This document shows positions 1 to 64,000 of a stretch of 64,000 bases of DNA, in pieces (position 1 is the first letter of the stretch; each line of letters begins with the position of its first letter). The notes under the pieces are model-generated. The model had not been told where the DNA came from. It ran no database searches and saw nothing but the letters and a program-made list of their open reading frames with translations. Position numbers and translations under genes: made by a program. Source of the stretch: Hyphomicrobiales bacterium (GTDB lineage Bacteria; Pseudomonadota; Alphaproteobacteria; Rhizobiales; Rhizobiaceae). The DNA lies in the NCBI GenBank assembly GCA_900467185.1, contig UBPA01000017.1, positions 62,001-126,000 of the forward strand. Direction: 5' to 3'.

Positions 1-16
1 GTTGCGACATTTTCCG

Positions 17-46
17 CTTGCCAAGGATGCCCGATCCTTCTTATCT
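17..46 (+). promoter_or_regulatory. candidate promoter of the glycine riboswitch/gcv transcript
   Basis: A rhizobial-type -35 (CTTGCC, 17-22) is followed after 18 bases by a weak -10-like TTATCT (41-46), just before the riboswitch. The position is right for the leader start, but the -10 match is poor. The real promoter could lie upstream of the window. Confidence 0.25.
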
Positions 47-57
47 GAACCCGATCT

Positions 58-215
58 TGTTGGGAGAATCCAGCTTCGAGCTGGTGCCGAAGGAGCAACC
101 GCCCCGGAAACTCTCAGGCCCACGAACCAGCAGGATGCCGGCAGGACTCTGGAGAGAAGCATTTCGCTCGCCGAAGGGATAACAATCTCAGGCACAGGAA
201 CAGAGGGGGCTCATT
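58..215 (+). promoter_or_regulatory. tandem glycine riboswitch upstream of gcvT
   Basis: Two consecutive glycine aptamers can be read. The first has GGGAGA (62-67), GCCGAAGGAGCAA (86-98) and ACTCTCAGGC (110-119). The second has GGAGAGA (151-157), CGCCGAAGGGATAACA (169-184) and ATCTCAGGCAC (185-195), ending in a G-run (about 204-209). These are the conserved core boxes of the gcvT RNA family, and the tandem layout with a short linker is its typical form. It lies about 65 bases before the gcvT start. Known glycine riboswitches before gcvT turn expression on when glycine is in excess. No strong intrinsic terminator lies between it and gcvT, so control at translation initiation is my inference. 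Confidence 0.93.
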
Positions 216-280
216 CGACGGCACGACTCCGTGCGCGTTGACACGAGCCGGCGCGCATGGCGCCAACCTGGAGACCGGAT

Positions 281-1435
281 TTGGACGATCACACAGCCTT
301 GAACGATGCCCCGCTGAAGCAGACGCCGCTGCACGCCCTGCATGTCGCGCTCGGCGCCCGCATGGTGCCCTTTGCCGGCTACGACATGCCGGTTCAGTAC
401 CCCGCCGGCGTCCTGAAGGAGCATTTGCATACCCGCGACGCTGCCGGCCTCTTCGACGTGTCCCACATGGGCCAGGTCGAGCTGCGCGCGGCATCCGGCA
501 CGCTGGAAGACGCGGCTCTGGCGCTCGAAAGCCTCGTGCCCGTCGATGTGCTCGGCATCGCCGAAGGCCGCCAGCGTTATGCTCTTTTCACCGACGAGAC
601 CGGCGGCATCCTCGACGACCTGATGATCGCGCGGCTGCCCGGCCGGTTCCTGATCGTGGTCAATGCGGCCTGCAAGCACGCCGATTTCGCGCACCTGAAG
701 GCGCATCTGGGCGACCGGTTCGAACTGACCCTGCTCGAGGACCGGGCGCTGCTGGCCTTGCAGGGTCCGCGCGCGGAAGGCGTTCTGGCCGAGCTCTGGG
801 GCGATGTCGCCGCCATGCGCTTCATGGATGTCGCCGAAGCCGCGATCCACGACGTTCCCTGCATCATTTCCCGCTCCGGCTACACCGGCGAGGACGGTTT
901 CGAGATCTCCGTTCCCGCCGACAAGGCCGAGGATATCGCCCGGCGCCTGCTCGATCATCCCGATGTGCTGCCGATCGGCCTCGGCGCGCGGGACTCGCTG
1001 CGGCTAGAAGCCGGCCTCTGCCTCTATGGCAACGACATCGACACGACCACCTGCCCCATCGAGGCGGCGCTCGATTGGGCGATCCAGAAATCCCGTCGCA
1101 CGGGCGGCGCCCGAAGCGGCGGCTTTCCGGGCGCGGGCGCCATTCTGGACGCCCAGACGAACGGCACGGCGATCCGCCGCGTCGGCCTGAAACCGGACGG
1201 CAAGGCCCCGGTGCGCGGAGGTGCGACGCTCTATTCGGACGCGACCGGCACCACCGAAATCGGAAAGGTCACGTCGGGCGGCTTCGGCCCCACCGTCGGC
1301 CACCCCGTTGCCATGGGCTATGTCGATACCCCGCTCGCGACGCCCGGCACCACCGTGTTTGCGGAACTGCGCGGCAAATATCTGCCGATGACGGTTTCCG
1401 CACTTCCCTTCATCACCCCCACCTACAAGCGCTGA
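281..1435 (+). CDS. gcvT: glycine cleavage system aminomethyltransferase (T protein)
   Basis: T protein of the glycine cleavage complex. It transfers the methylene carbon from the aminomethyl-lipoyl H protein to tetrahydrofolate, releasing ammonia. The product (about 384 residues) has the family N-terminus (PLHALH..LGARMVPFAGYDMPVQYP) and folate-binding core motifs such as FDVSHMGQ and SRSGYTGEDGFEI. I chose the TTG at 281 because GGAGA (270-274) sits 6 bases upstream and the product then starts LDDHTALN, like other rhizobial T proteins. An in-frame ATG at 257 would add eight residues but has no clear ribosome site. First gene of a gcvT-gcvH-gcvP operon behind a glycine riboswitch. Confidence 0.95.
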   Translation: MDDHTALNDAPLKQTPLHALHVALGARMVPFAGYDMPVQYPAGVLKEHLHTRDAAGLFDVSHMGQVELRAASGTLEDAALALESLVPVDVLGIAEGRQRYALFTDETGGILDDLMIARLPGRFLIVVNAACKHADFAHLKAHLGDRFELTLLEDRALLALQGPRAEGVLAELWGDVAAMRFMDVAEAAIHDVPCIISRSGYTGEDGFEISVPADKAEDIARRLLDHPDVLPIGLGARDSLRLEAGLCLYGNDIDTTTCPIEAALDWAIQKSRRTGGARSGGFPGAGAILDAQTNGTAIRRVGLKPDGKAPVRGGATLYSDATGTTEIGKVTSGGFGPTVGHPVAMGYVDTPLATPGTTVFAELRGKYLPMTVSALPFITPTYKR

Positions 1436-1450
1436 TCAGGAGCCGATCCC

Positions 1451-1812
1451 ATGCTGAAATTTACCGACGAACATGAGTGGCTGCAGATCGACGGCGACGT
1501 CGCGACTGTCGGCATCACCAAGCACGCTGCCGACCAGCTCGGCGACCTCGTTTTCGTGGAACTGCCCGAAACCGGCACGGCCCTCACCAAGGGCGAGAGC
1601 GCCGCGACCGTCGAATCCGTCAAGGCTGCCTCCGACGTCTATTGTCCGCTGGACGGCGAGATTGTCGAAACCAACCCGGCCATTGTTGAAGACCCCGCGC
1701 TTGTCAATGGCGACCCGCAGGGTGCCGGCTGGTTCTTCAAGCTGAAACTCTCCGACCCCTCCGCTGCCAATGCGCTGCTGGACGAGGACGCCTACAAGGA
1801 GCTGATCGCCTG

Positions 1813-1813
<1 letters not shown>
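1451..1813 (+). CDS. gcvH: glycine cleavage system H protein
   Basis: Lipoyl carrier protein of the glycine cleavage system (120 residues). It shuttles the aminomethyl group between P, T and L proteins on a lipoylated lysine. The lipoylation motif is complete: [17 protein letters not shown], with the modified lysine at residue 58. The N-terminal FTDEHEWL is typical of the family. AGGAG (1439-1443) precedes the ATG by 7 bases. The stop codon overlaps the gcvP start by one base (TGATG), indicating translational coupling. Confidence 0.97.
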
Positions 1814-4695
<2,882 letters not shown>

Positions 4696-4704
4696 GCATG
4701 AAGG

Positions 4705-4735
4705 AAGGCCCGCTCACGTCAGCGGGCCTTTTCTT
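4705..4735 (+). terminator. rho-independent terminator of the gcv operon
   Basis: A perfect 10-bp stem AAGGCCCGCT / AGCGGGCCTT (4705-4714 and 4721-4730) with loop CACGTC is followed by TTCTT. It lies 10 bases after the gcvP stop. It faces the 3' end of the convergent kinase gene and could also slow transcription from that side, although the opposite T-tract is poor. Confidence 0.85.
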
Positions 4736-4748
4736 ATCGAACGTCTGG

Positions 4749-6557
4749 TCAGGCAGCCGGAAGACTGACGACAAAGCGCGCGCCGTTCCGGTACTCCGGA
4801 TCGAGCACGATCGTGCCGCCATGGCTTTCCGCAATGCGCCTTGCCAGCGACAGGCCGACACCGGTGCCCGGGAAGACGCTTTCGTCCCGATGCAGTCGCT
4901 GGAAGATGTCGAAGATCCTGTCCGCATGTTGCGGATCGATGCCGACGCCGTTGTCGCTGAAGGCGATGTGCACAGACCGTCCCTCCCGCCACCCGTTGAT
5001 CAGGAGTTCCGGCGGGATGCCCGCCCGGCGGTACTTGATGGCGTTGCCGATGACGTTCTGGAAGAGGCGCTTCAACAGTTCGGGATCGCCAATGACGTCG
5101 GGAAGGTCAGCGGTCTTGATGAGGGCGCCGCTTTCGGTGATGTGACTTTGCAGATTCCCGAGCGTCTCCTCGACGACGTCGCGCAGGTCAACGCGATGCG
5201 GGCTGATGATCCGATCGGCGATCCGGGCATAATCGAGCAGGCTGTCGACCAGATGCATGAGACGCCGCGACTTGCCGCGCAGCTGCGTCGCATAAGCCGG
5301 CACGTTGCCGAGCTCGTTCGAGGCGATATCGTCGGCGATCATCTCGGCGAACATCGAGATCTGCCGCATCGGTGCCTTCAGATCGTGTGAGACGCTGCTG
5401 GTGAATTGCCCGAGCGCCTCGTTCTTGCGTTGCAGCTCCGAACTCTGCTCGGCAATGCGCATCTGTTGCCGCTTGATCTCAGTGATATCGCGCCCCACCG
5501 TGACATATTCGACAAGGCGCCCGTCCTCGAACACCGCAAGTTTCGACCAGAGGATCCAGACCTCGGCACCGGTGGCAGACACGCGGCGCTGCTCCCGGGT
5601 GGTCGCAGGCGCTTCCGGCGTCAGACGTCGAAGGATCTCCGCCAGCGGATCGCCCGCCACGCTGAAATCGAGACAGCTTCGGCCGACGATGGCATCGGCA
5701 GACAGGCCGATGAAGGCGGCAAAGCGCTGGTTTACGAATGTGTAGATCAGATCGGGGGACAAGCGGGTGATGAGGTCGGGAATGGTCTCGACCAGCGTCG
5801 CATAGTCCTGCCGCTGCCGCTCCAGTTCCTGTTCGACCTTTTTCAGGTCGGTCACGTCGACGCGGATGGCAACGGTGTTGCCGTCTGCCGTCAGCGTGTT
5901 TTCGGCTCTCAGCCATCGGCCATTGGTGTAGGGGAAGATCTCCGGCATCCCGTCGGCCCTGCGGAACAGCTCGACCTGGCGCCGCATCCGGGCCTCGGCA
6001 TCCGGCGATCCCGGCACCAATCCCTCTTCCGCCAGAATTTCCAGCGCGAAATCCGCCGCCTGCATGCCGATCAGCAACCGCTCCCCGACAGGGCCGAAAA
6101 GCTGGCGATAGGCCCGGTTGCACAGAATCAGCCGCTCGTCCTTGTCGTAGATCGCAATGCCCTCGGCGATCACGTCGAGGGCCGTATCCACAGCGCGCGG
6201 AGACGGAACGTCATCAGCGGCATCGCGCAGAGGTTTCGCACGAATGATCCGGATGGACGTTTCCGATGTATCGGCTGCGCCTGGAACCGCGATGATACGC
6301 GTCATGCCGATGAAGCGCGTGCCATCCATACGTCTGTAAAGAACGGACACATCATGGGCGTTGCCCGCGCCGTCGGGAAAGGCCTCGTCGAGCAGCGGCG
6401 CCATCGTCTGGCCGACGATCTGGCCGGCATTGAACCCGAAAAGAACCGCCGCCGCCGGGTTGACCGAAAGGATCGCCCCACCCGGCGTCGTCACGATGAC
6501 GGCGTCGGGATGATCATTGTACAGAGCCTCAAGGATCGTCCGGTCCGGAATGGGCAA
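4749..6557 (-). CDS. soluble PAS-PAS-PAS histidine kinase (orphan)
   Basis: Sensor histidine kinase of 602 residues without any obvious membrane segment, so probably cytoplasmic. Three PAS-like domains cover roughly residues 8-115, 128-235 and 250-365. They are followed by a HisKA domain with SVSHDLKAP (phospho-acceptor His387) and an HATPase domain with the N box NVIGNAIKY, and G boxes DNGVGI and GTGVGLSLA. No response regulator lies next to it. The start is a TTG with AGAGG 7 bases upstream, and no better ATG is near. The signal is unknown; PAS domains suggest a redox, light or small-ligand input. It lies downstream of sufA on the same strand after a 180-base gap. Confidence 0.9.
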   Translation of the reverse strand: MPIPDRTILEALYNDHPDAVIVTTPGGAILSVNPAAAVLFGFNAGQIVGQTMAPLLDEAFPDGAGNAHDVSVLYRRMDGTRFIGMTRIIAVPGAADTSETSIRIIRAKPLRDAADDVPSPRAVDTALDVIAEGIAIYDKDERLILCNRAYRQLFGPVGERLLIGMQAADFALEILAEEGLVPGSPDAEARMRRQVELFRRADGMPEIFPYTNGRWLRAENTLTADGNTVAIRVDVTDLKKVEQELERQRQDYATLVETIPDLITRLSPDLIYTFVNQRFAAFIGLSADAIVGRSCLDFSVAGDPLAEILRRLTPEAPATTREQRRVSATGAEVWILWSKLAVFEDGRLVEYVTVGRDITEIKRQQMRIAEQSSELQRKNEALGQFTSSVSHDLKAPMRQISMFAEMIADDIASNELGNVPAYATQLRGKSRRLMHLVDSLLDYARIADRIISPHRVDLRDVVEETLGNLQSHITESGALIKTADLPDVIGDPELLKRLFQNVIGNAIKYRRAGIPPELLINGWREGRSVHIAFSDNGVGIDPQHADRIFDIFQRLHRDESVFPGTGVGLSLARRIAESHGGTIVLDPEYRNGARFVVSLPAA

Positions 6558-6700
6558 GTCAGCGCCTCTGCCACGTAGGTGAGTTTCGGCGAACGATACG
6601 GGCGAATGATTTCCGGTCGGTTGATGTCGGATGCGAAAGACCGGTCACTCAGAGCATGCAGCGGCTCCCGCGAGCCGTCGCTGTCAACGAAACGGAAGGT

Positions 6701-6716
6701 CCCGGCCTATGCCGGG
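6701..6716 (-). terminator. weak hairpin after sufA
   Basis: CCCGGC-CTAT-GCCGGG forms a 6-bp stem 20 bases past the sufA stop. Read on the minus strand it is followed by ACCTTCC, a poor T-tract. It may mark the end of the suf transcript but is not a convincing terminator. Confidence 0.3.
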
Positions 6717-6736
6717 CTGCCGGCCCGCGTCCGCTC

Positions 6737-7129
6737 TCAGCCGACCCGGACCACGGCCTCGCCCTTGGCGGCAAGTGCTGCGAGGTCCGCAGGCTTGAGT
6801 TCGACCGATTCGCCGCAACCGCAGGCCGATGTCTGATTGGGATTGTTGAAGGTGAAGCCCGACCGCATCTTGGTGACTTCGAAGTCCATGCGCGTGCCGA
6901 GCAGATAGAGCACCGCTTCGGGCGCAACCCAGACACGGGCGCCTGCATGCTCGATCAGGTCGTCCTTCGCATGGGGTTCCGTCACCAGATCGACGGCATA
7001 TTCCATGCCGGCGCATCCGCCCTTCTTGATGGACAGCCGGATGCCCTTCGTATCGCCACCCGCGTTCTCGACGATGGCGTTGACGCGCTGTGCCGCCGCG
7101 TCGGACAGGCTCATGACCGCAAAACCCAT
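6737..7129 (-). CDS. sufA: SufA/IscA-type Fe-S cluster carrier
   Basis: A-type carrier (130 residues) that receives Fe-S clusters from the SufBCD scaffold and hands them to apo-enzymes. The conserved cysteines are visible: GGCAGMEY in the middle and the C-terminal ACGCGES pair. The start at 7129 is chosen because AGGAGA stands 8 bases upstream (GCAAGGAGAATTTCC). An upstream in-frame extension lacks such a site. It is the last gene of the suf operon, 75 bases after sufT. Confidence 0.93.
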   Translation of the reverse strand: MGFAVMSLSDAAAQRVNAIVENAGGDTKGIRLSIKKGGCAGMEYAVDLVTEPHAKDDLIEHAGARVWVAPEAVLYLLGTRMDFEVTKMRSGFTFNNPNQTSACGCGESVELKPADLAALAAKGEAVVRVG

Positions 7130-7204
7130 GGAAATTCTCCTTGCAACAACCGGGTTCAAGGCCCGGTGCTCTGCATTCGAATGTAAGACCCTATCGCCCG
7201 TTGA

Positions 7205-7597
7205 TCAATACCAGCCGACGGCGACTTGCGCCTCCTCGGACATGCGATCCGGCGTCCATGGCGGATCGAAGGTCATGGACACCTCGACGCCCGAAACGCC
7301 TTCCACCGCACCGACGGCATTCTCGACCCAGCCCGGCATTTCGCCGGCGACCGGGCAGCCCGGCGCCGTCAGCGTCATGGCGATCTTCACCATCCGGTCG
7401 TCCTCGATGTCGATCTTGTAGATCAGCCCGAGTTCGTAGATGTCGGCCGGGATTTCCGGGTCGTAGACTGTCTTCAGCGCGGAGATCACGTCGTCTGACA
7501 AGCGCGCCAGTTCTTCCGGCGGAATAGCCGACTGGACGATGCCGTCACGGGCATCCGCGGTTTCGCCTGTGGTGTCGGCCGGGGTCTCTAGGGTCAT
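7205..7597 (-). CDS. sufT: SufT-like MIP18/DUF59 Fe-S assembly protein
   Basis: DUF59 (MIP18-type) protein of 130 residues, a family that helps mature Fe-S proteins; in Agrobacterium the gene at this operon position is called sufX. The domain core is clear: VYDPEIPADIYELGLIY, followed by MTLTAPGCP with the family's conserved cysteine. The first 30 residues are a low-complexity acidic/threonine-rich tail. The ATG at 7597 has GAGGA upstream and comes 10 bases after the sufS stop. Its place between sufS and sufA supports the Fe-S role. Confidence 0.9.
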   Translation of the reverse strand: MTLETPADTTGETADARDGIVQSAIPPEELARLSDDVISALKTVYDPEIPADIYELGLIYKIDIEDDRMVKIAMTLTAPGCPVAGEMPGWVENAVGAVEGVSGVEVSMTFDPPWTPDRMSEEAQVAVGWY

Positions 7598-7607
7598 GCT
7601 CGTATCC

Positions 7608-8849
7608 TCACGCAAAGAATGTCCGCGCCTGTTCCAGCGCGGCGACCAGCACGTCGACTTCGGCGCGCGTGTTGTAAAGCCCGAACGAGGCCCGGCAGGT
7701 GGACGTCACGCCGAACCGCTTGAGAAGCGGCATGGCGCAGTGCGTACCCGCCCGAACCGCGACACCAGCACGGTCGATGACCGTGGACACGTCATGGGCA
7801 TGCACCCCTTCGATCTCGAAGGAAAAGATACCGCCCTTGCCCGGCGCCTGCCCGATCACGCGCAGCGCGTTCACCGACTGCAACCGCTCGGCCGCATAGG
7901 CGGCGAGATCCGCCTCGTGCCGCGCGATCCTGTCGCGGCCGATCCCGTCCATATAGTCGAGCGCGACACCGAGGCCGATCGCCTGCACGATTGGCGGCGT
8001 TCCCGCCTCGAAACGGTGCGGCGGCTCGTTGTAGCTGATCGCGTCCTCGCTGACGTCAATGATCATCTCACCGCCGCCCATGAAGGGCCGCATCTCGGCC
8101 AGCCGCTCCTTCTTGCCGTAAAGCACGCCGATGCCCGAAGGGCCGTAGAGCTTATGGCCGGTCATGACGTACCAGTCGCAATCGATGTCCTGCACGTCCA
8201 CCGGCATGTGCACCGCCGCCTGGCTGCCATCGACAAGCACAGGGATGCCGCGCTCACGCGCGATGCGGCAGATCTCTTTGACATCAACGATCGTGCCGAG
8301 CGCGTTCGACATATGCGTGATCGCCACCAGTTTCGTCTTCGGCGTCAGGCATTTGACGAAGTCGTCGATGTGGAACACGCCCTGATCGTCCACCGGCGCC
8401 CAGACCAGCTTGGCGCCCTGCCGCTCGCGAATGAAGTGCCAGGGGACGATGTTGGAGTGGTGTTCCATGATCGAAATCACGATCTCGTCGTCTGCAGCGA
8501 GTTTCGGCATGCCCCAGCCATAGGCGACCGTGTTGATCGCCTCGGTCGAGGACTTGGTGAACACGATGTCATCGACGGATGGCGCATTCAGAAAGCGCCG
8601 CACCGTCTCGCGCGACTGCTCGTAGGCATCCGTCGCGGCATTCGACAGGAAATGCAGGCCGCGATGAACATTGGCGTATTCGTTGGCATAGGCATGGCTG
8701 ATCGCGTCGATGACGACCTGCGGCTTCTGGGCCGAGGCGCCATTGTCGAGATAGACGAGCGGCTTGCCGTAGACGGTCCGCGACAGGATCGGGAAATCCT
8801 GCCGTATCCGCTCGACGTCATATGCCTCTAGGGAAACCGTCTGGTCCAT
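7608..8849 (-). CDS. sufS: SufS-type cysteine desulfurase
   Basis: Group II cysteine desulfurase (413 residues). It removes sulfur from cysteine as an enzyme persulfide for Fe-S assembly. The PLP lysine is in MTGHKLYGPSG (K233) and the catalytic cysteine in RAGTHCAMPLL (C371), the motif typical of SufS rather than IscS. It is the second desulfurase of this operon; a NifS/IscS-like enzyme is encoded at the operon start. No SufE or SufU sulfur acceptor is present in the window, so the partner must be encoded elsewhere. Confidence 0.96.
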   Translation of the reverse strand: MDQTVSLEAYDVERIRQDFPILSRTVYGKPLVYLDNGASAQKPQVVIDAISHAYANEYANVHRGLHFLSNAATDAYEQSRETVRRFLNAPSVDDIVFTKSSTEAINTVAYGWGMPKLAADDEIVISIMEHHSNIVPWHFIRERQGAKLVWAPVDDQGVFHIDDFVKCLTPKTKLVAITHMSNALGTIVDVKEICRIARERGIPVLVDGSQAAVHMPVDVQDIDCDWYVMTGHKLYGPSGIGVLYGKKERLAEMRPFMGGGEMIIDVSEDAISYNEPPHRFEAGTPPIVQAIGLGVALDYMDGIGRDRIARHEADLAAYAAERLQSVNALRVIGQAPGKGGIFSFEIEGVHAHDVSTVIDRAGVAVRAGTHCAMPLLKRFGVTSTCRASFGLYNTRAEVDVLVAALEQARTFFA

Positions 8850-8891
8850 GGGTGCCTCTGCTTTCTGCCTCGGTGCGCGTGCCGGATGCGA

Positions 8892-10166
8892 TCAGGCGTG
8901 CCGCGCCAGCCATTCGGCGATGATGAGTTCCAGTGGCTCGATCAGCGTCTCGCTCTCCAGCTCCTCGACGATCTCGTCCACGAAGGCATTGACCAGCATG
9001 GCGCGCGCCCGGTTTTCCGGAATGCCGCGGGCCTGGAGGTAATACAGATGCGTCGGGTTCAGGTCGATCACGGTCGCGCCGTGACCGCACTGAACGTCGT
9101 CGGCAAAGATCTCGAGTTCGGGCTTGGCGGAGAAATCCGCGTCGTCCGACAGCAGGAGCGTGTTGCACGCCATCTTCGCATCCGTCTTCTGCGCATCCTG
9201 CGCCACACGGATCTGCCCCTGGAACACGCCGCGCGCCCGGTCGAAGAGCACGTTGCGAATGATCTCGGTCGAGGTCGTGTTGGCCACGTCATGGCCGAGC
9301 GTGAAGGTCACGTCCGTCAGGCTGTCGCCACCCATCAGGTTGATGCCGCGAAGCTTGAAGTCCGAGCCTTCGCCCGTTACCACGCCATGCACTTCCTGGC
9401 GCACCAGCTTGCCGCCGGCATTGATGACGAACAGCTTGAAGGACGCGTTTTCGCCTAGCTCGAAATTGAGCTGACCGAGATGCGTGTCGTCGTCGCCCTG
9501 CTGCTGCAACAGGATCCACGTCACCTCGGCGCCCGCCTCGATGATGAGATCGGACACGGACGAAACAAGGCTCGGCGTGCCATCGACCGACAGATGCCGC
9601 TCGATCACGGTCGCTTTGGAACCGGGCCCGAAGGTGACCGGAAAGCGGCTGTGGCTCTGTCCCGCACTCTGCACGATCTGCAGTTCCAACGGCTGAACCA
9701 GAACGGTCTCTTCCGGGATCTCGATCTCGAAGCCATCGCGAACGAAGGTGCCGTTGATGCGGCCGATGGCATCTTCGGTATTCCGCTCGACCAGATCGCC
9801 GGCCGCCGTCCCGTCGAGCAGGCTCTCGCCATAGCGCTTGACGACAACGCCCTGCGGCGCATCGCCGACGTCCGCCCGGCCATTGAGAACCGTCAGCACG
9901 GAGGAGCCGATCGCCAGAGGTGCGACCGCTTCCGCAAAGGCAGAGCCATCGAAGGCAGGAACGGTGCGCAGCAATGCGCGCAGATCGGTATAGTGCCAGG
10001 CCTCCAGCCGCCGCGTCGGCAAGCCGGCATCCTTCAGGTCGGAGAGCAGCAGGTCGCGCGCCGAGAGAACGGCGCCGTCACCGGGAAGGTCGCTGACCTG
10101 ATGATTATACGCTTCCAGCAGCGCCGTTTCGGCAGCCGTCCGCGTGATCGTGTTTTGAATGTTCAT
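8892..10166 (-). CDS. sufD: Fe-S assembly scaffold subunit SufD
   Basis: SufD (424 residues), which forms the SufB-SufC2-SufD scaffold and is needed for iron entry. The C-terminal half carries the beta-helix family signature, including a conserved histidine in DVQCGHGATV and RGIPENRARAMLVNAF. The N-terminal region is less conserved. The ATG at 10166 is preceded by AAGGAG about 10 bases upstream. The gene follows sufC by 14 bases. Confidence 0.94.
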   Translation of the reverse strand: MNIQNTITRTAAETALLEAYNHQVSDLPGDGAVLSARDLLLSDLKDAGLPTRRLEAWHYTDLRALLRTVPAFDGSAFAEAVAPLAIGSSVLTVLNGRADVGDAPQGVVVKRYGESLLDGTAAGDLVERNTEDAIGRINGTFVRDGFEIEIPEETVLVQPLELQIVQSAGQSHSRFPVTFGPGSKATVIERHLSVDGTPSLVSSVSDLIIEAGAEVTWILLQQQGDDDTHLGQLNFELGENASFKLFVINAGGKLVRQEVHGVVTGEGSDFKLRGINLMGGDSLTDVTFTLGHDVANTTSTEIIRNVLFDRARGVFQGQIRVAQDAQKTDAKMACNTLLLSDDADFSAKPELEIFADDVQCGHGATVIDLNPTHLYYLQARGIPENRARAMLVNAFVDEIVEELESETLIEPLELIIAEWLARHA

Positions 10167-10180
10167 GAGCAGACGCTCCT

Positions 10181-10936
<756 letters not shown>

Positions 10937-10937
10937 C

Positions 10938-11183
10938 TCAATCGTCTTTCAAACGTGTCGTTTTACCTAAGAGAAATCGATCAAGAGTGTTCGCTTTCAT
11001 TTTACCGGCCACACAAAGAATGGCGAGAACAACAAAAAGCGAGACACCACCGACAATTCTCGCAAAATTCCAATCACCGATAATTCCGGCGAGACCGACG
11101 AAAAGGCCGCAAACGCTAAGAAAAAGGGCCATGAGCATGACCTTCATCCCTGTCGTAAGAGGTACATCGTCCACCTTTTTCAA
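10938..11183 (-). CDS. small two-helix membrane protein between sufB and sufC
   Basis: An 81-residue protein with two hydrophobic stretches (about residues 14-36 and 44-60: MKVMLMALFLSVCGLFVGLAGI and IVGGVSLFVVLAILCVAG) and charged ends. I do not recognise the family. The TTG start at 11183 lies one base after the sufB stop, and the ORF ends one base before the sufC start, so it fills the spacer exactly. An internal ATG at 11147 (residue 13) is an alternative start. Its base composition is visibly less GC-rich than its neighbours. The position suggests co-expression with suf; a membrane link for Fe-S or iron handling is speculation. Confidence 0.7.
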   Translation of the reverse strand: MKKVDDVPLTTGMKVMLMALFLSVCGLFVGLAGIIGDWNFARIVGGVSLFVVLAILCVAGKMKANTLDRFLLGKTTRLKDD

Positions 11184-11184
11184 A

Positions 11185-12654
<1,470 letters not shown>

Positions 12655-12670
12655 GTCATTCTCCCGTCTT

Positions 12671-12778
12671 GCCGGATGTCAAGGATCCGGCCCTCTGTGA
12701 GGCACGATTGTGTCGTGCCGTCTATGTAATGGGCCGAGCGGGGAGTTTCACCCTTTTTCGGCCTCGAAAACTCCGCTC
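12671..12778 (-). other. three-hairpin structured spacer between sufS2 and sufB
   Basis: Three inverted repeats follow each other in the 137-base spacer. They are GCCGGAT/ATCCGGC (12671-12677, 12685-12691), GGCACGA/TCGTGCC (12701-12707, 12713-12719), and a longer stem GAGCG-GAGTTT paired with AAACTCCGCTC (12736-12748, 12768-12778, two-base bulge). None ends in a usable T-run on the coding strand. Possible roles are mRNA processing, partial attenuation, or a small-RNA target; this is inference. Confidence 0.55.
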
Positions 12779-12791
12779 TTACACGCTTTCT

Positions 12792-13958
12792 TCATGCCGC
12801 GGCGATCGTCGAGCGGCGCCGCCCGGCAATCCGGGCGAAGATGTCGATCAGCCGGTCGATCTCCTCGACCGTCGTCGTCGGCCCCATCGATATACGCAGC
12901 GCGCCAAGCGACGGATCTTGCCCCATCGCCATCAACACGTGGCTCTGCCCCACCTTTCCCGAAGAACAGGCGGACCCGGCCGACAGCGCGACACCTTCCA
13001 GATCGAAGGCGATCTGCCCCGTTTCGGCCTTCAGGCCCGGCAGGCTGAAGAACGTCGTATTGCCCACGCGCAGCGTATCGGCACCATGGATCAGCACATC
13101 CGGCGCGGCTTCCCGCATACCGGCTTCTAGCCGGTCACGCAAAGTCACGACATGCGCAGGGTAAACGCCAAGCGCATCCTGTGCCGCGCGTGCAGCTGCT
13201 CCGAAGCCGGCGAGCGCCGCCGGGTTCTCGGTTCCCGAGCGATGCCCTCTTTCCTGCCCGCCGCCATGGATGAGCGGGCGTGGCATCAGCACCTCGCCGC
13301 GTGCGACAAGCGCACCCGCCCCTTTCGGGCCGCCGATCTTGTGCGAGGCGACGATGAGAAAGTCCGCCCCCAGATCCGCGATCGACACCGGCATGCGGCC
13401 GACGGCCTGAACGGCATCGACCACCAGAAGCCCTCCGGCCGCTTTCACGCGCGCGGACACCTCCGCGATCGGCTGGATGACGCCGGTCTCGTTGTTGACC
13501 AGCATGACGGCGACCATCGCAATGCCTTTGTCTCGCGGATGCGCTGCAAGAGCGTGGTCGAGCGCATCGAGGTCCATTGTCCCCGTCGAAGTGACCGGCA
13601 GTTCCTCGACCCGATCTCGGGGAAAGCGCCCGCCTTCGCGCACGGCGGGATGTTCGATGGCCGACACATAAAGACGCCCGATACCAAGGGGTGTCCGGCC
13701 CATGCGGAACTCGGGTGTCAGCACCATATTGGCCGCTTCCGTCGCACCGCTGGTAAACGTGACGCAAGCGGCATCGGCCGCGCAGAGCGCTGCGACGTCG
13801 CGTCGCGCAGCCTCGATCACCGTCTTCAGCCGCCGGCCCTCCGCGTGGACGGAGGAGCCGTTGCCGGTCAGGTCGAACGCGGACAGAAACGCGTCGCGCG
13901 CGGCATCCGAGATTGGCGCCGTTGCGTTCCAGTCCATGTAGATCCGCGCCGTGGCCAT
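12792..13958 (-). CDS. sufS2: NifS/IscS-like cysteine desulfurase heading the suf operon
   Basis: Group I-like cysteine desulfurase (388 residues) with PLP lysine in VASHKIGGPKGAG (K207) and catalytic cysteine in SAGSACSSGKVG (C331), the flexible-loop type seen in NifS/IscS. In Agrobacterium the gene at the head of this operon is named sufS2, which I follow. The start at 13958 gives MATARIYMDWNATAP, the family N-terminus; a further in-frame ATG at 14036 would add 26 unrelated residues. A good CTTGAC promoter overlapped by an Irr-box-like element lies about 165-215 bases upstream. Confidence 0.93.
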   Translation of the reverse strand: MATARIYMDWNATAPISDAARDAFLSAFDLTGNGSSVHAEGRRLKTVIEAARRDVAALCAADAACVTFTSGATEAANMVLTPEFRMGRTPLGIGRLYVSAIEHPAVREGGRFPRDRVEELPVTSTGTMDLDALDHALAAHPRDKGIAMVAVMLVNNETGVIQPIAEVSARVKAAGGLLVVDAVQAVGRMPVSIADLGADFLIVASHKIGGPKGAGALVARGEVLMPRPLIHGGGQERGHRSGTENPAALAGFGAAARAAQDALGVYPAHVVTLRDRLEAGMREAAPDVLIHGADTLRVGNTTFFSLPGLKAETGQIAFDLEGVALSAGSACSSGKVGQSHVLMAMGQDPSLGALRISMGPTTTVEEIDRLIDIFARIAGRRRSTIAAA

Positions 13959-14122
13959 ATCGACCGTCCGTATCCTCTCCCTGACGCATGGTTGTGCACC
14001 GGGATCTGTTCTTGCCAAAAGCGCCTGCCGGCCCATCTAAACCGGAGCAGGCACCGCATTTTCCTTGAAGTTTTCGCTTCGCTTGCCGTAAGAGACGACA
14101 CCTGCACGCACGCCGTGCCAAG

Positions 14123-14151
14123 TTTTGAATGGTTCTAAACTGGTTTTAGAA
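14123..14151 (-). promoter_or_regulatory. candidate Irr (iron control element) operator of the suf operon
   Basis: Three related half-sites lie in a row: TTTTGAA (14123-14129), TTCTAAA (14133-14139) and TTTAGAA (14145-14151). The first two form TTTTGAA-TGG-TTCTAAA, one mismatch from the rhizobial Irr box as I recall it (TTTAGAA, short spacer, TTCTAAA). The second and third form a perfect inverted repeat with a 5-base spacer. The element covers the -10 and start region of the suf promoter, a place suited to repression by an iron regulator. It could also affect the divergent hydrolase gene. Confidence 0.6.
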
Positions 14152-14172
14152 AAGCTGAGTGCTTTCGTCAAG
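14144..14172 (-). promoter_or_regulatory. promoter of the suf operon
   Basis: On the minus strand CTTGAC (14172-14167) is followed after exactly 17 bases by CTAAAA (14149-14144). This fits the rhizobial housekeeping consensus CTTGAC-N17-CTATAT well. The predicted transcription start is near 14137, giving a leader of about 180 bases to sufS2. Confidence 0.6.
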
Positions 14173-14225
14173 ACAGCTCGACCGTCTTATCCGCTTATCG
14201 GAACCATGCTCACGCCGGAGACCCA

Positions 14226-14903
14226 ATGCCCGAAGTCATTTTCAACGGACCCGCTGGCCGACTGGAAGGCCGCTATCAGCCTTCCAAGCAGAAGAATGCG
14301 CCGATTGCGATCGTTCTGCACCCCCACCCCCAGTTCGGCGGGACGATGAACAATCAGATCGTCTATCAGCTTTTCTATATGTTCCAGAAGCGCGGCTTTA
14401 CCACGCTGCGGTTCAACTTCCGCTCCATCGGCCGCAGCCAGGGCGAGTTCGATCATGGCGCCGGCGAACTGTCCGATGCCGCCTCGGCGCTCGACTGGGT
14501 CCAGAGCATGCATCCGGACAGCAAGAGCTGCTGGGTCGCAGGCTATTCGTTCGGCTCGTGGATCGGCATGCAGCTTCTGATGCGGCGTCCGGAAATCGAA
14601 GGCTTCATCTCGGTCGCTCCGCAGCCCAATACCTACGACTTTTCGTTCCTCGCACCCTGCCCCTCCTCCGGCCTGATCATCAACGGCGATGTGGACAAGG
14701 TCGCTCCGGAAAAGGACGTCAACACGCTGGTCGAGAAGCTGAAGACCCAGAAAGGCATCCTGATCACCCACCGCACCATCCCCGGCGCCAACCACTTCTT
14801 CAACGGCCAGGTGGATACGCTGATGGCCGAGTGCGAAGACTATCTCGACCGCCGCCTGAACGGCGAGCTGACGCCGGAACCTGCGGCGAAGCGTATTCGC
14901 TAG
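14226..14903 (+). CDS. alpha/beta hydrolase, dienelactone-hydrolase-like
   Basis: Cytoplasmic alpha/beta hydrolase of 225 residues, no signal peptide. The oxyanion region is VLHPHPQFGGTMNN, the nucleophile elbow GYSFGSW, a probable acid aspartate is in INGDVDKV, and the catalytic histidine in PGANHFF. The LHPHPxxGGxMxN motif is typical of a conserved proteobacterial hydrolase group with no settled substrate. It is divergent from the suf operon and shares the region with the Irr-like box. A parDE pair follows. Confidence 0.88.
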   Translation: MPEVIFNGPAGRLEGRYQPSKQKNAPIAIVLHPHPQFGGTMNNQIVYQLFYMFQKRGFTTLRFNFRSIGRSQGEFDHGAGELSDAASALDWVQSMHPDSKSCWVAGYSFGSWIGMQLLMRRPEIEGFISVAPQPNTYDFSFLAPCPSSGLIINGDVDKVAPEKDVNTLVEKLKTQKGILITHRTIPGANHFFNGQVDTLMAECEDYLDRRLNGELTPEPAAKRIR

Positions 14904-14907
14904 CGCG

Positions 14908-14936
14908 CTTGAGCAGTGGCCGCGATTGGCCTAAAG
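14908..14936 (+). promoter_or_regulatory. promoter of parDE
   Basis: CTTGAG (14908-14913) and CTAAAG (14931-14936) are separated by 17 bases, matching the rhizobial sigma-70 pattern. The predicted start is about 15 bases before the parD start codon. A GGCC-N6-GGCC inverted repeat (about 14919-14932) overlaps the spacer and -10, the place where a ParD autorepressor could bind. Confidence 0.5.
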
Positions 14937-14957
14937 TTGGAAGATGGAGAGTGTGCG

Positions 14958-15197
14958 ATGACAAGCCATACCATCACCTTGACAGGGCCGATCGCAAACC
15001 TGCTCGATCGTCAGATGAGCTTGAAGGGATACGGCTCCGTGAGCGACTACGTCGCGGATCTCGTTACCCGCGATGCCGAGACGCAGGAACGTGCGGCAGC
15101 AGAGCTGAAGGCCATGCTGGAGGCCGCAAAGCAGAGCGGCACCAGCAACCGCGCTCTCGATGAAATTTTGCAGGAAGCACGAGCAAGACTGTCGTGA
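14958..15197 (+). CDS. parD: ParD-type antitoxin
   Basis: Antitoxin of 79 residues. The N-terminal ITLTGPIANLLDRQMSLKGYGSVSDYVADLV is a ribbon-helix-helix DNA-binding domain of the ParD/CopG kind, and the C-terminal helix is charged, as expected for toxin binding. GGAG lies 9 bases before the ATG at 14958. Its stop overlaps the parE start by four bases (GTGA). It probably neutralises the adjacent toxin and represses its own promoter. Confidence 0.88.
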   Translation: MTSHTITLTGPIANLLDRQMSLKGYGSVSDYVADLVTRDAETQERAAAELKAMLEAAKQSGTSNRALDEILQEARARLS

Positions 15198-15487
15198 TCA
15201 GCCGCATCCGGTTCACCCGGGACGCGGAAGACGACATTTTCAACATTTACGCTTACACGGCGAAGACACATGGCAAACGCCAGCTTGAGAAATATGAGAC
15301 GGCCTTAAAAGCTGCCGTCGAGGTCCTGGCAGCCAATCCCGAGATCGGTGTCGATCGCAGCGCTCTGCGTCCAGACACCCGCAGATACATTGTTGAGAGC
15401 CATGCGATCTACTACGAAATCGACGGCTCGGACATTCTCGTTCTCCGTATCCTGAACGTGAAACAGGATCCCGGCCGTCATCTGTGA
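15194..15487 (+). CDS. parE: ParE/RelE-superfamily toxin
   Basis: Toxin of 97 residues starting with GTG inside the parD stop. Family signs are [21 protein letters not shown] at the N-terminus, [28 protein letters not shown] in the middle and [13 protein letters not shown] near the end. ParE toxins inhibit DNA gyrase, while RelE relatives cut mRNA; the sequence fits ParE better. The last 10 bases overlap the 3' end of the convergent anmK gene. Confidence 0.88.
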
Positions 15488-16602
15488 CGGGCGAGGACAC
15501 CCCCGCGCACCGGCTCCCGCACGCCCGTCGTCCCCGGAAACGTCAGCGGCAGGTCGCGCAGCGACCGCACCGCGAGATAGGCCCAGGCCTCCGCCTCCAT
15601 CGCGCCACCATCCAGTCCCACGGCATCGGACGAGACGACGCGGGCGCCGCTCTGCTCCGCCAGCGCCGAGAATTCGCTCATGACGACCGGGTTGAGCCGA
15701 CCGCCACCTGAGACGATATAGGTCTTCGGCCGGGTCGGCAGGTGGGTTGCACAGCGCAGGATCGCAGCACCCGTGAGATAGGCGAGCGTCCGCGCGCCAT
15801 CCGCGAGCGACACCTCGCCCCTGGCAGGCAGCACGAAATCGCCGCGATCGAGCGAGCGCCGGACGTTGTCGGTGAAGAAGGCATGGTTCAGGTATCGGGC
15901 CGCCAGATCGGGCACGACGGCGCCGCCAGCCGCAATCTCGCCGCCTGCATCGAACGCCCCGCGTTCATGGGCCTCGACCCACTGGTCGATCAGCATGTTT
16001 CCGGGGCCGCTGTCGAAGGCGGAAAGCTGCCCGTCTTCACCGACGAAGGTCAGGTTGGAAATCCCACCGATATTGACGAACACGACCGGCCCTTCGAGAT
16101 GGCGCGGCAAATTGGCGGCAAGCGCCCGGTGATAGACCGGGATGAGCGGCGCACCCTGCCCGCCGGCCACCATATCCGCCGCGCGCATGTCATGGATGAC
16201 GTCGATCCCCGTTTCCGCCGCCAGCAGAGCACCGTCGCCGATCTGCACGGTCAAGCCCTCGTCCGGCCGGTGCAGCACCGTCTGCCCGTGGAAACCGATC
16301 ACATCGATATCGGATGCCGTGAGCCCGTCCGCGTGGAGGAAGTCGTTCACGGCCACGGCATGCAAGAGCGTCAGGTCCCGCTCGATGCGCGCAAGGTCTT
16401 CCGGACGCTCTGCGCGATGCCGGATCGCGCCGGCCACCACAAGCGCTGCCTTCAGCCGCGCGCGAAAGCCGCTGTCGTAGGAGAGCCCGTGGCTTGGGCC
16501 GCGCCTGACGATCGCTTCGCCGTCGGTCGTCACCAGCGCGATGTCGATCCCGTCCATGCTGGTGCCGCTCATCAGCCCGATCGCCGTCTTCACCGCCGTC
16601 AT
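15478..16602 (-). CDS. anmK: anhydro-N-acetylmuramic acid kinase
   Basis: Kinase of peptidoglycan recycling that opens and phosphorylates 1,6-anhydro-MurNAc to MurNAc-6-phosphate. The product has 374 residues from the chosen start, with the N-terminal [13 protein letters not shown] phosphate-binding motif, [19 protein letters not shown] and a C-terminal SGGGRLNP. The ATG at 16602 is preceded by GGAGG 7 bases upstream; the ATG at 16650 lacks a site. It is divergent from tyrS and ends within parE. Confidence 0.95.
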
Positions 16603-16727
16603 TCCTGTCCCTCCCGCCCGAATCGGGTCCGCCGTCATCGTTCGCAACATTCATGACCGAGACGGATGCACTTCGCAAAAAACAATGCTAAAGGCCCGGC
16701 TTCCGCCAGATCGAAGAGTTCACGTCC

Positions 16728-17981
16728 ATGTCCAGGTTCAAGTCCGATTTCCTCCGCACCCTCGACGAGCGCGGCTTTCTCCACCAGCTCTCCGACGAGA
16801 GCGGGCTGGACGCGCTGTTTCAGAAGGAGGTCGTGACGGCCTATATCGGCTACGATCCGACCGCATCGAGCCTGCATGTCGGCCATCTCACGCAGATCAT
16901 GATGCTGCACTGGCTGCAGGAAACCGGCCACCGGCCGCTGTCGCTGATGGGCGGCGGCACCGGCATGGTCGGCGATCCCTCCTTCAAGGAGGAGGCCCGC
17001 AAGCTGATGACCGTGGAAACGATCGAGGAGAACATTGCATCGATCAAGCGCTGCTTTGCCAACTATCTTGACTACGACAAGCCCGGCAATGCCGCGCTGA
17101 TGGTCAACAATGCGGAATGGCTGCGCCCGCTCAACTATCTCGAATTCCTGCGCGATGTCGGCCGGCATTTCTCCGTCAATCGCATGCTCTCTTTCGACAG
17201 CGTCAAGACGCGGCTCGATCGCGAGCAGTCGCTGTCCTTCCTCGAATTCAACTACATGATCCTGCAGGCCTACGATTTCGTCGAGCTGGCCAAGCGCTAC
17301 GACTGCCGCCTGCAGATGGGCGGCTCGGACCAGTGGGGCAACATCGTCAACGGCATCGATCTCGGTCACCGGATGGGCACGCAGCAGCTCTACGCGCTCA
17401 CCTCGCCCCTGCTCACCACGTCGTCCGGCGCGAAGATGGGCAAGTCGGCCTCCGGCGCGATCTGGCTGAACGCCGAATTATTGCCGGTCTATGATTTCTG
17501 GCAGTACTGGCGCAACACGGAAGATGCCGATGTCGGCCGCTTCCTCAAGCTCTTCACGACACTGCCCATGGACGAGATTGCCAAGTTGACGGCGCTTGGC
17601 GGCGCCGAGATCAACGAAGCGAAGAAAACGCTGGCAACCGAGGTGACCGCGATCCTGCACGGCCGCGCCGCTGCAGAGGCAGCCGCCGAGACCGCGCGCA
17701 AGACCTTCGAGGAAGGCGCGCTCGCCGAAGACCTGCCGTCGATCTCCATTCCCGCGGCCGAACTCGATACCGGCCTCGGGCTCCTCACGCTGATCGTCCG
17801 CTCCGGCCTGGCCGCCTCCAACGGCGAAGCCCGCCGCCACGTCCAGGGCGGCGCCGTCCGCATCAACGACGTCGCGATCTCCGACGAGCGCAAGGCCATC
17901 GGCACGAGCGAACTGACGGCCGACGGCGTGATCAAGCTCTCCCTCGGCAAGAAAAAGCACATCCTCGTCCGGCCAGCCTGA
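16728..17981 (+). CDS. tyrS: tyrosyl-tRNA synthetase
   Basis: Class I aminoacyl-tRNA synthetase of 417 residues. The HIGH signature appears as HVGH (50-53) and KMSKS as KMGKS (236-240). The tyrosine-binding GSDQWGN motif is present, and the C-terminal S4 RNA-binding domain ([19 protein letters not shown]) is complete. Length and layout are typical of the TyrRS-A type. Confidence 0.97.
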
Positions 17982-17983
17982 AG

Positions 17984-18013
17984 CTTGTCATATAATTTAG
18001 AGAGGAACGATAT
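17984..18013 (+). promoter_or_regulatory. candidate promoter of the secreted hydrolase gene
   Basis: CTTGTC (17984-17989) and CGATAT (18008-18013) are 18 bases apart, each one base from the rhizobial consensus CTTGAC/CTATAT. A perfect TATAAT (17991-17996) also lies here but without a good -35. Confidence 0.4.
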
Positions 18014-18054
18014 AAACACGAAAAGATGCCATTTCCATCGATTCGGGTTATTGA

Positions 18055-19056
18055 ATGCGCCTCTGCATCCTCTCGACGCTGCTGTGTCTCATGGTCTCAG
18101 CAACCACCATTTGTGCCGAAAGTGAGCCGGGAGCAGGCCTGAGGAAGCTCACAGTTTCCGATCCGATCGGCGAGAACACGATGGACGCCGTCGTGTTCTA
18201 TCCCGCCTCGACCGAGGAGGGACCGACCACCATTGGACCTTTCGTCGTCGCAGCTTCGAAATCCGCTCCGATCGCAAGCGCTCGCAATCCGTTGATCATT
18301 CTGTCTCACGGCAGCCTCGGCAGTATGTGGGGACACCACGATCTCGCAACGTTTCTTGCCCGGCATGGATACATCGTCGTCAGCGTAACGCATCCGGGCG
18401 ACAACTTCCGGGACTCGAGTCGTGTCGGTTCGTCACTGGCTGTTTATGGGCGCGCGATGCAGATATCCGCGGCTTTGACAGCCGCATTGAAGGATCCCGT
18501 TCTTGCTGCACATATAGATCATGAGCACATAGGCTTTGTGGGATTTTCAGCGGGCGGGACCACCGGCCTGATACTCGCCGGCGCAAAGCCAGATTTTAAG
18601 CGTTTCGCAACCTATTGCGCCGGTCGGCTGCAAGACCGTAGCGTGTGCGAGGCGAACGAGCATGTCAGGCAGGAGACGCCAGAACTGGAACCGCTGCCGG
18701 ACGCCCGAATCCGGTCATTTGCCCTTCTCGCCCCCTTGAGCGTCGTCTTTTCACCCGAGACCTTGAAGGCTGTTCGTAACCCGGTCGCAGTCTTCGTCGG
18801 CAGTGGAGACGAGGAGCTGTCGCCTCGCGACAATGGCTTGGCGCTTGCGCATGATCTGGGCGATCGCGCCGAGTTAATCCTTGTTCCGAAGGCCGGGCAT
18901 TTTACCTTCCTGGCGCCTTGCACGACGGAATACCAACGCGCAGTGCCTGCGCTTTGCATCGATCCTCCGGGCATCGACCGCCCGAGCGTCCATAAGGAAA
19001 TCAACGCAGGTATTGTGAACTTCTTCGACAGGACACTCGGCCGCGCACGGCAGTAG
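18055..19056 (+). CDS. secreted dienelactone-hydrolase-like protein
   Basis: Exported alpha/beta hydrolase of 333 residues with a signal peptide (about residues 1-21, ending TTICA). The core contains LIILSHGSLGS, the nucleophile elbow GFSAGGTTG, a likely acid in FVGSGDEEL and the histidine in PKAGHFTFL. It resembles the predicted dienelactone hydrolase/PAF-acetylhydrolase-like group (COG4188 type); the substrate is unknown. Codon and base use are less GC-rich than tyrS and neighbours, a possible sign of later acquisition. Confidence 0.85.
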   Translation: MRLCILSTLLCLMVSATTICAESEPGAGLRKLTVSDPIGENTMDAVVFYPASTEEGPTTIGPFVVAASKSAPIASARNPLIILSHGSLGSMWGHHDLATFLARHGYIVVSVTHPGDNFRDSSRVGSSLAVYGRAMQISAALTAALKDPVLAAHIDHEHIGFVGFSAGGTTGLILAGAKPDFKRFATYCAGRLQDRSVCEANEHVRQETPELEPLPDARIRSFALLAPLSVVFSPETLKAVRNPVAVFVGSGDEELSPRDNGLALAHDLGDRAELILVPKAGHFTFLAPCTTEYQRAVPALCIDPPGIDRPSVHKEINAGIVNFFDRTLGRARQ

Positions 19057-19099
19057 AAGCCTTTTCACGCTCGTCTCAAGCGATAGAAGCCGGGCATCC

Positions 19100-22000
19100 T
19101 CAATTGAACTCGAAGATATTCCGGAACACGCCCGGCGCGATGATCGAGAGGGGGTTGATGGTGAGGTTCGGTTTGGTGAAGGAGCCGGTCAGCTTGAAGG
19201 TGATGCCGAGGAGGCCGCGATCCCGGCCGTTCCCGAGCAGGGTGCCGATCAGCGGCAATTCGCTGAAGAGGCGGTTCAGACCATAGGCCGGCATGAAAGT
19301 GCCGGTCATATCGATCTTTCCGTTGGGGTCGCGCACGACGCCCTGGAATGTCGCGCCGACATCGTTGCCGCGCACGACGCCATTGTCGAGGGCGATCTGC
19401 CCGCCGTCGAGCGCGAGATTGGCAAAGCCGCGTTCGAACTTCACCGAGCTCATGTCGATATCCTTTTTGACCGCCTGGTTCAGGCTCCGCCCGTCGGATG
19501 TCGAGGGCGAGGAGACCATCGATTGCAGCCGCTGCTCGTTGACGAGCGCGAATTTGCGGATATCGAGCGTTCCGCGCCAGGAATTGCCGCCGCGGTCCCG
19601 CAGCTTCAGGTTTAGAAGGCCGCCGCGCATATTGGCGTAGATATCCGCGAACCGCGCGAGCGCCCCCGCATCGCCACTCGTCAGTTGGACGATATTGTCG
19701 GCGCCGGATGCCACGAGATCGCCGACCACGGCCTGTCCGGTGGAGGTCACCGCCTTCAGCTTCAGTCCCTCGATCGCCTTTCCACGGGCGGTGTAGGTTA
19801 GGTTGACGTTGGAGAGCGCTTCCGAGTGAAACCCCTGCACGCTTTCCAGCGAGGCATCGATCGAAACGCGCTTGGCCGCGGCCTCGGATACGTCGCCCTT
19901 CGCGGCAGGCGATTTCAGGCTGTCGATGACCGAACGGATATCGGCCGAACTGCCATTGACGGTGACGCCGTAGCCGCTCTTCTGCCGCTTGACGGAAACG
20001 GCATAGTTGTCGCCGGCCGCAAGGCGTACGGAGGTGAGGTCGGCGGCGGCCAGACCGGACTTGTCGATGGTCATCGCCCCGCCGGCTCCAAAGCTCTCGC
20101 CCGAAATCTTGAAGTCGCTGATCGACGTCACCCCGTCCTTCGTCACGGCCGACAGGCTCGATGTCGCCGGCACGCCGCGCCCCTTGCTCCAGCCGATCCA
20201 CGGCAGGGAGAGGGTCGCACCCTCCAGATCGACCTTGACCACCTGCCGGTCCCCGTCCTCCAGGTTCACGTCGAGGCCGACAGGTCCATCGACGATGCCG
20301 CTGAGCCCCGGTGCGAACTTCGCAAGCGCACCGTCTGGCAAGGTGCCGGAGACGGTGCGGCTGCGCTTCACCGTGCTGTTCGCGCCGATCGGCTCCACGG
20401 CGTCGAGCTTCATGGTCACGCCATCCACCGCCGCCTTCGCGTCGAGCACGGCGTGCTGGGGGTCGATGCGCAGCGTCCCGTCGATATCGGAGATCTCGCG
20501 GCCGGCCATCGGCGTCTTCAGCGACACGCCGTTCAGGCGCATTTCCGCCTGCCACTCCGGCGGCGGCGGGTGCTGGTCGCGGGCGAGCCCGAACCGGGCG
20601 CCAACATCCGCCGTCATGGGGCCGGAAAAGTCCTCCGCCTTGAACGGGGTCTTCTGCAGGGCCTCCAGCGGCCGGTAGCTGACAAGTTCGGCAATCGCGT
20701 CGGCTTCGCCGGAGACCTGCAGCTTCAGCTCGGCCATCAGCGGTTTGCCATAGGTGTCCGGAAGGATGAGATTGCCGCCATTCAGCGTCACCGTGCGGCC
20801 GGAGGGAAAATAGGCCGTGCCGCTGGTGATATCCACATCGGCCCGCTCCCCGCGCAGCGTGAAATGGCCGGTCGCGTCCCGTAGAGGCGGTATGTCTCCG
20901 GTGATGTTGACACGCGCCCCGCCGATGTCGAAATCGATCATGAGTTCGTCTGCGGCCAGCTCCACCGGACCTGCCGTCTCCGCCAGCCGTCCCTCCTTGA
21001 TCGCGAGCTCGATCTTGCCGTTGTTGACCGTGCCGCCGAAGATATTGGCGATCACCCAGCTGCGGGCCTTCTTGCCGACCCACCAGGGCCAGAGCTGCTT
21101 GATGCCGGCCGTCTGCATGTCCGTGGTCAGGCCCGCGAAGTTGATCTGCGGCGAGGTGCTCGAAAAGGCGATCGAGAGGGAACCGGCGAAGGTACCGAGC
21201 TTGCTGGCGACGGACAGCTCGCGAAACAGCATGGCGTGCCGTTCGGATTGGAAATCGCCCGCAACTTTCGCATCGAAGGTCAGCGGCGGTTCGTTGACAT
21301 CGATCGGCGCGGACGTTCCGCCCTTGACGAGCACATCGATGCTGAAACCCTTCGGCAGGACCAGCGCCATGGGGTCCGACGGCGGCGTTGCCGGAGACAG
21401 AGTGGCCGCCGGCGCCATGGAGGCCGCACTCGTCGAATCGATGTCGCGGACGGAGCCGCTGAACGGGAACACGGACTTTCCGAGACGCACCGTCGAGGTG
21501 TTCACCTCGATGCTGCCGCGTTGAAAGTCGTAGGCGAGATTGACGTCGGACGGCAGGAGATCGGATTGCAGCCCGCTCGCGACAAAGACGCCCCGGTCGA
21601 GCGCGCCGGACATGGTCAGTTCCGGGGCGACGCCCGCACCGGCCCGCACGGCCGACAGGTTGATCGAGGCCTTGGTATCGAGACCGAACGGCGGCTCGGT
21701 CGCGGTTTCCGCGCGATAGAGAAGGGCCGAGGTGGGAAGACCGGTTACGGCGCCGCCGAGACGGACGATGCGTCCCTTGTCACTGTCGGCCGTCAGCTGC
21801 AGTGCCGTCGAAGTCCCGTCGATCGCAGCATCGCCGCGGATCGTCATGGACCCGTTCTCGGCACGGGCGAAATCGAGAGAATGAACGTCGAGCTTGACCA
21901 CGCGGTTGCGCGGACCGGAAAGCGGCAGCATCACATCGGCGATGCGCACCACCTGCGTGCCGCTGCGGGCGATCAGGCTGGAGATCGTGTCCATCTGCGC

Positions 22001-22564
22001 GAAGACGGCCTCCATCGCCCCGCTGACATCGGCAATGCGGATGCGCGTCAGGTCGAGAGGCTTGCCCTGCGGCAGGATGGCCGGCGCGAGGCGCGCACCT
22101 TCGGCCTCGATGCGCGAGACGGAAATCTTGCCGGACAGAAGCGAAAACGGGTCGAGTTCGATGAAGACCGATTCGGTCGTGAGCAGCTGCTCGTCGGAGG
22201 CGTTGCGCTTCAGCGAGACATCCTGCGCCTTCAGCGCCAGCGCGCCGTCGCCGGTCAGGCGCACCACGGTGCTGCCGACATCGACGTGATAGGCATCGCC
22301 GAGCGCATTGTTCAGCGCTGCCTGGGCGCGCGTGTTCAGAATACGGTCGATCCCGCCGGCTTCCACCGCGATGACGAGACAGGCGGCAAGCAGAATCAGG
22401 ACGCAGACGAGCCCGAGAAACCCTTTGACGCAGCGGCGCGGCCAGCGGCGGCGCGTGGTGGCATGCAGGATACAGGGATCGTGCGCCTGCGCCGAAGGCA
22501 GCGAGTGCAACGCGACAATGTCCTCCTTGCGGAAAACGGTCTTCTCACCCCGGATCTCACTCAT
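19100..22564 (-). CDS. very large AsmA-like/DUF3971 (YhdP-related) envelope protein
   Basis: Protein of 1154 residues with one N-terminal membrane helix (about 48-68: FLGLVCVLILLAACLVIAVEA) and a long, beta-rich periplasmic part. The central region matches the DUF3971 style (LWPWWVGKKARSWV) and the C-terminus the AsmA-like end (LIGTLLGNGRDRGLLGITFKLTG.FTKPNLTINPLSIIAPG). Members of this superfamily are thought to bridge the envelope and move phospholipid. It is monocistronic and divergent from the peroxiredoxin gene. The ribosome site (GAGG, 11 bases upstream) is weak. Confidence 0.88.
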   Translation of the reverse strand: MSEIRGEKTVFRKEDIVALHSLPSAQAHDPCILHATTRRRWPRRCVKGFLGLVCVLILLAACLVIAVEAGGIDRILNTRAQAALNNALGDAYHVDVGSTVVRLTGDGALALKAQDVSLKRNASDEQLLTTESVFIELDPFSLLSGKISVSRIEAEGARLAPAILPQGKPLDLTRIRIADVSGAMEAVFAQMDTISSLIARSGTQVVRIADVMLPLSGPRNRVVKLDVHSLDFARAENGSMTIRGDAAIDGTSTALQLTADSDKGRIVRLGGAVTGLPTSALLYRAETATEPPFGLDTKASINLSAVRAGAGVAPELTMSGALDRGVFVASGLQSDLLPSDVNLAYDFQRGSIEVNTSTVRLGKSVFPFSGSVRDIDSTSAASMAPAATLSPATPPSDPMALVLPKGFSIDVLVKGGTSAPIDVNEPPLTFDAKVAGDFQSERHAMLFRELSVASKLGTFAGSLSIAFSSTSPQINFAGLTTDMQTAGIKQLWPWWVGKKARSWVIANIFGGTVNNGKIELAIKEGRLAETAGPVELAADELMIDFDIGGARVNITGDIPPLRDATGHFTLRGERADVDITSGTAYFPSGRTVTLNGGNLILPDTYGKPLMAELKLQVSGEADAIAELVSYRPLEALQKTPFKAEDFSGPMTADVGARFGLARDQHPPPPEWQAEMRLNGVSLKTPMAGREISDIDGTLRIDPQHAVLDAKAAVDGVTMKLDAVEPIGANSTVKRSRTVSGTLPDGALAKFAPGLSGIVDGPVGLDVNLEDGDRQVVKVDLEGATLSLPWIGWSKGRGVPATSSLSAVTKDGVTSISDFKISGESFGAGGAMTIDKSGLAAADLTSVRLAAGDNYAVSVKRQKSGYGVTVNGSSADIRSVIDSLKSPAAKGDVSEAAAKRVSIDASLESVQGFHSEALSNVNLTYTARGKAIEGLKLKAVTSTGQAVVGDLVASGADNIVQLTSGDAGALARFADIYANMRGGLLNLKLRDRGGNSWRGTLDIRKFALVNEQRLQSMVSSPSTSDGRSLNQAVKKDIDMSSVKFERGFANLALDGGQIALDNGVVRGNDVGATFQGVVRDPNGKIDMTGTFMPAYGLNRLFSELPLIGTLLGNGRDRGLLGITFKLTGSFTKPNLTINPLSIIAPGVFRNIFEFN

Positions 22565-22904
22565 GAGCGGCGTCGGCCTCTGCGAAGGTCGAAAAATGCA
22601 TGTCTCGGCAAAATCCCGTGGCTCGAGGCGTACGCCTTGTCTAACAAATCAATGGACCACCGCACCCATTCTGCCTTTCGGCAGACGATGCGGCAACCGG
22701 CGTCGGAGTTTGCGCCACGAAAACCGTGCGCGCCGATGATCGTGATGGACGACACGAGCCGTCGAATCGCCGTCCATGATCCGCCGTTCTCCCCGGCGGG
22801 GATGACGGCATGCCGCTTTGCACCATATAAGTGAGGCGACAAATGGTCGGAGCGACGTCTTTCGACGTCATCCGGCGAGAAAGCGGACGAAAACAGGAGC
22901 CAAC
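22565..22904. other. 340-base divergent intergenic region
   Basis: This holds the opposite-facing control regions of the AsmA-like gene and the peroxiredoxin gene. A TATAAG (22826-22831) may be the -10 for the peroxiredoxin, but no good -35 accompanies it. No convincing ORF, RNA or repeat was seen. Confidence 0.5.
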
Positions 22905-23378
22905 ATGACCGTTATCGCCACAGGCGCCAAGGCGCCGGACTTCACCCTCCCGCGCGACGGCGGCGGAACCGTCTCGCTTGCCGAACAGGCCGGCCGCCAG
23001 GTCGTGCTCTTCTTTTACCCGAAGGACGATACCACCGGCTGCACGGCCGAATCGATCGCCTTCACGGCAAACATCAAGGCCTTCGAAGCCGCGAACGCCG
23101 TCGTGATCGGCATGTCGCCCGATTCGGCCAAGAGACATGACAAATTCGTCGCCAAGCACGACCTTGCCGTCATTCTCGCGGCGGACGAGGACAAGACGAC
23201 GCTCGAAGCCTATGGCGTCTGGGCCGAGAAGAGCATGTACGGCAAGAAATACATGGGCGTGGAGCGCACCACCGTTCTCATCGGCCCCGACGGCATCGTC
23301 ACCCGCGTGTGGGAAAAGGTAAAGGTTCCCGGCCACGCCGAGGAGGTCCTCGCTGCCGTTCAGGCCGCAGCCACGTGA
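22905..23378 (+). CDS. bcp: Bcp/PrxQ-type thiol peroxidase
   Basis: Peroxiredoxin (157 residues) that reduces peroxides using thioredoxin-type donors. The active-site segment is FFYPKDDTTGCTAES, with the peroxidatic cysteine; the usual proline before GC is threonine here. The second cysteine that follows five residues later in E. coli Bcp is absent (isoleucine), so a 1-Cys mechanism is likely. AGGAG stands 6 bases before the ATG at 22905. Its stop overlaps the next gene by four bases (GTGA). Confidence 0.93.
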   Translation: MTVIATGAKAPDFTLPRDGGGTVSLAEQAGRQVVLFFYPKDDTTGCTAESIAFTANIKAFEAANAVVIGMSPDSAKRHDKFVAKHDLAVILAADEDKTTLEAYGVWAEKSMYGKKYMGVERTTVLIGPDGIVTRVWEKVKVPGHAEEVLAAVQAAAT

Positions 23379-24259
23379 GCGACGAAGCGACAGCGGGCGA
23401 TCCTGCGGAGATTGTCGCCTCCGGTAACGCAAGCCCGTCTTCGCTCGCGATGCGATCGCTGCGGGACGGCGCCGCGCGCGCCATTCGCGCCGTCGATCTC
23501 GACCTCAAGGCAGACCTTGCGCAGGAGGCGGCGCGCCGCTGGAGCGAGCGGCGTCTGTCCCTGCGCTCGCCGCTGGATACGCCGGTCCCTTCGCGTCCCG
23601 GCCGACCGGAGAAGCCGGAGCTGATCCCGCCCCAGCGCGTTCCCCGTCGCGCGCTGACGACGCTGCGGGGGCGCATCGCCCTCCTCCATGCCATCGCCCA
23701 TATCGAACTGAACGCCGTCGATCTCGCGCTCGACATTGTCGCCCGTTTCGCGACGGAGCGCGTGCCGAACTCGTTCTTCGATGGCTGGATGCGGGTTGCC
23801 TTCGAGGAGGCCAAGCATTTCCGGCTGGTGCGAAACCGGCTGCGCGATCTCGGCGCCGACTACGGCGACCTGCCGGCCCATGACGGCCTGTGGCAGGCCG
23901 CGCATGACACGCGAAACGACCTGACGGCGCGGCTCGCCGTGGTGCCCCTCATCCTCGAAGCCCGCGGTCTCGACGTGACGCCCGCTTTGCAGGAGAAGAT
24001 GCGCCAATCGGGAGACGACGCCAGCGCCGCGGTCCTCGACATCATCTACGAGGACGAGAAGGGCCATGTGGCCGTTGGCGCCAAGTGGTTTCGCTTCCTC
24101 TGTTCCCGCGAGGGCAAGGATCCCGCGCGAGCGTTCCAGGATCTCGTGCGCGCCAATTTTCGCGGCCCCCTGAAGGCGCCGTTCAACGATGTCGCCCGCG
24201 CAGAAGCGGGCCTCACGCCGTCCTTTTACCGCTCGATGACGGCCTCGGTGAACATCTGA
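23375..24259 (+). CDS. DUF455 ferritin-like protein
   Basis: Member of the DUF455 (COG2833) family, 294 residues from the GTG at 23375. Ferritin-like helices with candidate metal ligands are visible: HAIAHIELNAVDLAL, FEEAKHFRLVRNRL and YEDEKGHVAVGAKW, giving the E..H pattern of a di-iron fold. The biochemical role is not established. The GTGA overlap with the peroxiredoxin stop indicates coupled translation and suggests a shared oxidative or metal-related role (inference). Confidence 0.88.
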   Translation: MSDEATAGDPAEIVASGNASPSSLAMRSLRDGAARAIRAVDLDLKADLAQEAARRWSERRLSLRSPLDTPVPSRPGRPEKPELIPPQRVPRRALTTLRGRIALLHAIAHIELNAVDLALDIVARFATERVPNSFFDGWMRVAFEEAKHFRLVRNRLRDLGADYGDLPAHDGLWQAAHDTRNDLTARLAVVPLILEARGLDVTPALQEKMRQSGDDASAAVLDIIYEDEKGHVAVGAKWFRFLCSREGKDPARAFQDLVRANFRGPLKAPFNDVARAEAGLTPSFYRSMTASVNI

Positions 24260-24333
24260 GCCAAGACTGGATCAGGGCCTCATCAAGCAAATATTAACCT
24301 TAACAAGGTCTACTCCACGCAGGAATTTAGGGC

Positions 24334-25680
24334 ATGCGGCGGGAGTACATTGTGTCTCAGAGTTCGGGAAGCCCGATATTCGGCAAGCGCAAGGAACAGC
24401 CGATCCTGATCCTCGCTCGGGGTGAGAAAGTCCACCACATGACGGTGCGTCCATGGATGACGGCCGTCGGCGTCTCGCTCGGCGCCCTCTTTGCCATCGG
24501 CTACCTCGCCTCGACCTCCTATCTCGTCCTGCGCGACGATCTGATCGGCGGCACCATGGCGCGTCAGGCGCGCATGCAGCACGACTACGAGGATCGCATA
24601 TCGGCGCTGCGCGCCCAGGTCGATCGCGTCACCAGCCGCCAACTGCTCGACCAGCAGGTGGTGGAGGAAAAGGTCGAGAAGCTTCTCCAGCAGCAACAGG
24701 CCCTGACCTCCCGCCACGGCAAGCTCGGCTCTCTCATCGAGCGCGCGGAGGAATCCGGCCTGGCCGATCCCGGCACCGACAAGGCAGAGAGCGAAAAGCA
24801 TGCCGACGCCACGGGTGGCATCCAGGCGATCGAACGCCTGATGGGCCTTGCCGCGAAGACGGCGCCCAAGGGGCCGGCCCTTGCCTATGCCGCCTCCTTC
24901 AGCCGCGCCGACGCGCGCGGCGGCGATACGATCACCGATCGCGCCGACCGCCTCTTCTCCCGCGTCACCCATTCCCTGAAGGATATTGAGCGCTCGCAGA
25001 AGGACAGGATCGCGACGCTGACATCCGGCGCCATCAGCGCGACCGACGCCATCGAGACCATCGTTGCCCGCACCGGCCTCTCCGTTACGCCGGATCCGGC
25101 CGACGTCGATGCCGCGCGAGGTCGCGGCGACGCCGACGGCACGGACACCGCGATGGGCGGTCCCTATGTCGAGCCGGAAACGACGGATGTTTTCGACCGA
25201 CAGCTGGTCGAACTCGACACCGCGCTCGTGCGCCTCGAACAGGTGCGCGGCGAAGTCCGCAAGCTGCCCTTCAGCAACCCCGCCCCGCAGAGCGACATCA
25301 CCAGCCAGTTCGGCAATCGGCTGGACCCGTTTCTCGGCCGTCTCGCGCTGCATGCCGGCATCGATTTCCGGGTCGCCATCGGCACCAGCGTCCGCGCGAC
25401 CGCGCCGGGCAAGGTCGTCATTGCCGGCCGCAATGGCGGCTATGGCAATATGGTGGAGATCGACCACGGCAACGGCGTCAGCACGCGCTACGGGCATCTC
25501 TCGACCATTCTCGTCAACGTCGGCGATGTCGTGAAGGCGGGGGAAGCGATCGCCCGTTCCGGCAGCACGGGTCGCTCCACCGGTCCGCACCTGCATTACG
25601 AGGTCCGGCTGCATGGCGATGCGGTCGATCCGATGCGCTTCCTCAACGCGGGCATGAAGCTCAGCAGCTATATCGACTGA
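24334..25680 (+). CDS. membrane-anchored M23 (LytM-type) metallopeptidase with coiled coil
   Basis: Probable peptidoglycan endopeptidase or its activator, 448 residues. It has a cytoplasmic N-tail, a membrane helix around residues 44-66, a coiled coil around 85-135 and a C-terminal M23 domain. Zinc ligands are present: H340 and D344 (HAGIDF) and H421 in HLHYE, so it may be catalytically active. The overall plan resembles alphaproteobacterial cell-growth M23 proteins. The ATG at 24334 has AGGA 9 bases upstream; a GTG at 24352 with GGGAG 6 bases upstream is an equally good start and would shorten the product by six residues. Confidence 0.9.
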   Translation: MRREYIVSQSSGSPIFGKRKEQPILILARGEKVHHMTVRPWMTAVGVSLGALFAIGYLASTSYLVLRDDLIGGTMARQARMQHDYEDRISALRAQVDRVTSRQLLDQQVVEEKVEKLLQQQQALTSRHGKLGSLIERAEESGLADPGTDKAESEKHADATGGIQAIERLMGLAAKTAPKGPALAYAASFSRADARGGDTITDRADRLFSRVTHSLKDIERSQKDRIATLTSGAISATDAIETIVARTGLSVTPDPADVDAARGRGDADGTDTAMGGPYVEPETTDVFDRQLVELDTALVRLEQVRGEVRKLPFSNPAPQSDITSQFGNRLDPFLGRLALHAGIDFRVAIGTSVRATAPGKVVIAGRNGGYGNMVEIDHGNGVSTRYGHLSTILVNVGDVVKAGEAIARSGSTGRSTGPHLHYEVRLHGDAVDPMRFLNAGMKLSSYID

Positions 25681-25880
25681 AGCGCTTCCCAAACAGAAAT
25701 TCCGTCCCATATTCAGGGTGTTCGAGCCGGATTCCCCGCCTTGACACGTCTCGATTGCCGCAAAGCGCCAGTTTTCTTGACTTTCCGCAAGCTTGGGCCT
25801 ATGAGCGCCCACGACGGACCTCGAGAGCGCGGCCCGCGGCACCAGAGTTCGTTAGAACCGGAACGGAAACAGATTTCCCT

Positions 25881-27497
25881 TTGACAACGTTTGCTGATCT
25901 TGGCCTGAGCCAAAAAGTTCTCTCCGCCGTCACCGATGCGGGCTACACGATCCCGACGCCCATCCAGGCGAACGCCATTCCGCCGGCGCTGATGCGCCGC
26001 GATATCCTTGGGATCGCGCAGACGGGAACGGGCAAGACGGCATCCTTCGTGCTGCCCATGCTGACGCTGCTGGAAAAGGGCCGCGCCCGGGCACGCATGC
26101 CGCGCACGCTCATTCTGGAGCCGACGCGCGAGCTCGCCGCCCAGGTTGCCGAGAACTTCGAGAAATACGGCAAGAACCACAAGCTCAACATCGCGCTTCT
26201 CATCGGCGGCGTGTCGTTCGATGAACAGGACCGCAAGCTGGAACGCGGCGCCGACGTGCTGATCTGCACACCCGGCCGCCTGCTCGACCATTGCGAGCGC
26301 GGCAAGCTGCTGATGACCGGCGTCGAGATCCTCGTGATCGACGAAGCCGACCGCATGCTCGACATGGGCTTCATTCCCGATATCGAGCGCATCGCCAAGC
26401 TTATCCCGTTCACGCGCCAGACGCTGTTCTTTTCCGCCACCATGCCGCCGGAAATCCAGAAGCTGGCCGACCGCTTCCTGCAGAACCCGGAACGCATCGA
26501 GGTCGCCCCGCCCTCCTCGACCGCCAAGACCGTGACGCAGCGCTTCGTCGCCACCCACGGCAAGGATTATGAGAAGCGCGCCATCCTGCGCGATCTCATC
26601 CGGTCGCAGGACGAGCTGAAGAACGCGATCATCTTCTGCAACCGCAAGCTCGATGTCGCCGATCTCTTCCGCTCGCTGTCCCGCCACGGTTTTTCGGTGG
26701 GCGCGCTGCATGGCGACATGGACCAGAGCTCGCGCACCAAGATGCTCGCGGGCTTCAAGGACAATCAGATCACGCTGCTCGTCGCCTCCGACGTTGCCGC
26801 ACGCGGCCTCGACATCCCGGATGTGAGCCATGTCTTCAACTTCGACGTTCCGATCCATGCCGAGGACTATGTCCACCGGATCGGCCGCACGGGCCGTGCG
26901 GGCCGCTCCGGCGCCGCCTTCACGCTGGTCAGCCGGCGCGACGTGAAAGCGTCCGACGCGATCGAAAAGCTGATCGGCCAGAAGATCGAATGGCACAATG
27001 GCGGTCTCGATGACCTGCCGGCGCCGATGGAAAGCACGGAAACCGGTCGCCCCGAAAAGAAGGGTGGCCGTGACGGCAAGCGGCGCGGACGCGAGCGGGA
27101 ACGCGATCACGCCCCGCGCCACGTCGTGGACCACAATCCCGATGCCCCGCGTCCCTACGGCACCCGGCCGGATGGCTACAGCGCCGAGAGCTACAAGCCG
27201 GATGCGGTGAAGACGGAAGCCGGCAAACCTGTCGGTCACAAGCCTGACATCAAGACAGACGATACTCATCTCCAGACCGAACCGGTGCAGCCAAGGATTG
27301 AACCCGTGAGAGCAGAACGCAAGGCAGACCCGAAGCCGCAGAACGCCGGCCCCCGGAACCACCGCCCGGCGTCGCCTGCCAACGACGACAATCGCGACCG
27401 CCGCAACCGCTACCGCCGCGACCATGACGACGGCCCGACGCCGGTCGGCTTCGGCGACGAGATTCCTGCTTTCATGCTGGTCGCCGGCAAGGCCTGA
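25881..27497 (+). CDS. DEAD-box RNA helicase
   Basis: ATP-dependent RNA helicase of the RhlE/DeaD kind, 538 residues from the TTG at 25881. Motifs in order: Q motif PTPIQ, Walker A AQTGTGKT (46-53), PTRELA, DEAD (154-157), SAT, and HRIGRTGRAGR (about 332). After residue 375 comes a long charged, low-complexity tail rich in Arg, Asp, Lys and Pro, typical of RNA-binding extensions. The TTG start gives LTTFADLGLS, the usual beginning in rhizobia; the upstream open frame has no ATG. The ribosome site is weak. Likely roles are ribosome assembly or RNA turnover. Confidence 0.93.
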   Translation: MTTFADLGLSQKVLSAVTDAGYTIPTPIQANAIPPALMRRDILGIAQTGTGKTASFVLPMLTLLEKGRARARMPRTLILEPTRELAAQVAENFEKYGKNHKLNIALLIGGVSFDEQDRKLERGADVLICTPGRLLDHCERGKLLMTGVEILVIDEADRMLDMGFIPDIERIAKLIPFTRQTLFFSATMPPEIQKLADRFLQNPERIEVAPPSSTAKTVTQRFVATHGKDYEKRAILRDLIRSQDELKNAIIFCNRKLDVADLFRSLSRHGFSVGALHGDMDQSSRTKMLAGFKDNQITLLVASDVAARGLDIPDVSHVFNFDVPIHAEDYVHRIGRTGRAGRSGAAFTLVSRRDVKASDAIEKLIGQKIEWHNGGLDDLPAPMESTETGRPEKKGGRDGKRRGRERERDHAPRHVVDHNPDAPRPYGTRPDGYSAESYKPDAVKTEAGKPVGHKPDIKTDDTHLQTEPVQPRIEPVRAERKADPKPQNAGPRNHRPASPANDDNRDRRNRYRRDHDDGPTPVGFGDEIPAFMLVAGKA

Positions 27498-27611
27498 TCG
27501 GCCTGACTGAGACAGCTCAAGCGCAGCGCGTTCCATGAACCGCTGCGCTTCTTGCGTTCTACCCTGCAGGCAGGACGCCTCGCGTGGTCGTGCGCGATCA
27601 TGGAGGTCGCT

Positions 27612-28055
27612 GTGACGACATCGAAGCCTGCCGCTCCCGGCATCGATTTTCCTGGCGTCGGCTGCGGTATCGCCATTCTGCGTGACGATCGCATCCTGCT
27701 CTGCCGCCGGCTGAAGGCGCCGGAACAGGGACACTGGACCATCACGGGCGGCAAGATCGACATGATGGAGGACAGCCGCTCGGCCGCACGTCGCGAGGGC
27801 GTGGAAGAAAGCGGGCTCGCAATCGGCGACGCCATCGACTTCCTCTGCGTCAGCGAGCATGTGATCGAAGCGGACCGGCAGCACTGGATCTCGCTGATCT
27901 ACGTCACGCGCGATGCGCAGGGCGATCCTCAGGAGACCGAGCCGGACAAGCTGGCGGATATCGGATGGTACGATCTCCACGCCCTGCCCGCGCCGCTCTC
28001 CTGCTTTGCCGCCGATGCGATCGCCGCGATCCGGGCGCGGGCGCTACTTGGCTGA
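27612..28055 (+). CDS. Nudix hydrolase
   Basis: Nudix family pyrophosphohydrolase of 147 residues. The Nudix box is nearly perfect: GKIDMME-x7-REGVEESGL. The leading ILRDDRILLCRRLKAPEQGHW and trailing features suggest an ADP-ribose or nucleotide-type substrate, but this cannot be fixed from sequence. The GTG at 27612 is chosen because GGAGG (27602-27606) stands 5 bases upstream. Its 3' end overlaps the convergent tfoX remnant by 12 bases. Confidence 0.9.
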   Translation: MTTSKPAAPGIDFPGVGCGIAILRDDRILLCRRLKAPEQGHWTITGGKIDMMEDSRSAARREGVEESGLAIGDAIDFLCVSEHVIEADRQHWISLIYVTRDAQGDPQETEPDKLADIGWYDLHALPAPLSCFAADAIAAIRARALLG

Positions 28056-28368
28056 GCGGAGCGCCGCCTCGTAGGCCAGCCGCGCCCAGCGTGTCATTTC
28101 GTCGGGATCATCGAGCGCTGCGTCGGGAATCGACCAGTAGGGCATGAAGACCGGCTTCTTGCCCGCCTTTCCCGAATAGCTCCACTGGGCGGGCACCGGC
28201 GGCTGCAAAGAGGGGTGCGCTCTCGCGATCCGCCTTCAGCATCAGCTCGCTGTTGAGATCGATCGCCACGATCAGCCCGTTGCGATAGACGCCCTTGCCC
28301 CCGAACATGCGCTTGATGGTCACCGGGCCAAGCCCGGAAAAGAGATCCTCGATCGCCTCGCTATCCAT
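28044..28368 (-). pseudogene. tfoX-like gene with a one-base frameshift
   Basis: TfoX N-terminal-domain family protein read in two frames. The first frame gives MDSEAIEDLFSGLGPVTIKRMFGGKGVY...LKADRESAPLFAAAGA. The rest continues one frame on as QWSYSGKAGKKPVFMPYW, then DDPDEM..WARLAYEAALRSAK and a stop at 28044. Total length is 325 bases, that is 108 codons plus one base, so a single extra base is present. The likely site is the C-rich GCCCGCCC (28187-28194 on the plus strand). Without correction the first frame runs to a stop at 28108 (86 residues, false tail). It is either a true pseudogene or a sequencing/assembly error. It starts three bases after the MobA-like gene. Confidence 0.85.
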
Positions 28369-28371
28369 GCC

Positions 28372-30021
28372 CTACCCCTTCAGCACGCCACCGGCCGCCG
28401 CGATCGCCTCCGGCGTGTCGAGATCGAGATGGGCGGCGGGTCCGATATCGACATCGACGACCGGAAGTCCGCCCGTTTCGATCACATGCCGCGCCCCCAC
28501 ATCGCCTTCGAGCCTGCGGAGCGCCGGAAACAGCGCGCGCGGCAGGATCACCGGGTTGCCCCGCTTGCCACCATAGACGGCGCGGACCACCACCTGTCCA
28601 CGCTGCTCTTCGAACGCCGCGATCAACCGGCGAATATCGTCTGCCGTCACGCCCGGCATGTCCGCCAGGAGCACCAGCATTCCATCCGCCTCCGGCCCGA
28701 CACCGTCGAGGCCGGCGATCAGCGACGAGGCCATGCCCGACGTAAAATCCTCATTGTGCACGAGCACCAGATCGAGGCCGGAAAGCGCCTCCCGGATCTC
28801 GCCCGCCCGATGTCCCGTCACCACCGTCACCGGCGCGGGGCTGGCGGCAAGCGCCACCGCCGTCGTCCGGCGCACCAGGGGCACGCCCTCGAAGGTCGCA
28901 AGAAGCTTGTGATGCCCCGCTGTGCCCATGCGGCTCGCCTGTCCGGCCGCAAGGACGACCGGACGCACGATCAGCGGGCGCATCGCCTGAACGCCGTTCC
29001 CATCCGTTTCGCTGCGGGCGCGCGGACGCGGACGTGTGGGGATTTCCGCCAGAAGTCCGCCGACGCCCATCCCCGTAATCTCTTGTGCTCCCACCGTCTC
29101 ACCTGCAAGAATCCGATCCAGCACCCAGTCGAAACCGTTCTCCTTCGGGCTGCGCGCGCAACCCGGCGCGCCGATGATCCTGATATCGTCGAGGGTGCCG
29201 AGCACGAGAAGATTTCCCGGATCGACCGGCATGCCGACATGATCGACAGTGCCCCCGGCCGCACGGATGGCCGCCGGGATGACGTCGTCCCGATCGGTCA
29301 CGGCCGATGCGCCGAACACGATCACCAGCCGCGACCGGTCGGAGGGTTGCGCCATGGCGTCGCGGATCGCCTTGGCCACGACACTTTGCTCGTGCGCCAC
29401 GCGGACCTCGTGCATAAGGCGGCTTCCCGAGCGCCGCAACCGATCCTCGAGCACACGCCGCGTCTTGTCCATCACCTGCGTCTTCAAGGACGGAAGCAGG
29501 GTCGAGACGAGCGTCACGTCACGCGGGATAAACGGCTTGACGGCAAAGGCCCGTCCCTCGCCCAGAATCGCCGCGGCCTCTTCGGCACGCCGCCGGTCCA
29601 CGGCAAGCGGAATGATCTTGATCGTCGCCACCATGTCGCCCGCCCGCACCGCCACGTGATCGGCAAGACAGGCGAGCGTTATGGCAGGGTCGATGCGGTT
29701 GAAGCGGTCCACGCGGTCGCGCGTCGCGACGAAGAGGCCATCGACGGCCGCGTGGACGTTCAGGCGGCCGGTCGAGGCCGGTGAGAACGTCATATGGTCC
29801 GGCGCCAGACCCGCCGCAATCAATGTCGCCGCCGCATCCTCGCCGATATCGCCGGGCCCGAGACGGGCAACGACCACCCGATCCATGCCGATCGCCGCAA
29901 GGGCTGCCACATCCGTGGCGCCAAGCCGCGTGCCCTTGGCGAGCCTCCCCTCCGGAAGCGCCACGGCATGGGCGAGTATAGCTTCTTCCGCATCGCCGAG
30001 CGGTACCGGACCGAACCTCAT
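28372..30021 (-). CDS. molybdopterin-binding / MobA-like nucleotidyltransferase fusion
   Basis: Two-domain protein of 549 residues. The N-terminal part (about 1-340) resembles a MoeA/MoCF molybdopterin-binding domain, with MRFGPVPLGDA..ILAH and a segment VIVFGASAVTDRDDVIPAAI. The C-terminal part (about 360-549) is a MobA-like NTP transferase with VVLAAGQASRMG, LLADMPG and GGKRGNPVIL, as in molybdenum-cofactor cytidylyltransferases (MocA). It probably tailors the molybdenum cofactor for xanthine-dehydrogenase-type enzymes. The ATG at 30021 overlaps the xdhC-like stop by four bases. Confidence 0.88.
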   Translation of the reverse strand: MRFGPVPLGDAEEAILAHAVALPEGRLAKGTRLGATDVAALAAIGMDRVVVARLGPGDIGEDAAATLIAAGLAPDHMTFSPASTGRLNVHAAVDGLFVATRDRVDRFNRIDPAITLACLADHVAVRAGDMVATIKIIPLAVDRRRAEEAAAILGEGRAFAVKPFIPRDVTLVSTLLPSLKTQVMDKTRRVLEDRLRRSGSRLMHEVRVAHEQSVVAKAIRDAMAQPSDRSRLVIVFGASAVTDRDDVIPAAIRAAGGTVDHVGMPVDPGNLLVLGTLDDIRIIGAPGCARSPKENGFDWVLDRILAGETVGAQEITGMGVGGLLAEIPTRPRPRARSETDGNGVQAMRPLIVRPVVLAAGQASRMGTAGHHKLLATFEGVPLVRRTTAVALAASPAPVTVVTGHRAGEIREALSGLDLVLVHNEDFTSGMASSLIAGLDGVGPEADGMLVLLADMPGVTADDIRRLIAAFEEQRGQVVVRAVYGGKRGNPVILPRALFPALRRLEGDVGARHVIETGGLPVVDVDIGPAAHLDLDTPEAIAAAGGVLKG

Positions 30022-31058
30022 GCGCCGACCGTCCCAGTCGCCGAAACAATCTCCACAACCGGTCGCGCTCGAAGCGACTGGATGATATCGGCGAGGATCG
30101 ACACCGCGATTTCCGCAGGCGTCGCCGCCCCGATGGAGAGGCCGATCGGCGCGGAGATACGCGCGATGGCTTCCGGCGTCAGACCCAGAGCCTGAAGCCG
30201 CTCGACGCGCCTGCCATGCGTCTTCCGGCTGCCGAGTGCGCCGACGTAGAAACACCCGGCCTCCAGCGCAGCCTTCAGGGCGGTATCGTCGATCTTCGGA
30301 TCATGCGTAATGGCGGCCAGCGCCGTATAGGCATCCAGCGGCCGGTCCGGCAACACGTCTTCCGGCCAATCGGCAACAAGGTCGACGCCGCCAAAGCGCT
30401 CGGGCGTCGCGAAGGCGGTGCGGGGATCGATCACGAGCGTGGAAAACCCGGCAAGGGCGGCCATGGGCACCAGAGCCTGCGCGATATGCACGGCGCCGAT
30501 GATCACCAGCCGCGGCGGCGGCCGGTAGATATTGACGAAACAGTGCCCGTCGGCGCCCAGTCTCGATACGCCGGACACGAAGGCCGCTCCGACATCGTCG
30601 GGCGCCGCTTCGCCCTCGGCGAATACCCGCGTGCGACCGGTCGCCAGATCGGTCGAGGACGCCGCGGCGCGCCGGCCCGAACGCCATTCGTTGAGCCGAC
30701 GAAGGGACGGCAGGTCCAGCCCGCCGCCGACCGTCTGCACCAGGACGCGGATCTGTCCGCCGCAGGAGAGGCCGACCTGCCAGGCCGTCTCGTCGGCCAC
30801 GCCGAAGGAGAGCACGCGCGCCTCGCCGGAGGCGATCACGTCCACCGCCTCGGCCACCACGGCCCCCTCCACGCACCCGCCGGAAACGGAACCGTCGAAA
30901 TTCCCGTTCTCGTCGATGACGAGATGACTGCCGACCGGCCGCGGCGCGGAACCCCACGTCTCGATCACCGTGGCGAGCGCCACCGCCCGGCCCTGCTGGC
31001 TCCAGGCCTGTGCAAGCAGGAGGGGATCATGCGCCTCTACATCGTTCGTCATCGACAT
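30018..31058 (-). CDS. XdhC/CoxI family molybdoenzyme maturation factor
   Basis: XdhC-like protein of about 346 residues. The N-terminal XdhC/CoxI domain includes GSAPRPVGSHLVID and DGSVSGGCVEGAVV. The C-terminal Rossmann-like half includes VIIGAVHIAQAL and CFYVGALGSRKTHGRR. XdhC proteins protect and deliver the sulfurated molybdenum cofactor to xanthine dehydrogenase or related enzymes. No such enzyme is encoded in the window, so the client is elsewhere. The start is uncertain: ATG at 31058 or 31052, neither with a strong ribosome site. First gene of the operon xdhC - fusion gene - tfoX. Confidence 0.85.
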   Translation of the reverse strand: MSMTNDVEAHDPLLLAQAWSQQGRAVALATVIETWGSAPRPVGSHLVIDENGNFDGSVSGGCVEGAVVAEAVDVIASGEARVLSFGVADETAWQVGLSCGGQIRVLVQTVGGGLDLPSLRRLNEWRSGRRAAASSTDLATGRTRVFAEGEAAPDDVGAAFVSGVSRLGADGHCFVNIYRPPPRLVIIGAVHIAQALVPMAALAGFSTLVIDPRTAFATPERFGGVDLVADWPEDVLPDRPLDAYTALAAITHDPKIDDTALKAALEAGCFYVGALGSRKTHGRRVERLQALGLTPEAIARISAPIGLSIGAATPAEIAVSILADIIQSLRARPVVEIVSATGTVGA

Positions 31059-31374
31059 GTCTCTGATCGTGGAAACCGGCGGTTGCCGCAAGACGACCGA
31101 TATAGGGCGTCCACCCTCGGTTTTCAGCAACAGGGGCAGCGGATTTTCCGCGAGCGCTTTGCGGCCTATTCCCGCCGCCGGTCTCGTCGTCCTCCGCGTT
31201 CTCCGAGCGAAAACATGGGCATCCCCGCGGCAAACGGCCGTTTTCCTTTGACGCGCGTCCCCGGATTGCCGAACATGGGGAAACCCGGGCGGCTTGCATC
31301 TCGATCAATGATGTCGAGATCCCGTCGAAGAGACGGCACTTCGTCACCTCGTGCCCCGAAACACCGAAAGATCC
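31059..31374. other. 316-base divergent intergenic region
   Basis: This lies between the divergent xdhC-like and solute-binding protein genes. It contains the two control regions, but I found no clear -35/-10 pair, operator, RNA or ORF that looks coding. Confidence 0.45.
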
Positions 31375-32460
31375 ATGTCCCGCGTCCTCGTTCTCATTCC
31401 TGCTTTCGCACTCGCCGCCGGCCTGGCCTCCGGTGCCGCCGCGGCTGGGCTGAAGGTCGGCGTCGTCGCCCCCGTCGAAGGGCCGCTTGCTCTGCTCGGG
31501 CGTCAGGTCCTCGAAGGCGCGCGGTTTCAGGCGGAGGCCCGCGGCTCCGAAGTGGTCGCCATTCCCGAGACCTGCGAGGCCAGCGACGCCGAGGCCCTGA
31601 AAGCCGCCGTCGCTGCGGCGGGCGCCGAGGCGCTCGTCGGCTTCCTCTGCACCGAAAGCCTCGACGCCGTTCTGCCGACGCTTGCCGGCACCGGCATCCC
31701 CGGCGTTACCTTGAGCGTCCGCTCCGATATCCTGATGGAAGATGCGCGCAAGAATGGCTGGCCGCTCTACCGGCTGGTGCCGAATGCGCGCAAGGAGGTC
31801 GAGAAGATCGCCAGCGTCATCCTCGATCGCTGGAAGGGCGAGCCCCTCGCCTTGATCGACGACGGCACGATCCACGGGCGCGATCTCGTGGAAGGCGTGC
31901 GGTCGGCTCTGGCCGAGGCGGGCATGACGCCCGTCTTCTCCGATACCTACCGCCCGGCGCAGGAGCAGCAGGTCAGCCTCGTGCGCCGCCTCGCCCGCAG
32001 CGGCGCGACCCATGTGCTGATCGGCGGCGACCGGAGCGATGCCGCAATCATCGCGCGCGATGCCCGCAGCGAAAAACTCGCACTGACGCTTCTGGGGGGC
32101 GAGGCGCTGGATGCGGCCGATCCGCCGGTCCCGCTGGCGGATGGCGTCCTCGCCGTCACGCTGCCGGAGGCGTCGACCCTGCCGCAGGCAGCCGCCACGG
32201 CGGCGGCGATGCGGTCCGCCAATATCGTGCCCGAAGGCTATGCCCTGCCTGCGTTCGCCGCCATGACCTTGCTGGAGCAGGCAAAAGACCGCGCGCTGAA
32301 GGACGGCACGCCGCTTGCCGACGCGCTGCCGAAGGCGCCCTACCCGACCGTCGTCGGACCCATCCGCTTCGATACCGGCCACGAGCTTGCCGACAATCCC
32401 TACAGACTGATGGAATGGCGCCAGGGCCGCTTTGTGGACGCGCCGTCGCCGGGCGAATGA
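31375..32460 (+). CDS. ABC transporter substrate-binding protein, branched-chain amino acid type
   Basis: Periplasmic binding protein of 361 residues with a signal peptide (MSRVLVLIPAFALAAGLASGAAAA). The body reads LKVGVVAPVEGPLALLGRQVLEGA, the fold opening of the LivJ-like family (Peripla_BP_6). No permease or ATPase genes are next to it, so it is an orphan binding component. The start ATG at 31375 gives a clean signal peptide; an upstream GTG would add eight residues. It is followed after 10 bases by the P1 peptidase gene, implying one operon. Confidence 0.85.
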   Translation: MSRVLVLIPAFALAAGLASGAAAAGLKVGVVAPVEGPLALLGRQVLEGARFQAEARGSEVVAIPETCEASDAEALKAAVAAAGAEALVGFLCTESLDAVLPTLAGTGIPGVTLSVRSDILMEDARKNGWPLYRLVPNARKEVEKIASVILDRWKGEPLALIDDGTIHGRDLVEGVRSALAEAGMTPVFSDTYRPAQEQQVSLVRRLARSGATHVLIGGDRSDAAIIARDARSEKLALTLLGGEALDAADPPVPLADGVLAVTLPEASTLPQAAATAAAMRSANIVPEGYALPAFAAMTLLEQAKDRALKDGTPLADALPKAPYPTVVGPIRFDTGHELADNPYRLMEWRQGRFVDAPSPGE

Positions 32461-32470
32461 GGGGCGCGAC

Positions 32471-33490
32471 ATGACGATGCGACGTGGACCCCGCAATGCG
32501 CTGACCGATGTTCCCGGACTGGCGGTCGGCCATGCGCAGGACGACAGGCTGAAGTCCGGCGTCACCGCCATCCTCTGCGATCCCCCGGCCGTCGGCGCCG
32601 TCTCGATCATCGGCGGCGCGCCCGGCACACGCGAAACAGACCTCTTGGAGCCGCACAACAGCGTGCAGACCGTGGATGCGCTCTGCCTTGCCGGCGGCTC
32701 CGCTTTCGGCCTCGATGCGGCGTCGGGCGTGCAGGCGGCGCTCCGCGCCATGGGGCGCGGGCTGAAGGTCGGGCCGGCCATCGTGCCGATCGTCCCGGCC
32801 GCCATCCTGTTCGATCTCAACAATGGCGGCGACAAGAACTGGGGCACCTATGCGCCCTATCGCGACCTCGGCTACACCGCCGCCATGGCCGCTGCGGACG
32901 AGGTCGCGACGGGCAGCGTCGGTGCCGGCACCGGCGCCAGCACCGCCACGGTCAAGGGCGGCCTCGGCACCGCGTCCACCGTCCTTGGCAACGGCATCAC
33001 CGTTGGAGCGCTCGCCGCCGTCAACCCGCTCGGCTCGGCGACCATCGGCGACACCGCCTGCTTCTGGGCGGCCCCTTTCGAGCTGGAGGACGAGTTCGGC
33101 GGGCTGGGCCTGCCCGTGCCCCTGCCGGAAAACGCGACGGCCATCCGCACGAAGCTCGATGCCGTCACGCCGATGGCCAACACGACGATCGCCGTGATCG
33201 CCACGGACGTCTCGCTGACCAAGGCCGAAGCCAAGCGCCTCGCCGTCGCCGCGCATGACGGCTTCTCCCGCGCTCTCTGGCCATCGCATACGCCGCTCGA
33301 TGGCGATCTGGTCTTTGCCCTCTCCACGGGCCGACGGCCCGGCAATCTCAGCCCCGCGGATTTTCTCGCACTCTGCGCCGCCGCTGCCGCCACGATGGCA
33401 CGTGCGATCGCGCGCGGCGTGCATGACGCGACCCCGGCTGAAGGCGACATCCGGCCTTGCTGGCGCGACCTGCGGCCCACGAAGCCCTGA
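32471..33490 (+). CDS. P1 (DmpA-type) family aminopeptidase
   Basis: Self-processing N-terminal-nucleophile hydrolase of the DmpA/P1 family, 339 residues. Motifs are NALTDVPGLAVGHA at the N-terminus, SVGAGTGASTATVKGGLGTAS in the middle and NPLGSATIGD. Members cut short peptides or amides with a free N-terminus after internal autocleavage before a serine or threonine. GAGGGG lies about 6 bases before the ATG at 32471. The pairing with a binding protein gene suggests uptake and use of a peptide or amide (inference). Confidence 0.9.
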   Translation: MTMRRGPRNALTDVPGLAVGHAQDDRLKSGVTAILCDPPAVGAVSIIGGAPGTRETDLLEPHNSVQTVDALCLAGGSAFGLDAASGVQAALRAMGRGLKVGPAIVPIVPAAILFDLNNGGDKNWGTYAPYRDLGYTAAMAAADEVATGSVGAGTGASTATVKGGLGTASTVLGNGITVGALAAVNPLGSATIGDTACFWAAPFELEDEFGGLGLPVPLPENATAIRTKLDAVTPMANTTIAVIATDVSLTKAEAKRLAVAAHDGFSRALWPSHTPLDGDLVFALSTGRRPGNLSPADFLALCAAAAATMARAIARGVHDATPAEGDIRPCWRDLRPTKP

Positions 33491-33621
33491 CAGCCCCACA
33501 TTGCCGGGCCCGTCCGCCAGTGCTACTGCAACAGCACTCGGACCGGAATCGGTTCAGGGAAGAATGATGCAGCCGCTTTCCTTGCATCGAAGCGAGGGAA
33601 ACGCGTCCCGGAGATTTGAGC

Positions 33622-34299
33622 ATGCCGCGTCCCATTCGTATCGCCCCGTCCATTCTCGCCTCCGATTTCTCGCGCCTTGGAGAAGAGGTGCGCGACGTCG
33701 TGGCGGCCGGCGCCGATTGGGTGCATCTCGATGTCATGGATGGCCATTTCGTACCCAACATCACCTTCGGCCCCGATGTCGTGAAGGCTCTGCGTCCCGT
33801 CACGGCCGCGCCCTTCGACTGCCACCTGATGATTTCCCCCGCCGATCCCTATCTCGAAGCCTTCGCCAAGGCCGGATGCGACAGCATCACCGTGCATGCC
33901 GAGGCCGGCCCGCATCTGCACCGATCGCTCCAGACGATCCGTGGCCTCGGCAAGAAGGCAGGCGTCGCCATCAACCCCGCCACGCCGGAGGCCACCGTCG
34001 AATACCTGCTCGATACCGTTGATCTCGTGCTGGTGATGACCGTCAATCCCGGATTCGGCGGCCAGAAATTCGTCGAGCCGACGCTCGACAAGATCCGCCG
34101 CGTCCGCAGCCTTATCGGTGACCGGCCGATCGACATCCAGGTCGATGGCGGTATCACAGAGGCGACGATCGCCACCGCCGCCGCCGCCGGCGCGAATGTC
34201 TTCGTCGCAGGGTCCGCGATCTATGGCGGCGGCTCGCCCGAAGCCTATCGCACCGCGATCGACACGCTCCGCGCGCTTGCGGAAGGCGGTCGCGGATGA
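33622..34299 (+). CDS. rpe: ribulose-phosphate 3-epimerase
   Basis: Epimerase of the pentose phosphate pathway (225 residues), interconverting ribulose-5-phosphate and xylulose-5-phosphate. Motifs are [43 protein letters not shown] and DIQVDGGI, a complete TIM-barrel active site. GGAG stands 8 bases before the ATG at 33622. The stop overlaps the next gene (ATGA). Confidence 0.96.
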
Positions 34300-34877
34300 C
34301 CAGCGACGGCGGCCCGGCGCGGCTGCCGACGGGCACGCCGCATCCGAGCCTAAGCATGGTGGTCGCAGATCGGTTGCGTGCCGGCTGGCAAGACACGCGA
34401 CGCCACCTCTTCCTCGCACCGGTCTGGGGGCTCACGATGTCGCTTTGCGCCCTCGCCTCCCTGTTCCTGTACGGGCGGGCCGGGACCGGTCATAGCGTCT
34501 CGGTCCTGACCCTCTATTTCTTCGGCGGCATGCTCGCCTTTCCGATGAGCGTATTCCTCTCGCGGGCGCTGGCGTTCGGACGGCGTGCCGAAACGCGCTT
34601 TGCCGGCACCTTTCTCTGCCTGACCCTTCTGACGATCGGCATGACGGCCTTTCTGTTCGCCATGCAGTATCGCCTGTTCTTCGCCCGCTGGCATGCGCCG
34701 TTTGCCACCCGCATCTGGTTCTACCAGTTCGCGTTCACCAGTGCGGGCGCCGTCTACCAGTTCATCGTCATGGGCGTGCGGCTCTACATGCCGATCGGGC
34801 TTCCGGCACTTCTCGGCATGAGCCTGTGGCTGACGCGGGAGCGCAGGCACGAGAGCGGAAACACCGTTCGGCGTTGA
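34296..34877 (+). CDS. integral membrane protein of unknown function
   Basis: Protein of 193 residues with about four membrane segments (near residues 43-60, 68-90, 103-122 and 137-160) and a basic C-terminus. I do not recognise the family. It starts within the rpe stop (ATGA) and precedes purB by 61 bases. Translational coupling to rpe is likely, but nothing else indicates function. Confidence 0.75.
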
Positions 34878-34938
34878 GCTTGCCGGACATCTTTGATAGA
34901 GGCTCGGCCAACGATATCCGAGAGAAAGCTGACAGCCG

Positions 34939-36240
<1,302 letters not shown>

Positions 36241-36270
36241 GGCCTGACGCCGCTCCATCCCGAATGGCAG

Positions 36271-36302
36271 GATCGGTCGCCTTCGATAGAATGCGACCGA
36301 TC
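36271..36302 (+). terminator. hairpin downstream of purB
   Basis: Perfect 10-bp stem GATCGGTCGC / GCGACCGATC (36271-36280, 36293-36302) with a 12-base loop, 30 bases after the purB stop. It lacks a T-run, so it may stabilise the 3' end rather than terminate by itself. Confidence 0.45.
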
Positions 36303-36379
36303 TTCGCAAGGCTTTGGTGAAGGCTTCCCGATAGTTTGTAAACTGCAGCTAACATGCAGACGAGGGGAGCAGCACCGAC

Positions 36380-36682
36380 ATGCCGGCACAAATGGGTATG
36401 GAACGAGAGACGCGGTCCCGCACCAAGCTCACGGCTCGCGTTACGTGCCGGGAAAAGACGAGCTCGGGCACCGTGGTCGATCTATCGGATGCTGGCATGA
36501 GCCTGCAACTGGCCTACGATATCAAGGCGACCCAGGGCCAGGCGGTCATCATCGAGACCGAAGAGCTCGGGCGTCTGAACGGCATGGTGCAGTGGGCGCG
36601 GGGCGACCAGATCGGCGTTCGCCTGATGACCTCGTCCAACACCAGCGCCAAGATCGCGTCCTACTACAAGTTTTTCCGGTAG
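36380..36682 (+). CDS. PilZ domain protein
   Basis: Single PilZ domain of 100 residues, a family that binds cyclic di-GMP. The second binding motif VDLSDAGMSL (DxSxxG) is intact; the first motif is an arginine-rich ERETRSRTKL segment preceding it. Such stand-alone PilZ proteins act as c-di-GMP receptors. A GGDEF-EAL protein is encoded about 700 bases downstream, so the pair may belong to one signalling circuit (inference). Confidence 0.88.
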   Translation: MPAQMGMERETRSRTKLTARVTCREKTSSGTVVDLSDAGMSLQLAYDIKATQGQAVIIETEELGRLNGMVQWARGDQIGVRLMTSSNTSAKIASYYKFFR

Positions 36683-36767
36683 ATGGCGCGCCCGGCAGGC
36701 CGCAAACGCGGTGCGTGACGCCCGCAGGTCTTGACAACGAAGGCAGGCCGACGCACATCGCGAAACC

Positions 36768-37325
36768 ATGAAAGCTTCGGAAGCAGACATCCTCATCGTC
36801 CCCGGATACACCAATTCCGGCCCGGATCACTGGCAGACACGCTGGGAAAGCAAGCTCGCCTCGGCACGGCGCGTCGAACAGGCAGAGTGGGTGAAGCCCG
36901 TGCGCGAGGATTGGGTCGCACGGATGAACGAGGAGATCGCGGCGGCAACGAAGCCCGTCGTTATCGTTGCGCACTCCCTCGGCGTCGCCACGGCCGTGCA
37001 TGCCATTTCCAAGGAAAACCAGCACAAGATCGCCGGCGCCTTCTTCGTCGCGCCACCGGATGTCGAGAACCCGAAGATCCGCCCGAAACATCTGATGACG
37101 TTCGGCCCCTACCCGCGCGACCCGCTACCCTTCCCCTCCATGATCGTCGCCAGCCGCAACGATCATTTCGGCTCCTACGAGCATGCCGGCGATATCGCCA
37201 ATGCCTGGGGCTCCATCCTCGTGGATGCGGGGGAGTCCGGCCATCTCAATGCCAAATCGGGCCACGGCCCCTGGCCCGAGGGCACGATGGTCTTTGCGCA
37301 GTTTCTCAGCCGCCTAAAGCCTTGA
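36768..37325 (+). CDS. RBBP9/YdeN family serine hydrolase
   Basis: Small alpha/beta hydrolase of 185 residues. Family motifs are ILIVPGYTNSGPDHWQ at the N-terminus, the nucleophile elbow VAHSLGV, an aspartate in ASRNDHF and histidine in ESGHLNAKSG. No signal peptide. The physiological substrate of bacterial YdeN-type proteins is unknown. Confidence 0.92.
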   Translation: MKASEADILIVPGYTNSGPDHWQTRWESKLASARRVEQAEWVKPVREDWVARMNEEIAAATKPVVIVAHSLGVATAVHAISKENQHKIAGAFFVAPPDVENPKIRPKHLMTFGPYPRDPLPFPSMIVASRNDHFGSYEHAGDIANAWGSILVDAGESGHLNAKSGHGPWPEGTMVFAQFLSRLKP

Positions 37326-37414
37326 CTTACCGCAATATCTGGGTGAATCCTGATCAATGGAAAGGTGCCTGAAGACGAAACCGTCTCGGGCGATACTCCC
37401 CGGGCTGGGCGGAC

Positions 37415-39268
37415 GTGGATGTGACGAGCGAACCTGGCAGCCAGAGCGACCGCGCTCCCCTCGACACGGTTCCGCCGGAAGAGGTTTCCCGGCGCCTGAG
37501 GCTCGCACTCGACGTCTCCAAGATCGGCGTGTTCGATGCGGATCTGGAAACCGGGCGCGTCACGCGCGATGCCGTTCTCATGCAGATTTTCGGCTACGGC
37601 GATCAGCCGGACGAGGATGAAGGCGACCTTCTCGAAAAAACGCTCCATCCTGATGACCGCGAACGAACCTGGGCGGCGATCGATGCGGGAATCGCCTCCG
37701 GCGAGCCCTTCGTCAACGCGTTCCGGATCATCCGACCCGATGGCGAGGTGCGCTACATCCGCTCCCGCTCCGTCACGTTCCGCGATGGGAAAGGCCACCA
37801 CCGGCTGCTCGGCGCCAATTGGGATGTCACGGACGACGTCATGCTGCAGCAGAGCCTCGAACAGGCCCGCACACTGTCGGAGACCCGGTACGAGGCACTG
37901 GAAGGCGCCTGGCGCGAGATCGAGCGTCGCGCCCTGCAGGACCAGCTCACGGGCCTTGCGAACCGGCACGCTCTCCTGCGATGGCTGGACGGTCTTCCCG
38001 CTCCCCCGGACAGTTCCCGTCCCGTGCACGCCGTCCTGCATATCGATCTCTCCCGCTTCAAGGAGATCAACGATACGCTCGGCCACAGGGCGGGCGACGC
38101 CGCCATCGTTCACGTGGCCGGCCTGCTGGAAAGATTGCGTTTTCAGGACGAATGGCTCGCGCGCATCGGCGGCGACGAGTTCGCTCTCGTGCTCGCGGCC
38201 GGCGAGCGTTCGGAGAAGGCCGCAGAGATCGCGGACGAGGTCATCCGCATCCTCGAAGCCCCCATTCCCTGCGACGGTCACCTCTGTCGCTGCGGCGTCA
38301 GCATCGGCCTGTCCCGAACCGGCGACGATGTGGGCGGGCGCCAGGCGCTGATCAATGCGGCGATCGCCCTGTCCTCTGCCAAGGCGCAGAAGGGCAGCCG
38401 CACCGTTCTCTTCACCGCGGAACTGGAGAACCGCAACCGCGCGATCAAGCAGACGGCAGACGACATCCTGCGCGGTCTGGACGATGACGCATTCATGCCG
38501 TTCTACCAGCTGCAGTTCGATGCGAAGACGCTCGAGGTCTGCGGTGTCGAAACCCTGGCACGGTGGCAGCATCCGCAGCACGGGGTTCTTGCTCCGGACC
38601 GCTTTCTGAAGATCGCCGAGGACATCGATGCGATGTGGCGCATCGACCGGTCGATTGCGGAGAAAGCCTGCGCGGACTTTATGCGCTGGAGGCTTGAAGG
38701 TCTCGGCGTGCCGCGCATGTCCGTCAACATTTCCGCCCGTCGCCTCCTCGATCCGCAATTGCTCGCCTCCTTCCCGACGAAGAACCTTCCCAAAGGCACC
38801 TTCGTTTTCGAGATGCTCGAATCGATCTTTCTCGACGCGCTCGACGGCGAGATGGCGAAAGCCATCGACCGCATCCGCAAGGCCGGCATCGCCATCGAGA
38901 TCGACGACTTCGGCACCGGCCATGCCTCCGTGCTCGGCCTGACCACGCTTCACCCCAAGCGGCTGAAGATCGATCGCGCGCTCATTGCCCCGCTCACGCG
39001 CGGCGAACGCCATCGCCGCCTTATCGCCGCGATCGTCGAAATGGGTCATGCGCTCGAGATCGAGATCGTCGCGGAAGGCGTGGAGACGCAAGCGCAGATC
39101 GATCTGCTCCGGACGATGGGATGCGACGTCCTGCAAGGCTATGCCCTCGCCCGCCCCATGGCGGCTTCGGACATCGAAGCTCTCCTGCGGGCACGCGCGG
39201 CGGCAGCCGCCGATACACCGCACCGGACGGAGGGGGCTCCTCCTGCCGCGACAGAACCTGCGCCATGA
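37415..39268 (+). CDS. PAS-GGDEF-EAL cyclic di-GMP protein
   Basis: Cytoplasmic protein of 617 residues with a PAS domain (about 30-150), a GGDEF domain (motif GGDEF at 252-256) and an EAL domain starting with VETLARW (E379 in place of EAL's glutamate). The EAL catalytic set looks complete: NISARRL, FEMLES, DDFGTG, LKIDR, AEGVET and LQGY. So both synthesis and breakdown of c-di-GMP are possible. Start is a GTG at 37415 (a GTG at 37421 is an alternative), with a poor ribosome site. The C-terminal 25 residues are Ala/Pro-rich. Confidence 0.92.
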   Translation: MDVTSEPGSQSDRAPLDTVPPEEVSRRLRLALDVSKIGVFDADLETGRVTRDAVLMQIFGYGDQPDEDEGDLLEKTLHPDDRERTWAAIDAGIASGEPFVNAFRIIRPDGEVRYIRSRSVTFRDGKGHHRLLGANWDVTDDVMLQQSLEQARTLSETRYEALEGAWREIERRALQDQLTGLANRHALLRWLDGLPAPPDSSRPVHAVLHIDLSRFKEINDTLGHRAGDAAIVHVAGLLERLRFQDEWLARIGGDEFALVLAAGERSEKAAEIADEVIRILEAPIPCDGHLCRCGVSIGLSRTGDDVGGRQALINAAIALSSAKAQKGSRTVLFTAELENRNRAIKQTADDILRGLDDDAFMPFYQLQFDAKTLEVCGVETLARWQHPQHGVLAPDRFLKIAEDIDAMWRIDRSIAEKACADFMRWRLEGLGVPRMSVNISARRLLDPQLLASFPTKNLPKGTFVFEMLESIFLDALDGEMAKAIDRIRKAGIAIEIDDFGTGHASVLGLTTLHPKRLKIDRALIAPLTRGERHRRLIAAIVEMGHALEIEIVAEGVETQAQIDLLRTMGCDVLQGYALARPMAASDIEALLRARAAAAADTPHRTEGAPPAATEPAP

Positions 39269-39280
39269 GGCTGGCGCAGG
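39257..39280 (+). terminator. hairpin overlapping the GGDEF-EAL stop
   Basis: CCTGCGCC / GGCGCAGG (39257-39264, 39273-39280) with an 8-base loop spans the stop codon. There is no T-run. It might help to end the transcript before purC, but this is weak. Confidence 0.3.
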
Positions 39281-39439
39281 CCTGCAATGCAGCGATCCAC
39301 CCGTGCCTTTCCCGCAGACAGATGAGACGCCGATTGTGAAATGGTTTCTTTTCCGCTATGGACCCGGGAGAAAACACGCCCGACTGCACCAACGAAAAGG
39401 CGCCTCTCCCAGCGCCTGCAACAATAAGAGACAGAGTCT

Positions 39440-40204
39440 ATGAACCGTCGCCGCCGAATCTATGAAGGCAAGGCCAAGATCCTTTATGAGGGCCCGGAGC
39501 CAGGCACGCTGATCCAGTTCTTCAAGGACGATGCAACGGCCTTCAACAAGAAGAAGCATGACGTCATCGACGGCAAGGGCGTGCTGAACAACCGGATTTC
39601 GGAATATATCTTCACGCACCTGAACCGCATCGGCATTCCCACGCACTTCATCCGCCGCCTGAACATGCGCGAGCAGTTGATCAAGGAAGTCGAGATCATC
39701 CCGCTCGAGATCGTCGTGCGCAACGTTGCCGCCGGCTCGCTGTCCAAGCGCCTGGGCATCGAGGAAGGCACAGTCCTGCCGCGCTCGATCATCGAGTTCT
39801 ATTACAAGGCCGATGCGCTGGACGACCCGATGGTCTCCGAAGAACACATCACGGCCTTCGGCTGGGCGAGCCCCCAGGAACTCGATGACGTGATGGCGCT
39901 CGCCATCCGCGTCAACGACTTCCTGACTGGCCTGTTTCTCGGCGTCGGCATCCAGCTGGTCGATTTCAAGATCGAGTGCGGACGTCTGTTCGAAGGCGAT
40001 ATGATGCGCATCATCCTTGCCGACGAGATCTCGCCGGACAGCTGCCGTCTGTGGGACGTCGAGACCAAGGAAAAGATGGACAAGGACCGCTTCCGCCGCG
40101 ACATGGGCGGGCTGGTCGAAGCCTATCAGGAAGTCGCCCGCCGTCTCGGCATCATGAATGAGAACGAGCCGCCCCGCGGCACCGGTCCGGTTCTGGTCAA
40201 GTAA
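39440..40204 (+). CDS. purC: phosphoribosylaminoimidazole-succinocarboxamide synthase
   Basis: SAICAR synthetase (254 residues) joining aspartate to CAIR in purine synthesis. Motifs are [24 protein letters not shown] and [23 protein letters not shown] lies just before the ATG. First gene of purC-purS-small ORF-purQ. Confidence 0.97.
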
Positions 40205-40247
40205 GCCGCCAGAACCCGAGAGCATCCAGTTTCGAGGAAAACGACAA

Positions 40248-40490
40248 GTGATCACCGCACGCGTAACCGTAACGCTCAAGAACGGCGTTCTCGACCCGCA
40301 GGGCAAGGCAATCGAAGGCGCGCTCGGCGCCCTCGGTTTTCAAGGCATCGGCCAGGTTCGCCAGGGCAAGGTGTTCGACCTCAAGGTCGATACCGACGAC
40401 CGCGCGAAGGCCGAAACCGACGTAAAAGCCATGTGCGATAAGCTGTTGGCAAACACCGTGATCGAGAACTATACTATCTCCCTCGACTGA
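40248..40490 (+). CDS. purS: phosphoribosylformylglycinamidine synthase subunit PurS
   Basis: PurS (80 residues), the small bridging subunit of the three-part FGAM synthase (PurS-PurQ-PurL). The sequence ARVTVTLKNGVLDPQGKAIEGAL and VRQGKVFDL are typical. The GTG at 40248 is preceded by GAGGAAA. The separate purS and purQ genes confirm the small PurL type. Confidence 0.95.
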   Translation: MITARVTVTLKNGVLDPQGKAIEGALGALGFQGIGQVRQGKVFDLKVDTDDRAKAETDVKAMCDKLLANTVIENYTISLD

Positions 40491-40508
40491 AGGTTGCGGG
40501 AGAGTGGC

Positions 40509-40766
40509 ATGGCAGAGGTCACGAATGAACTGATGTACGAGTTGCTGAAGGGGTTTCATCAGCGGTTCGACAAGCTGGATCTGTCCATCGGTGAACTGAA
40601 GAGCGAGATGCAGAGCATGCGTGGCACGCTCGTTTCCGTTCAGCAGGACATTCATAACATCTACGGCGTCCTCGGACGCCACGAGACCCGTCTCGACCGC
40701 ATTGAAAACCGCCTTGAGCTGCGTGAGCTGGCCGAGGCACAGGCAAGGTTCGAACCGCATCCATGA
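40509..40766 (+). CDS. small coiled-coil protein inside the pur operon
   Basis: Protein of 85 residues, not recognised. It is strongly helical with heptad-like spacing, for example [22 protein letters not shown] and [18 protein letters not shown]. No cysteines or membrane segments. It lies between purS (18 bases) and purQ, and its stop overlaps the purQ start by four bases (ATGA), so purQ translation may depend on it. GGGAGAG precedes the ATG at 40509. A role as a coupling or oligomerisation peptide is speculation. Confidence 0.75.
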
Positions 40767-41434
40767 AGTCCGCCGTCGTTCAGCTCCCCGGTCTCAACCG
40801 CGACCGTGACATGATCACCGCCCTGACCATGATCTCCGGCAAGCCGCCGGTCACGATCTGGCAGACGGAAACCGAAATTCCGGATGTCGATCTGATCGTC
40901 ATTCCCGGCGGCTTCTCCTACGGCGACTATCTGCGTTGCGGCGCCATTGCCGCCCGCATGCCCGTCATGCAGGCGATCAAGGCCAAGGCGGAACAGGGCG
41001 TGCGCGTGCTGGGCGTCTGCAATGGCTTTCAGATCCTGCTGGAGGCTGGCCTGCTGCCGGGCGCGCTGATGCGCAATGCCTCGCTGAAGTTCGTCTGCAA
41101 GGAAATCAAGCTCGAAGTGGTCAACGCCTCGACGGACTTCACCCGCGCCTACGCGGAAGGCCAGATCATCCGCTGCCCGGTTGCCCATCACGACGGCAAT
41201 TATTTCGCCGATGCGGAAACGCTGAAGGAGATCGAAGGCAATGGTCAGGTCGTCTTCCGCTATGCGGCCGGCACCAATCCGAACGGCTCGATGAACGATA
41301 TCGCAGCCGTAACCAATGCCCGTGGCAACGTTCTCGGCATGATGCCGCACCCGGAAAACCTGATCGAAGCCGCGCATGGCGGCTCGGACGGTCGCGCCTT
41401 GTTCGCCTCGGCGCTCGACGTCATCGCGGCCTGA
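40763..41434 (+). CDS. purQ: phosphoribosylformylglycinamidine synthase subunit PurQ
   Basis: Glutaminase subunit of FGAM synthase (223 residues). It is a class I amidotransferase with the nucleophile in GVCNGFQ and the His/Glu pair in MMPHPEN. Also seen are [14 protein letters not shown] and VAHHDGNYF. It delivers ammonia to PurL, encoded about 3 kb downstream. Confidence 0.96.
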
Positions 41435-41498
41435 TCATCGGCCGCGATCCTCTCCGACACAGCGCCCGGCGTGGCCGGCCCCATATCGAGATCCAGCG

Positions 41499-41888
41499 AT
41501 GAATCCTGCCTGCCTGTCGTCCATCGCTGCCGCCATCGCGGCTCTTCTCTCCGGCTGTCAGTCGGCACCGGAGCCGGCACCCGTTCGCAACGTCGCGGCC
41601 CTGCCGACGATGGAGCGCATTGCGCTCAGCGCCAATGCCTGCTGGTTCAAATCGGGCGATGCTGCGTTCAAGTCCTATCGGCTGGCACCGGAACTCAATT
41701 CTTTCTCCGGTCGCCCGCGCATCCTGCTCGTCAAGCGCAACAATCCCGAAGCCCGGCCGCTCGCCGTCATCCAGGCGGAAGGCCATCCGGCCAAGGTCGA
41801 TGCGTTCGGCCCCCTGTTCAGCGAACCGGTCGGCGCGCGCATGACGGGTGACATCAAGCGCTGGATGGCCGGCGAAAAAGGCTGCTGA
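41499..41888 (+). CDS. small lipoprotein of unknown function
   Basis: Lipoprotein of 129 residues with signal sequence MNPACLSSIAAAIAALLSGC; the lipobox LLSGC places the acylated cysteine at residue 20. The mature part contains NACWFKSGDAAFKSYR and a C-terminal RWMAGEKGC. Function unknown. The start at 41499 gives a normal signal; the longer upstream frame is a shadow of purQ. Confidence 0.75.
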   Translation: MNPACLSSIAAAIAALLSGCQSAPEPAPVRNVAALPTMERIALSANACWFKSGDAAFKSYRLAPELNSFSGRPRILLVKRNNPEARPLAVIQAEGHPAKVDAFGPLFSEPVGARMTGDIKRWMAGEKGC

Positions 41889-42018
41889 TCCGAGGTCTCA
41901 CCGTCTCGCACCCGCCCTACGCGCCTTTCCTGCTCCGCCCCCTCGCGTGGGTCACGCCGACAATCTCTGCAGCGGAGTCCATCGCGTGACCTGCTGCCGG
42001 GAATGAGTAGCACGTCAA

Positions 42019-42294
42019 TCACTCGATGAAGTAGGACTTGCCCAGCTCCTCGCGGACCTCCCAGCGCGTCAGGCCGATGTCCTTCAGCTGATCGTCCGTC
42101 AGGTCCCTCAGCACGAGCCGTCCCGCACGCTTCATCCGCCAATCGGCAAATCCCTCCCACATCCGTCTGAAAAAGCCTTGCCGGCTCTGGATCGGTCGGG
42201 AAAGCATGTCGCCGCTCGACCGGAACAACCGTTCGCGCTCGAATCCGTCCGGGTACATTGTAGCAATTGTATCATTATAGTGACTGATCGACAT
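42019..42294 (-). CDS. DUF1127 small arginine-rich protein
   Basis: Protein of 91 residues ending in the DUF1127 domain (MKRAGRLVLRDLTDDQLKDIGLTRWEVREEL). DUF1127 proteins are common in rhizobia and have been linked to RNA and phosphate/carbon metabolism in Agrobacterium. AAGGAG stands 8 bases before the ATG at 42294. It is divergent from the MocR gene, and two ATTGTA motifs that belong to the same motif family as the MocR promoter lie in its first codons. Confidence 0.85.
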   Translation of the reverse strand: MSISHYNDTIATMYPDGFERERLFRSSGDMLSRPIQSRQGFFRRMWEGFADWRMKRAGRLVLRDLTDDQLKDIGLTRWEVREELGKSYFIE

Positions 42295-42377
42295 TCCGAT
42301 TGCTCCTTCGCGCTGGAAAATCACTTCGAAACAATCCGTACAATTGACAAGTACAATACCGCAATGTCATTATTGTC
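42257..42377. promoter_or_regulatory. TACAAT/ATTGTA motif cluster between DUF1127 and the MocR gene
   Basis: Four related motifs lie within about 100 bases. Two GTACAAT copies (42338-42344, 42351-42357) are in direct orientation 13 bases apart, and two ATTGTA copies (42257-42262, 42266-42271) are in the opposite orientation inside the DUF1127 start. A TTGACA -35 (42344-42349) sits between the direct pair, with CATTAT (42368-42373) as -10. Direct repeats overlapping the -35 are typical of MocR autoregulatory sites. The predicted start is at or next to the ATG (42381), with no ribosome site, suggesting a leaderless transcript. Confidence 0.5.
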
Positions 42378-42380
42378 ACC

Positions 42381-43790
42381 ATGACAAATTGGCTTCCCGA
42401 TCTCTCGGCCGGCGACGGACCGCTTTATCTCAAGCTCGCGCAGTCCATCGAGGCCGCGATCGACAGCGGCGCCCTGCCGCCGGGCGCCAAACTGCCGGCG
42501 CAGCGCAATCTCGCCTTCGATATCGGCGTAACCCTCGGCACCGTCAGCCGCGCCTATGCCCTCGTGCACGAACGCGGACTGGTGGCCGGCGAAGTGGGGC
42601 GCGGCACCTATGTCCGCGAGCGCAAGGCCACAGCGGACACGGCGCCCGATTCGATGAAATCTTTAGCCGGCACACGTCCTTTCGAGGCGCCGACGGGCAA
42701 GCTGCGCTTCGATGCGACCGGCGCATCTCATGTCGGGCAAGCGCCGGCGGTTCAGGAGATCCTGGCGCAGGTCGTCGCCGACCATCCGACGGAGGTCGCC
42801 GATTACACCCGCGCGGCGCCGACGCACTGGCAGGACGCTGGCGCTGCCTGGATGTCACGCGCCGGCTGGGTGCCGGATGTCGCGGGAATCGTCGTCACGC
42901 AAGGCGTCCACGCCGCCATCGTCTCCGTCGTCACGGCGGTGACAGCGCCCGGTGATCGCATTCTGTTCGAAGACATGACCTACAGCCAGGTCGCCCGCGC
43001 ACTCAGCCTCATGGGCCGACGCATTCTGGCCGGAGAGATCGACGACCAGGGCCTCGTGCCGGAGGATTTCGAGCGCATCTGCCAGCAGCAGCACCCGGCC
43101 GTCGTCTTCCTGATGCCGACGCTGCAGAATCCGACCCTCGCCACGATGGATCGCACCCGCCGTCAGGAGATCGCCGCCATCGCGCGGCGATACAATATTC
43201 TGGTCATCGAGGACGACATCTATGGTGTGCTCACGAACGACACCCAGCCGATGATCGCTTCCCTCGCGCCGGAGCGGACTTTCGTCGTATCCGGCCTGTC
43301 GAAATCCGTTGCGCCCGGTATTCGCGGCGGCTGGGTCTCCTGCCCGCCGCACTTTGCCGCCCGCGTGAAGATCGCCCATAAGATGCTGACCGGCGGCACC
43401 GCCTTTCTCCTGGCGGAATGCGCCGCAAGGCTGGTGCTGTCCGGCGAGGCGAAGGCCATCCGCAACCGCGTCGTCGCGGAGCTGGAGGCGCGGGAAGCGC
43501 TTGCCCGCGAAATCCTCGCCGGCCACGATTTCCGCTCCCGCCCCCAGATCCCCTTCCTCTGGCTGCAATTGCCCGAACCCTGGCTGGCAGGCACGTTCAA
43601 GGCCGCCGCCTTCGAGGCCGGCGTGTTGATCGACGGCGAGGACGAGTTCAAGGCCGGACGCTCCGAGAAGGTGCATCACAGGGTCCGCATCGCCTTCTCC
43701 AATCACGGTCGCGAGGATATCCGCCGCGGCTTCCATCTCCTGAAGAATGTTCTTGATGGAGGTCTGGCCGGCTACGACAGCGTGAGCTGA
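42381..43790 (+). CDS. MocR-type (GntR-aminotransferase fusion) transcription factor
   Basis: Regulator of 469 residues. The N-terminal winged-helix GntR domain (about 12-80) has PLYLKLAQSIEAAIDSGALPPGAKLPAQRNLA, and the remainder is a class I aminotransferase-like domain with PLP lysine in VSGLSKSVAPGIRGGW. MocR regulators use PLP or its adducts as a signal, often for vitamin B6, amino-acid or amine genes. No such gene is next to it, apart from the divergent DUF1127 gene. Upstream lies a motif cluster that probably serves autoregulation. Confidence 0.93.
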   Translation: MTNWLPDLSAGDGPLYLKLAQSIEAAIDSGALPPGAKLPAQRNLAFDIGVTLGTVSRAYALVHERGLVAGEVGRGTYVRERKATADTAPDSMKSLAGTRPFEAPTGKLRFDATGASHVGQAPAVQEILAQVVADHPTEVADYTRAAPTHWQDAGAAWMSRAGWVPDVAGIVVTQGVHAAIVSVVTAVTAPGDRILFEDMTYSQVARALSLMGRRILAGEIDDQGLVPEDFERICQQQHPAVVFLMPTLQNPTLATMDRTRRQEIAAIARRYNILVIEDDIYGVLTNDTQPMIASLAPERTFVVSGLSKSVAPGIRGGWVSCPPHFAARVKIAHKMLTGGTAFLLAECAARLVLSGEAKAIRNRVVAELEAREALAREILAGHDFRSRPQIPFLWLQLPEPWLAGTFKAAAFEAGVLIDGEDEFKAGRSEKVHHRVRIAFSNHGREDIRRGFHLLKNVLDGGLAGYDSVS

Positions 43791-43856
43791 GGCAAGCCTG
43801 CGGCAAGACAGACCTGCTTCAGTCCACGCACGACCTTCGTAAGCGTGGACACTCAC

Positions 43857-44450
43857 ATGATTCCTGCCGGCATCACCCAGCGAGAGCAAAGCCGCCGCCC
43901 CCTGGCGCTGGCCTGCCTCCTTCTCGTCAGCGCGGAAGCCGGCTTTGCCCTGCCCGCCGCCGCCGGCGACGGCACCTTCGACGAGCTGCGCTTCGGCGCC
44001 ACAACGTCCATTGCGGATGGCAACCTCCACGAAGACGGCGTCTTCCCCACAGCCACCCTGTTCTTCGATCCGTTCGACCGCGCGACGGCCACCGGCTGGC
44101 AGGATGCGCTGGCCCGCCCGCGGGTTCATGTCGGCGGGGAAATCGGCACAGGCAGTGGCGCCAATCTGGCCTATGCCGGCCTGAACTGGACCGTCGACGT
44201 CAACCCGAAGCTATTCCTCGATGCCGGCTTCGGCGGCCTCGTGCATGACGGCAAGCTCGATGGATCGCGCGAGGATGGCCCCCGTCTCGGCTGCCGGCTG
44301 CTGTTCCATGAATATGCCGCCGTCGGCTATCGCCTCGATGAAAAATGGAGCCTCGTCGGTCAGGTGGAACATGCCTCTCATGCCAAGCTCTGCGACGGGC
44401 CGAACGGCGGCTTCACGCGGGCCGGCCTGATGCTCGGTTATCGGTTCTGA
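43857..44450 (+). CDS. acyloxyacyl hydrolase, PagL-like outer membrane enzyme
   Basis: Exported protein of 197 residues: signal peptide (about residues 15-37), then a beta-barrel-like body ending in GLMLGYRF with a terminal phenylalanine, as for outer membrane proteins. The segment VEHASHAKLCDGPNGGFTRAG fits the PagL superfamily active-site region (His-x-Ser..NGG), the family that trims the 3-O acyl chain of lipid A. The start is uncertain (GTG 43845 or ATG 43857). Lipid A 3-O-deacylation is inferred from family only. Confidence 0.75.
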   Translation: MIPAGITQREQSRRPLALACLLLVSAEAGFALPAAAGDGTFDELRFGATTSIADGNLHEDGVFPTATLFFDPFDRATATGWQDALARPRVHVGGEIGTGSGANLAYAGLNWTVDVNPKLFLDAGFGGLVHDGKLDGSREDGPRLGCRLLFHEYAAVGYRLDEKWSLVGQVEHASHAKLCDGPNGGFTRAGLMLGYRF

Positions 44451-44553
44451 AAACCACTTTTCCCGCCATTTGGCAGCATTCCCATGGCATTTTCCTGTCG
44501 CGCGACGGGCGGGCTTCGGCTAAGAACCGCCCAACGTCTCAGGGAACCTTCAC

Positions 44554-46785
44554 ATGGCCATCTCAAATGCCCGCCCGATCACGCCGGATCTCATCGCCTC
44601 CCACGGCCTGAAGCCGGACGAATACCAGCGCATCCTGGATCTGATCGGCCGCGAGCCGAGCTTTACCGAACTCGGCATCTTTTCGGCCATGTGGAACGAG
44701 CACTGCTCCTACAAGTCGTCCAAGAAGTGGCTGAAGACGCTGCCGACCAAGGGACCGCGCGTCATTCAGGGCCCGGGTGAAAATGCGGGCGTCGTGGATA
44801 TCGACGACGGCGACTGCGTCGTCTTCAAGATGGAAAGCCACAATCATCCCTCCTTCATCGAGCCCTATCAGGGCGCGGCAACGGGCGTCGGCGGCATCCT
44901 GCGCGACGTGTTCACCATGGGCGCACGACCGATTGCTGCCATGAATGCCTTGCGCTTCGGCACGCCGGATCACCCGAAGACCCGCCACCTCGTCTCCGGC
45001 GTCGTCGCCGGCGTCGGCGGTTACGGCAATTCCTTCGGCGTGCCCACGGTCGGCGGCGAGGTCGAGTTCGACGCCCGCTACAACGGCAATATCCTCGTCA
45101 ATGCGTTTGCGGCGGGCCTTGCAAAGACCGACGCGATCTTCCTGTCCGAAGCCAAGGGCGTCGGCCTGCCGGTCGTCTATCTCGGTGCGAAGACCGGCCG
45201 CGACGGTGTCGGCGGTGCGACGATGGCGTCGGCCGAATTCGACGAATCGATCGAGGAGAAGCGTCCGACGGTGCAGGTCGGCGACCCCTTCACCGAGAAA
45301 TGCCTGCTGGAAGCCTGCCTCGAACTGATGAAGACGGGCGCCGTCATCGCCATTCAGGACATGGGCGCCGCCGGCCTCACCTGCTCGGCCGTCGAGATGG
45401 GCGCCAAGGGCGACCTCGGCATCGAGCTGATCCTCGACCAGGTGCCGGTGCGCGAAGAGCGCATGACGGCCTATGAAATGATGCTCTCGGAAAGCCAGGA
45501 GCGCATGCTCATGGTGCTGGAGCCCTCCAAGGAAGAGGTCGCCAAGGCGATCTTCGTCAAATGGGGCCTCGACTTCGCGATCGTCGGCAAGACCACGGAT
45601 GACCTGCGCTTCCGTGTTCTCCACCAGGGCGAGGAAGTCGCCAACCTGCCGATCAAGGAACTGGGCGACGAAGCCCCGGAATATGATCGCCCATGGACGC
45701 CGGCCAAGGTACCGGCCCCCCTGGCTGTCGACGACATTCCCCAGGCCGACATCGCGGACGCACTGCTGACGCTCGTGGGATCTCCGAACAACGCGTCGCG
45801 CCGCTGGGTGTACGAGCAATATGATACGCTGATCCAGGGCAATTCGCTGCAGCTGCCCGGCGGCGATGCCGGTGTCGTGCGCGTCGAGGGCCACGCGACA
45901 AAGGCGCTCGCCTTCTCCTCCGACGTCACGCCCCGCTATGTCGAGGCCGACGCGTTCGAAGGCGGCAAGCAGGCCGTCGCCGAATGCTGGCGCAACATGA
46001 CCGCGACCGGCGCACTGCCGCTGGCCGCTACCGACAACCTCAATTTTGGCAACCCGGAAAAGCCCGAAATCATGAGCCAGCTGGTTCATGCCATCAAGGG
46101 CATCGGCGAAGCCTGCCTCGCACTCGACTTCCCGATCGTGTCGGGCAACGTCTCGCTCTATAACGAGACCCACGGGCAGGCGATCCTGCCGACCCCGACC
46201 ATTGCCGGCGTCGGTCTCATCGACGACTGGTCGAAGATGGCCCGCATCCGCTTCGCAGCTGAAGGCCAGACGATTCTCCTGATCGGCGCGCCGGTGGAAC
46301 TCGGCACCCACCTCGCCCAGTCCGTCTATATGCGCGACATCCACGACCGCACCGACGGCCCGCCGCCGCATGTCGATCTGGCGCTGGAACGCAAGTCCGG
46401 TGACTTCGTCCGCGAATTGATCCGCGATCGCCTCGTCACGGCCGTCCACGATTGCTCGTCCGGCGGTCTCGCCCTGGCCATCGCCGAAATGGCCATCGCC
46501 TCCGACATCGGCGCCACGATCGATGCTGTCGAGGGCCGCGATCCCATCCCCGTCTTCTTCGGCGAGGATCAGGCCCGCTACGTCGTCACGGTCAAGACCG
46601 ACGATGTCGAGGAAATCCAGAACATCGCCGAGGTCCGCGGCGTCTATGCCCCCGTCATCGGCAAGACCGGCGGCGCGACCGTCACGCTGGGTGCGGCCCG
46701 TGCCGTTCCGATCGAGAGATTGCAAAAGGCGTATGAATCATGGTTCCCTGGCTTCATGTCCGGCGAACTGCCCGCGACCGAGTAG
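44554..46785 (+). CDS. purL: phosphoribosylformylglycinamidine synthase subunit PurL
   Basis: Synthetase subunit of FGAM synthase (743 residues), the small PurL form. Motifs are [50 protein letters not shown] and [13 protein letters not shown]. Works with PurS and PurQ encoded upstream. It is separated from purQ by the lipoprotein, DUF1127, MocR and PagL-like genes. Confidence 0.97.
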
Positions 46786-46849
46786 GCCACGGAATGAACC
46801 GGATCCGGCCCGGACGCGTTGACCGGTACGGGAACAAGGAGAACACCTC

Positions 46850-47083
46850 ATGGCGATGAAACCGGGCGATATCGAGGATATGATCAAGACCGGCATTCCC
46901 GGTGCGCAGGTCACCATCCGCGATCTCGCCGGCGACGGCGATCATTACGCGGCCGAAGTGGTCGCGGAAGCCTTTCGCGGCAAGAGCCGGGTGCAGCAGC
47001 ACCAGATGGTCTACAACGCGCTCCAGGGCAATATGGGCGGCGTGCTCCACGCGCTCGCCTTGCAGACCTCGGTTCCGGAGTAA
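46850..47083 (+). CDS. bolA: BolA/IbaG family protein
   Basis: BolA-like protein of 77 residues (GDIEDMIKTGIPGAQVTIRDLAGDGDHYAAEVVAEAFRGKS.VQQHQMVYNAL). The histidine of QQHQ is a known Fe-S ligand of the family. These proteins form [2Fe-2S] complexes with CGFS monothiol glutaredoxins, one of which is encoded about 390 bases downstream. AGGAG precedes the ATG. Confidence 0.92.
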   Translation: MAMKPGDIEDMIKTGIPGAQVTIRDLAGDGDHYAAEVVAEAFRGKSRVQQHQMVYNALQGNMGGVLHALALQTSVPE

Positions 47084-47087
47084 GCTC

Positions 47088-47318
47088 ATGGCCGGCCTGA
47101 TGAAGATGCTGGTGGCGGGCGTCGTCGACGGGGTCTTGAAGGAGATCCTGAAGAAGAGCGGCACCGGCACGACCAAAAGGACGCGCCGGCAGTCCCGAAC
47201 CCCGACCGGAGTCGTGACCGGGCTCGTCAAGGATGCGATCGTCAAGGCCATGGCGCCGAAGAAGCAGGTGAGCCGCAAGCGCACCGCGGCCGCCCGCAGC
47301 AAGCAGAAGCGCGTCTGA
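47088..47318 (+). CDS. small basic protein between bolA and grxD
   Basis: Protein of 76 residues starting 4 bases after the bolA stop, with GGAG 7 bases before the ATG. An amphipathic N-terminus (MAGLMKMLVAGVVDGVLKEIL) precedes a strongly basic C-terminal half (SRKRTAAARSKQKRV). I do not recognise it. The position and ribosome site make it a likely real gene co-transcribed with bolA. Confidence 0.6.
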   Translation: MAGLMKMLVAGVVDGVLKEILKKSGTGTTKRTRRQSRTPTGVVTGLVKDAIVKAMAPKKQVSRKRTAAARSKQKRV

Positions 47319-47470
47319 GACACCACACCGGCGCGTCTCCTGTGCGCCCTTTGTGCCATGCGGAGGTCCCATCCTTTTTTCAAACGGGATGGGTGAAAAT
47401 CGTGCCACGGCATGCTATGTGACTGTGATCGACACCCGTCCTTGAAGCGGGACAGAGAAGGAATTCAAGT

Positions 47471-47806
47471 ATGACCGGCATCCATGATTTCATCGACAAC
47501 GAGGTCAAGACCAACGACGTCGTGCTCTTCATGAAGGGCACCCCGCAGTTCCCGCAGTGCGGCTTCTCGGGACAGGTCGTGCAGATCCTCGATTACCTCG
47601 GCGTCGATTACAAGGGCGTCAACATTCTCGCGGACGCGGACCTGCGCCAGGGGATCAAGGACTATTCGAACTGGCCGACCGTGCCCCAGCTCTACATCAA
47701 GGGCGAATTCATCGGCGGTTGCGACATCGTCCGCGAGATGTTCCAGGCCGGCGAACTTCAGACGCACCTTCAGGAAAACGGCGTCGAGGTCAAAGCCTCG
47801 GCCTGA
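47471..47806 (+). CDS. grxD: CGFS-type monothiol glutaredoxin
   Basis: Grx4/GrxD-type glutaredoxin (111 residues). The active site CGFS appears in GTPQFPQCGFSGQ, and the glutathione-binding WPTVPQLYI and GGCDIV motifs are present. It carries a [2Fe-2S] cluster with glutathione and partners BolA in Fe-S transfer and iron sensing. It lies with bolA and the small basic ORF in one cluster. Confidence 0.97.
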   Translation: MTGIHDFIDNEVKTNDVVLFMKGTPQFPQCGFSGQVVQILDYLGVDYKGVNILADADLRQGIKDYSNWPTVPQLYIKGEFIGGCDIVREMFQAGELQTHLQENGVEVKASA

Positions 47807-47833
47807 TACGACCGGCCTCCCGAGATTTTCGAG

Positions 47834-47852
47834 CCCCGGCCTTGCGCCGGGG
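47834..47852 (+). terminator. hairpin downstream of grxD
   Basis: Seven-bp stem CCCCGGC / GCCGGGG (47834-47840, 47846-47852) with loop CTTGC, followed by TCATCGTTTT. This is a moderate intrinsic terminator 28 bases after the stop. Confidence 0.6.
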
Positions 47853-48096
47853 TCATCGTTTTCATGCCTAGTCCGACGAACCGTTGCAATGCGAACGCAA
47901 GACAGCTGCCGGACGGCGTGACGTCACGCAGCTGTTGCCGGATTGCGCTACCGAAGCCGCGGACACCGCGTTATGTTTGTTCCGGGTTGCGAATCACGTG
48001 TCGACCCGTCCTCTCAAAATCAGACCGGGACAGCAGCAATGCCTCCCATCATGGCCGGTTTCCGGCAGATTTCGTTGAAAAGCGCTATGGGCCGGT

Positions 48097-48144
48097 GATC
48101 TCAGGATCAGATGATCGCAAGATCGAGTGATCGCGGGATCGGCT
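48097..48144. repeat. six GATC units at exact 8-base spacing
   Basis: GATC begins at 48097, 48105, 48113, 48121, 48129 and 48137, giving units GATCTCAG, GATCAGAT, GATCGCAA, GATCGAGT, GATCGCGG and GATCGGCT. The 8-base phase is exact over six units, whereas the four intervening bases vary. It sits about 100 bases upstream of the exporter start. Possibly a decayed tandem repeat or protein binding array. Confidence 0.8.
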
Positions 48145-48242
48145 ACGATTTATGGCCGAATGTCCGGCCGATGCGCGGCGCTGCCGCGTGCGCCTGCCGG
48201 AACGCCTGCCGCAAAGCGGCGGGATTGGAAGGACTTTTGAAA

Positions 48243-49484
48243 ATGACGTCCACCACGGAACCCGCCATCGCGATGCCGTTGTCCAAGGGTCAGTTCATCG
48301 CCATCATGGCCATGCTGATGTCGATCAACGCGCTGTCGATCGACATGATGCTGCCGGGCCTGCAGGAAATCGGCCAGAGCCTCGGCGTTGCCGACGAGAA
48401 CAGCCGCCAGTTCGTGATCACCTCCTACCTGATCGGGATGGGCAGCGCCCAGCTGTTTTTCGGGCCGCTGTCCGACAGGTTCGGCCGCAAGGTACCGCTG
48501 ATCGGCGGCCTGGTGATCTATGCGCTCTGCGCCTTCGCCATCGTCTTCGTGCCGAGCTTCGGGGCGCTGCTCGCGCTTCGCTTCGTGCAGGGCCTCGGCG
48601 CTGCCGCCACCCGCGTCATCAGCGTCTCCATCGTCCGCGACATCTATGGCGGGCGCATGATGGCGGAGGTCATGTCTCTCGTCATGATGGTCTTCATGGT
48701 CGTGCCGGTCATCGCGCCCAGCATCGGCCAGCTGGTCATGCTCTTTGCCGAATGGCACATGATCTTCCTGGTCATCTCCATCTACGCCTTCTTCGCGACC
48801 GTGCTCGTCGTCCTGTATTTGCCGGAAACGCTGGGGCCGGAGAACCGTCGCCCGTTCACGATCAAGGGCATCGCAGCCTCCTTTGCCATCGTGCTCGGCA
48901 ATCGCACAGCGCTCTGCTACGCGCTGGCGATCTCCTTCATCTTCGGCGCCCTGTTCGGCTTCATCAATTCGGCCCAGCAGGTCATGGTCGGCGTCTTCGG
49001 CCTCGGCAATTACTTCCCGCTGGTCTTTGCCTGTTTCGCGGGCCTCATGGCGGTGGCGTCCTTCACCAATTCGCGCCTCGTCGGCCGCTACGGCATGCAT
49101 CGGGTGTCCCATATCGCGCTTCTGCTCTTCGTGGCGGCCAGCGCGGTCTGGGCCCTGTTCTCCGCGGCCGGTTTCCTGCCGTTCTGGCTCTTTGCCATCC
49201 TCTACGGCAGCGCCATGTTCCAGTTTGGCCTCATCGGCGCGAACTTTAACGCCATGGCCATGGAACCGCTCGGTCACGTCGCCGGCACCGCGTCCTCCGT
49301 CATCGGCTTCATGCAGACGATCGGCGGCGCGCTCATCGGTGCCATGATCGGCCAGGCCTTCGACGGCACGGTCACGCCGCTCGCATTCGGCTTCCTGTCC
49401 GTGGCCATCATCGGCCTCTTCTTCGTTCTGCTCGCCGAGCGCGGGCGCCTGTTCTCGTCCGATCATCACCATCCCGCCGGCTGA
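48243..49484 (+). CDS. Bcr/CflA-type MFS exporter (first copy)
   Basis: Drug:proton antiporter of the major facilitator superfamily, 413 residues, about 12 membrane helices. Family motifs are the SIDMMLPGLQEIGQSL helix-1 region, SDRFGRKVPLI between helices 2 and 3, and RFVQGLGAAATRVI in helix 4. Substrates of this group include bicyclomycin-like drugs and sulfonamides but cannot be assigned here. It is followed after 30 bases by a paralogue. Confidence 0.92.
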   Translation: MTSTTEPAIAMPLSKGQFIAIMAMLMSINALSIDMMLPGLQEIGQSLGVADENSRQFVITSYLIGMGSAQLFFGPLSDRFGRKVPLIGGLVIYALCAFAIVFVPSFGALLALRFVQGLGAAATRVISVSIVRDIYGGRMMAEVMSLVMMVFMVVPVIAPSIGQLVMLFAEWHMIFLVISIYAFFATVLVVLYLPETLGPENRRPFTIKGIAASFAIVLGNRTALCYALAISFIFGALFGFINSAQQVMVGVFGLGNYFPLVFACFAGLMAVASFTNSRLVGRYGMHRVSHIALLLFVAASAVWALFSAAGFLPFWLFAILYGSAMFQFGLIGANFNAMAMEPLGHVAGTASSVIGFMQTIGGALIGAMIGQAFDGTVTPLAFGFLSVAIIGLFFVLLAERGRLFSSDHHHPAG

Positions 49485-49514
49485 GCCGCAACCGTCCTTC
49501 AGATCGAGATCCGT

Positions 49515-50792
49515 ATGTCCTCCTCCTCCACCCCGCCTCTGCCGCAAGGCTCGCAACGCATCGGCCTCGGCTTCCGCGAGTTCGTCGTCACCATCGCCCT
49601 GATGACGGCGAGCATCGCCATCGCCATCGACAGCATGCTGCCTGCACTGCCCCATATCGCCAGCTCGCTCAACGTTGCCAACCCGAACGATGCGCAGCTG
49701 GTCATCGCCGTCTATTTCTTCGGCTTCGGCTTCGCCCAGCTCGTCTTCGGCAGCCTCGCCGATGCCTTCGGACGGCGCACGATCCTACTGCTCGGGCTGG
49801 CGATCTTCACGGTCACGACCTTTGCCGCGGCCTGGACGGAGAGTTTCACCGCCCTCCTCGCTTTCCGCTTCGCCCAGGGCGTCGGCGGCGCCGCCATCCG
49901 CATCACCACCACGGCGATCACGCGCGACTGCTTCGACGGCCGCGAGATGGCGCGGGTCATGTCCTACATCATGATCGTCTTCATGCTGGTCCCGATCCTC
50001 GCGCCGTCCTTCGGCCAGGCCGTGCTGACCTATGCCGACTGGCACTGGATCTTCATTCTGCTCGGCGTCATCGGGGCCATCCTGTTCGTCTGGGCGAGCC
50101 TGCGCATGCGCGAATCGCTGCCGGTCTCCGAGCGGCTGCCGCTCTCCGTCGCGGCGATCTCCGGCGGTTTCCGCACGGTCCTCACCAACCGCATCACCTG
50201 CGGCTACATGCTCGGCCTCACCCTGTTCACCGCTGTCATATGCACCTTCATCGTCACCGTGCAGCAGATCTTCGGGACGGTCTACGGCCTTGGCGACTGG
50301 CTGCCCATCGCCTTTGCCGGCACGGCTTCCGGCATCGCGGTCGCCAATTTCATGAACGGCTATTTCGTCCGCCGCTTCGGCATGCGCCGCATCTCGCATG
50401 CCTGCATGATCATCTTCACGGCACTCGGACTGCTCGCGGTCGGCGTCGCCCTGTTCGGCACGCCATCCTTCCTCTTCACCTACCTGATGCTCAGTATCAT
50501 GCTGATGTTCTTCGCCGTCATCACCACGAACTTCACCGCCATCTGCCTGGAGCCGATGGGCCATATCGCGGGGACGGCCACGGCGGTGACCGGCTTCGTT
50601 TCCACCACCGGCGGCGCGCTTCTCGGCGGCATGATCGGGCAGATGTTCGACGGCACGGTCCGTCCGCTCTTCGTCGGCTTCGCCCTCTTCGGCCTCTTCA
50701 CCATCCTGGCCGTGCTCTGGGCCGAACGCGGACAGCTCTTCACCCACCCCGGCGACGAGCCGGAGATGGAACCGGGCATGGGCGGCCATTGA
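49515..50792 (+). CDS. Bcr/CflA-type MFS exporter (second copy)
   Basis: Second paralogous exporter of 425 residues. Matching motifs are IAIDSMLPALPHIASSL, ADAFGRRTILL and RFAQGVGGAAIRI. The two proteins share about the same layout, so they probably arose by tandem duplication and may form a functional pair. The final segment HPGDEPEMEPGMGGH is acidic/histidine-containing. The gene ends before a strong terminator. Confidence 0.92.
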   Translation: MSSSSTPPLPQGSQRIGLGFREFVVTIALMTASIAIAIDSMLPALPHIASSLNVANPNDAQLVIAVYFFGFGFAQLVFGSLADAFGRRTILLLGLAIFTVTTFAAAWTESFTALLAFRFAQGVGGAAIRITTTAITRDCFDGREMARVMSYIMIVFMLVPILAPSFGQAVLTYADWHWIFILLGVIGAILFVWASLRMRESLPVSERLPLSVAAISGGFRTVLTNRITCGYMLGLTLFTAVICTFIVTVQQIFGTVYGLGDWLPIAFAGTASGIAVANFMNGYFVRRFGMRRISHACMIIFTALGLLAVGVALFGTPSFLFTYLMLSIMLMFFAVITTNFTAICLEPMGHIAGTATAVTGFVSTTGGALLGGMIGQMFDGTVRPLFVGFALFGLFTILAVLWAERGQLFTHPGDEPEMEPGMGGH

Positions 50793-50816
50793 CGAACAGC
50801 CTTGGCGGCAGAATCG

Positions 50817-50845
50817 AAAAAGGGCGGCCAGTGGCCGCCCTTTTT
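50817..50845 (+). terminator. strong bidirectional rho-independent terminator
   Basis: A 14-bp stem AAAAAGGGCGGCCA / TGGCCGCCCTTTTT (50817-50830, 50832-50845). It serves the exporter gene on one side and the inositol-phosphatase-like gene on the other. Confidence 0.92.
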
Positions 50846-50869
50846 GGTATCGCAGTCTGTCGATAGACG

Positions 50870-51697
50870 TCAGATCGTGAAAACCTTCTCCCGCAGCAGA
50901 TGCCAACTCGCTTCGTCGGACGCGACCAGGAGACCACCATCCAGATGCTGCGGCTGGTAGCGCAAGCCGTCGAAGCGGCGGACATAGGCGCCAGCCTCTT
51001 CCGCGATCAGGCAGCCCGCCAGATGATCCCAGGGCATCAGCTTCTGATACATGAGGAAATGGAAGTGCCCGGCGGAGAAGGCCCGGTATTCGTGTGCCGC
51101 ACACCGATAGCTCGTCGCGATCCGAACGCTCGCCATATTGCCCATGATGGTCCGGCGCGCGTCCGGCGCATAGAACCCCGTGGACGCGCATCCGACGAGA
51201 TCCGCAAGCGTCGCCGGCGCCGGGGTGACGGATAGCTGGTCCTGCGATCCGTCCGCACGGCAGAGCCACGCGCCGGCACCCTTTTCCGCGATCACCCAGT
51301 CATTGCCCATCGGATCATAGATGATCCCGGCGATGGTTTCTCCGCCCGAAACCACGCTCGCCATCACGCCAAACAGCGGCATGCCGGCGGCGTAATTGAA
51401 CGTGCCGTCGATCGGATCGACGATCACGGCAAGTTCCGCACCGGCAAGCTTGTCCAGCAGCGCAGGGTCGGCAGCGACGGACTCCTCGCCGATGAACAGC
51501 GCGCCGGGCACGACATCGCCGATGCGCGCCTTGATCAGTCGTTCCGCCGCTTCGTCGGCCTCGGTGACGAGATCGATCGCCTCTGTCTTCATCCGCACGT
51601 CGCCGCTCGAAAGATTGCGGAAACGCGGCATGATTTCGACCGCGGCGGCCTCCTGCAGCAGGTTCGCCAGTCCGGCAATGTCGATCTCGCGGGTCAT
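50870..51697 (-). CDS. inositol-monophosphatase family protein
   Basis: Metal-dependent phosphatase of the IMPase/CysQ family, 275 residues. Active-site motifs are [18 protein letters not shown] and the later PWDHLAG (here DHLAG instead of the DVAAG form). The substrate might be inositol-1-phosphate, PAP or a sugar phosphate. The start ATG at 51697 overlaps the ttcA stop (ATGA), so it is coupled to ttcA. Confidence 0.9.
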
Positions 51698-52608
51698 GAA
51701 AGAGGCTCCGTTTTCGTAGGTTGCGTCGTCAGCGACTGGAAGTCGAAAAGCTTGGGGTCGAGCAGGTGCGAGGGGTTGGCATGACCGAGGGCGCGCAGCA
51801 TCGTGTCCTTGCGGCCGGGCATGCGGGCCTCGATATCCGCCAGCATCGCCTTCATCGCATTGCGCTCCAGCCCGTCCTGCGAGCCGCAGAGGTCGCAGGG
51901 GATGATCGGAAACTGCATGGCGGCGGCGAACTTCGCGAGATCGTCTTCCGCCGCATAGGCAAGCGGCCGGAGCACCGTCAGGTCGCCCTCGTCGTTGACG
52001 AGCTTCGCCGGCATGGTCGCCAGCCGCCCGCCGTGGAAGAAGTTCATGAAGAACGTCTCGAGGATGTCCTCGCGGTGATGGCCGAGAACGAGCGCGTCGC
52101 AGCCCTCCTCCCGGGCGATCCGGTAGAGATTGCCGCGCCGCAGCCGGGAACAGAGCGCGCAATAGGTGCCGCCCGCCGGCACCTTCTCCTTCACGATCGA
52201 ATAGGTGTCGCGATATTCGATGCGGTGGCGCACGCCGATGGAGGCGAGATACTCTGGCAAGATGTGCTTGGGGAAATTCGGCTGACCCTGATCCAGATTG
52301 CAGGCGATCAGCTCGACCGGCAGCAGACCGCGCCATTGCAGGTCGATCAGCAGCGCCAGCAGGCTGTAGCTGTCCTTGCCGCCGGACACGCCGATCAGCC
52401 AGCGCTTCTGGCCGTTCAGCATCCCGAAATCGTCGATCGCCTGGCGGACATTGCGCAGGAGCCGCTTGCGCAGCTTGTTGAAGCTGACGCTGTCCGGCAT
52501 GCCACGAAAGATCGCCGGCAGATCGGCGGGCGGTTCGGCCAGAGGTTGAAGCAAAGGTTCGATGTGCGAACTCCGGAGGTCGTTCGAAAGCAGAGAATCA
52601 GGTGTCAT
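51694..52608 (-). CDS. ttcA: tRNA 2-thiocytidine synthetase
   Basis: TtcA (304 residues) thiolates cytidine 32 in tRNA using a [4Fe-4S] cluster. The PP-loop [11 protein letters not shown] (ATP binding), CxxC pair in [11 protein letters not shown] and a further cysteine in PCDLCGSQ are present. The start ATG at 52608 has a GGAAAG site 8 bases upstream; a GTG at 52632 is less likely. As a cluster-dependent enzyme it is a client of the suf system encoded in the same window. Confidence 0.95.
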
Positions 52609-52728
52609 CGACGGGCTTTCCGGCAGAGGCACTTCGGCGGGAGGCCGACAGGCACGCGGATGCGTTTGGATGGCCTGCCATGCCCGCCCGGCGTGTCAAG
52701 ATCAAGACAAATCGATCCGCAGATCGCG

Positions 52729-53673
52729 TTACGCGCCGAACACGGACCATCCGGTGCGGTTTGCCAGCATCTCCAGCGCCACCGAGCCGAGCTGCGAATT
52801 GCCATTCTCGTTCAGCCCCGGCGACCAGACCGCAACCGCGGCCTTGCCGGGCGCCACCGCCATGATGCCGCCGCCGACGCCGCTCTTGCCGGGAAGGCCG
52901 ACATGATAGGCGAAATCGCCGGAGCCGTCGTAATGCCCGCAGGTCAGCATCAGCGCATTGATGCGCCGCGCACGCTGGCGCGAGACGATGGAATGCCCGG
53001 TGCCCGGCTGCTGCCCGTTATTGGCGAGAAAGAGGCCGGCCTTGGCAAGCTGCACGCAGGTCATCGCGATGGCGCAGTGGTGGAAATAGACGCCCAGCAC
53101 ATGCTCCACCGGATGATCGAGCTTGCCGAAGGATCGCATGAAATTGGCGAGTGCCGCATTGCGAAAACCGGTCGCGGCCTCCGATTTCGCCACCTGCGGA
53201 TCGATCGAGATGTCCTCGTCATCGGCAAGCATCCGCATGAAGCGCAGAATCTCGCCGATCACCTCGCGCGGCGTGTGGCCGGCAAGAATGAGGTCGCTGA
53301 TGGTGATGGCGCCGGCATTGATGAAGGGATTGCGCGGCTTTCCGCCTTCGTGTTCCAGCTGCACGATCGAATTGAACGCCGATCCCGACGGCTCGCGCCC
53401 CACCCGCTTCCACAAGCGCTCGCCATGCTTGCCGAGCGCCAGCGTCAGCGTAAAGACCTTGGAAATACTCTGGATGGAAAACGGGATCGCGGCATCGCCG
53501 ACCGAAAACACCTGGCCATCGACGGTGACGATCGCCATGCCGAAACGCTTCGGATCGATGCGGGCGAGTTGCGGAATATAATCCGCGACCTTCCCCTCGC
53601 CGCGCCGCGGCTCGACGGCTGCATGGATGTCGTCCAGCACCGACTGGAGATCGAGATGTTCCGTATCCGACAT
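52729..53673 (-). CDS. glsA: glutaminase
   Basis: Glutaminase converting glutamine to glutamate and ammonia (314 residues). The serine beta-lactamase-like catalytic pair is in [11 protein letters not shown] (S69 and K72). [12 protein letters not shown] is another family motif. The ATG at 53673 has GAGGAC upstream. It follows rpsD on the same strand but after a terminator, so it has its own promoter. Confidence 0.95.
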
Positions 53674-53711
53674 GGGGTCCTCACGTCGTTGCCAGGCGGT
53701 TCTTCGCATGA

Positions 53712-53742
53712 AAAAAGCCGCCCCAAATGGAGCGGCTTTTTC
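53712..53742 (-). terminator. rho-independent terminator of rpsD
   Basis: AAAAAAGCCGC (53712-53722) and GCGGCTTTTT (53733-53742) form a stem with an additional internal pairing; read on the minus strand it ends in TTTTTT. It lies 33 bases after the rpsD stop. Confidence 0.9.
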
Positions 53743-53775
53743 CCGAATGTGCAAGGCCGAAGCCTGCCGACACGC

Positions 53776-54393
53776 TTATCGCGAATAGAATTCGACGACG
53801 AGGTTCGGTTCCATGATAACGGCGTAAGGTACGTCGGCGAGGAACGGAATGCGTGCGAAGGTCGCAACCATCTTGTTGTGATCGACTTCGATGTAGTCGG
53901 GAACGTCACGCTCTGCGAGGCCGACGGCTTCGAGGACGGAGACGAGCTGCTTGGACTTTTCGCGAACTTCGATGACGTCGCCGACCTTGCAGCGGTACGA
54001 ACCGATGTTGACGCGAACGCCGTTGACTGTGACGTGGCCATGGTTGACGAACTGACGGGCAGCAAAGACCGTGGGAACGAACTTGGCGCGGTACACGATC
54101 GCGTCGAGACGCGATTCGAGCAGACCGATCAGGTTCTCCGAGGTGTCGCCCTTGCGGCGGTTGGCTTCGTCGTAGGTCGCGCGGAACTGCTTCTCGCGGA
54201 TGTCGCCGTAGTAGCCCTTGAGCTTCTGCTTGGCGCGCAGCTGAACACCGAAGTCCGAAAGCTTGGACTTGCGACGCTGACCGTGCTGGCCGGGGCCGTA
54301 TTCGCGGCGGTTCACCGGGGACTTCGGACGACCCCAGATGTTCTCGCCCATACGGCGATCGATTTTGTACTTGGACGATTCGCGCTTGCTCAT
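53776..54393 (-). CDS. rpsD: 30S ribosomal protein S4
   Basis: Ribosomal protein S4, 205 residues, which nucleates 30S assembly on the 16S 5' domain. The sequence [31 protein letters not shown] and the S4 fold [33 protein letters not shown] are characteristic. Start ATG at 54393 is preceded by GAAAGGAAA. It stands alone, as in other Rhizobiales. Confidence 0.98.
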
Positions 54394-54496
54394 CGCATTT
54401 CCTTTCAGAACGTTGCACCCGCCCGTTGCCAGACAGGATGAAGGAAACACGCCCTCCTCTGAACCGCTTGCGCCGTTCTGACAGGCCTCTCACATT

Positions 54497-54527
54497 ACGC
54501 TAACGGAGACGCCACGGGACATGTCAA
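54497..54527 (-). promoter_or_regulatory. candidate promoter of rpsD
   Basis: TTGACA (54527-54522) with a -10-like TAGCGT (54502-54497) 19 bases away, about 105 bases before the rpsD start. The -35 is perfect, the -10 weak. A CCGGGC/GCCCGG stem-loop (about 54536-54554) lies upstream. Confidence 0.4.
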
Positions 54528-54606
54528 ATAAAACACCGGGCATTGCGGCCCGGCGTTGTCGCGATGTTTAGGGGCAAGTCATGGAATTGTCAACATAGGG
54601 CGAGCG

Positions 54607-54635
54607 TTGAGGTGACAGAGGATCTACGGTATATA
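54607..54635 (+). promoter_or_regulatory. promoter of vapBC
   Basis: TTGAGG (54607-54612), 17 bases, TATATA (54630-54635). The predicted start is about 18 bases before the vapB ATG. Confidence 0.55.
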
Positions 54636-54657
54636 AGAGACGAGCAAAGGACGAGCG

Positions 54658-54897
54658 ATGCAGATCACCTTGAATATCGACGATGACGTGTTCGCGACCG
54701 CGAAAAGGGTCGCCGAACGGCAGAGCCGCCCGGTCGCCAGCGTGATCTCCGAGATGGCGCGTCGCGGCATGGCAAGCGGTGACGTCGTCACTTTGGAACG
54801 GATCAGGCAGATTCAGGACGAGATGGACGAGGAGGAGGTACGCGAGGCCAATGATTTTTCTGCTGGACGTCAACCTCCTGATCGCGCTGGCCGATAA
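54658..54897 (+). CDS. vapB: VapB-type antitoxin
   Basis: Antitoxin of 79 residues with a ribbon-helix-helix start (MQITLNIDDDVFATAKRVAERQSRPVASVISEMARRG) and an acidic C-terminus (IQDEMDEEEVREAND). AAGGA stands 6 bases before the ATG. The reading frame overlaps the toxin gene by 47 bases. Confidence 0.82.
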   Translation: MQITLNIDDDVFATAKRVAERQSRPVASVISEMARRGMASGDVVTLERIRQIQDEMDEEEVREANDFSAGRQPPDRAGR

Positions 54898-55282
54898 GAA
54901 GCACGCCCATCATGATCGTGCGCAGGAGTGGTTCCGTACGGATGCCCTTGATGGCTGGGCGACATGCCCCATCACGGAAAACGGCCTGATCCGCATTCTG
55001 TCGAACTCCGCCTATAGCAACGCTGTGCGCCACTGCGCTGAGGCGCAAGCGGCGCTTTCATCGCTCCGTGTGCGGGGACGTCATCATTTCTGGGCAGACG
55101 ACATCAGCCTGACGAACCACGCCGTCTTCGATCTGAAAGGTCTGTCTTCCAAAGACAGCACCGATACCTACCTCCTCGGCCTTGCCAGATCGAAAGGCGG
55201 CAAACTCGCGACACTTGACCGGCGCCTGTCGACGCAGGCCGTCATCGGCGGCGCAGAAGCCCTCCACCTCATCCCGACCTGA
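54851..55282 (+). CDS. vapC: PIN-domain VapC-type toxin
   Basis: Ribonuclease toxin of the PIN family, 143 residues. Acidic residues for metal binding are visible: D in FLLDVNLLIALAD, E in PITENGLIRIL, D in SSKDSTDTYLLGLA and D in LATLDRRLS. The ATG at 54851 is preceded by GAGG. It cleaves RNA (typically tRNA or rRNA) when freed from VapB. It ends one base before the convergent HerA-like gene. Confidence 0.87.
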   Translation: MIFLLDVNLLIALADKKHAHHDRAQEWFRTDALDGWATCPITENGLIRILSNSAYSNAVRHCAEAQAALSSLRVRGRHHFWADDISLTNHAVFDLKGLSSKDSTDTYLLGLARSKGGKLATLDRRLSTQAVIGGAEALHLIPT

Positions 55283-55283
55283 C

Positions 55284-56795
55284 CTATTCCGCAGCGCTCC
55301 GCGCGTCCATGTCGAGCGCGGCATTGGGATCGCCCGGCGCCGTCTCGGCATTCAGGTCGGGAAACGCCACGATGCGCCGGCCCGACGCGTCGCCATGCAC
55401 GACGATCAGCCCCTGCTCCTCGAAATAGCCGAGCAGACGGCGGGCGCGGCGGGCGGAATGGGTGCCGTAGGCGCGCGCGATCATCAGGTCGGACGGGCAT
55501 GGCAGCCCGCGCAAGGCCGCTTGCGCAACATTGAGAAACACGCCTTGCAGATCCTCCGTCACCTGGCGCGACAGGTCGAGCGCCGTTGTCCAGGCGTCGC
55601 TTGCGGCCGTCTCGACATCGACGCCGGACCGGCTGATCGCCATTTTGCGGCGGAAGGCGGGCAGCGAAAGGGCGGCCCCTGGCACGCGGCGGATCCGGCA
55701 GCGCACGAGGAAATCCTGGAACAGCTCCGCATCGGCGCGGAACGCCGCACCGGGATGGTCGAGGATCTCGGCCAGGATCTGGTCGAGCAGCGCTTCGCGG
55801 TCGGCCGGCGGCATGTCCGGCTGCTGCGGACGCGCCTCGACAGGTGCCACGGGTTCCGGGCGGGGACGCGACAGTTCGGCCAGAATATCCGTCGCCGGCC
55901 GGGGTGCGGGCGCCGTGCGGCGCGTCAGCGGCCGGGTGAGCTCGTCCGGGTCGGGCGTGAAGATCAGGTCTTCCACATCCGCCATCGCCTCCGGCAGCGG
56001 CGTCAGCATCGGGCTCGTCGAACGGGCCGAGGTCTCGACCGTCCCGATCGTCACCGGCAGCGGGCGACGCGAAAGCGCCGGCCCAAGCGCCACGAAGGAG
56101 CCGCGCTTCAGATCGCGAAACATCTCCGCCGTGCGGCGGTCCATGCCGAGCAGATCGGCGGCGCGGGCCATGTCGATATCGAGAAAGGTGCGTCCCATCA
56201 GGAAGTTGGAGGCTTCCGCTGCCACGTTTTTGGCAAGCTTCGCCAGCCGCTGCGTCGCGATCACGCCGGCGAGACCGCGCTTGCGGCCGCGGCACATGAG
56301 ATTGGTCATCGCGCCGAGCGAGAGCTTGCGCACCTCTTCGGTCACGTCGCCCCCCACCGAGGGCGCAAACAGCTGTGCCTCGTCCACGACCACGAGGATC
56401 GGATACCAGAATTCCCGGTCCGCATCGAACAGAGCGTTGAGAAACAGGCCGGCGGTGCGCATCTGCTGCTCGATATCGAGCCCTTCGAGCGAGAGCACGC
56501 AGGATACGCGATGCTGACGGATGCGCGAGGCGATACCCACGAGCTCCGCCTCCGTGCGCTCGCCTTCCACCACCACATGGCCGAACTTGTCGGCCAGCGT
56601 CACGAAGTCGCCTTCCGGGTCGATGATGCACTGCTGCACCCAGGGCGCGGACTGCTCGAGAAGACGGCGCAGCAGATGCGACTTCCCGGAGCCGGAATTG
56701 CCCTGCACCAGAAGGCGCGTTGCCAGCAGTTCCTCGATATCGAGCGGTACGGACGCGCCGTCCATCGCCGTCCCCATGTCGATGCCGACCTTCAT
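55284..56795 (-). CDS. HerA-like ATPase (DUF87 family)
   Basis: P-loop ATPase of 503 residues related to HerA/FtsK. Walker A is VQGNSGSGKSHLLRRL (about 30-45), Walker B ILVVVDEAQLF, and the conserved arginine segment CRGRKRGLAGVIATQRLAKL follows. The C-terminal third (about 310-503) is Pro/Arg-rich, then helical with a DNA-binding-like DLMIARAYGTHSARRARRLLGYF. HerA usually works with NurA nuclease in DNA processing; no NurA is seen here. GAGGG precedes the ATG at 56795. Confidence 0.85.
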   Translation of the reverse strand: MKVGIDMGTAMDGASVPLDIEELLATRLLVQGNSGSGKSHLLRRLLEQSAPWVQQCIIDPEGDFVTLADKFGHVVVEGERTEAELVGIASRIRQHRVSCVLSLEGLDIEQQMRTAGLFLNALFDADREFWYPILVVVDEAQLFAPSVGGDVTEEVRKLSLGAMTNLMCRGRKRGLAGVIATQRLAKLAKNVAAEASNFLMGRTFLDIDMARAADLLGMDRRTAEMFRDLKRGSFVALGPALSRRPLPVTIGTVETSARSTSPMLTPLPEAMADVEDLIFTPDPDELTRPLTRRTAPAPRPATDILAELSRPRPEPVAPVEARPQQPDMPPADREALLDQILAEILDHPGAAFRADAELFQDFLVRCRIRRVPGAALSLPAFRRKMAISRSGVDVETAASDAWTTALDLSRQVTEDLQGVFLNVAQAALRGLPCPSDLMIARAYGTHSARRARRLLGYFEEQGLIVVHGDASGRRIVAFPDLNAETAPGDPNAALDMDARSAAE

Positions 56796-56898
56796 GAAAC
56801 CCTCGTTCTCGTCTGGAATGCCGCGCCGCCACGCCGGCAGCCTTCAGGCCTATCAGATTTTCCGCCGTCCCGCGCCCATCATCGGGCGCAACCCACAG

Positions 56899-57699
56899 CT
56901 AAAGCGCCGACTGATCGACCACCGTCAGCCCGAACCCCTGCAGCAGCCGCCGCGTCGCGAAGTCCGGAGCGGCCGAGGTGAAGATCGCGGGATCGATGCC
57001 CGTCAGCGGCGCGAAGCTTTCGGGCGGCGGCACCAGCCGGCGGGCCTGTCGGGCGATCGCCTCGGCGGGATCCAGCCAATCGACCGGCCAGGGCGCGAGC
57101 CTGCGGAAAACATTGGCCATGAAGGGATAATGCGTGCAGGCGAGCACGACGATGTCGGTGCGGCGCCCGTCCACCTCCCGGAAACACGGCGCGATCTCCG
57201 AGAGAACCGCGGCATCCTCGATCGTCTCTCCGCGAATATAGGCTTCCGCCATCGCCGCCAGATGCGGCGAGCCGACCAGTTGCACATCGCATTGCGCGGC
57301 AAAGGACTGGATGAGGTCGCGGGTATAGGCGCGCTTGACCGTGCCGGGCGTCGCGAGCACCGAGACCATACCGGACCGCGTCCGTTCGGCTGCCGGCTTG
57401 ATCGCGGGCACCGTGCCGACGAAGCGCATCTGCGGAAAGGCCGCGCGCACATCCGCCCCCATCAGCGTGAAGGCGGTGTTGCAGGCGATGATGCAGATTT
57501 CGGGATCGTGCTCGGCGATCAACCGCCCGAACAGCGCCACGATCCGCGCCGTCAGCGCGTCCAGATCCGTCCAGTCGCCATAGGGAAAACCGGCATCGTC
57601 GGCGACATAGACGAAGTGCCGCTCCGGCATCAGCACCCGCGCCTCGCGCAGCACCGTCAGTCCGCCGATACCGCTGTCGAAGACGAGAACCGGCTTCAT
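56899..57699 (-). CDS. murI: glutamate racemase
   Basis: Racemase producing D-glutamate for peptidoglycan (266 residues). The two catalytic cysteines are C73 (IACNTAF) and C188 (VLACTHYPF), with DSGIGGLTV (D8,S9) at the N-terminus. It starts one base after the stop of the upstream methyltransferase gene, suggesting an operon. Confidence 0.96.
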
Positions 57700-57700
57700 G

Positions 57701-58561
57701 TCAGCCCTCGCTCTCGTCCGGCGTGATCGTCTCCGGCGACATAACAGGTCGGCCGGCCCCGCTCCGCCCGTCCGCGGGTGCACCCGCGCCGCGCGGCGTT
57801 TCCCGCGTAAAGCGGTCGAGCGAGGAAATGACGCCGCGGATGACGCGGATTTCGGTGGCGCTGAAGCTGGGCCGCGTCAGAACCGCCCGCAAATTGTCGA
57901 CCAGCTTCGGGCGCTTGGCGAGCGGCCGGAAATAGCCCCGCGCATCGAGCGCCTCCTCCACATGGTCGAACAGCCCCTGCAGATCCGTCTTGGTCGCCGG
58001 CTGCTGCGGCAGCGCCTGAAAGGACGTCTGGTCCTGCGACACCATCGATGTCTTCATCCACTCGTAGGACATCAGCAGCACGGCCTGCGCGAGATTGAGC
58101 GAGGCGAAGGCCGGATTGACCGGAAACGTCACGATCTCGTCGGCCAGCGCGATCTCCTCATTGGTGAGACCCGTGCGTTCGCGACCGAAAAGAATGCCGG
58201 TCTTCTCGCCCATGGCGAAGCGGCCGCGCAGCGTCTCCGCCGCCACGCCCGGCGCCCGCACCGGCTTGTAGCCGTAACGGTCGCGCGCCGTCGTCGCATA
58301 GACGAAGTTGAGGTCGGCAACCGCCTCTTCCGTGGTCTCGTAAAGCTTGGCCGCGTTGATGACGTGGTCGGCCCGGCTGGCGGCGGCCTGCGCCTTTTCG
58401 CTCGGCCAGCCGTCGCGCGGGTTGACGAGACGCAGTTCGGCCAGCCCGAAATTCGCCATCGCCCGGGCGACCATGCCGATGTTTTCGCCGAGCTGCGGAT
58501 GGACCAGAATGATCGCCGGTCCCTCCGCCAGAAGCGGGCGCTCGCTGTTCGTGCCTGCCAT
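57701..58561 (-). CDS. trmJ: TrmJ-like SPOUT RNA methyltransferase
   Basis: SPOUT-class 2'-O-methyltransferase of 286 residues, probably tRNA Cm/Um32. Motifs are [22 protein letters not shown] at the N-terminus, the knot motif [19 protein letters not shown], and [21 protein letters not shown]. The C-terminal tail is longer and disordered. It is upstream of murI in one transcript. Confidence 0.86.
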
Positions 58562-58655
58562 ATCGTTCCTATTCCAAGCGGTGCCGCGTCCGAAACCGCA
58601 TCTGTCTCACGTCGCCGCTTCGTCGCACAGATCGGCCGGTTTTGAAAGACGCCGC

Positions 58656-59192
58656 CTATTGCGCGCCCTGCGCGGCGATGGCGGCCAGTTCCGCCTTCAG
58701 CGAGCCCTGCTCGCCGCCGCGCAGGATATCGTCGATCACGGGATGCCCGTTTTCCTCGACCACGACGAAGTGCAGTTCGGCCGGCTTCCGGTCGCCCGGA
58801 TCATCAAGGCACGATATATTGTCGAAGGTGACGGCCACATCGGCGCGCCCGGCTGCGGATGTCGCCGGCGCGATCTTCAGGTCCTTCAGCGAGCAGCTGT
58901 CCTGCCCGCTGACGATCGGGTCGTAGTCGAGCGGCGAATCGCCATCTTCGAAGGCGGGAAAGCGAGTCGCGTCTTTGTAGACGCGCACGAAATCGCGACT
59001 GTAGATGCGGCCGAGACGCTCGTCGTCGAAGTAATCGCGCGGTTCGCCGACAGGCGTTTCCGACCAGCCGTTCTGCGCTTCCGCCATGATTTCCTTGACC
59101 GGCGCCGTGAGGTCGGCAGCCTGCGCCGCCGTGCCGGCCAGCGCTCCGGGGCCTGCGAGAGCGAGAAGGGTAAAGAGAAGGATTCGTTTCAC
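58656..59192 (-). CDS. secreted DUF3828-like protein
   Basis: Exported protein of 178 residues (signal MKRILLFTLLALAGPGALAGTAAQA), with features of the DUF3828 group: VTFDNISCLDDPGDRKPAELHFVVVEENGHPVIDDIL. Two cysteines in the mature part may form a disulfide. The start is GTG at 59192, overlapping the FUSC gene stop (GTGA), so it is coupled to that transporter gene. Function unknown. Confidence 0.78.
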   Translation of the reverse strand: MKRILLFTLLALAGPGALAGTAAQAADLTAPVKEIMAEAQNGWSETPVGEPRDYFDDERLGRIYSRDFVRVYKDATRFPAFEDGDSPLDYDPIVSGQDSCSLKDLKIAPATSAAGRADVAVTFDNISCLDDPGDRKPAELHFVVVEENGHPVIDDILRGGEQGSLKAELAAIAAQGAQ

Positions 59193-61327
59193 GCGCGGCT
59201 CTCCTGATGCGGCCCCGGCCCGGTCGGCGGGGATGTCTGTGGCGCGTCCCCCGCCTCCAGCTCCGGCTCCAGCCGCGACAGCGTCAGCGCGATCATTTCC
59301 AGGCCGACGAGGGACGATTGCCGCGATAGGCGGAAATGACGGCGCTTGCGCGGCAGCGCCGCCCGCTTCGTCAAAAATAACGCGCCACCCCTCGCCTCGA
59401 TCCGGTCGATGGCGGCAAGCGCCTCCGCCATCAGCGGCACCATCTGCGCGGACGGAAGACCGCCTTTGTCAGGTCCCCTTGCAGCGACGATCTGCAGGTC
59501 AGGCCCGCTGCGTGCGGGATCGGCCGCAAGCCCGCCGGCGAAGGTCCGCGCCCAGTAGGTCGCGGTCATCAGCGTCATCAGCGTCTGCCGCACCACGCCC
59601 GGCCGCGTGACCAGCTGCCAGGAGGAGCCGAGCGGCCGGACGACCGAGGACAGTTCGGCATAGGCCCGCTCCAGCACCTGCGACCGGTGGATGAGATCAA
59701 AGCCGCTGCGCCCTTCCGCGGCCTCCGTCAGCAGGCGCCGCAGTGCCGTGCACCAGCGCTGAAGCGCTTCGCCCGCCAGTGTTTCCGTCCGCGCGGGAAA
59801 GACGAGAAAGGCCACCGCCAGCCCCGCAAGCGAGCCGATCACGGTTTCTTCCAGTCGCAGGATCAGCACCTCCGTCGTCAGGCTGCCGATCAGGCTGTAG
59901 ACCAGCGCCAGCACGATCGACACGAAGAAGGTCATGGCCGCATAGGAGATGGCTAGGAGGTAGAATGCCAGAAACACGCAGACAGCGGCGAGGATGAGAA
60001 CGACCGGCGTCATCGTTTGCAGCAGGCTCGCTGCGACGAGACCGACGGCGATGCCGAACAACGTCCCGATCGACCGCTGCACGGCCCGCATCGCCGTATC
60101 TCCGCGGGAGCGCGTGTTGGTAAAGACGAGAAAGGCCGAGAGCACCGCCCAGAACCAGCGCTCCCGCGACAGCATCAGCCCGAAGACCATGGCAAGCGCG
60201 GAGGCGAGCGTGATCTGGATCGCCGTGCGCAGCGCCGGGTTGGACAGGCTGAGGCCTGCCCGCTTGAGCCCGACCGCGCCGGCAGTGTCGGGCACCGTCT
60301 GAATCCCCGGCGCGGCATCCGGCGCCGCCACGAGCCGCTGCACTGCAACGGCAAGCCGCCGCCGCACGGCATCGAGCGACAGGCAGGCATCGATCGTCTC
60401 CTGCAGATAGACATCATCCGGTGCCGATCGCGCGGCGTTGCGGGCTGCTCGCTCCACCCTCTCCCGCGGCCCGGCGCGCAGGGCGGCAACCATCCGCGCC
60501 GGCGGAAAGGCCTGCCGCGAGAGCACGACAAGGCTCTCGGCCGCGACATGCAATTCGAAGAGGCAGATCGTCACGGCGATGCGGCGCGGATCGTCCCGCT
60601 CCGCATCGTGGCGACCGTCCGTCTCGGGCCGCGCCGGCACGAAGCTTTCCGCCATCAGCACGGCATCCTTCAGCCGCTCCACCTGCCGGTCCATCTGCAG
60701 ACGATCGCGCACGTCGATCCCGCCGGTGGTCGCGGAAATCTTGGCGAGGATGCGATCGACGCGCGTTTCCACGGCCGCCACCGCCCGGCCGAGATCGACC
60801 CGCCAGTCGTCGGCCAGCACGAAGCGGCGGACGCCCTGCCCGACCAGAAGCGCCGTCAGCGGCCCGAGCGCCGTGGCCGGCAGGTCGCCCAGCGCGGGCC
60901 GGAGATAGGCGCCGATGAAATAGGACATGAAGGCGAACATGCCGAGCGCGAAGCCGCGGGCCCCGAAGGTCCGAGCATAGGTGGCGAGGAAGATGAGCAC
61001 GAGAAAGGCGAGATCCGAGACGACCCGTGTGCCTTCCAGGACGGCCGCGAGCCAGACGACGCCGATGCAGACGCCGCAGCCGAGAAGCCGCGTCACGAAC
61101 TGCTCGCGCATCGAGGCATCTTTCACCGACAGGCCGCTCTGGATCGACAGCGTGATGGCCAGCGCATAGGCGGCTTTCGGCAGGGGCAGGACGACGACGT
61201 GCAGGGCCGCGAGCAGGCCGACGGACAGGCAGACGCTCAGCGTGACGCGTAGCCCGGTGCGCAGCCGGGAAAAGGCCGGATCGTTGGCGAGCAGCCAGTC
61301 CCGCAGTGATGACGCATCCATGACCAT
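59189..61327 (-). CDS. FUSC family membrane protein (AaeB-like exporter)
   Basis: Membrane protein of 712 residues in the FUSC/DUF2955-type family. It has two blocks of several helices (about residues 25-160 and 365-480) separated by soluble regions. The first block includes TLSIQSGLSVKDASMREQFVTRLLGCGVCIG, the second RAVQRSIGTLFGIAVGL. Relatives export aromatic acids or related compounds with a membrane-fusion partner; no such partner is next to it. Start ATG 61327 or 61321, neither with a strong ribosome site. Confidence 0.87.
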   Translation of the reverse strand: MVMDASSLRDWLLANDPAFSRLRTGLRVTLSVCLSVGLLAALHVVVLPLPKAAYALAITLSIQSGLSVKDASMREQFVTRLLGCGVCIGVVWLAAVLEGTRVVSDLAFLVLIFLATYARTFGARGFALGMFAFMSYFIGAYLRPALGDLPATALGPLTALLVGQGVRRFVLADDWRVDLGRAVAAVETRVDRILAKISATTGGIDVRDRLQMDRQVERLKDAVLMAESFVPARPETDGRHDAERDDPRRIAVTICLFELHVAAESLVVLSRQAFPPARMVAALRAGPRERVERAARNAARSAPDDVYLQETIDACLSLDAVRRRLAVAVQRLVAAPDAAPGIQTVPDTAGAVGLKRAGLSLSNPALRTAIQITLASALAMVFGLMLSRERWFWAVLSAFLVFTNTRSRGDTAMRAVQRSIGTLFGIAVGLVAASLLQTMTPVVLILAAVCVFLAFYLLAISYAAMTFFVSIVLALVYSLIGSLTTEVLILRLEETVIGSLAGLAVAFLVFPARTETLAGEALQRWCTALRRLLTEAAEGRSGFDLIHRSQVLERAYAELSSVVRPLGSSWQLVTRPGVVRQTLMTLMTATYWARTFAGGLAADPARSGPDLQIVAARGPDKGGLPSAQMVPLMAEALAAIDRIEARGGALFLTKRAALPRKRRHFRLSRQSSLVGLEMIALTLSRLEPELEAGDAPQTSPPTGPGPHQESRA

Positions 61328-61504
61328 GCCGTATCGACGCTCGATCCGCTGTTTTCAAACGATAAGATCGCGAAAGTCGCACAAGTTTTCGTGCCCGCCG
61401 CTTTGCCTTGGGCCCCGCCAATGCTATAGCGCCACCTATCGTCCGTTCCGCAAACGGGGCATCCGTTCATTCCAGCCCCACTCCAAGCTACGAGGCACGT
61501 TTTC

Positions 61505-62719
61505 ATGAGCAAGATCAAGGTCGCCAATCCCGTCGTCGAACTCGACGGCGACGAGATGACCCGCATCATCTGGCAGTTCATCAAGGAAAAGCTGATCCAC
61601 CCCTACCTGGACATCGACCTTGAATACTACGATCTCGGCATGGAAAACCGCGACGCCACCGACGACAAGGTGACGATCGACGCGGCCAACGCCATCAAGA
61701 AGCACGGCGTCGGCGTCAAGTGCGCAACCATCACGCCGGACGAAGCCCGCGTCGAGGAATTCGGCCTGAAGAAGATGTGGAAGTCGCCCAACGGCACCAT
61801 CCGCAACATTCTGGGCGGCGTCATCTTCCGCGAGCCGATCATCTGCAAGAACGTGCCGCGCCTCGTTCCCGGCTGGACCAAGCCGATCATCGTCGGCCGC
61901 CATGCCTTCGGCGACCAGTATCGCGCAACCGACTTCAAGTTCCCCGGCAAGGGCAAGCTGACGATGAAGTTCGTCGGCGACGACGGCACGGAAATCGAAC
62001 ACGAAGTCTATGATGCACCGGCTGCCGGCGTGGCCATGGGCATGTACAACCTCGACGAATCGATCACCGATTTCGCCCGCGCATCGCTGAACTACGGCCT
62101 GCAGCGCGGCGTTCCGGTCTATCTCTCGACCAAGAACACCATCCTCAAGGTCTATGACGGCCGCTTCAAGGACATCTTCCAGGAGGTCTTCGAGAAGGAA
62201 TTCGCGGACAAGTTCAAGGAAGCCAAGATCTGGTACGAACACCGCCTGATCGACGACATGGTCGCGTCGGCGCTGAAGTGGTCCGGCGGCTACGTCTGGG
62301 CCTGCAAGAACTATGACGGCGACGTCCAGTCCGACATCGTCGCCCAGGGTTTTGGCTCGCTCGGCCTCATGACCTCGGTTCTGATGACGCCGGATGGCCA
62401 GACGGTGGAAGCCGAAGCCGCACACGGCACGGTCACGCGCCACTATCGCCAGCACCAGAAGGGCGAGGAAACCTCCACCAACTCGATCGCCTCAATCTTC
62501 GCCTGGACGCGCGGCCTTGCCCATCGCGCCAAGCTCGACGACAATGCCGACCTCGCAAAGTTCGCCGACACGCTGGAGCGCGTCTGCATCGAGACCGTCG
62601 AGAACGGCTATATGACGAAGGATCTCGCGCTCCTTATCGGTCCCGACCAGCCCTGGCTCTCCACCACCGGCTTCCTCGACAAGATCGATGAAAACCTGCG
62701 CAAGGCCATGGCGGCCTGA
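61505..62719 (+). CDS. icd: NADP-dependent isocitrate dehydrogenase
   Basis: Dimeric NADP-dependent isocitrate dehydrogenase of 404 residues, the citric acid cycle step to 2-oxoglutarate. Motifs are [13 protein letters not shown] at the N-terminus, [22 protein letters not shown] and [11 protein letters not shown] near the end. It resembles the eukaryotic-type IDH common in alphaproteobacteria. It is followed by a good terminator. Confidence 0.97.
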
Positions 62720-62747
62720 TCGGGCGCAAGACAGCGACACATGCATC

Positions 62748-62780
62748 GAACCCGGCTTTACAGCCGGGTTCTTTCGTTTC
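62748..62780 (+). terminator. rho-independent terminator of icd
   Basis: Ten-bp stem GAACCCGGCT / AGCCGGGTTC (62748-62757, 62762-62771), loop TTAC, followed by TTTCGTTTC. It lies 29 bases after the stop. Confidence 0.9.
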
Positions 62781-62844
62781 ATCACTTGCGCATAGAGAAA
62801 CGCAAGCGCGCTATCCGGCGCACGCCATCTTCCGCGAGACACCG

Positions 62845-63312
62845 ATGACGACCAGCCCCGCCCGACAGACGATCCGCTCTCTCGAACCGCAGGATCGGAC
62901 TCAGTGGGAACCGATGTGGCGCGCCTACCTCGCCTTCTACGAGACGACGCTGCCGCAGACCCAGTACGACATCACCTGGCAGCGCCTGAACGATCCGGCT
63001 GAGCCCATGCATGCCCTCGGCGCCTTCGATGCGAACGGCCGCCTCGAAGGCATCGCCCACGTCATCTTCCACCGGTCCTGCTGGCTTCCGGAAACGACAT
63101 GCTACCTGCAGGACCTCTTCGTTAATCCGGCGATCCGCGGCTCGGGCACCGGCGCCGCCCTCATCGAGGCCACCGCCGACCTCGCCCGCGAGAAACAGGC
63201 CGGCCGCCTGTACTGGCTGACCCAGGAAACCAACACCCCCGCCCGCCGCCTCTACGACCGCATCGCCGCCGCTTCCGGCTTCATCCAGTACCGCAAACCG
63301 CTGGATCCGTGA
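62845..63312 (+). CDS. GNAT family N-acetyltransferase
   Basis: Acetyltransferase of 155 residues with the acetyl-CoA site segments YLQDLFVNPAIRGSGTGAALIEA and QETNTPARRLYDRIAAASGFIQYR. The substrate is unknown. It is monocistronic between icd and the DinB gene. Confidence 0.9.
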   Translation: MTTSPARQTIRSLEPQDRTQWEPMWRAYLAFYETTLPQTQYDITWQRLNDPAEPMHALGAFDANGRLEGIAHVIFHRSCWLPETTCYLQDLFVNPAIRGSGTGAALIEATADLAREKQAGRLYWLTQETNTPARRLYDRIAAASGFIQYRKPLDP

Positions 63313-63420
63313 GGGCGGATGCGACATCCTCCGTCCATAACCCGATAGACACGCGGCAGACGCACCCTCAGCGACAGATCGTAGCCGATGATCAGAGCCC
63401 TCACATTCATCCGCAATCCA

Positions 63421-63449
63421 TTGACTGACGGTCAGTCATATACTATAGG
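63421..63449 (+). promoter_or_regulatory. promoter with TetR-type palindromic operator
   Basis: A -35 TTGACT (63421-63426) and a -10 TATAGG (63444-63449) are 17 bases apart. A perfect palindrome TGACTGACGGTCAGTCA (63422-63438) lies over the -35 and spacer. Such TGAC-type palindromes are typical of TetR-family operators, and this one sits where a bound repressor would block RNA polymerase. Confidence 0.65.
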
Positions 63450-63474
63450 AAAGGCATCCCGAATGGAGGCTCCG

Positions 63475-63987
63475 ATGTCAGCGAAGACACTGCTACACGC
63501 ACTTTCCCGGCATAAATTCCGCAGCGACGATGAGGTGCTCACCGCATTGGCGTCGTTCCCGCAAGACAGGGCAACGGACGCCATGATCGCAGCCTGTCGT
63601 GTTCTGCATCATGCCCATCTCGTGGACAGGATCTTTGCCGCCAACCTTCAGCGGCACGCTCACGACCTGAAGGGGAGCTGGCAGGCTGATCCTCCGCCTC
63701 TTGATGAGCTTGCAAAGGATATGCGCGAGCTCGACGCCTGGTATGTGGCGTACAGCGCCGGGATCACAGACGCAGACCTTGAAGAGCGCATCGATTTCAC
63801 GTTTACGGATGGACAGCACGGTCGCATGACGCGCGAGGAGATGCTGGCGCACGTCTTCACCCATGGCGGCTATCACCGCGGCGAAGTCGGCCGGCTCCTT
63901 CCCGACATCGAAGCAACCGCGATGCGGGACGTTTTTGCCGGATATCTGCACGAGGCAGAACCCGGGCGTCGTCAGCCGAGCCAGTGA
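63475..63987 (+). CDS. DinB-like metal-dependent protein
   Basis: DinB family protein of 170 residues. The three-histidine metal site is visible: His in CRVLHHAHLVDRIF and two in HVFTHGGYHRGEVGRLL. The ATG at 63475 is chosen because GGAGG lies 5 bases upstream; a longer frame begins at 63388. Such proteins act as thiol-dependent transferases in some species. It is probably controlled by the TetR-type operator just upstream. Confidence 0.87.
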   Translation: MSAKTLLHALSRHKFRSDDEVLTALASFPQDRATDAMIAACRVLHHAHLVDRIFAANLQRHAHDLKGSWQADPPPLDELAKDMRELDAWYVAYSAGITDADLEERIDFTFTDGQHGRMTREEMLAHVFTHGGYHRGEVGRLLPDIEATAMRDVFAGYLHEAEPGRRQPSQ

Positions 63988-64000
63988 CATCATGACGAAG

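Follow-up and report, generated by a model that had tools for sequence, protein, structure and literature searches.

A suf promoter in a Rhizobiaceae genome with a predicted RirA-type operator over the -35 and a predicted Irr-type operator after the -10

Three short half-sites precede the suf operon in the 64,000-nucleotide stretch of Rhizobiaceae DNA analyzed here (the window), raising the question of whether they form one regulatory unit and which proteins might read them. On the plus strand the letters are TTTTGAA (14123-14129), TGG, TTCTAAA (14133-14139), the five bases CTGGT and TTTAGAA (14145-14151), as the first-pass annotation had listed them. Their assignment to a suf promoter also holds, with the half-sites lying upstream of an operon whose genes are read leftwards on the minus strand. 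The first gene is sufS2 (12792-13958, ATG at 13958), encoding a cysteine desulfurase; its product matches NifS/IscS-type cysteine desulfurases with a score below the curated NCBIfam cut-offs. It is followed by sufB (11185-12654), sufC (10181-10936) and sufD (8892-10184), all above the NCBIfam cut-off, and by sufS1 (7608-8849), sufX (7205-7615) and sufA (6737-7159), which were named from sequence and gene order.

The proposed promoter, CTTGAC-N17-CTAAAA, is present on the minus strand, with CTTGAC at 14172-14167 and CTAAAA at 14149-14144. The -35 hexamer was assigned by its conservation across promoters and the -10 hexamer by its distance of 17 bases from CTTGAC. A generic scan of 13900-14300 for sigma-70 promoters and terminators returned no match. 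As that scan demands a T at the last base of the -10, the reading of the suf promoter rests on conservation. A search for RNA elements in the suf leader found no Rfam match in 13500-14500 at E values up to 1. The stretch from the Irr-type box to sufS (13959-14137 in the window) is 161-183 bases long in the genus compared with mostly 110-155 bases elsewhere (up to 239). A gene coding for an alpha/beta hydrolase-like protein (14226-14903) starts at 14226, divergent from suf. By peptide motif search a hydrolase-like gene is divergent from suf in 123/125 genomes, so the suf intergenic region is common across the family.

For comparison, SufS was matched in 120/121 family genomes and in 7/7 genomes of the genus, together 125 distinct genomes. 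One genome lacking a SufS match (G086) was dropped, and weaker second SufS matches in three genomes were left out. The sequence compared was 601 bases around each sufS start in all 125 genomes. The 107 promoters with an Irr-type box were divided by SufS identity into a closer set (at least 63%, 31 promoters) and a distant set (below 63%, 76 promoters). Further relatives were drawn from the best 80 of 588 loci, including Rhizobium pisi, Sinorhizobium meliloti and Agrobacterium tumefaciens; these overlap in part with the 125 genomes, and the two sets are thus not independent.

The first two half-sites were considered as an Irr operator. The iron control element bound by Irr has the inverted-repeat consensus TTTAGAA-N3-TTCTAAA. 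The core in the window (14123-14139, within an operator of 14121-14141 covering both strands) reads TTTTGAA-TGG-TTCTAAA on the plus strand and TTTAGAA-CCA-TTCAAAA on the suf strand, flanked by a symmetric extension AG...CT; the limits were set by conservation of the core and extension columns. The site TTTTGAATGGTTCTAAA differs from the symmetric form at a single position. It shares with the consensus 13 of the 14 half-site bases, the N3 spacer and the AG...CT extension, and differs in that one suf-strand half is TTCAAAA rather than TTCTAAA. At the deviating position A is the commonest base in suf boxes of both the closer and the distant sets. A published Irr-bound site is TTAGAAATATTCTAGA (PMC6956336). 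In the window the symmetric form occurs once at up to one mismatch, where 40 first-order Markov sequences gave 0.0 on average; the corresponding figures are 1 against 0.025 at up to two mismatches and 1 against 0.1 at up to three.

Conservation across genomes was marked. The suf form TTTAGAA-N3-TTCnAAA was found upstream of sufS at up to two mismatches in 107/125 genomes, perfectly in 92, consistent with the earlier suggestion of an Irr-type operator over the predicted start of the suf promoter. The reversed pattern was found in 0/125 genomes, and 100 letter-shuffled patterns matched 0.5 genomes of 125 on average and never more than 7. When the spacer was varied at up to one mismatch, N3 gave 104 genomes and spacers of 0-2 and 4-7 bases gave 0-2. 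The AG...CT extension is also conserved in the column table, and the box is present in 80/80 of the best 80 of 588 loci.

The genome that contains the window has an Irr gene (IrrA NF045678, 226.4 bits against a cut-off of 150; L004). Irr is one of two Fur-family matches in the genome, the other being Zur-like by eye. The exact 17-base core string occurs once in the 5.04-Mb genome, and TTTTGAA-N3-TTCTAAA at up to two mismatches occurs at 8 distinct places (13 rows, counting both strands), compared with 2 rows for the reversed-pattern control. Five of the 8 boxes precede suf, mbfA, bfd-bfr, rirA and hemA, the last four with 1-2 mismatches to the half-sites of the window; mbfA, bfd-bfr and hemA were named by eye from their translations and rirA by its NCBIfam profile. 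The other three were placed by eye near an ABC-transporter gene (L014), a terminator-like stretch and flagellar gene (L011) and a phage-like gene (L015). The first of these, the Irr-like box TTTGGAATGTTTCTAAC at C10:25699-25715 (L014:1501-1517), has by eye a gene resembling those of sigma factors nearby as well as the one for an ABC-transporter ATPase, and is a possible further Irr target. Since the genome encodes Irr and carries like boxes before mbfA, bfd-bfr and rirA, Irr is the clear candidate to bind the first half-site pair, which on its pattern of conservation is a real operator.

The box is missing upstream of sufS in 18/125 genomes. Five of these are all five of the genomes lacking an Irr match among the 121 family genomes searched for the gene, the five additional genomes of the genus lying outside that search. 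The five are small (1.1-1.5 Mb) and possibly related, so their lack of the box should not be taken as five separate events. An Irr match is present in the other 13 (G004, G015, G018, G025, G033, G069, G082, G088, G092, G096, G106, G115 and G117); they may use another promoter, have a different first gene or have lost the site.

The third half-site (14145-14151, both strands) coincides with the -10 hexamer and two bases upstream of it, and its spacing shows to which element it belongs. CTTGAC is exact in 103/107 promoters with an Irr box and has one mismatch in the other 4; it lies 24-37 bases upstream of the Irr box, with a distance of 28 or 27 in 92/107. By a tally of hexamer lists, 68/107 promoters carry nTARAA at N17 from CTTGAC, and TA keeps a constant distance to the -35 in 31/31 closer and 70/76 distant promoters. 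The third element, searched for as TTCTARA at up to one mismatch, was found in 41/107 promoters. In 39/41 it stands 15 bases from the -35; the distance to the Irr box, by contrast, takes values of 2, 4, 5 and 6 bases in 1, 3, 12 and 25 cases, respectively. The closer set contains it in 29/31 promoters, always at 15 bases from the -35 (29/29) and with gaps of 2, 4, 5 and 6 to the Irr box; the distant set contains it in 12/76, although all 76 have the box. Among the best 80 of 588 loci it is present in 77/80, with the gap of 15 in 77/77 and gaps to the Irr box of 6, 5 and 4 bases in 72, 4 and 1. A gap constant to the -35 and variable to the Irr box means that the element belongs to the promoter. 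The third half-site is thus most likely the -10 hexamer, a promoter part and not an Irr half-site, and by this spacing the three half-sites do not form one unit.

The first-pass annotation had also described an extra palindrome and proposed that two Irr dimers might bind. The palindrome TTCTAAA-N5-TTTAGAA is indeed exact in the window; as a shared feature it did not stand, being exact in just 8/125 genomes, among them 5/7 of the genus, with the form broken in the other 2/7. The -35 is 27 bases from the Irr box here compared with 28 in 74/80 of the best 80 of 588 loci, and it is this one base fewer that gives rise to the palindrome. Two dimers side by side, with the middle half-site common to the N3 pair and the N5 palindrome, would account for the exact letters here and for the frequency of TTCTARA in the closer set and among the best 80 loci. 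Such an arrangement is nevertheless highly improbable, given the constant gap of 15 bases to the -35, the varying gap to the Irr box, the rarity of the element in distant promoters that all have that box and the few genomes with the exact palindrome. The fixed geometry between third half-site and Irr box expected of a tandem double Irr site was not found in the 41 promoters, and on these gap statistics the idea of a second dimer at that half-site was rejected. The boxes at mbfA, bfd-bfr and rirA in the same genome also show, by eye, no N5 palindrome like that of suf. Upstream of hemA (L002:1501-1527), the Irr-like box TTTTGAATGGTTCCAGA is followed after 3 bases by TTCTGAA, another apparent third half-site. 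It is barely conceivable that the one-base shortening is a genus-specific change by which a second Irr unit would contact the -10 and make suf repression steeper than in related genera. As a caution for motif searches, a promoter -10 of the form CTARAA can look like an Irr half-site.

With the third half-site read as the -10, the suggestion of a second regulator sharing the site was followed along the rest of the promoter. It holds in part: a candidate operator for another protein covers the -35 instead of the third half-site. The sequence TGACGAAAGCACTCA on the suf strand (14170-14156 of the minus strand, window 14156-14170) has the exact form TGA-N9-TCA, the published form of the RirA box (PMC6386902, PMC8822346), and overlaps the -35. 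An RirA gene is present in the genome (NF008886, 290.9 bits, cut-off 193; L007); of five Rrf2 matches, two exceed the Pfam cut-off and one of these is RirA. TGA-N9-TCA is present at the -35 in 31/31 closer promoters, covering 22 genera, where shuffling gives an expectation of 1.2, and in 2/76 distant ones. In the closer set it occurs nowhere else in the stretch searched. Any TGA-N9-TCA near distant promoters was found in 6/76 against 2.4 expected, a weak excess. Among the best 80 of 588 loci the box is present in 79, the exception being Hoeflea alexandrii, and both boxes stand at matching places in Rhizobium pisi (L166), A. tumefaciens (L203) and Sinorhizobium meliloti (L181). Upstream of irr in the same genome, one TGA-N9-TCA was found in 400 bases, which carries little weight by itself; in R. 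leguminosarum, irrA is among the published RirA targets (PMC5863699).

Alternatively, Irr might be the sole regulator, and the box might have come about incidentally, from the -35 and from common descent of a conserved spacer. Three of the six bases of the RirA core also belong to CTTGAC, and TCA opens a longer conserved run of 1.2-2.0 bits reaching up to the -10 in the closer set, TCAGCTTTTCTA; TCA is therefore not singled out on its 3' side, and shared promoter sequence explains part of its conservation. RirA was matched in 117/121 family genomes, so that with the box in 2/76 distant promoters RirA alone is no predictor of it, and in the available portions of two studies on S. fredii suf does not stand out as a target of RirA (PMC6386902, PMC8822346). 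Against this, the TCA columns are invariant in all 31 closer promoters (2.0 bits), whereas conservation drops to 0.4-0.9 bits at six of the nine interior positions; TCA is retained in 79 of the best 80 of 588 loci and found at the equal offset in 2/76 elsewhere; and both R. leguminosarum suf and A. tumefaciens sufS2 are reported to be under RirA regulation (PMC5863699). Irr acting alone is accordingly judged unlikely.

At offsets 18-22 from the -35, a CTTTT tract separates the RirA-type box from the -10; promoters of the closer set keep it almost without change, and those outside that set are only rich in pyrimidines there. The T tract upstream of the -10 was examined as part of a RirA palindrome and rejected, the mirror positions being not complementary by eye in the column table; it was for this reason taken as promoter sequence.

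A different Rrf2-family protein could also read the box over the -35. The genome encodes a second one (L006, 155 aa), which scores below all NCBIfam equivalog cut-offs, and at isc-suf P2 of Rhodobacter sphaeroides an IscR box from -36 to -19 accompanies a predicted Irr box from -13 to +1 (PMC6956336). That L006 takes this part is very unlikely, as the box has the published RirA form (PMC6386902) and RirA is already tied to suf in relatives (PMC5863699). The second regulator at the suf promoter is most likely RirA.

Taken together, the sufS2BCDS1XA promoter very probably carries a RirA-type operator over the -35 and one Irr operator after the -10, the third half-site being that -10. Both boxes, their positions in the promoter, their conservation and the Irr and RirA genes are observed. 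Binding by Irr and RirA, repression by both and a transcription start near 14137 are predicted. The Irr operator AG-TTTAGAA-N3-TTCAAAA-CT (suf strand) lies immediately after the -10 and covers the predicted start. In its heme-free form Irr binds DNA, and the position of its box decides whether it represses or activates (PMC7762939); a position over the start suggests repression. Under a shortage of iron and heme, Irr lacking heme would occupy the start and restrain transcription, which is also the behavior expected of it at rirA, bfr and mbfA. RirA with a [4Fe-4S] cluster binds when iron is sufficient (PMC5863699). With Fe-S clusters plentiful, [4Fe-4S]-RirA would occupy the -35 and suf would be turned down, in what would amount to feedback because Suf makes RirA's own cluster. 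The cores at 14123-14139 and 14156-14170 do not overlap, so both locks could act independently. As the rirA promoter of this genome also has an Irr-type box, low iron would cut RirA two ways.

This arrangement resembles known systems. Control of suf by RirA and also by Irr has been stated for R. leguminosarum, which shares the same operon and the same two regulators, and RirA control has been stated for A. tumefaciens sufS2 (PMC5863699). Dual control being already stated for R. leguminosarum, the window represents a conserved example of a known arrangement. A literature search on overlapping Irr and RirA sites at suf matched no paper. The isc-suf P2 promoter of Rhodobacter sphaeroides likewise has an Rrf2-family box over the -35 and a predicted Irr box over the start, with IscR in the place of RirA; in the part of that study available, Irr failed to bind this predicted box in vitro (PMC6956336).

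The published data on RirA and Irr at suf are not unanimous, and S. fredii agrees only partly. In S. fredii HH103 suf was raised in iron-poor medium (PMC6386902), which is at odds with a dominant role for Irr as repressor at low iron. The available excerpt on its rirA mutant reports just slight decreases of sufB and irr (PMC6386902). For S. fredii CCBAU45436, suf is absent from the main text of the RirA ChIP study, and TGA-N9-TCA is absent in 5/10 of the RirA ChIP peaks in the portion available (PMC8822346).

Rodionov et al. 2006 may already contain the contrast of an Irr box spread through the family with a RirA box restricted to a clade, and novelty is not claimed for it. With a RirA box in 31/31 closer against 2/76 distant promoters, although RirA itself is nearly universal in the family, it appears that the link between RirA and suf was either acquired later, in the spacer adjoining an existing -35, or lost in other lineages. 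The suf promoters of the family would form a layered regulon, in which the Irr-type site is family-wide (107/125 genomes) and the RirA-type site hardly occurs beyond the closer relatives.
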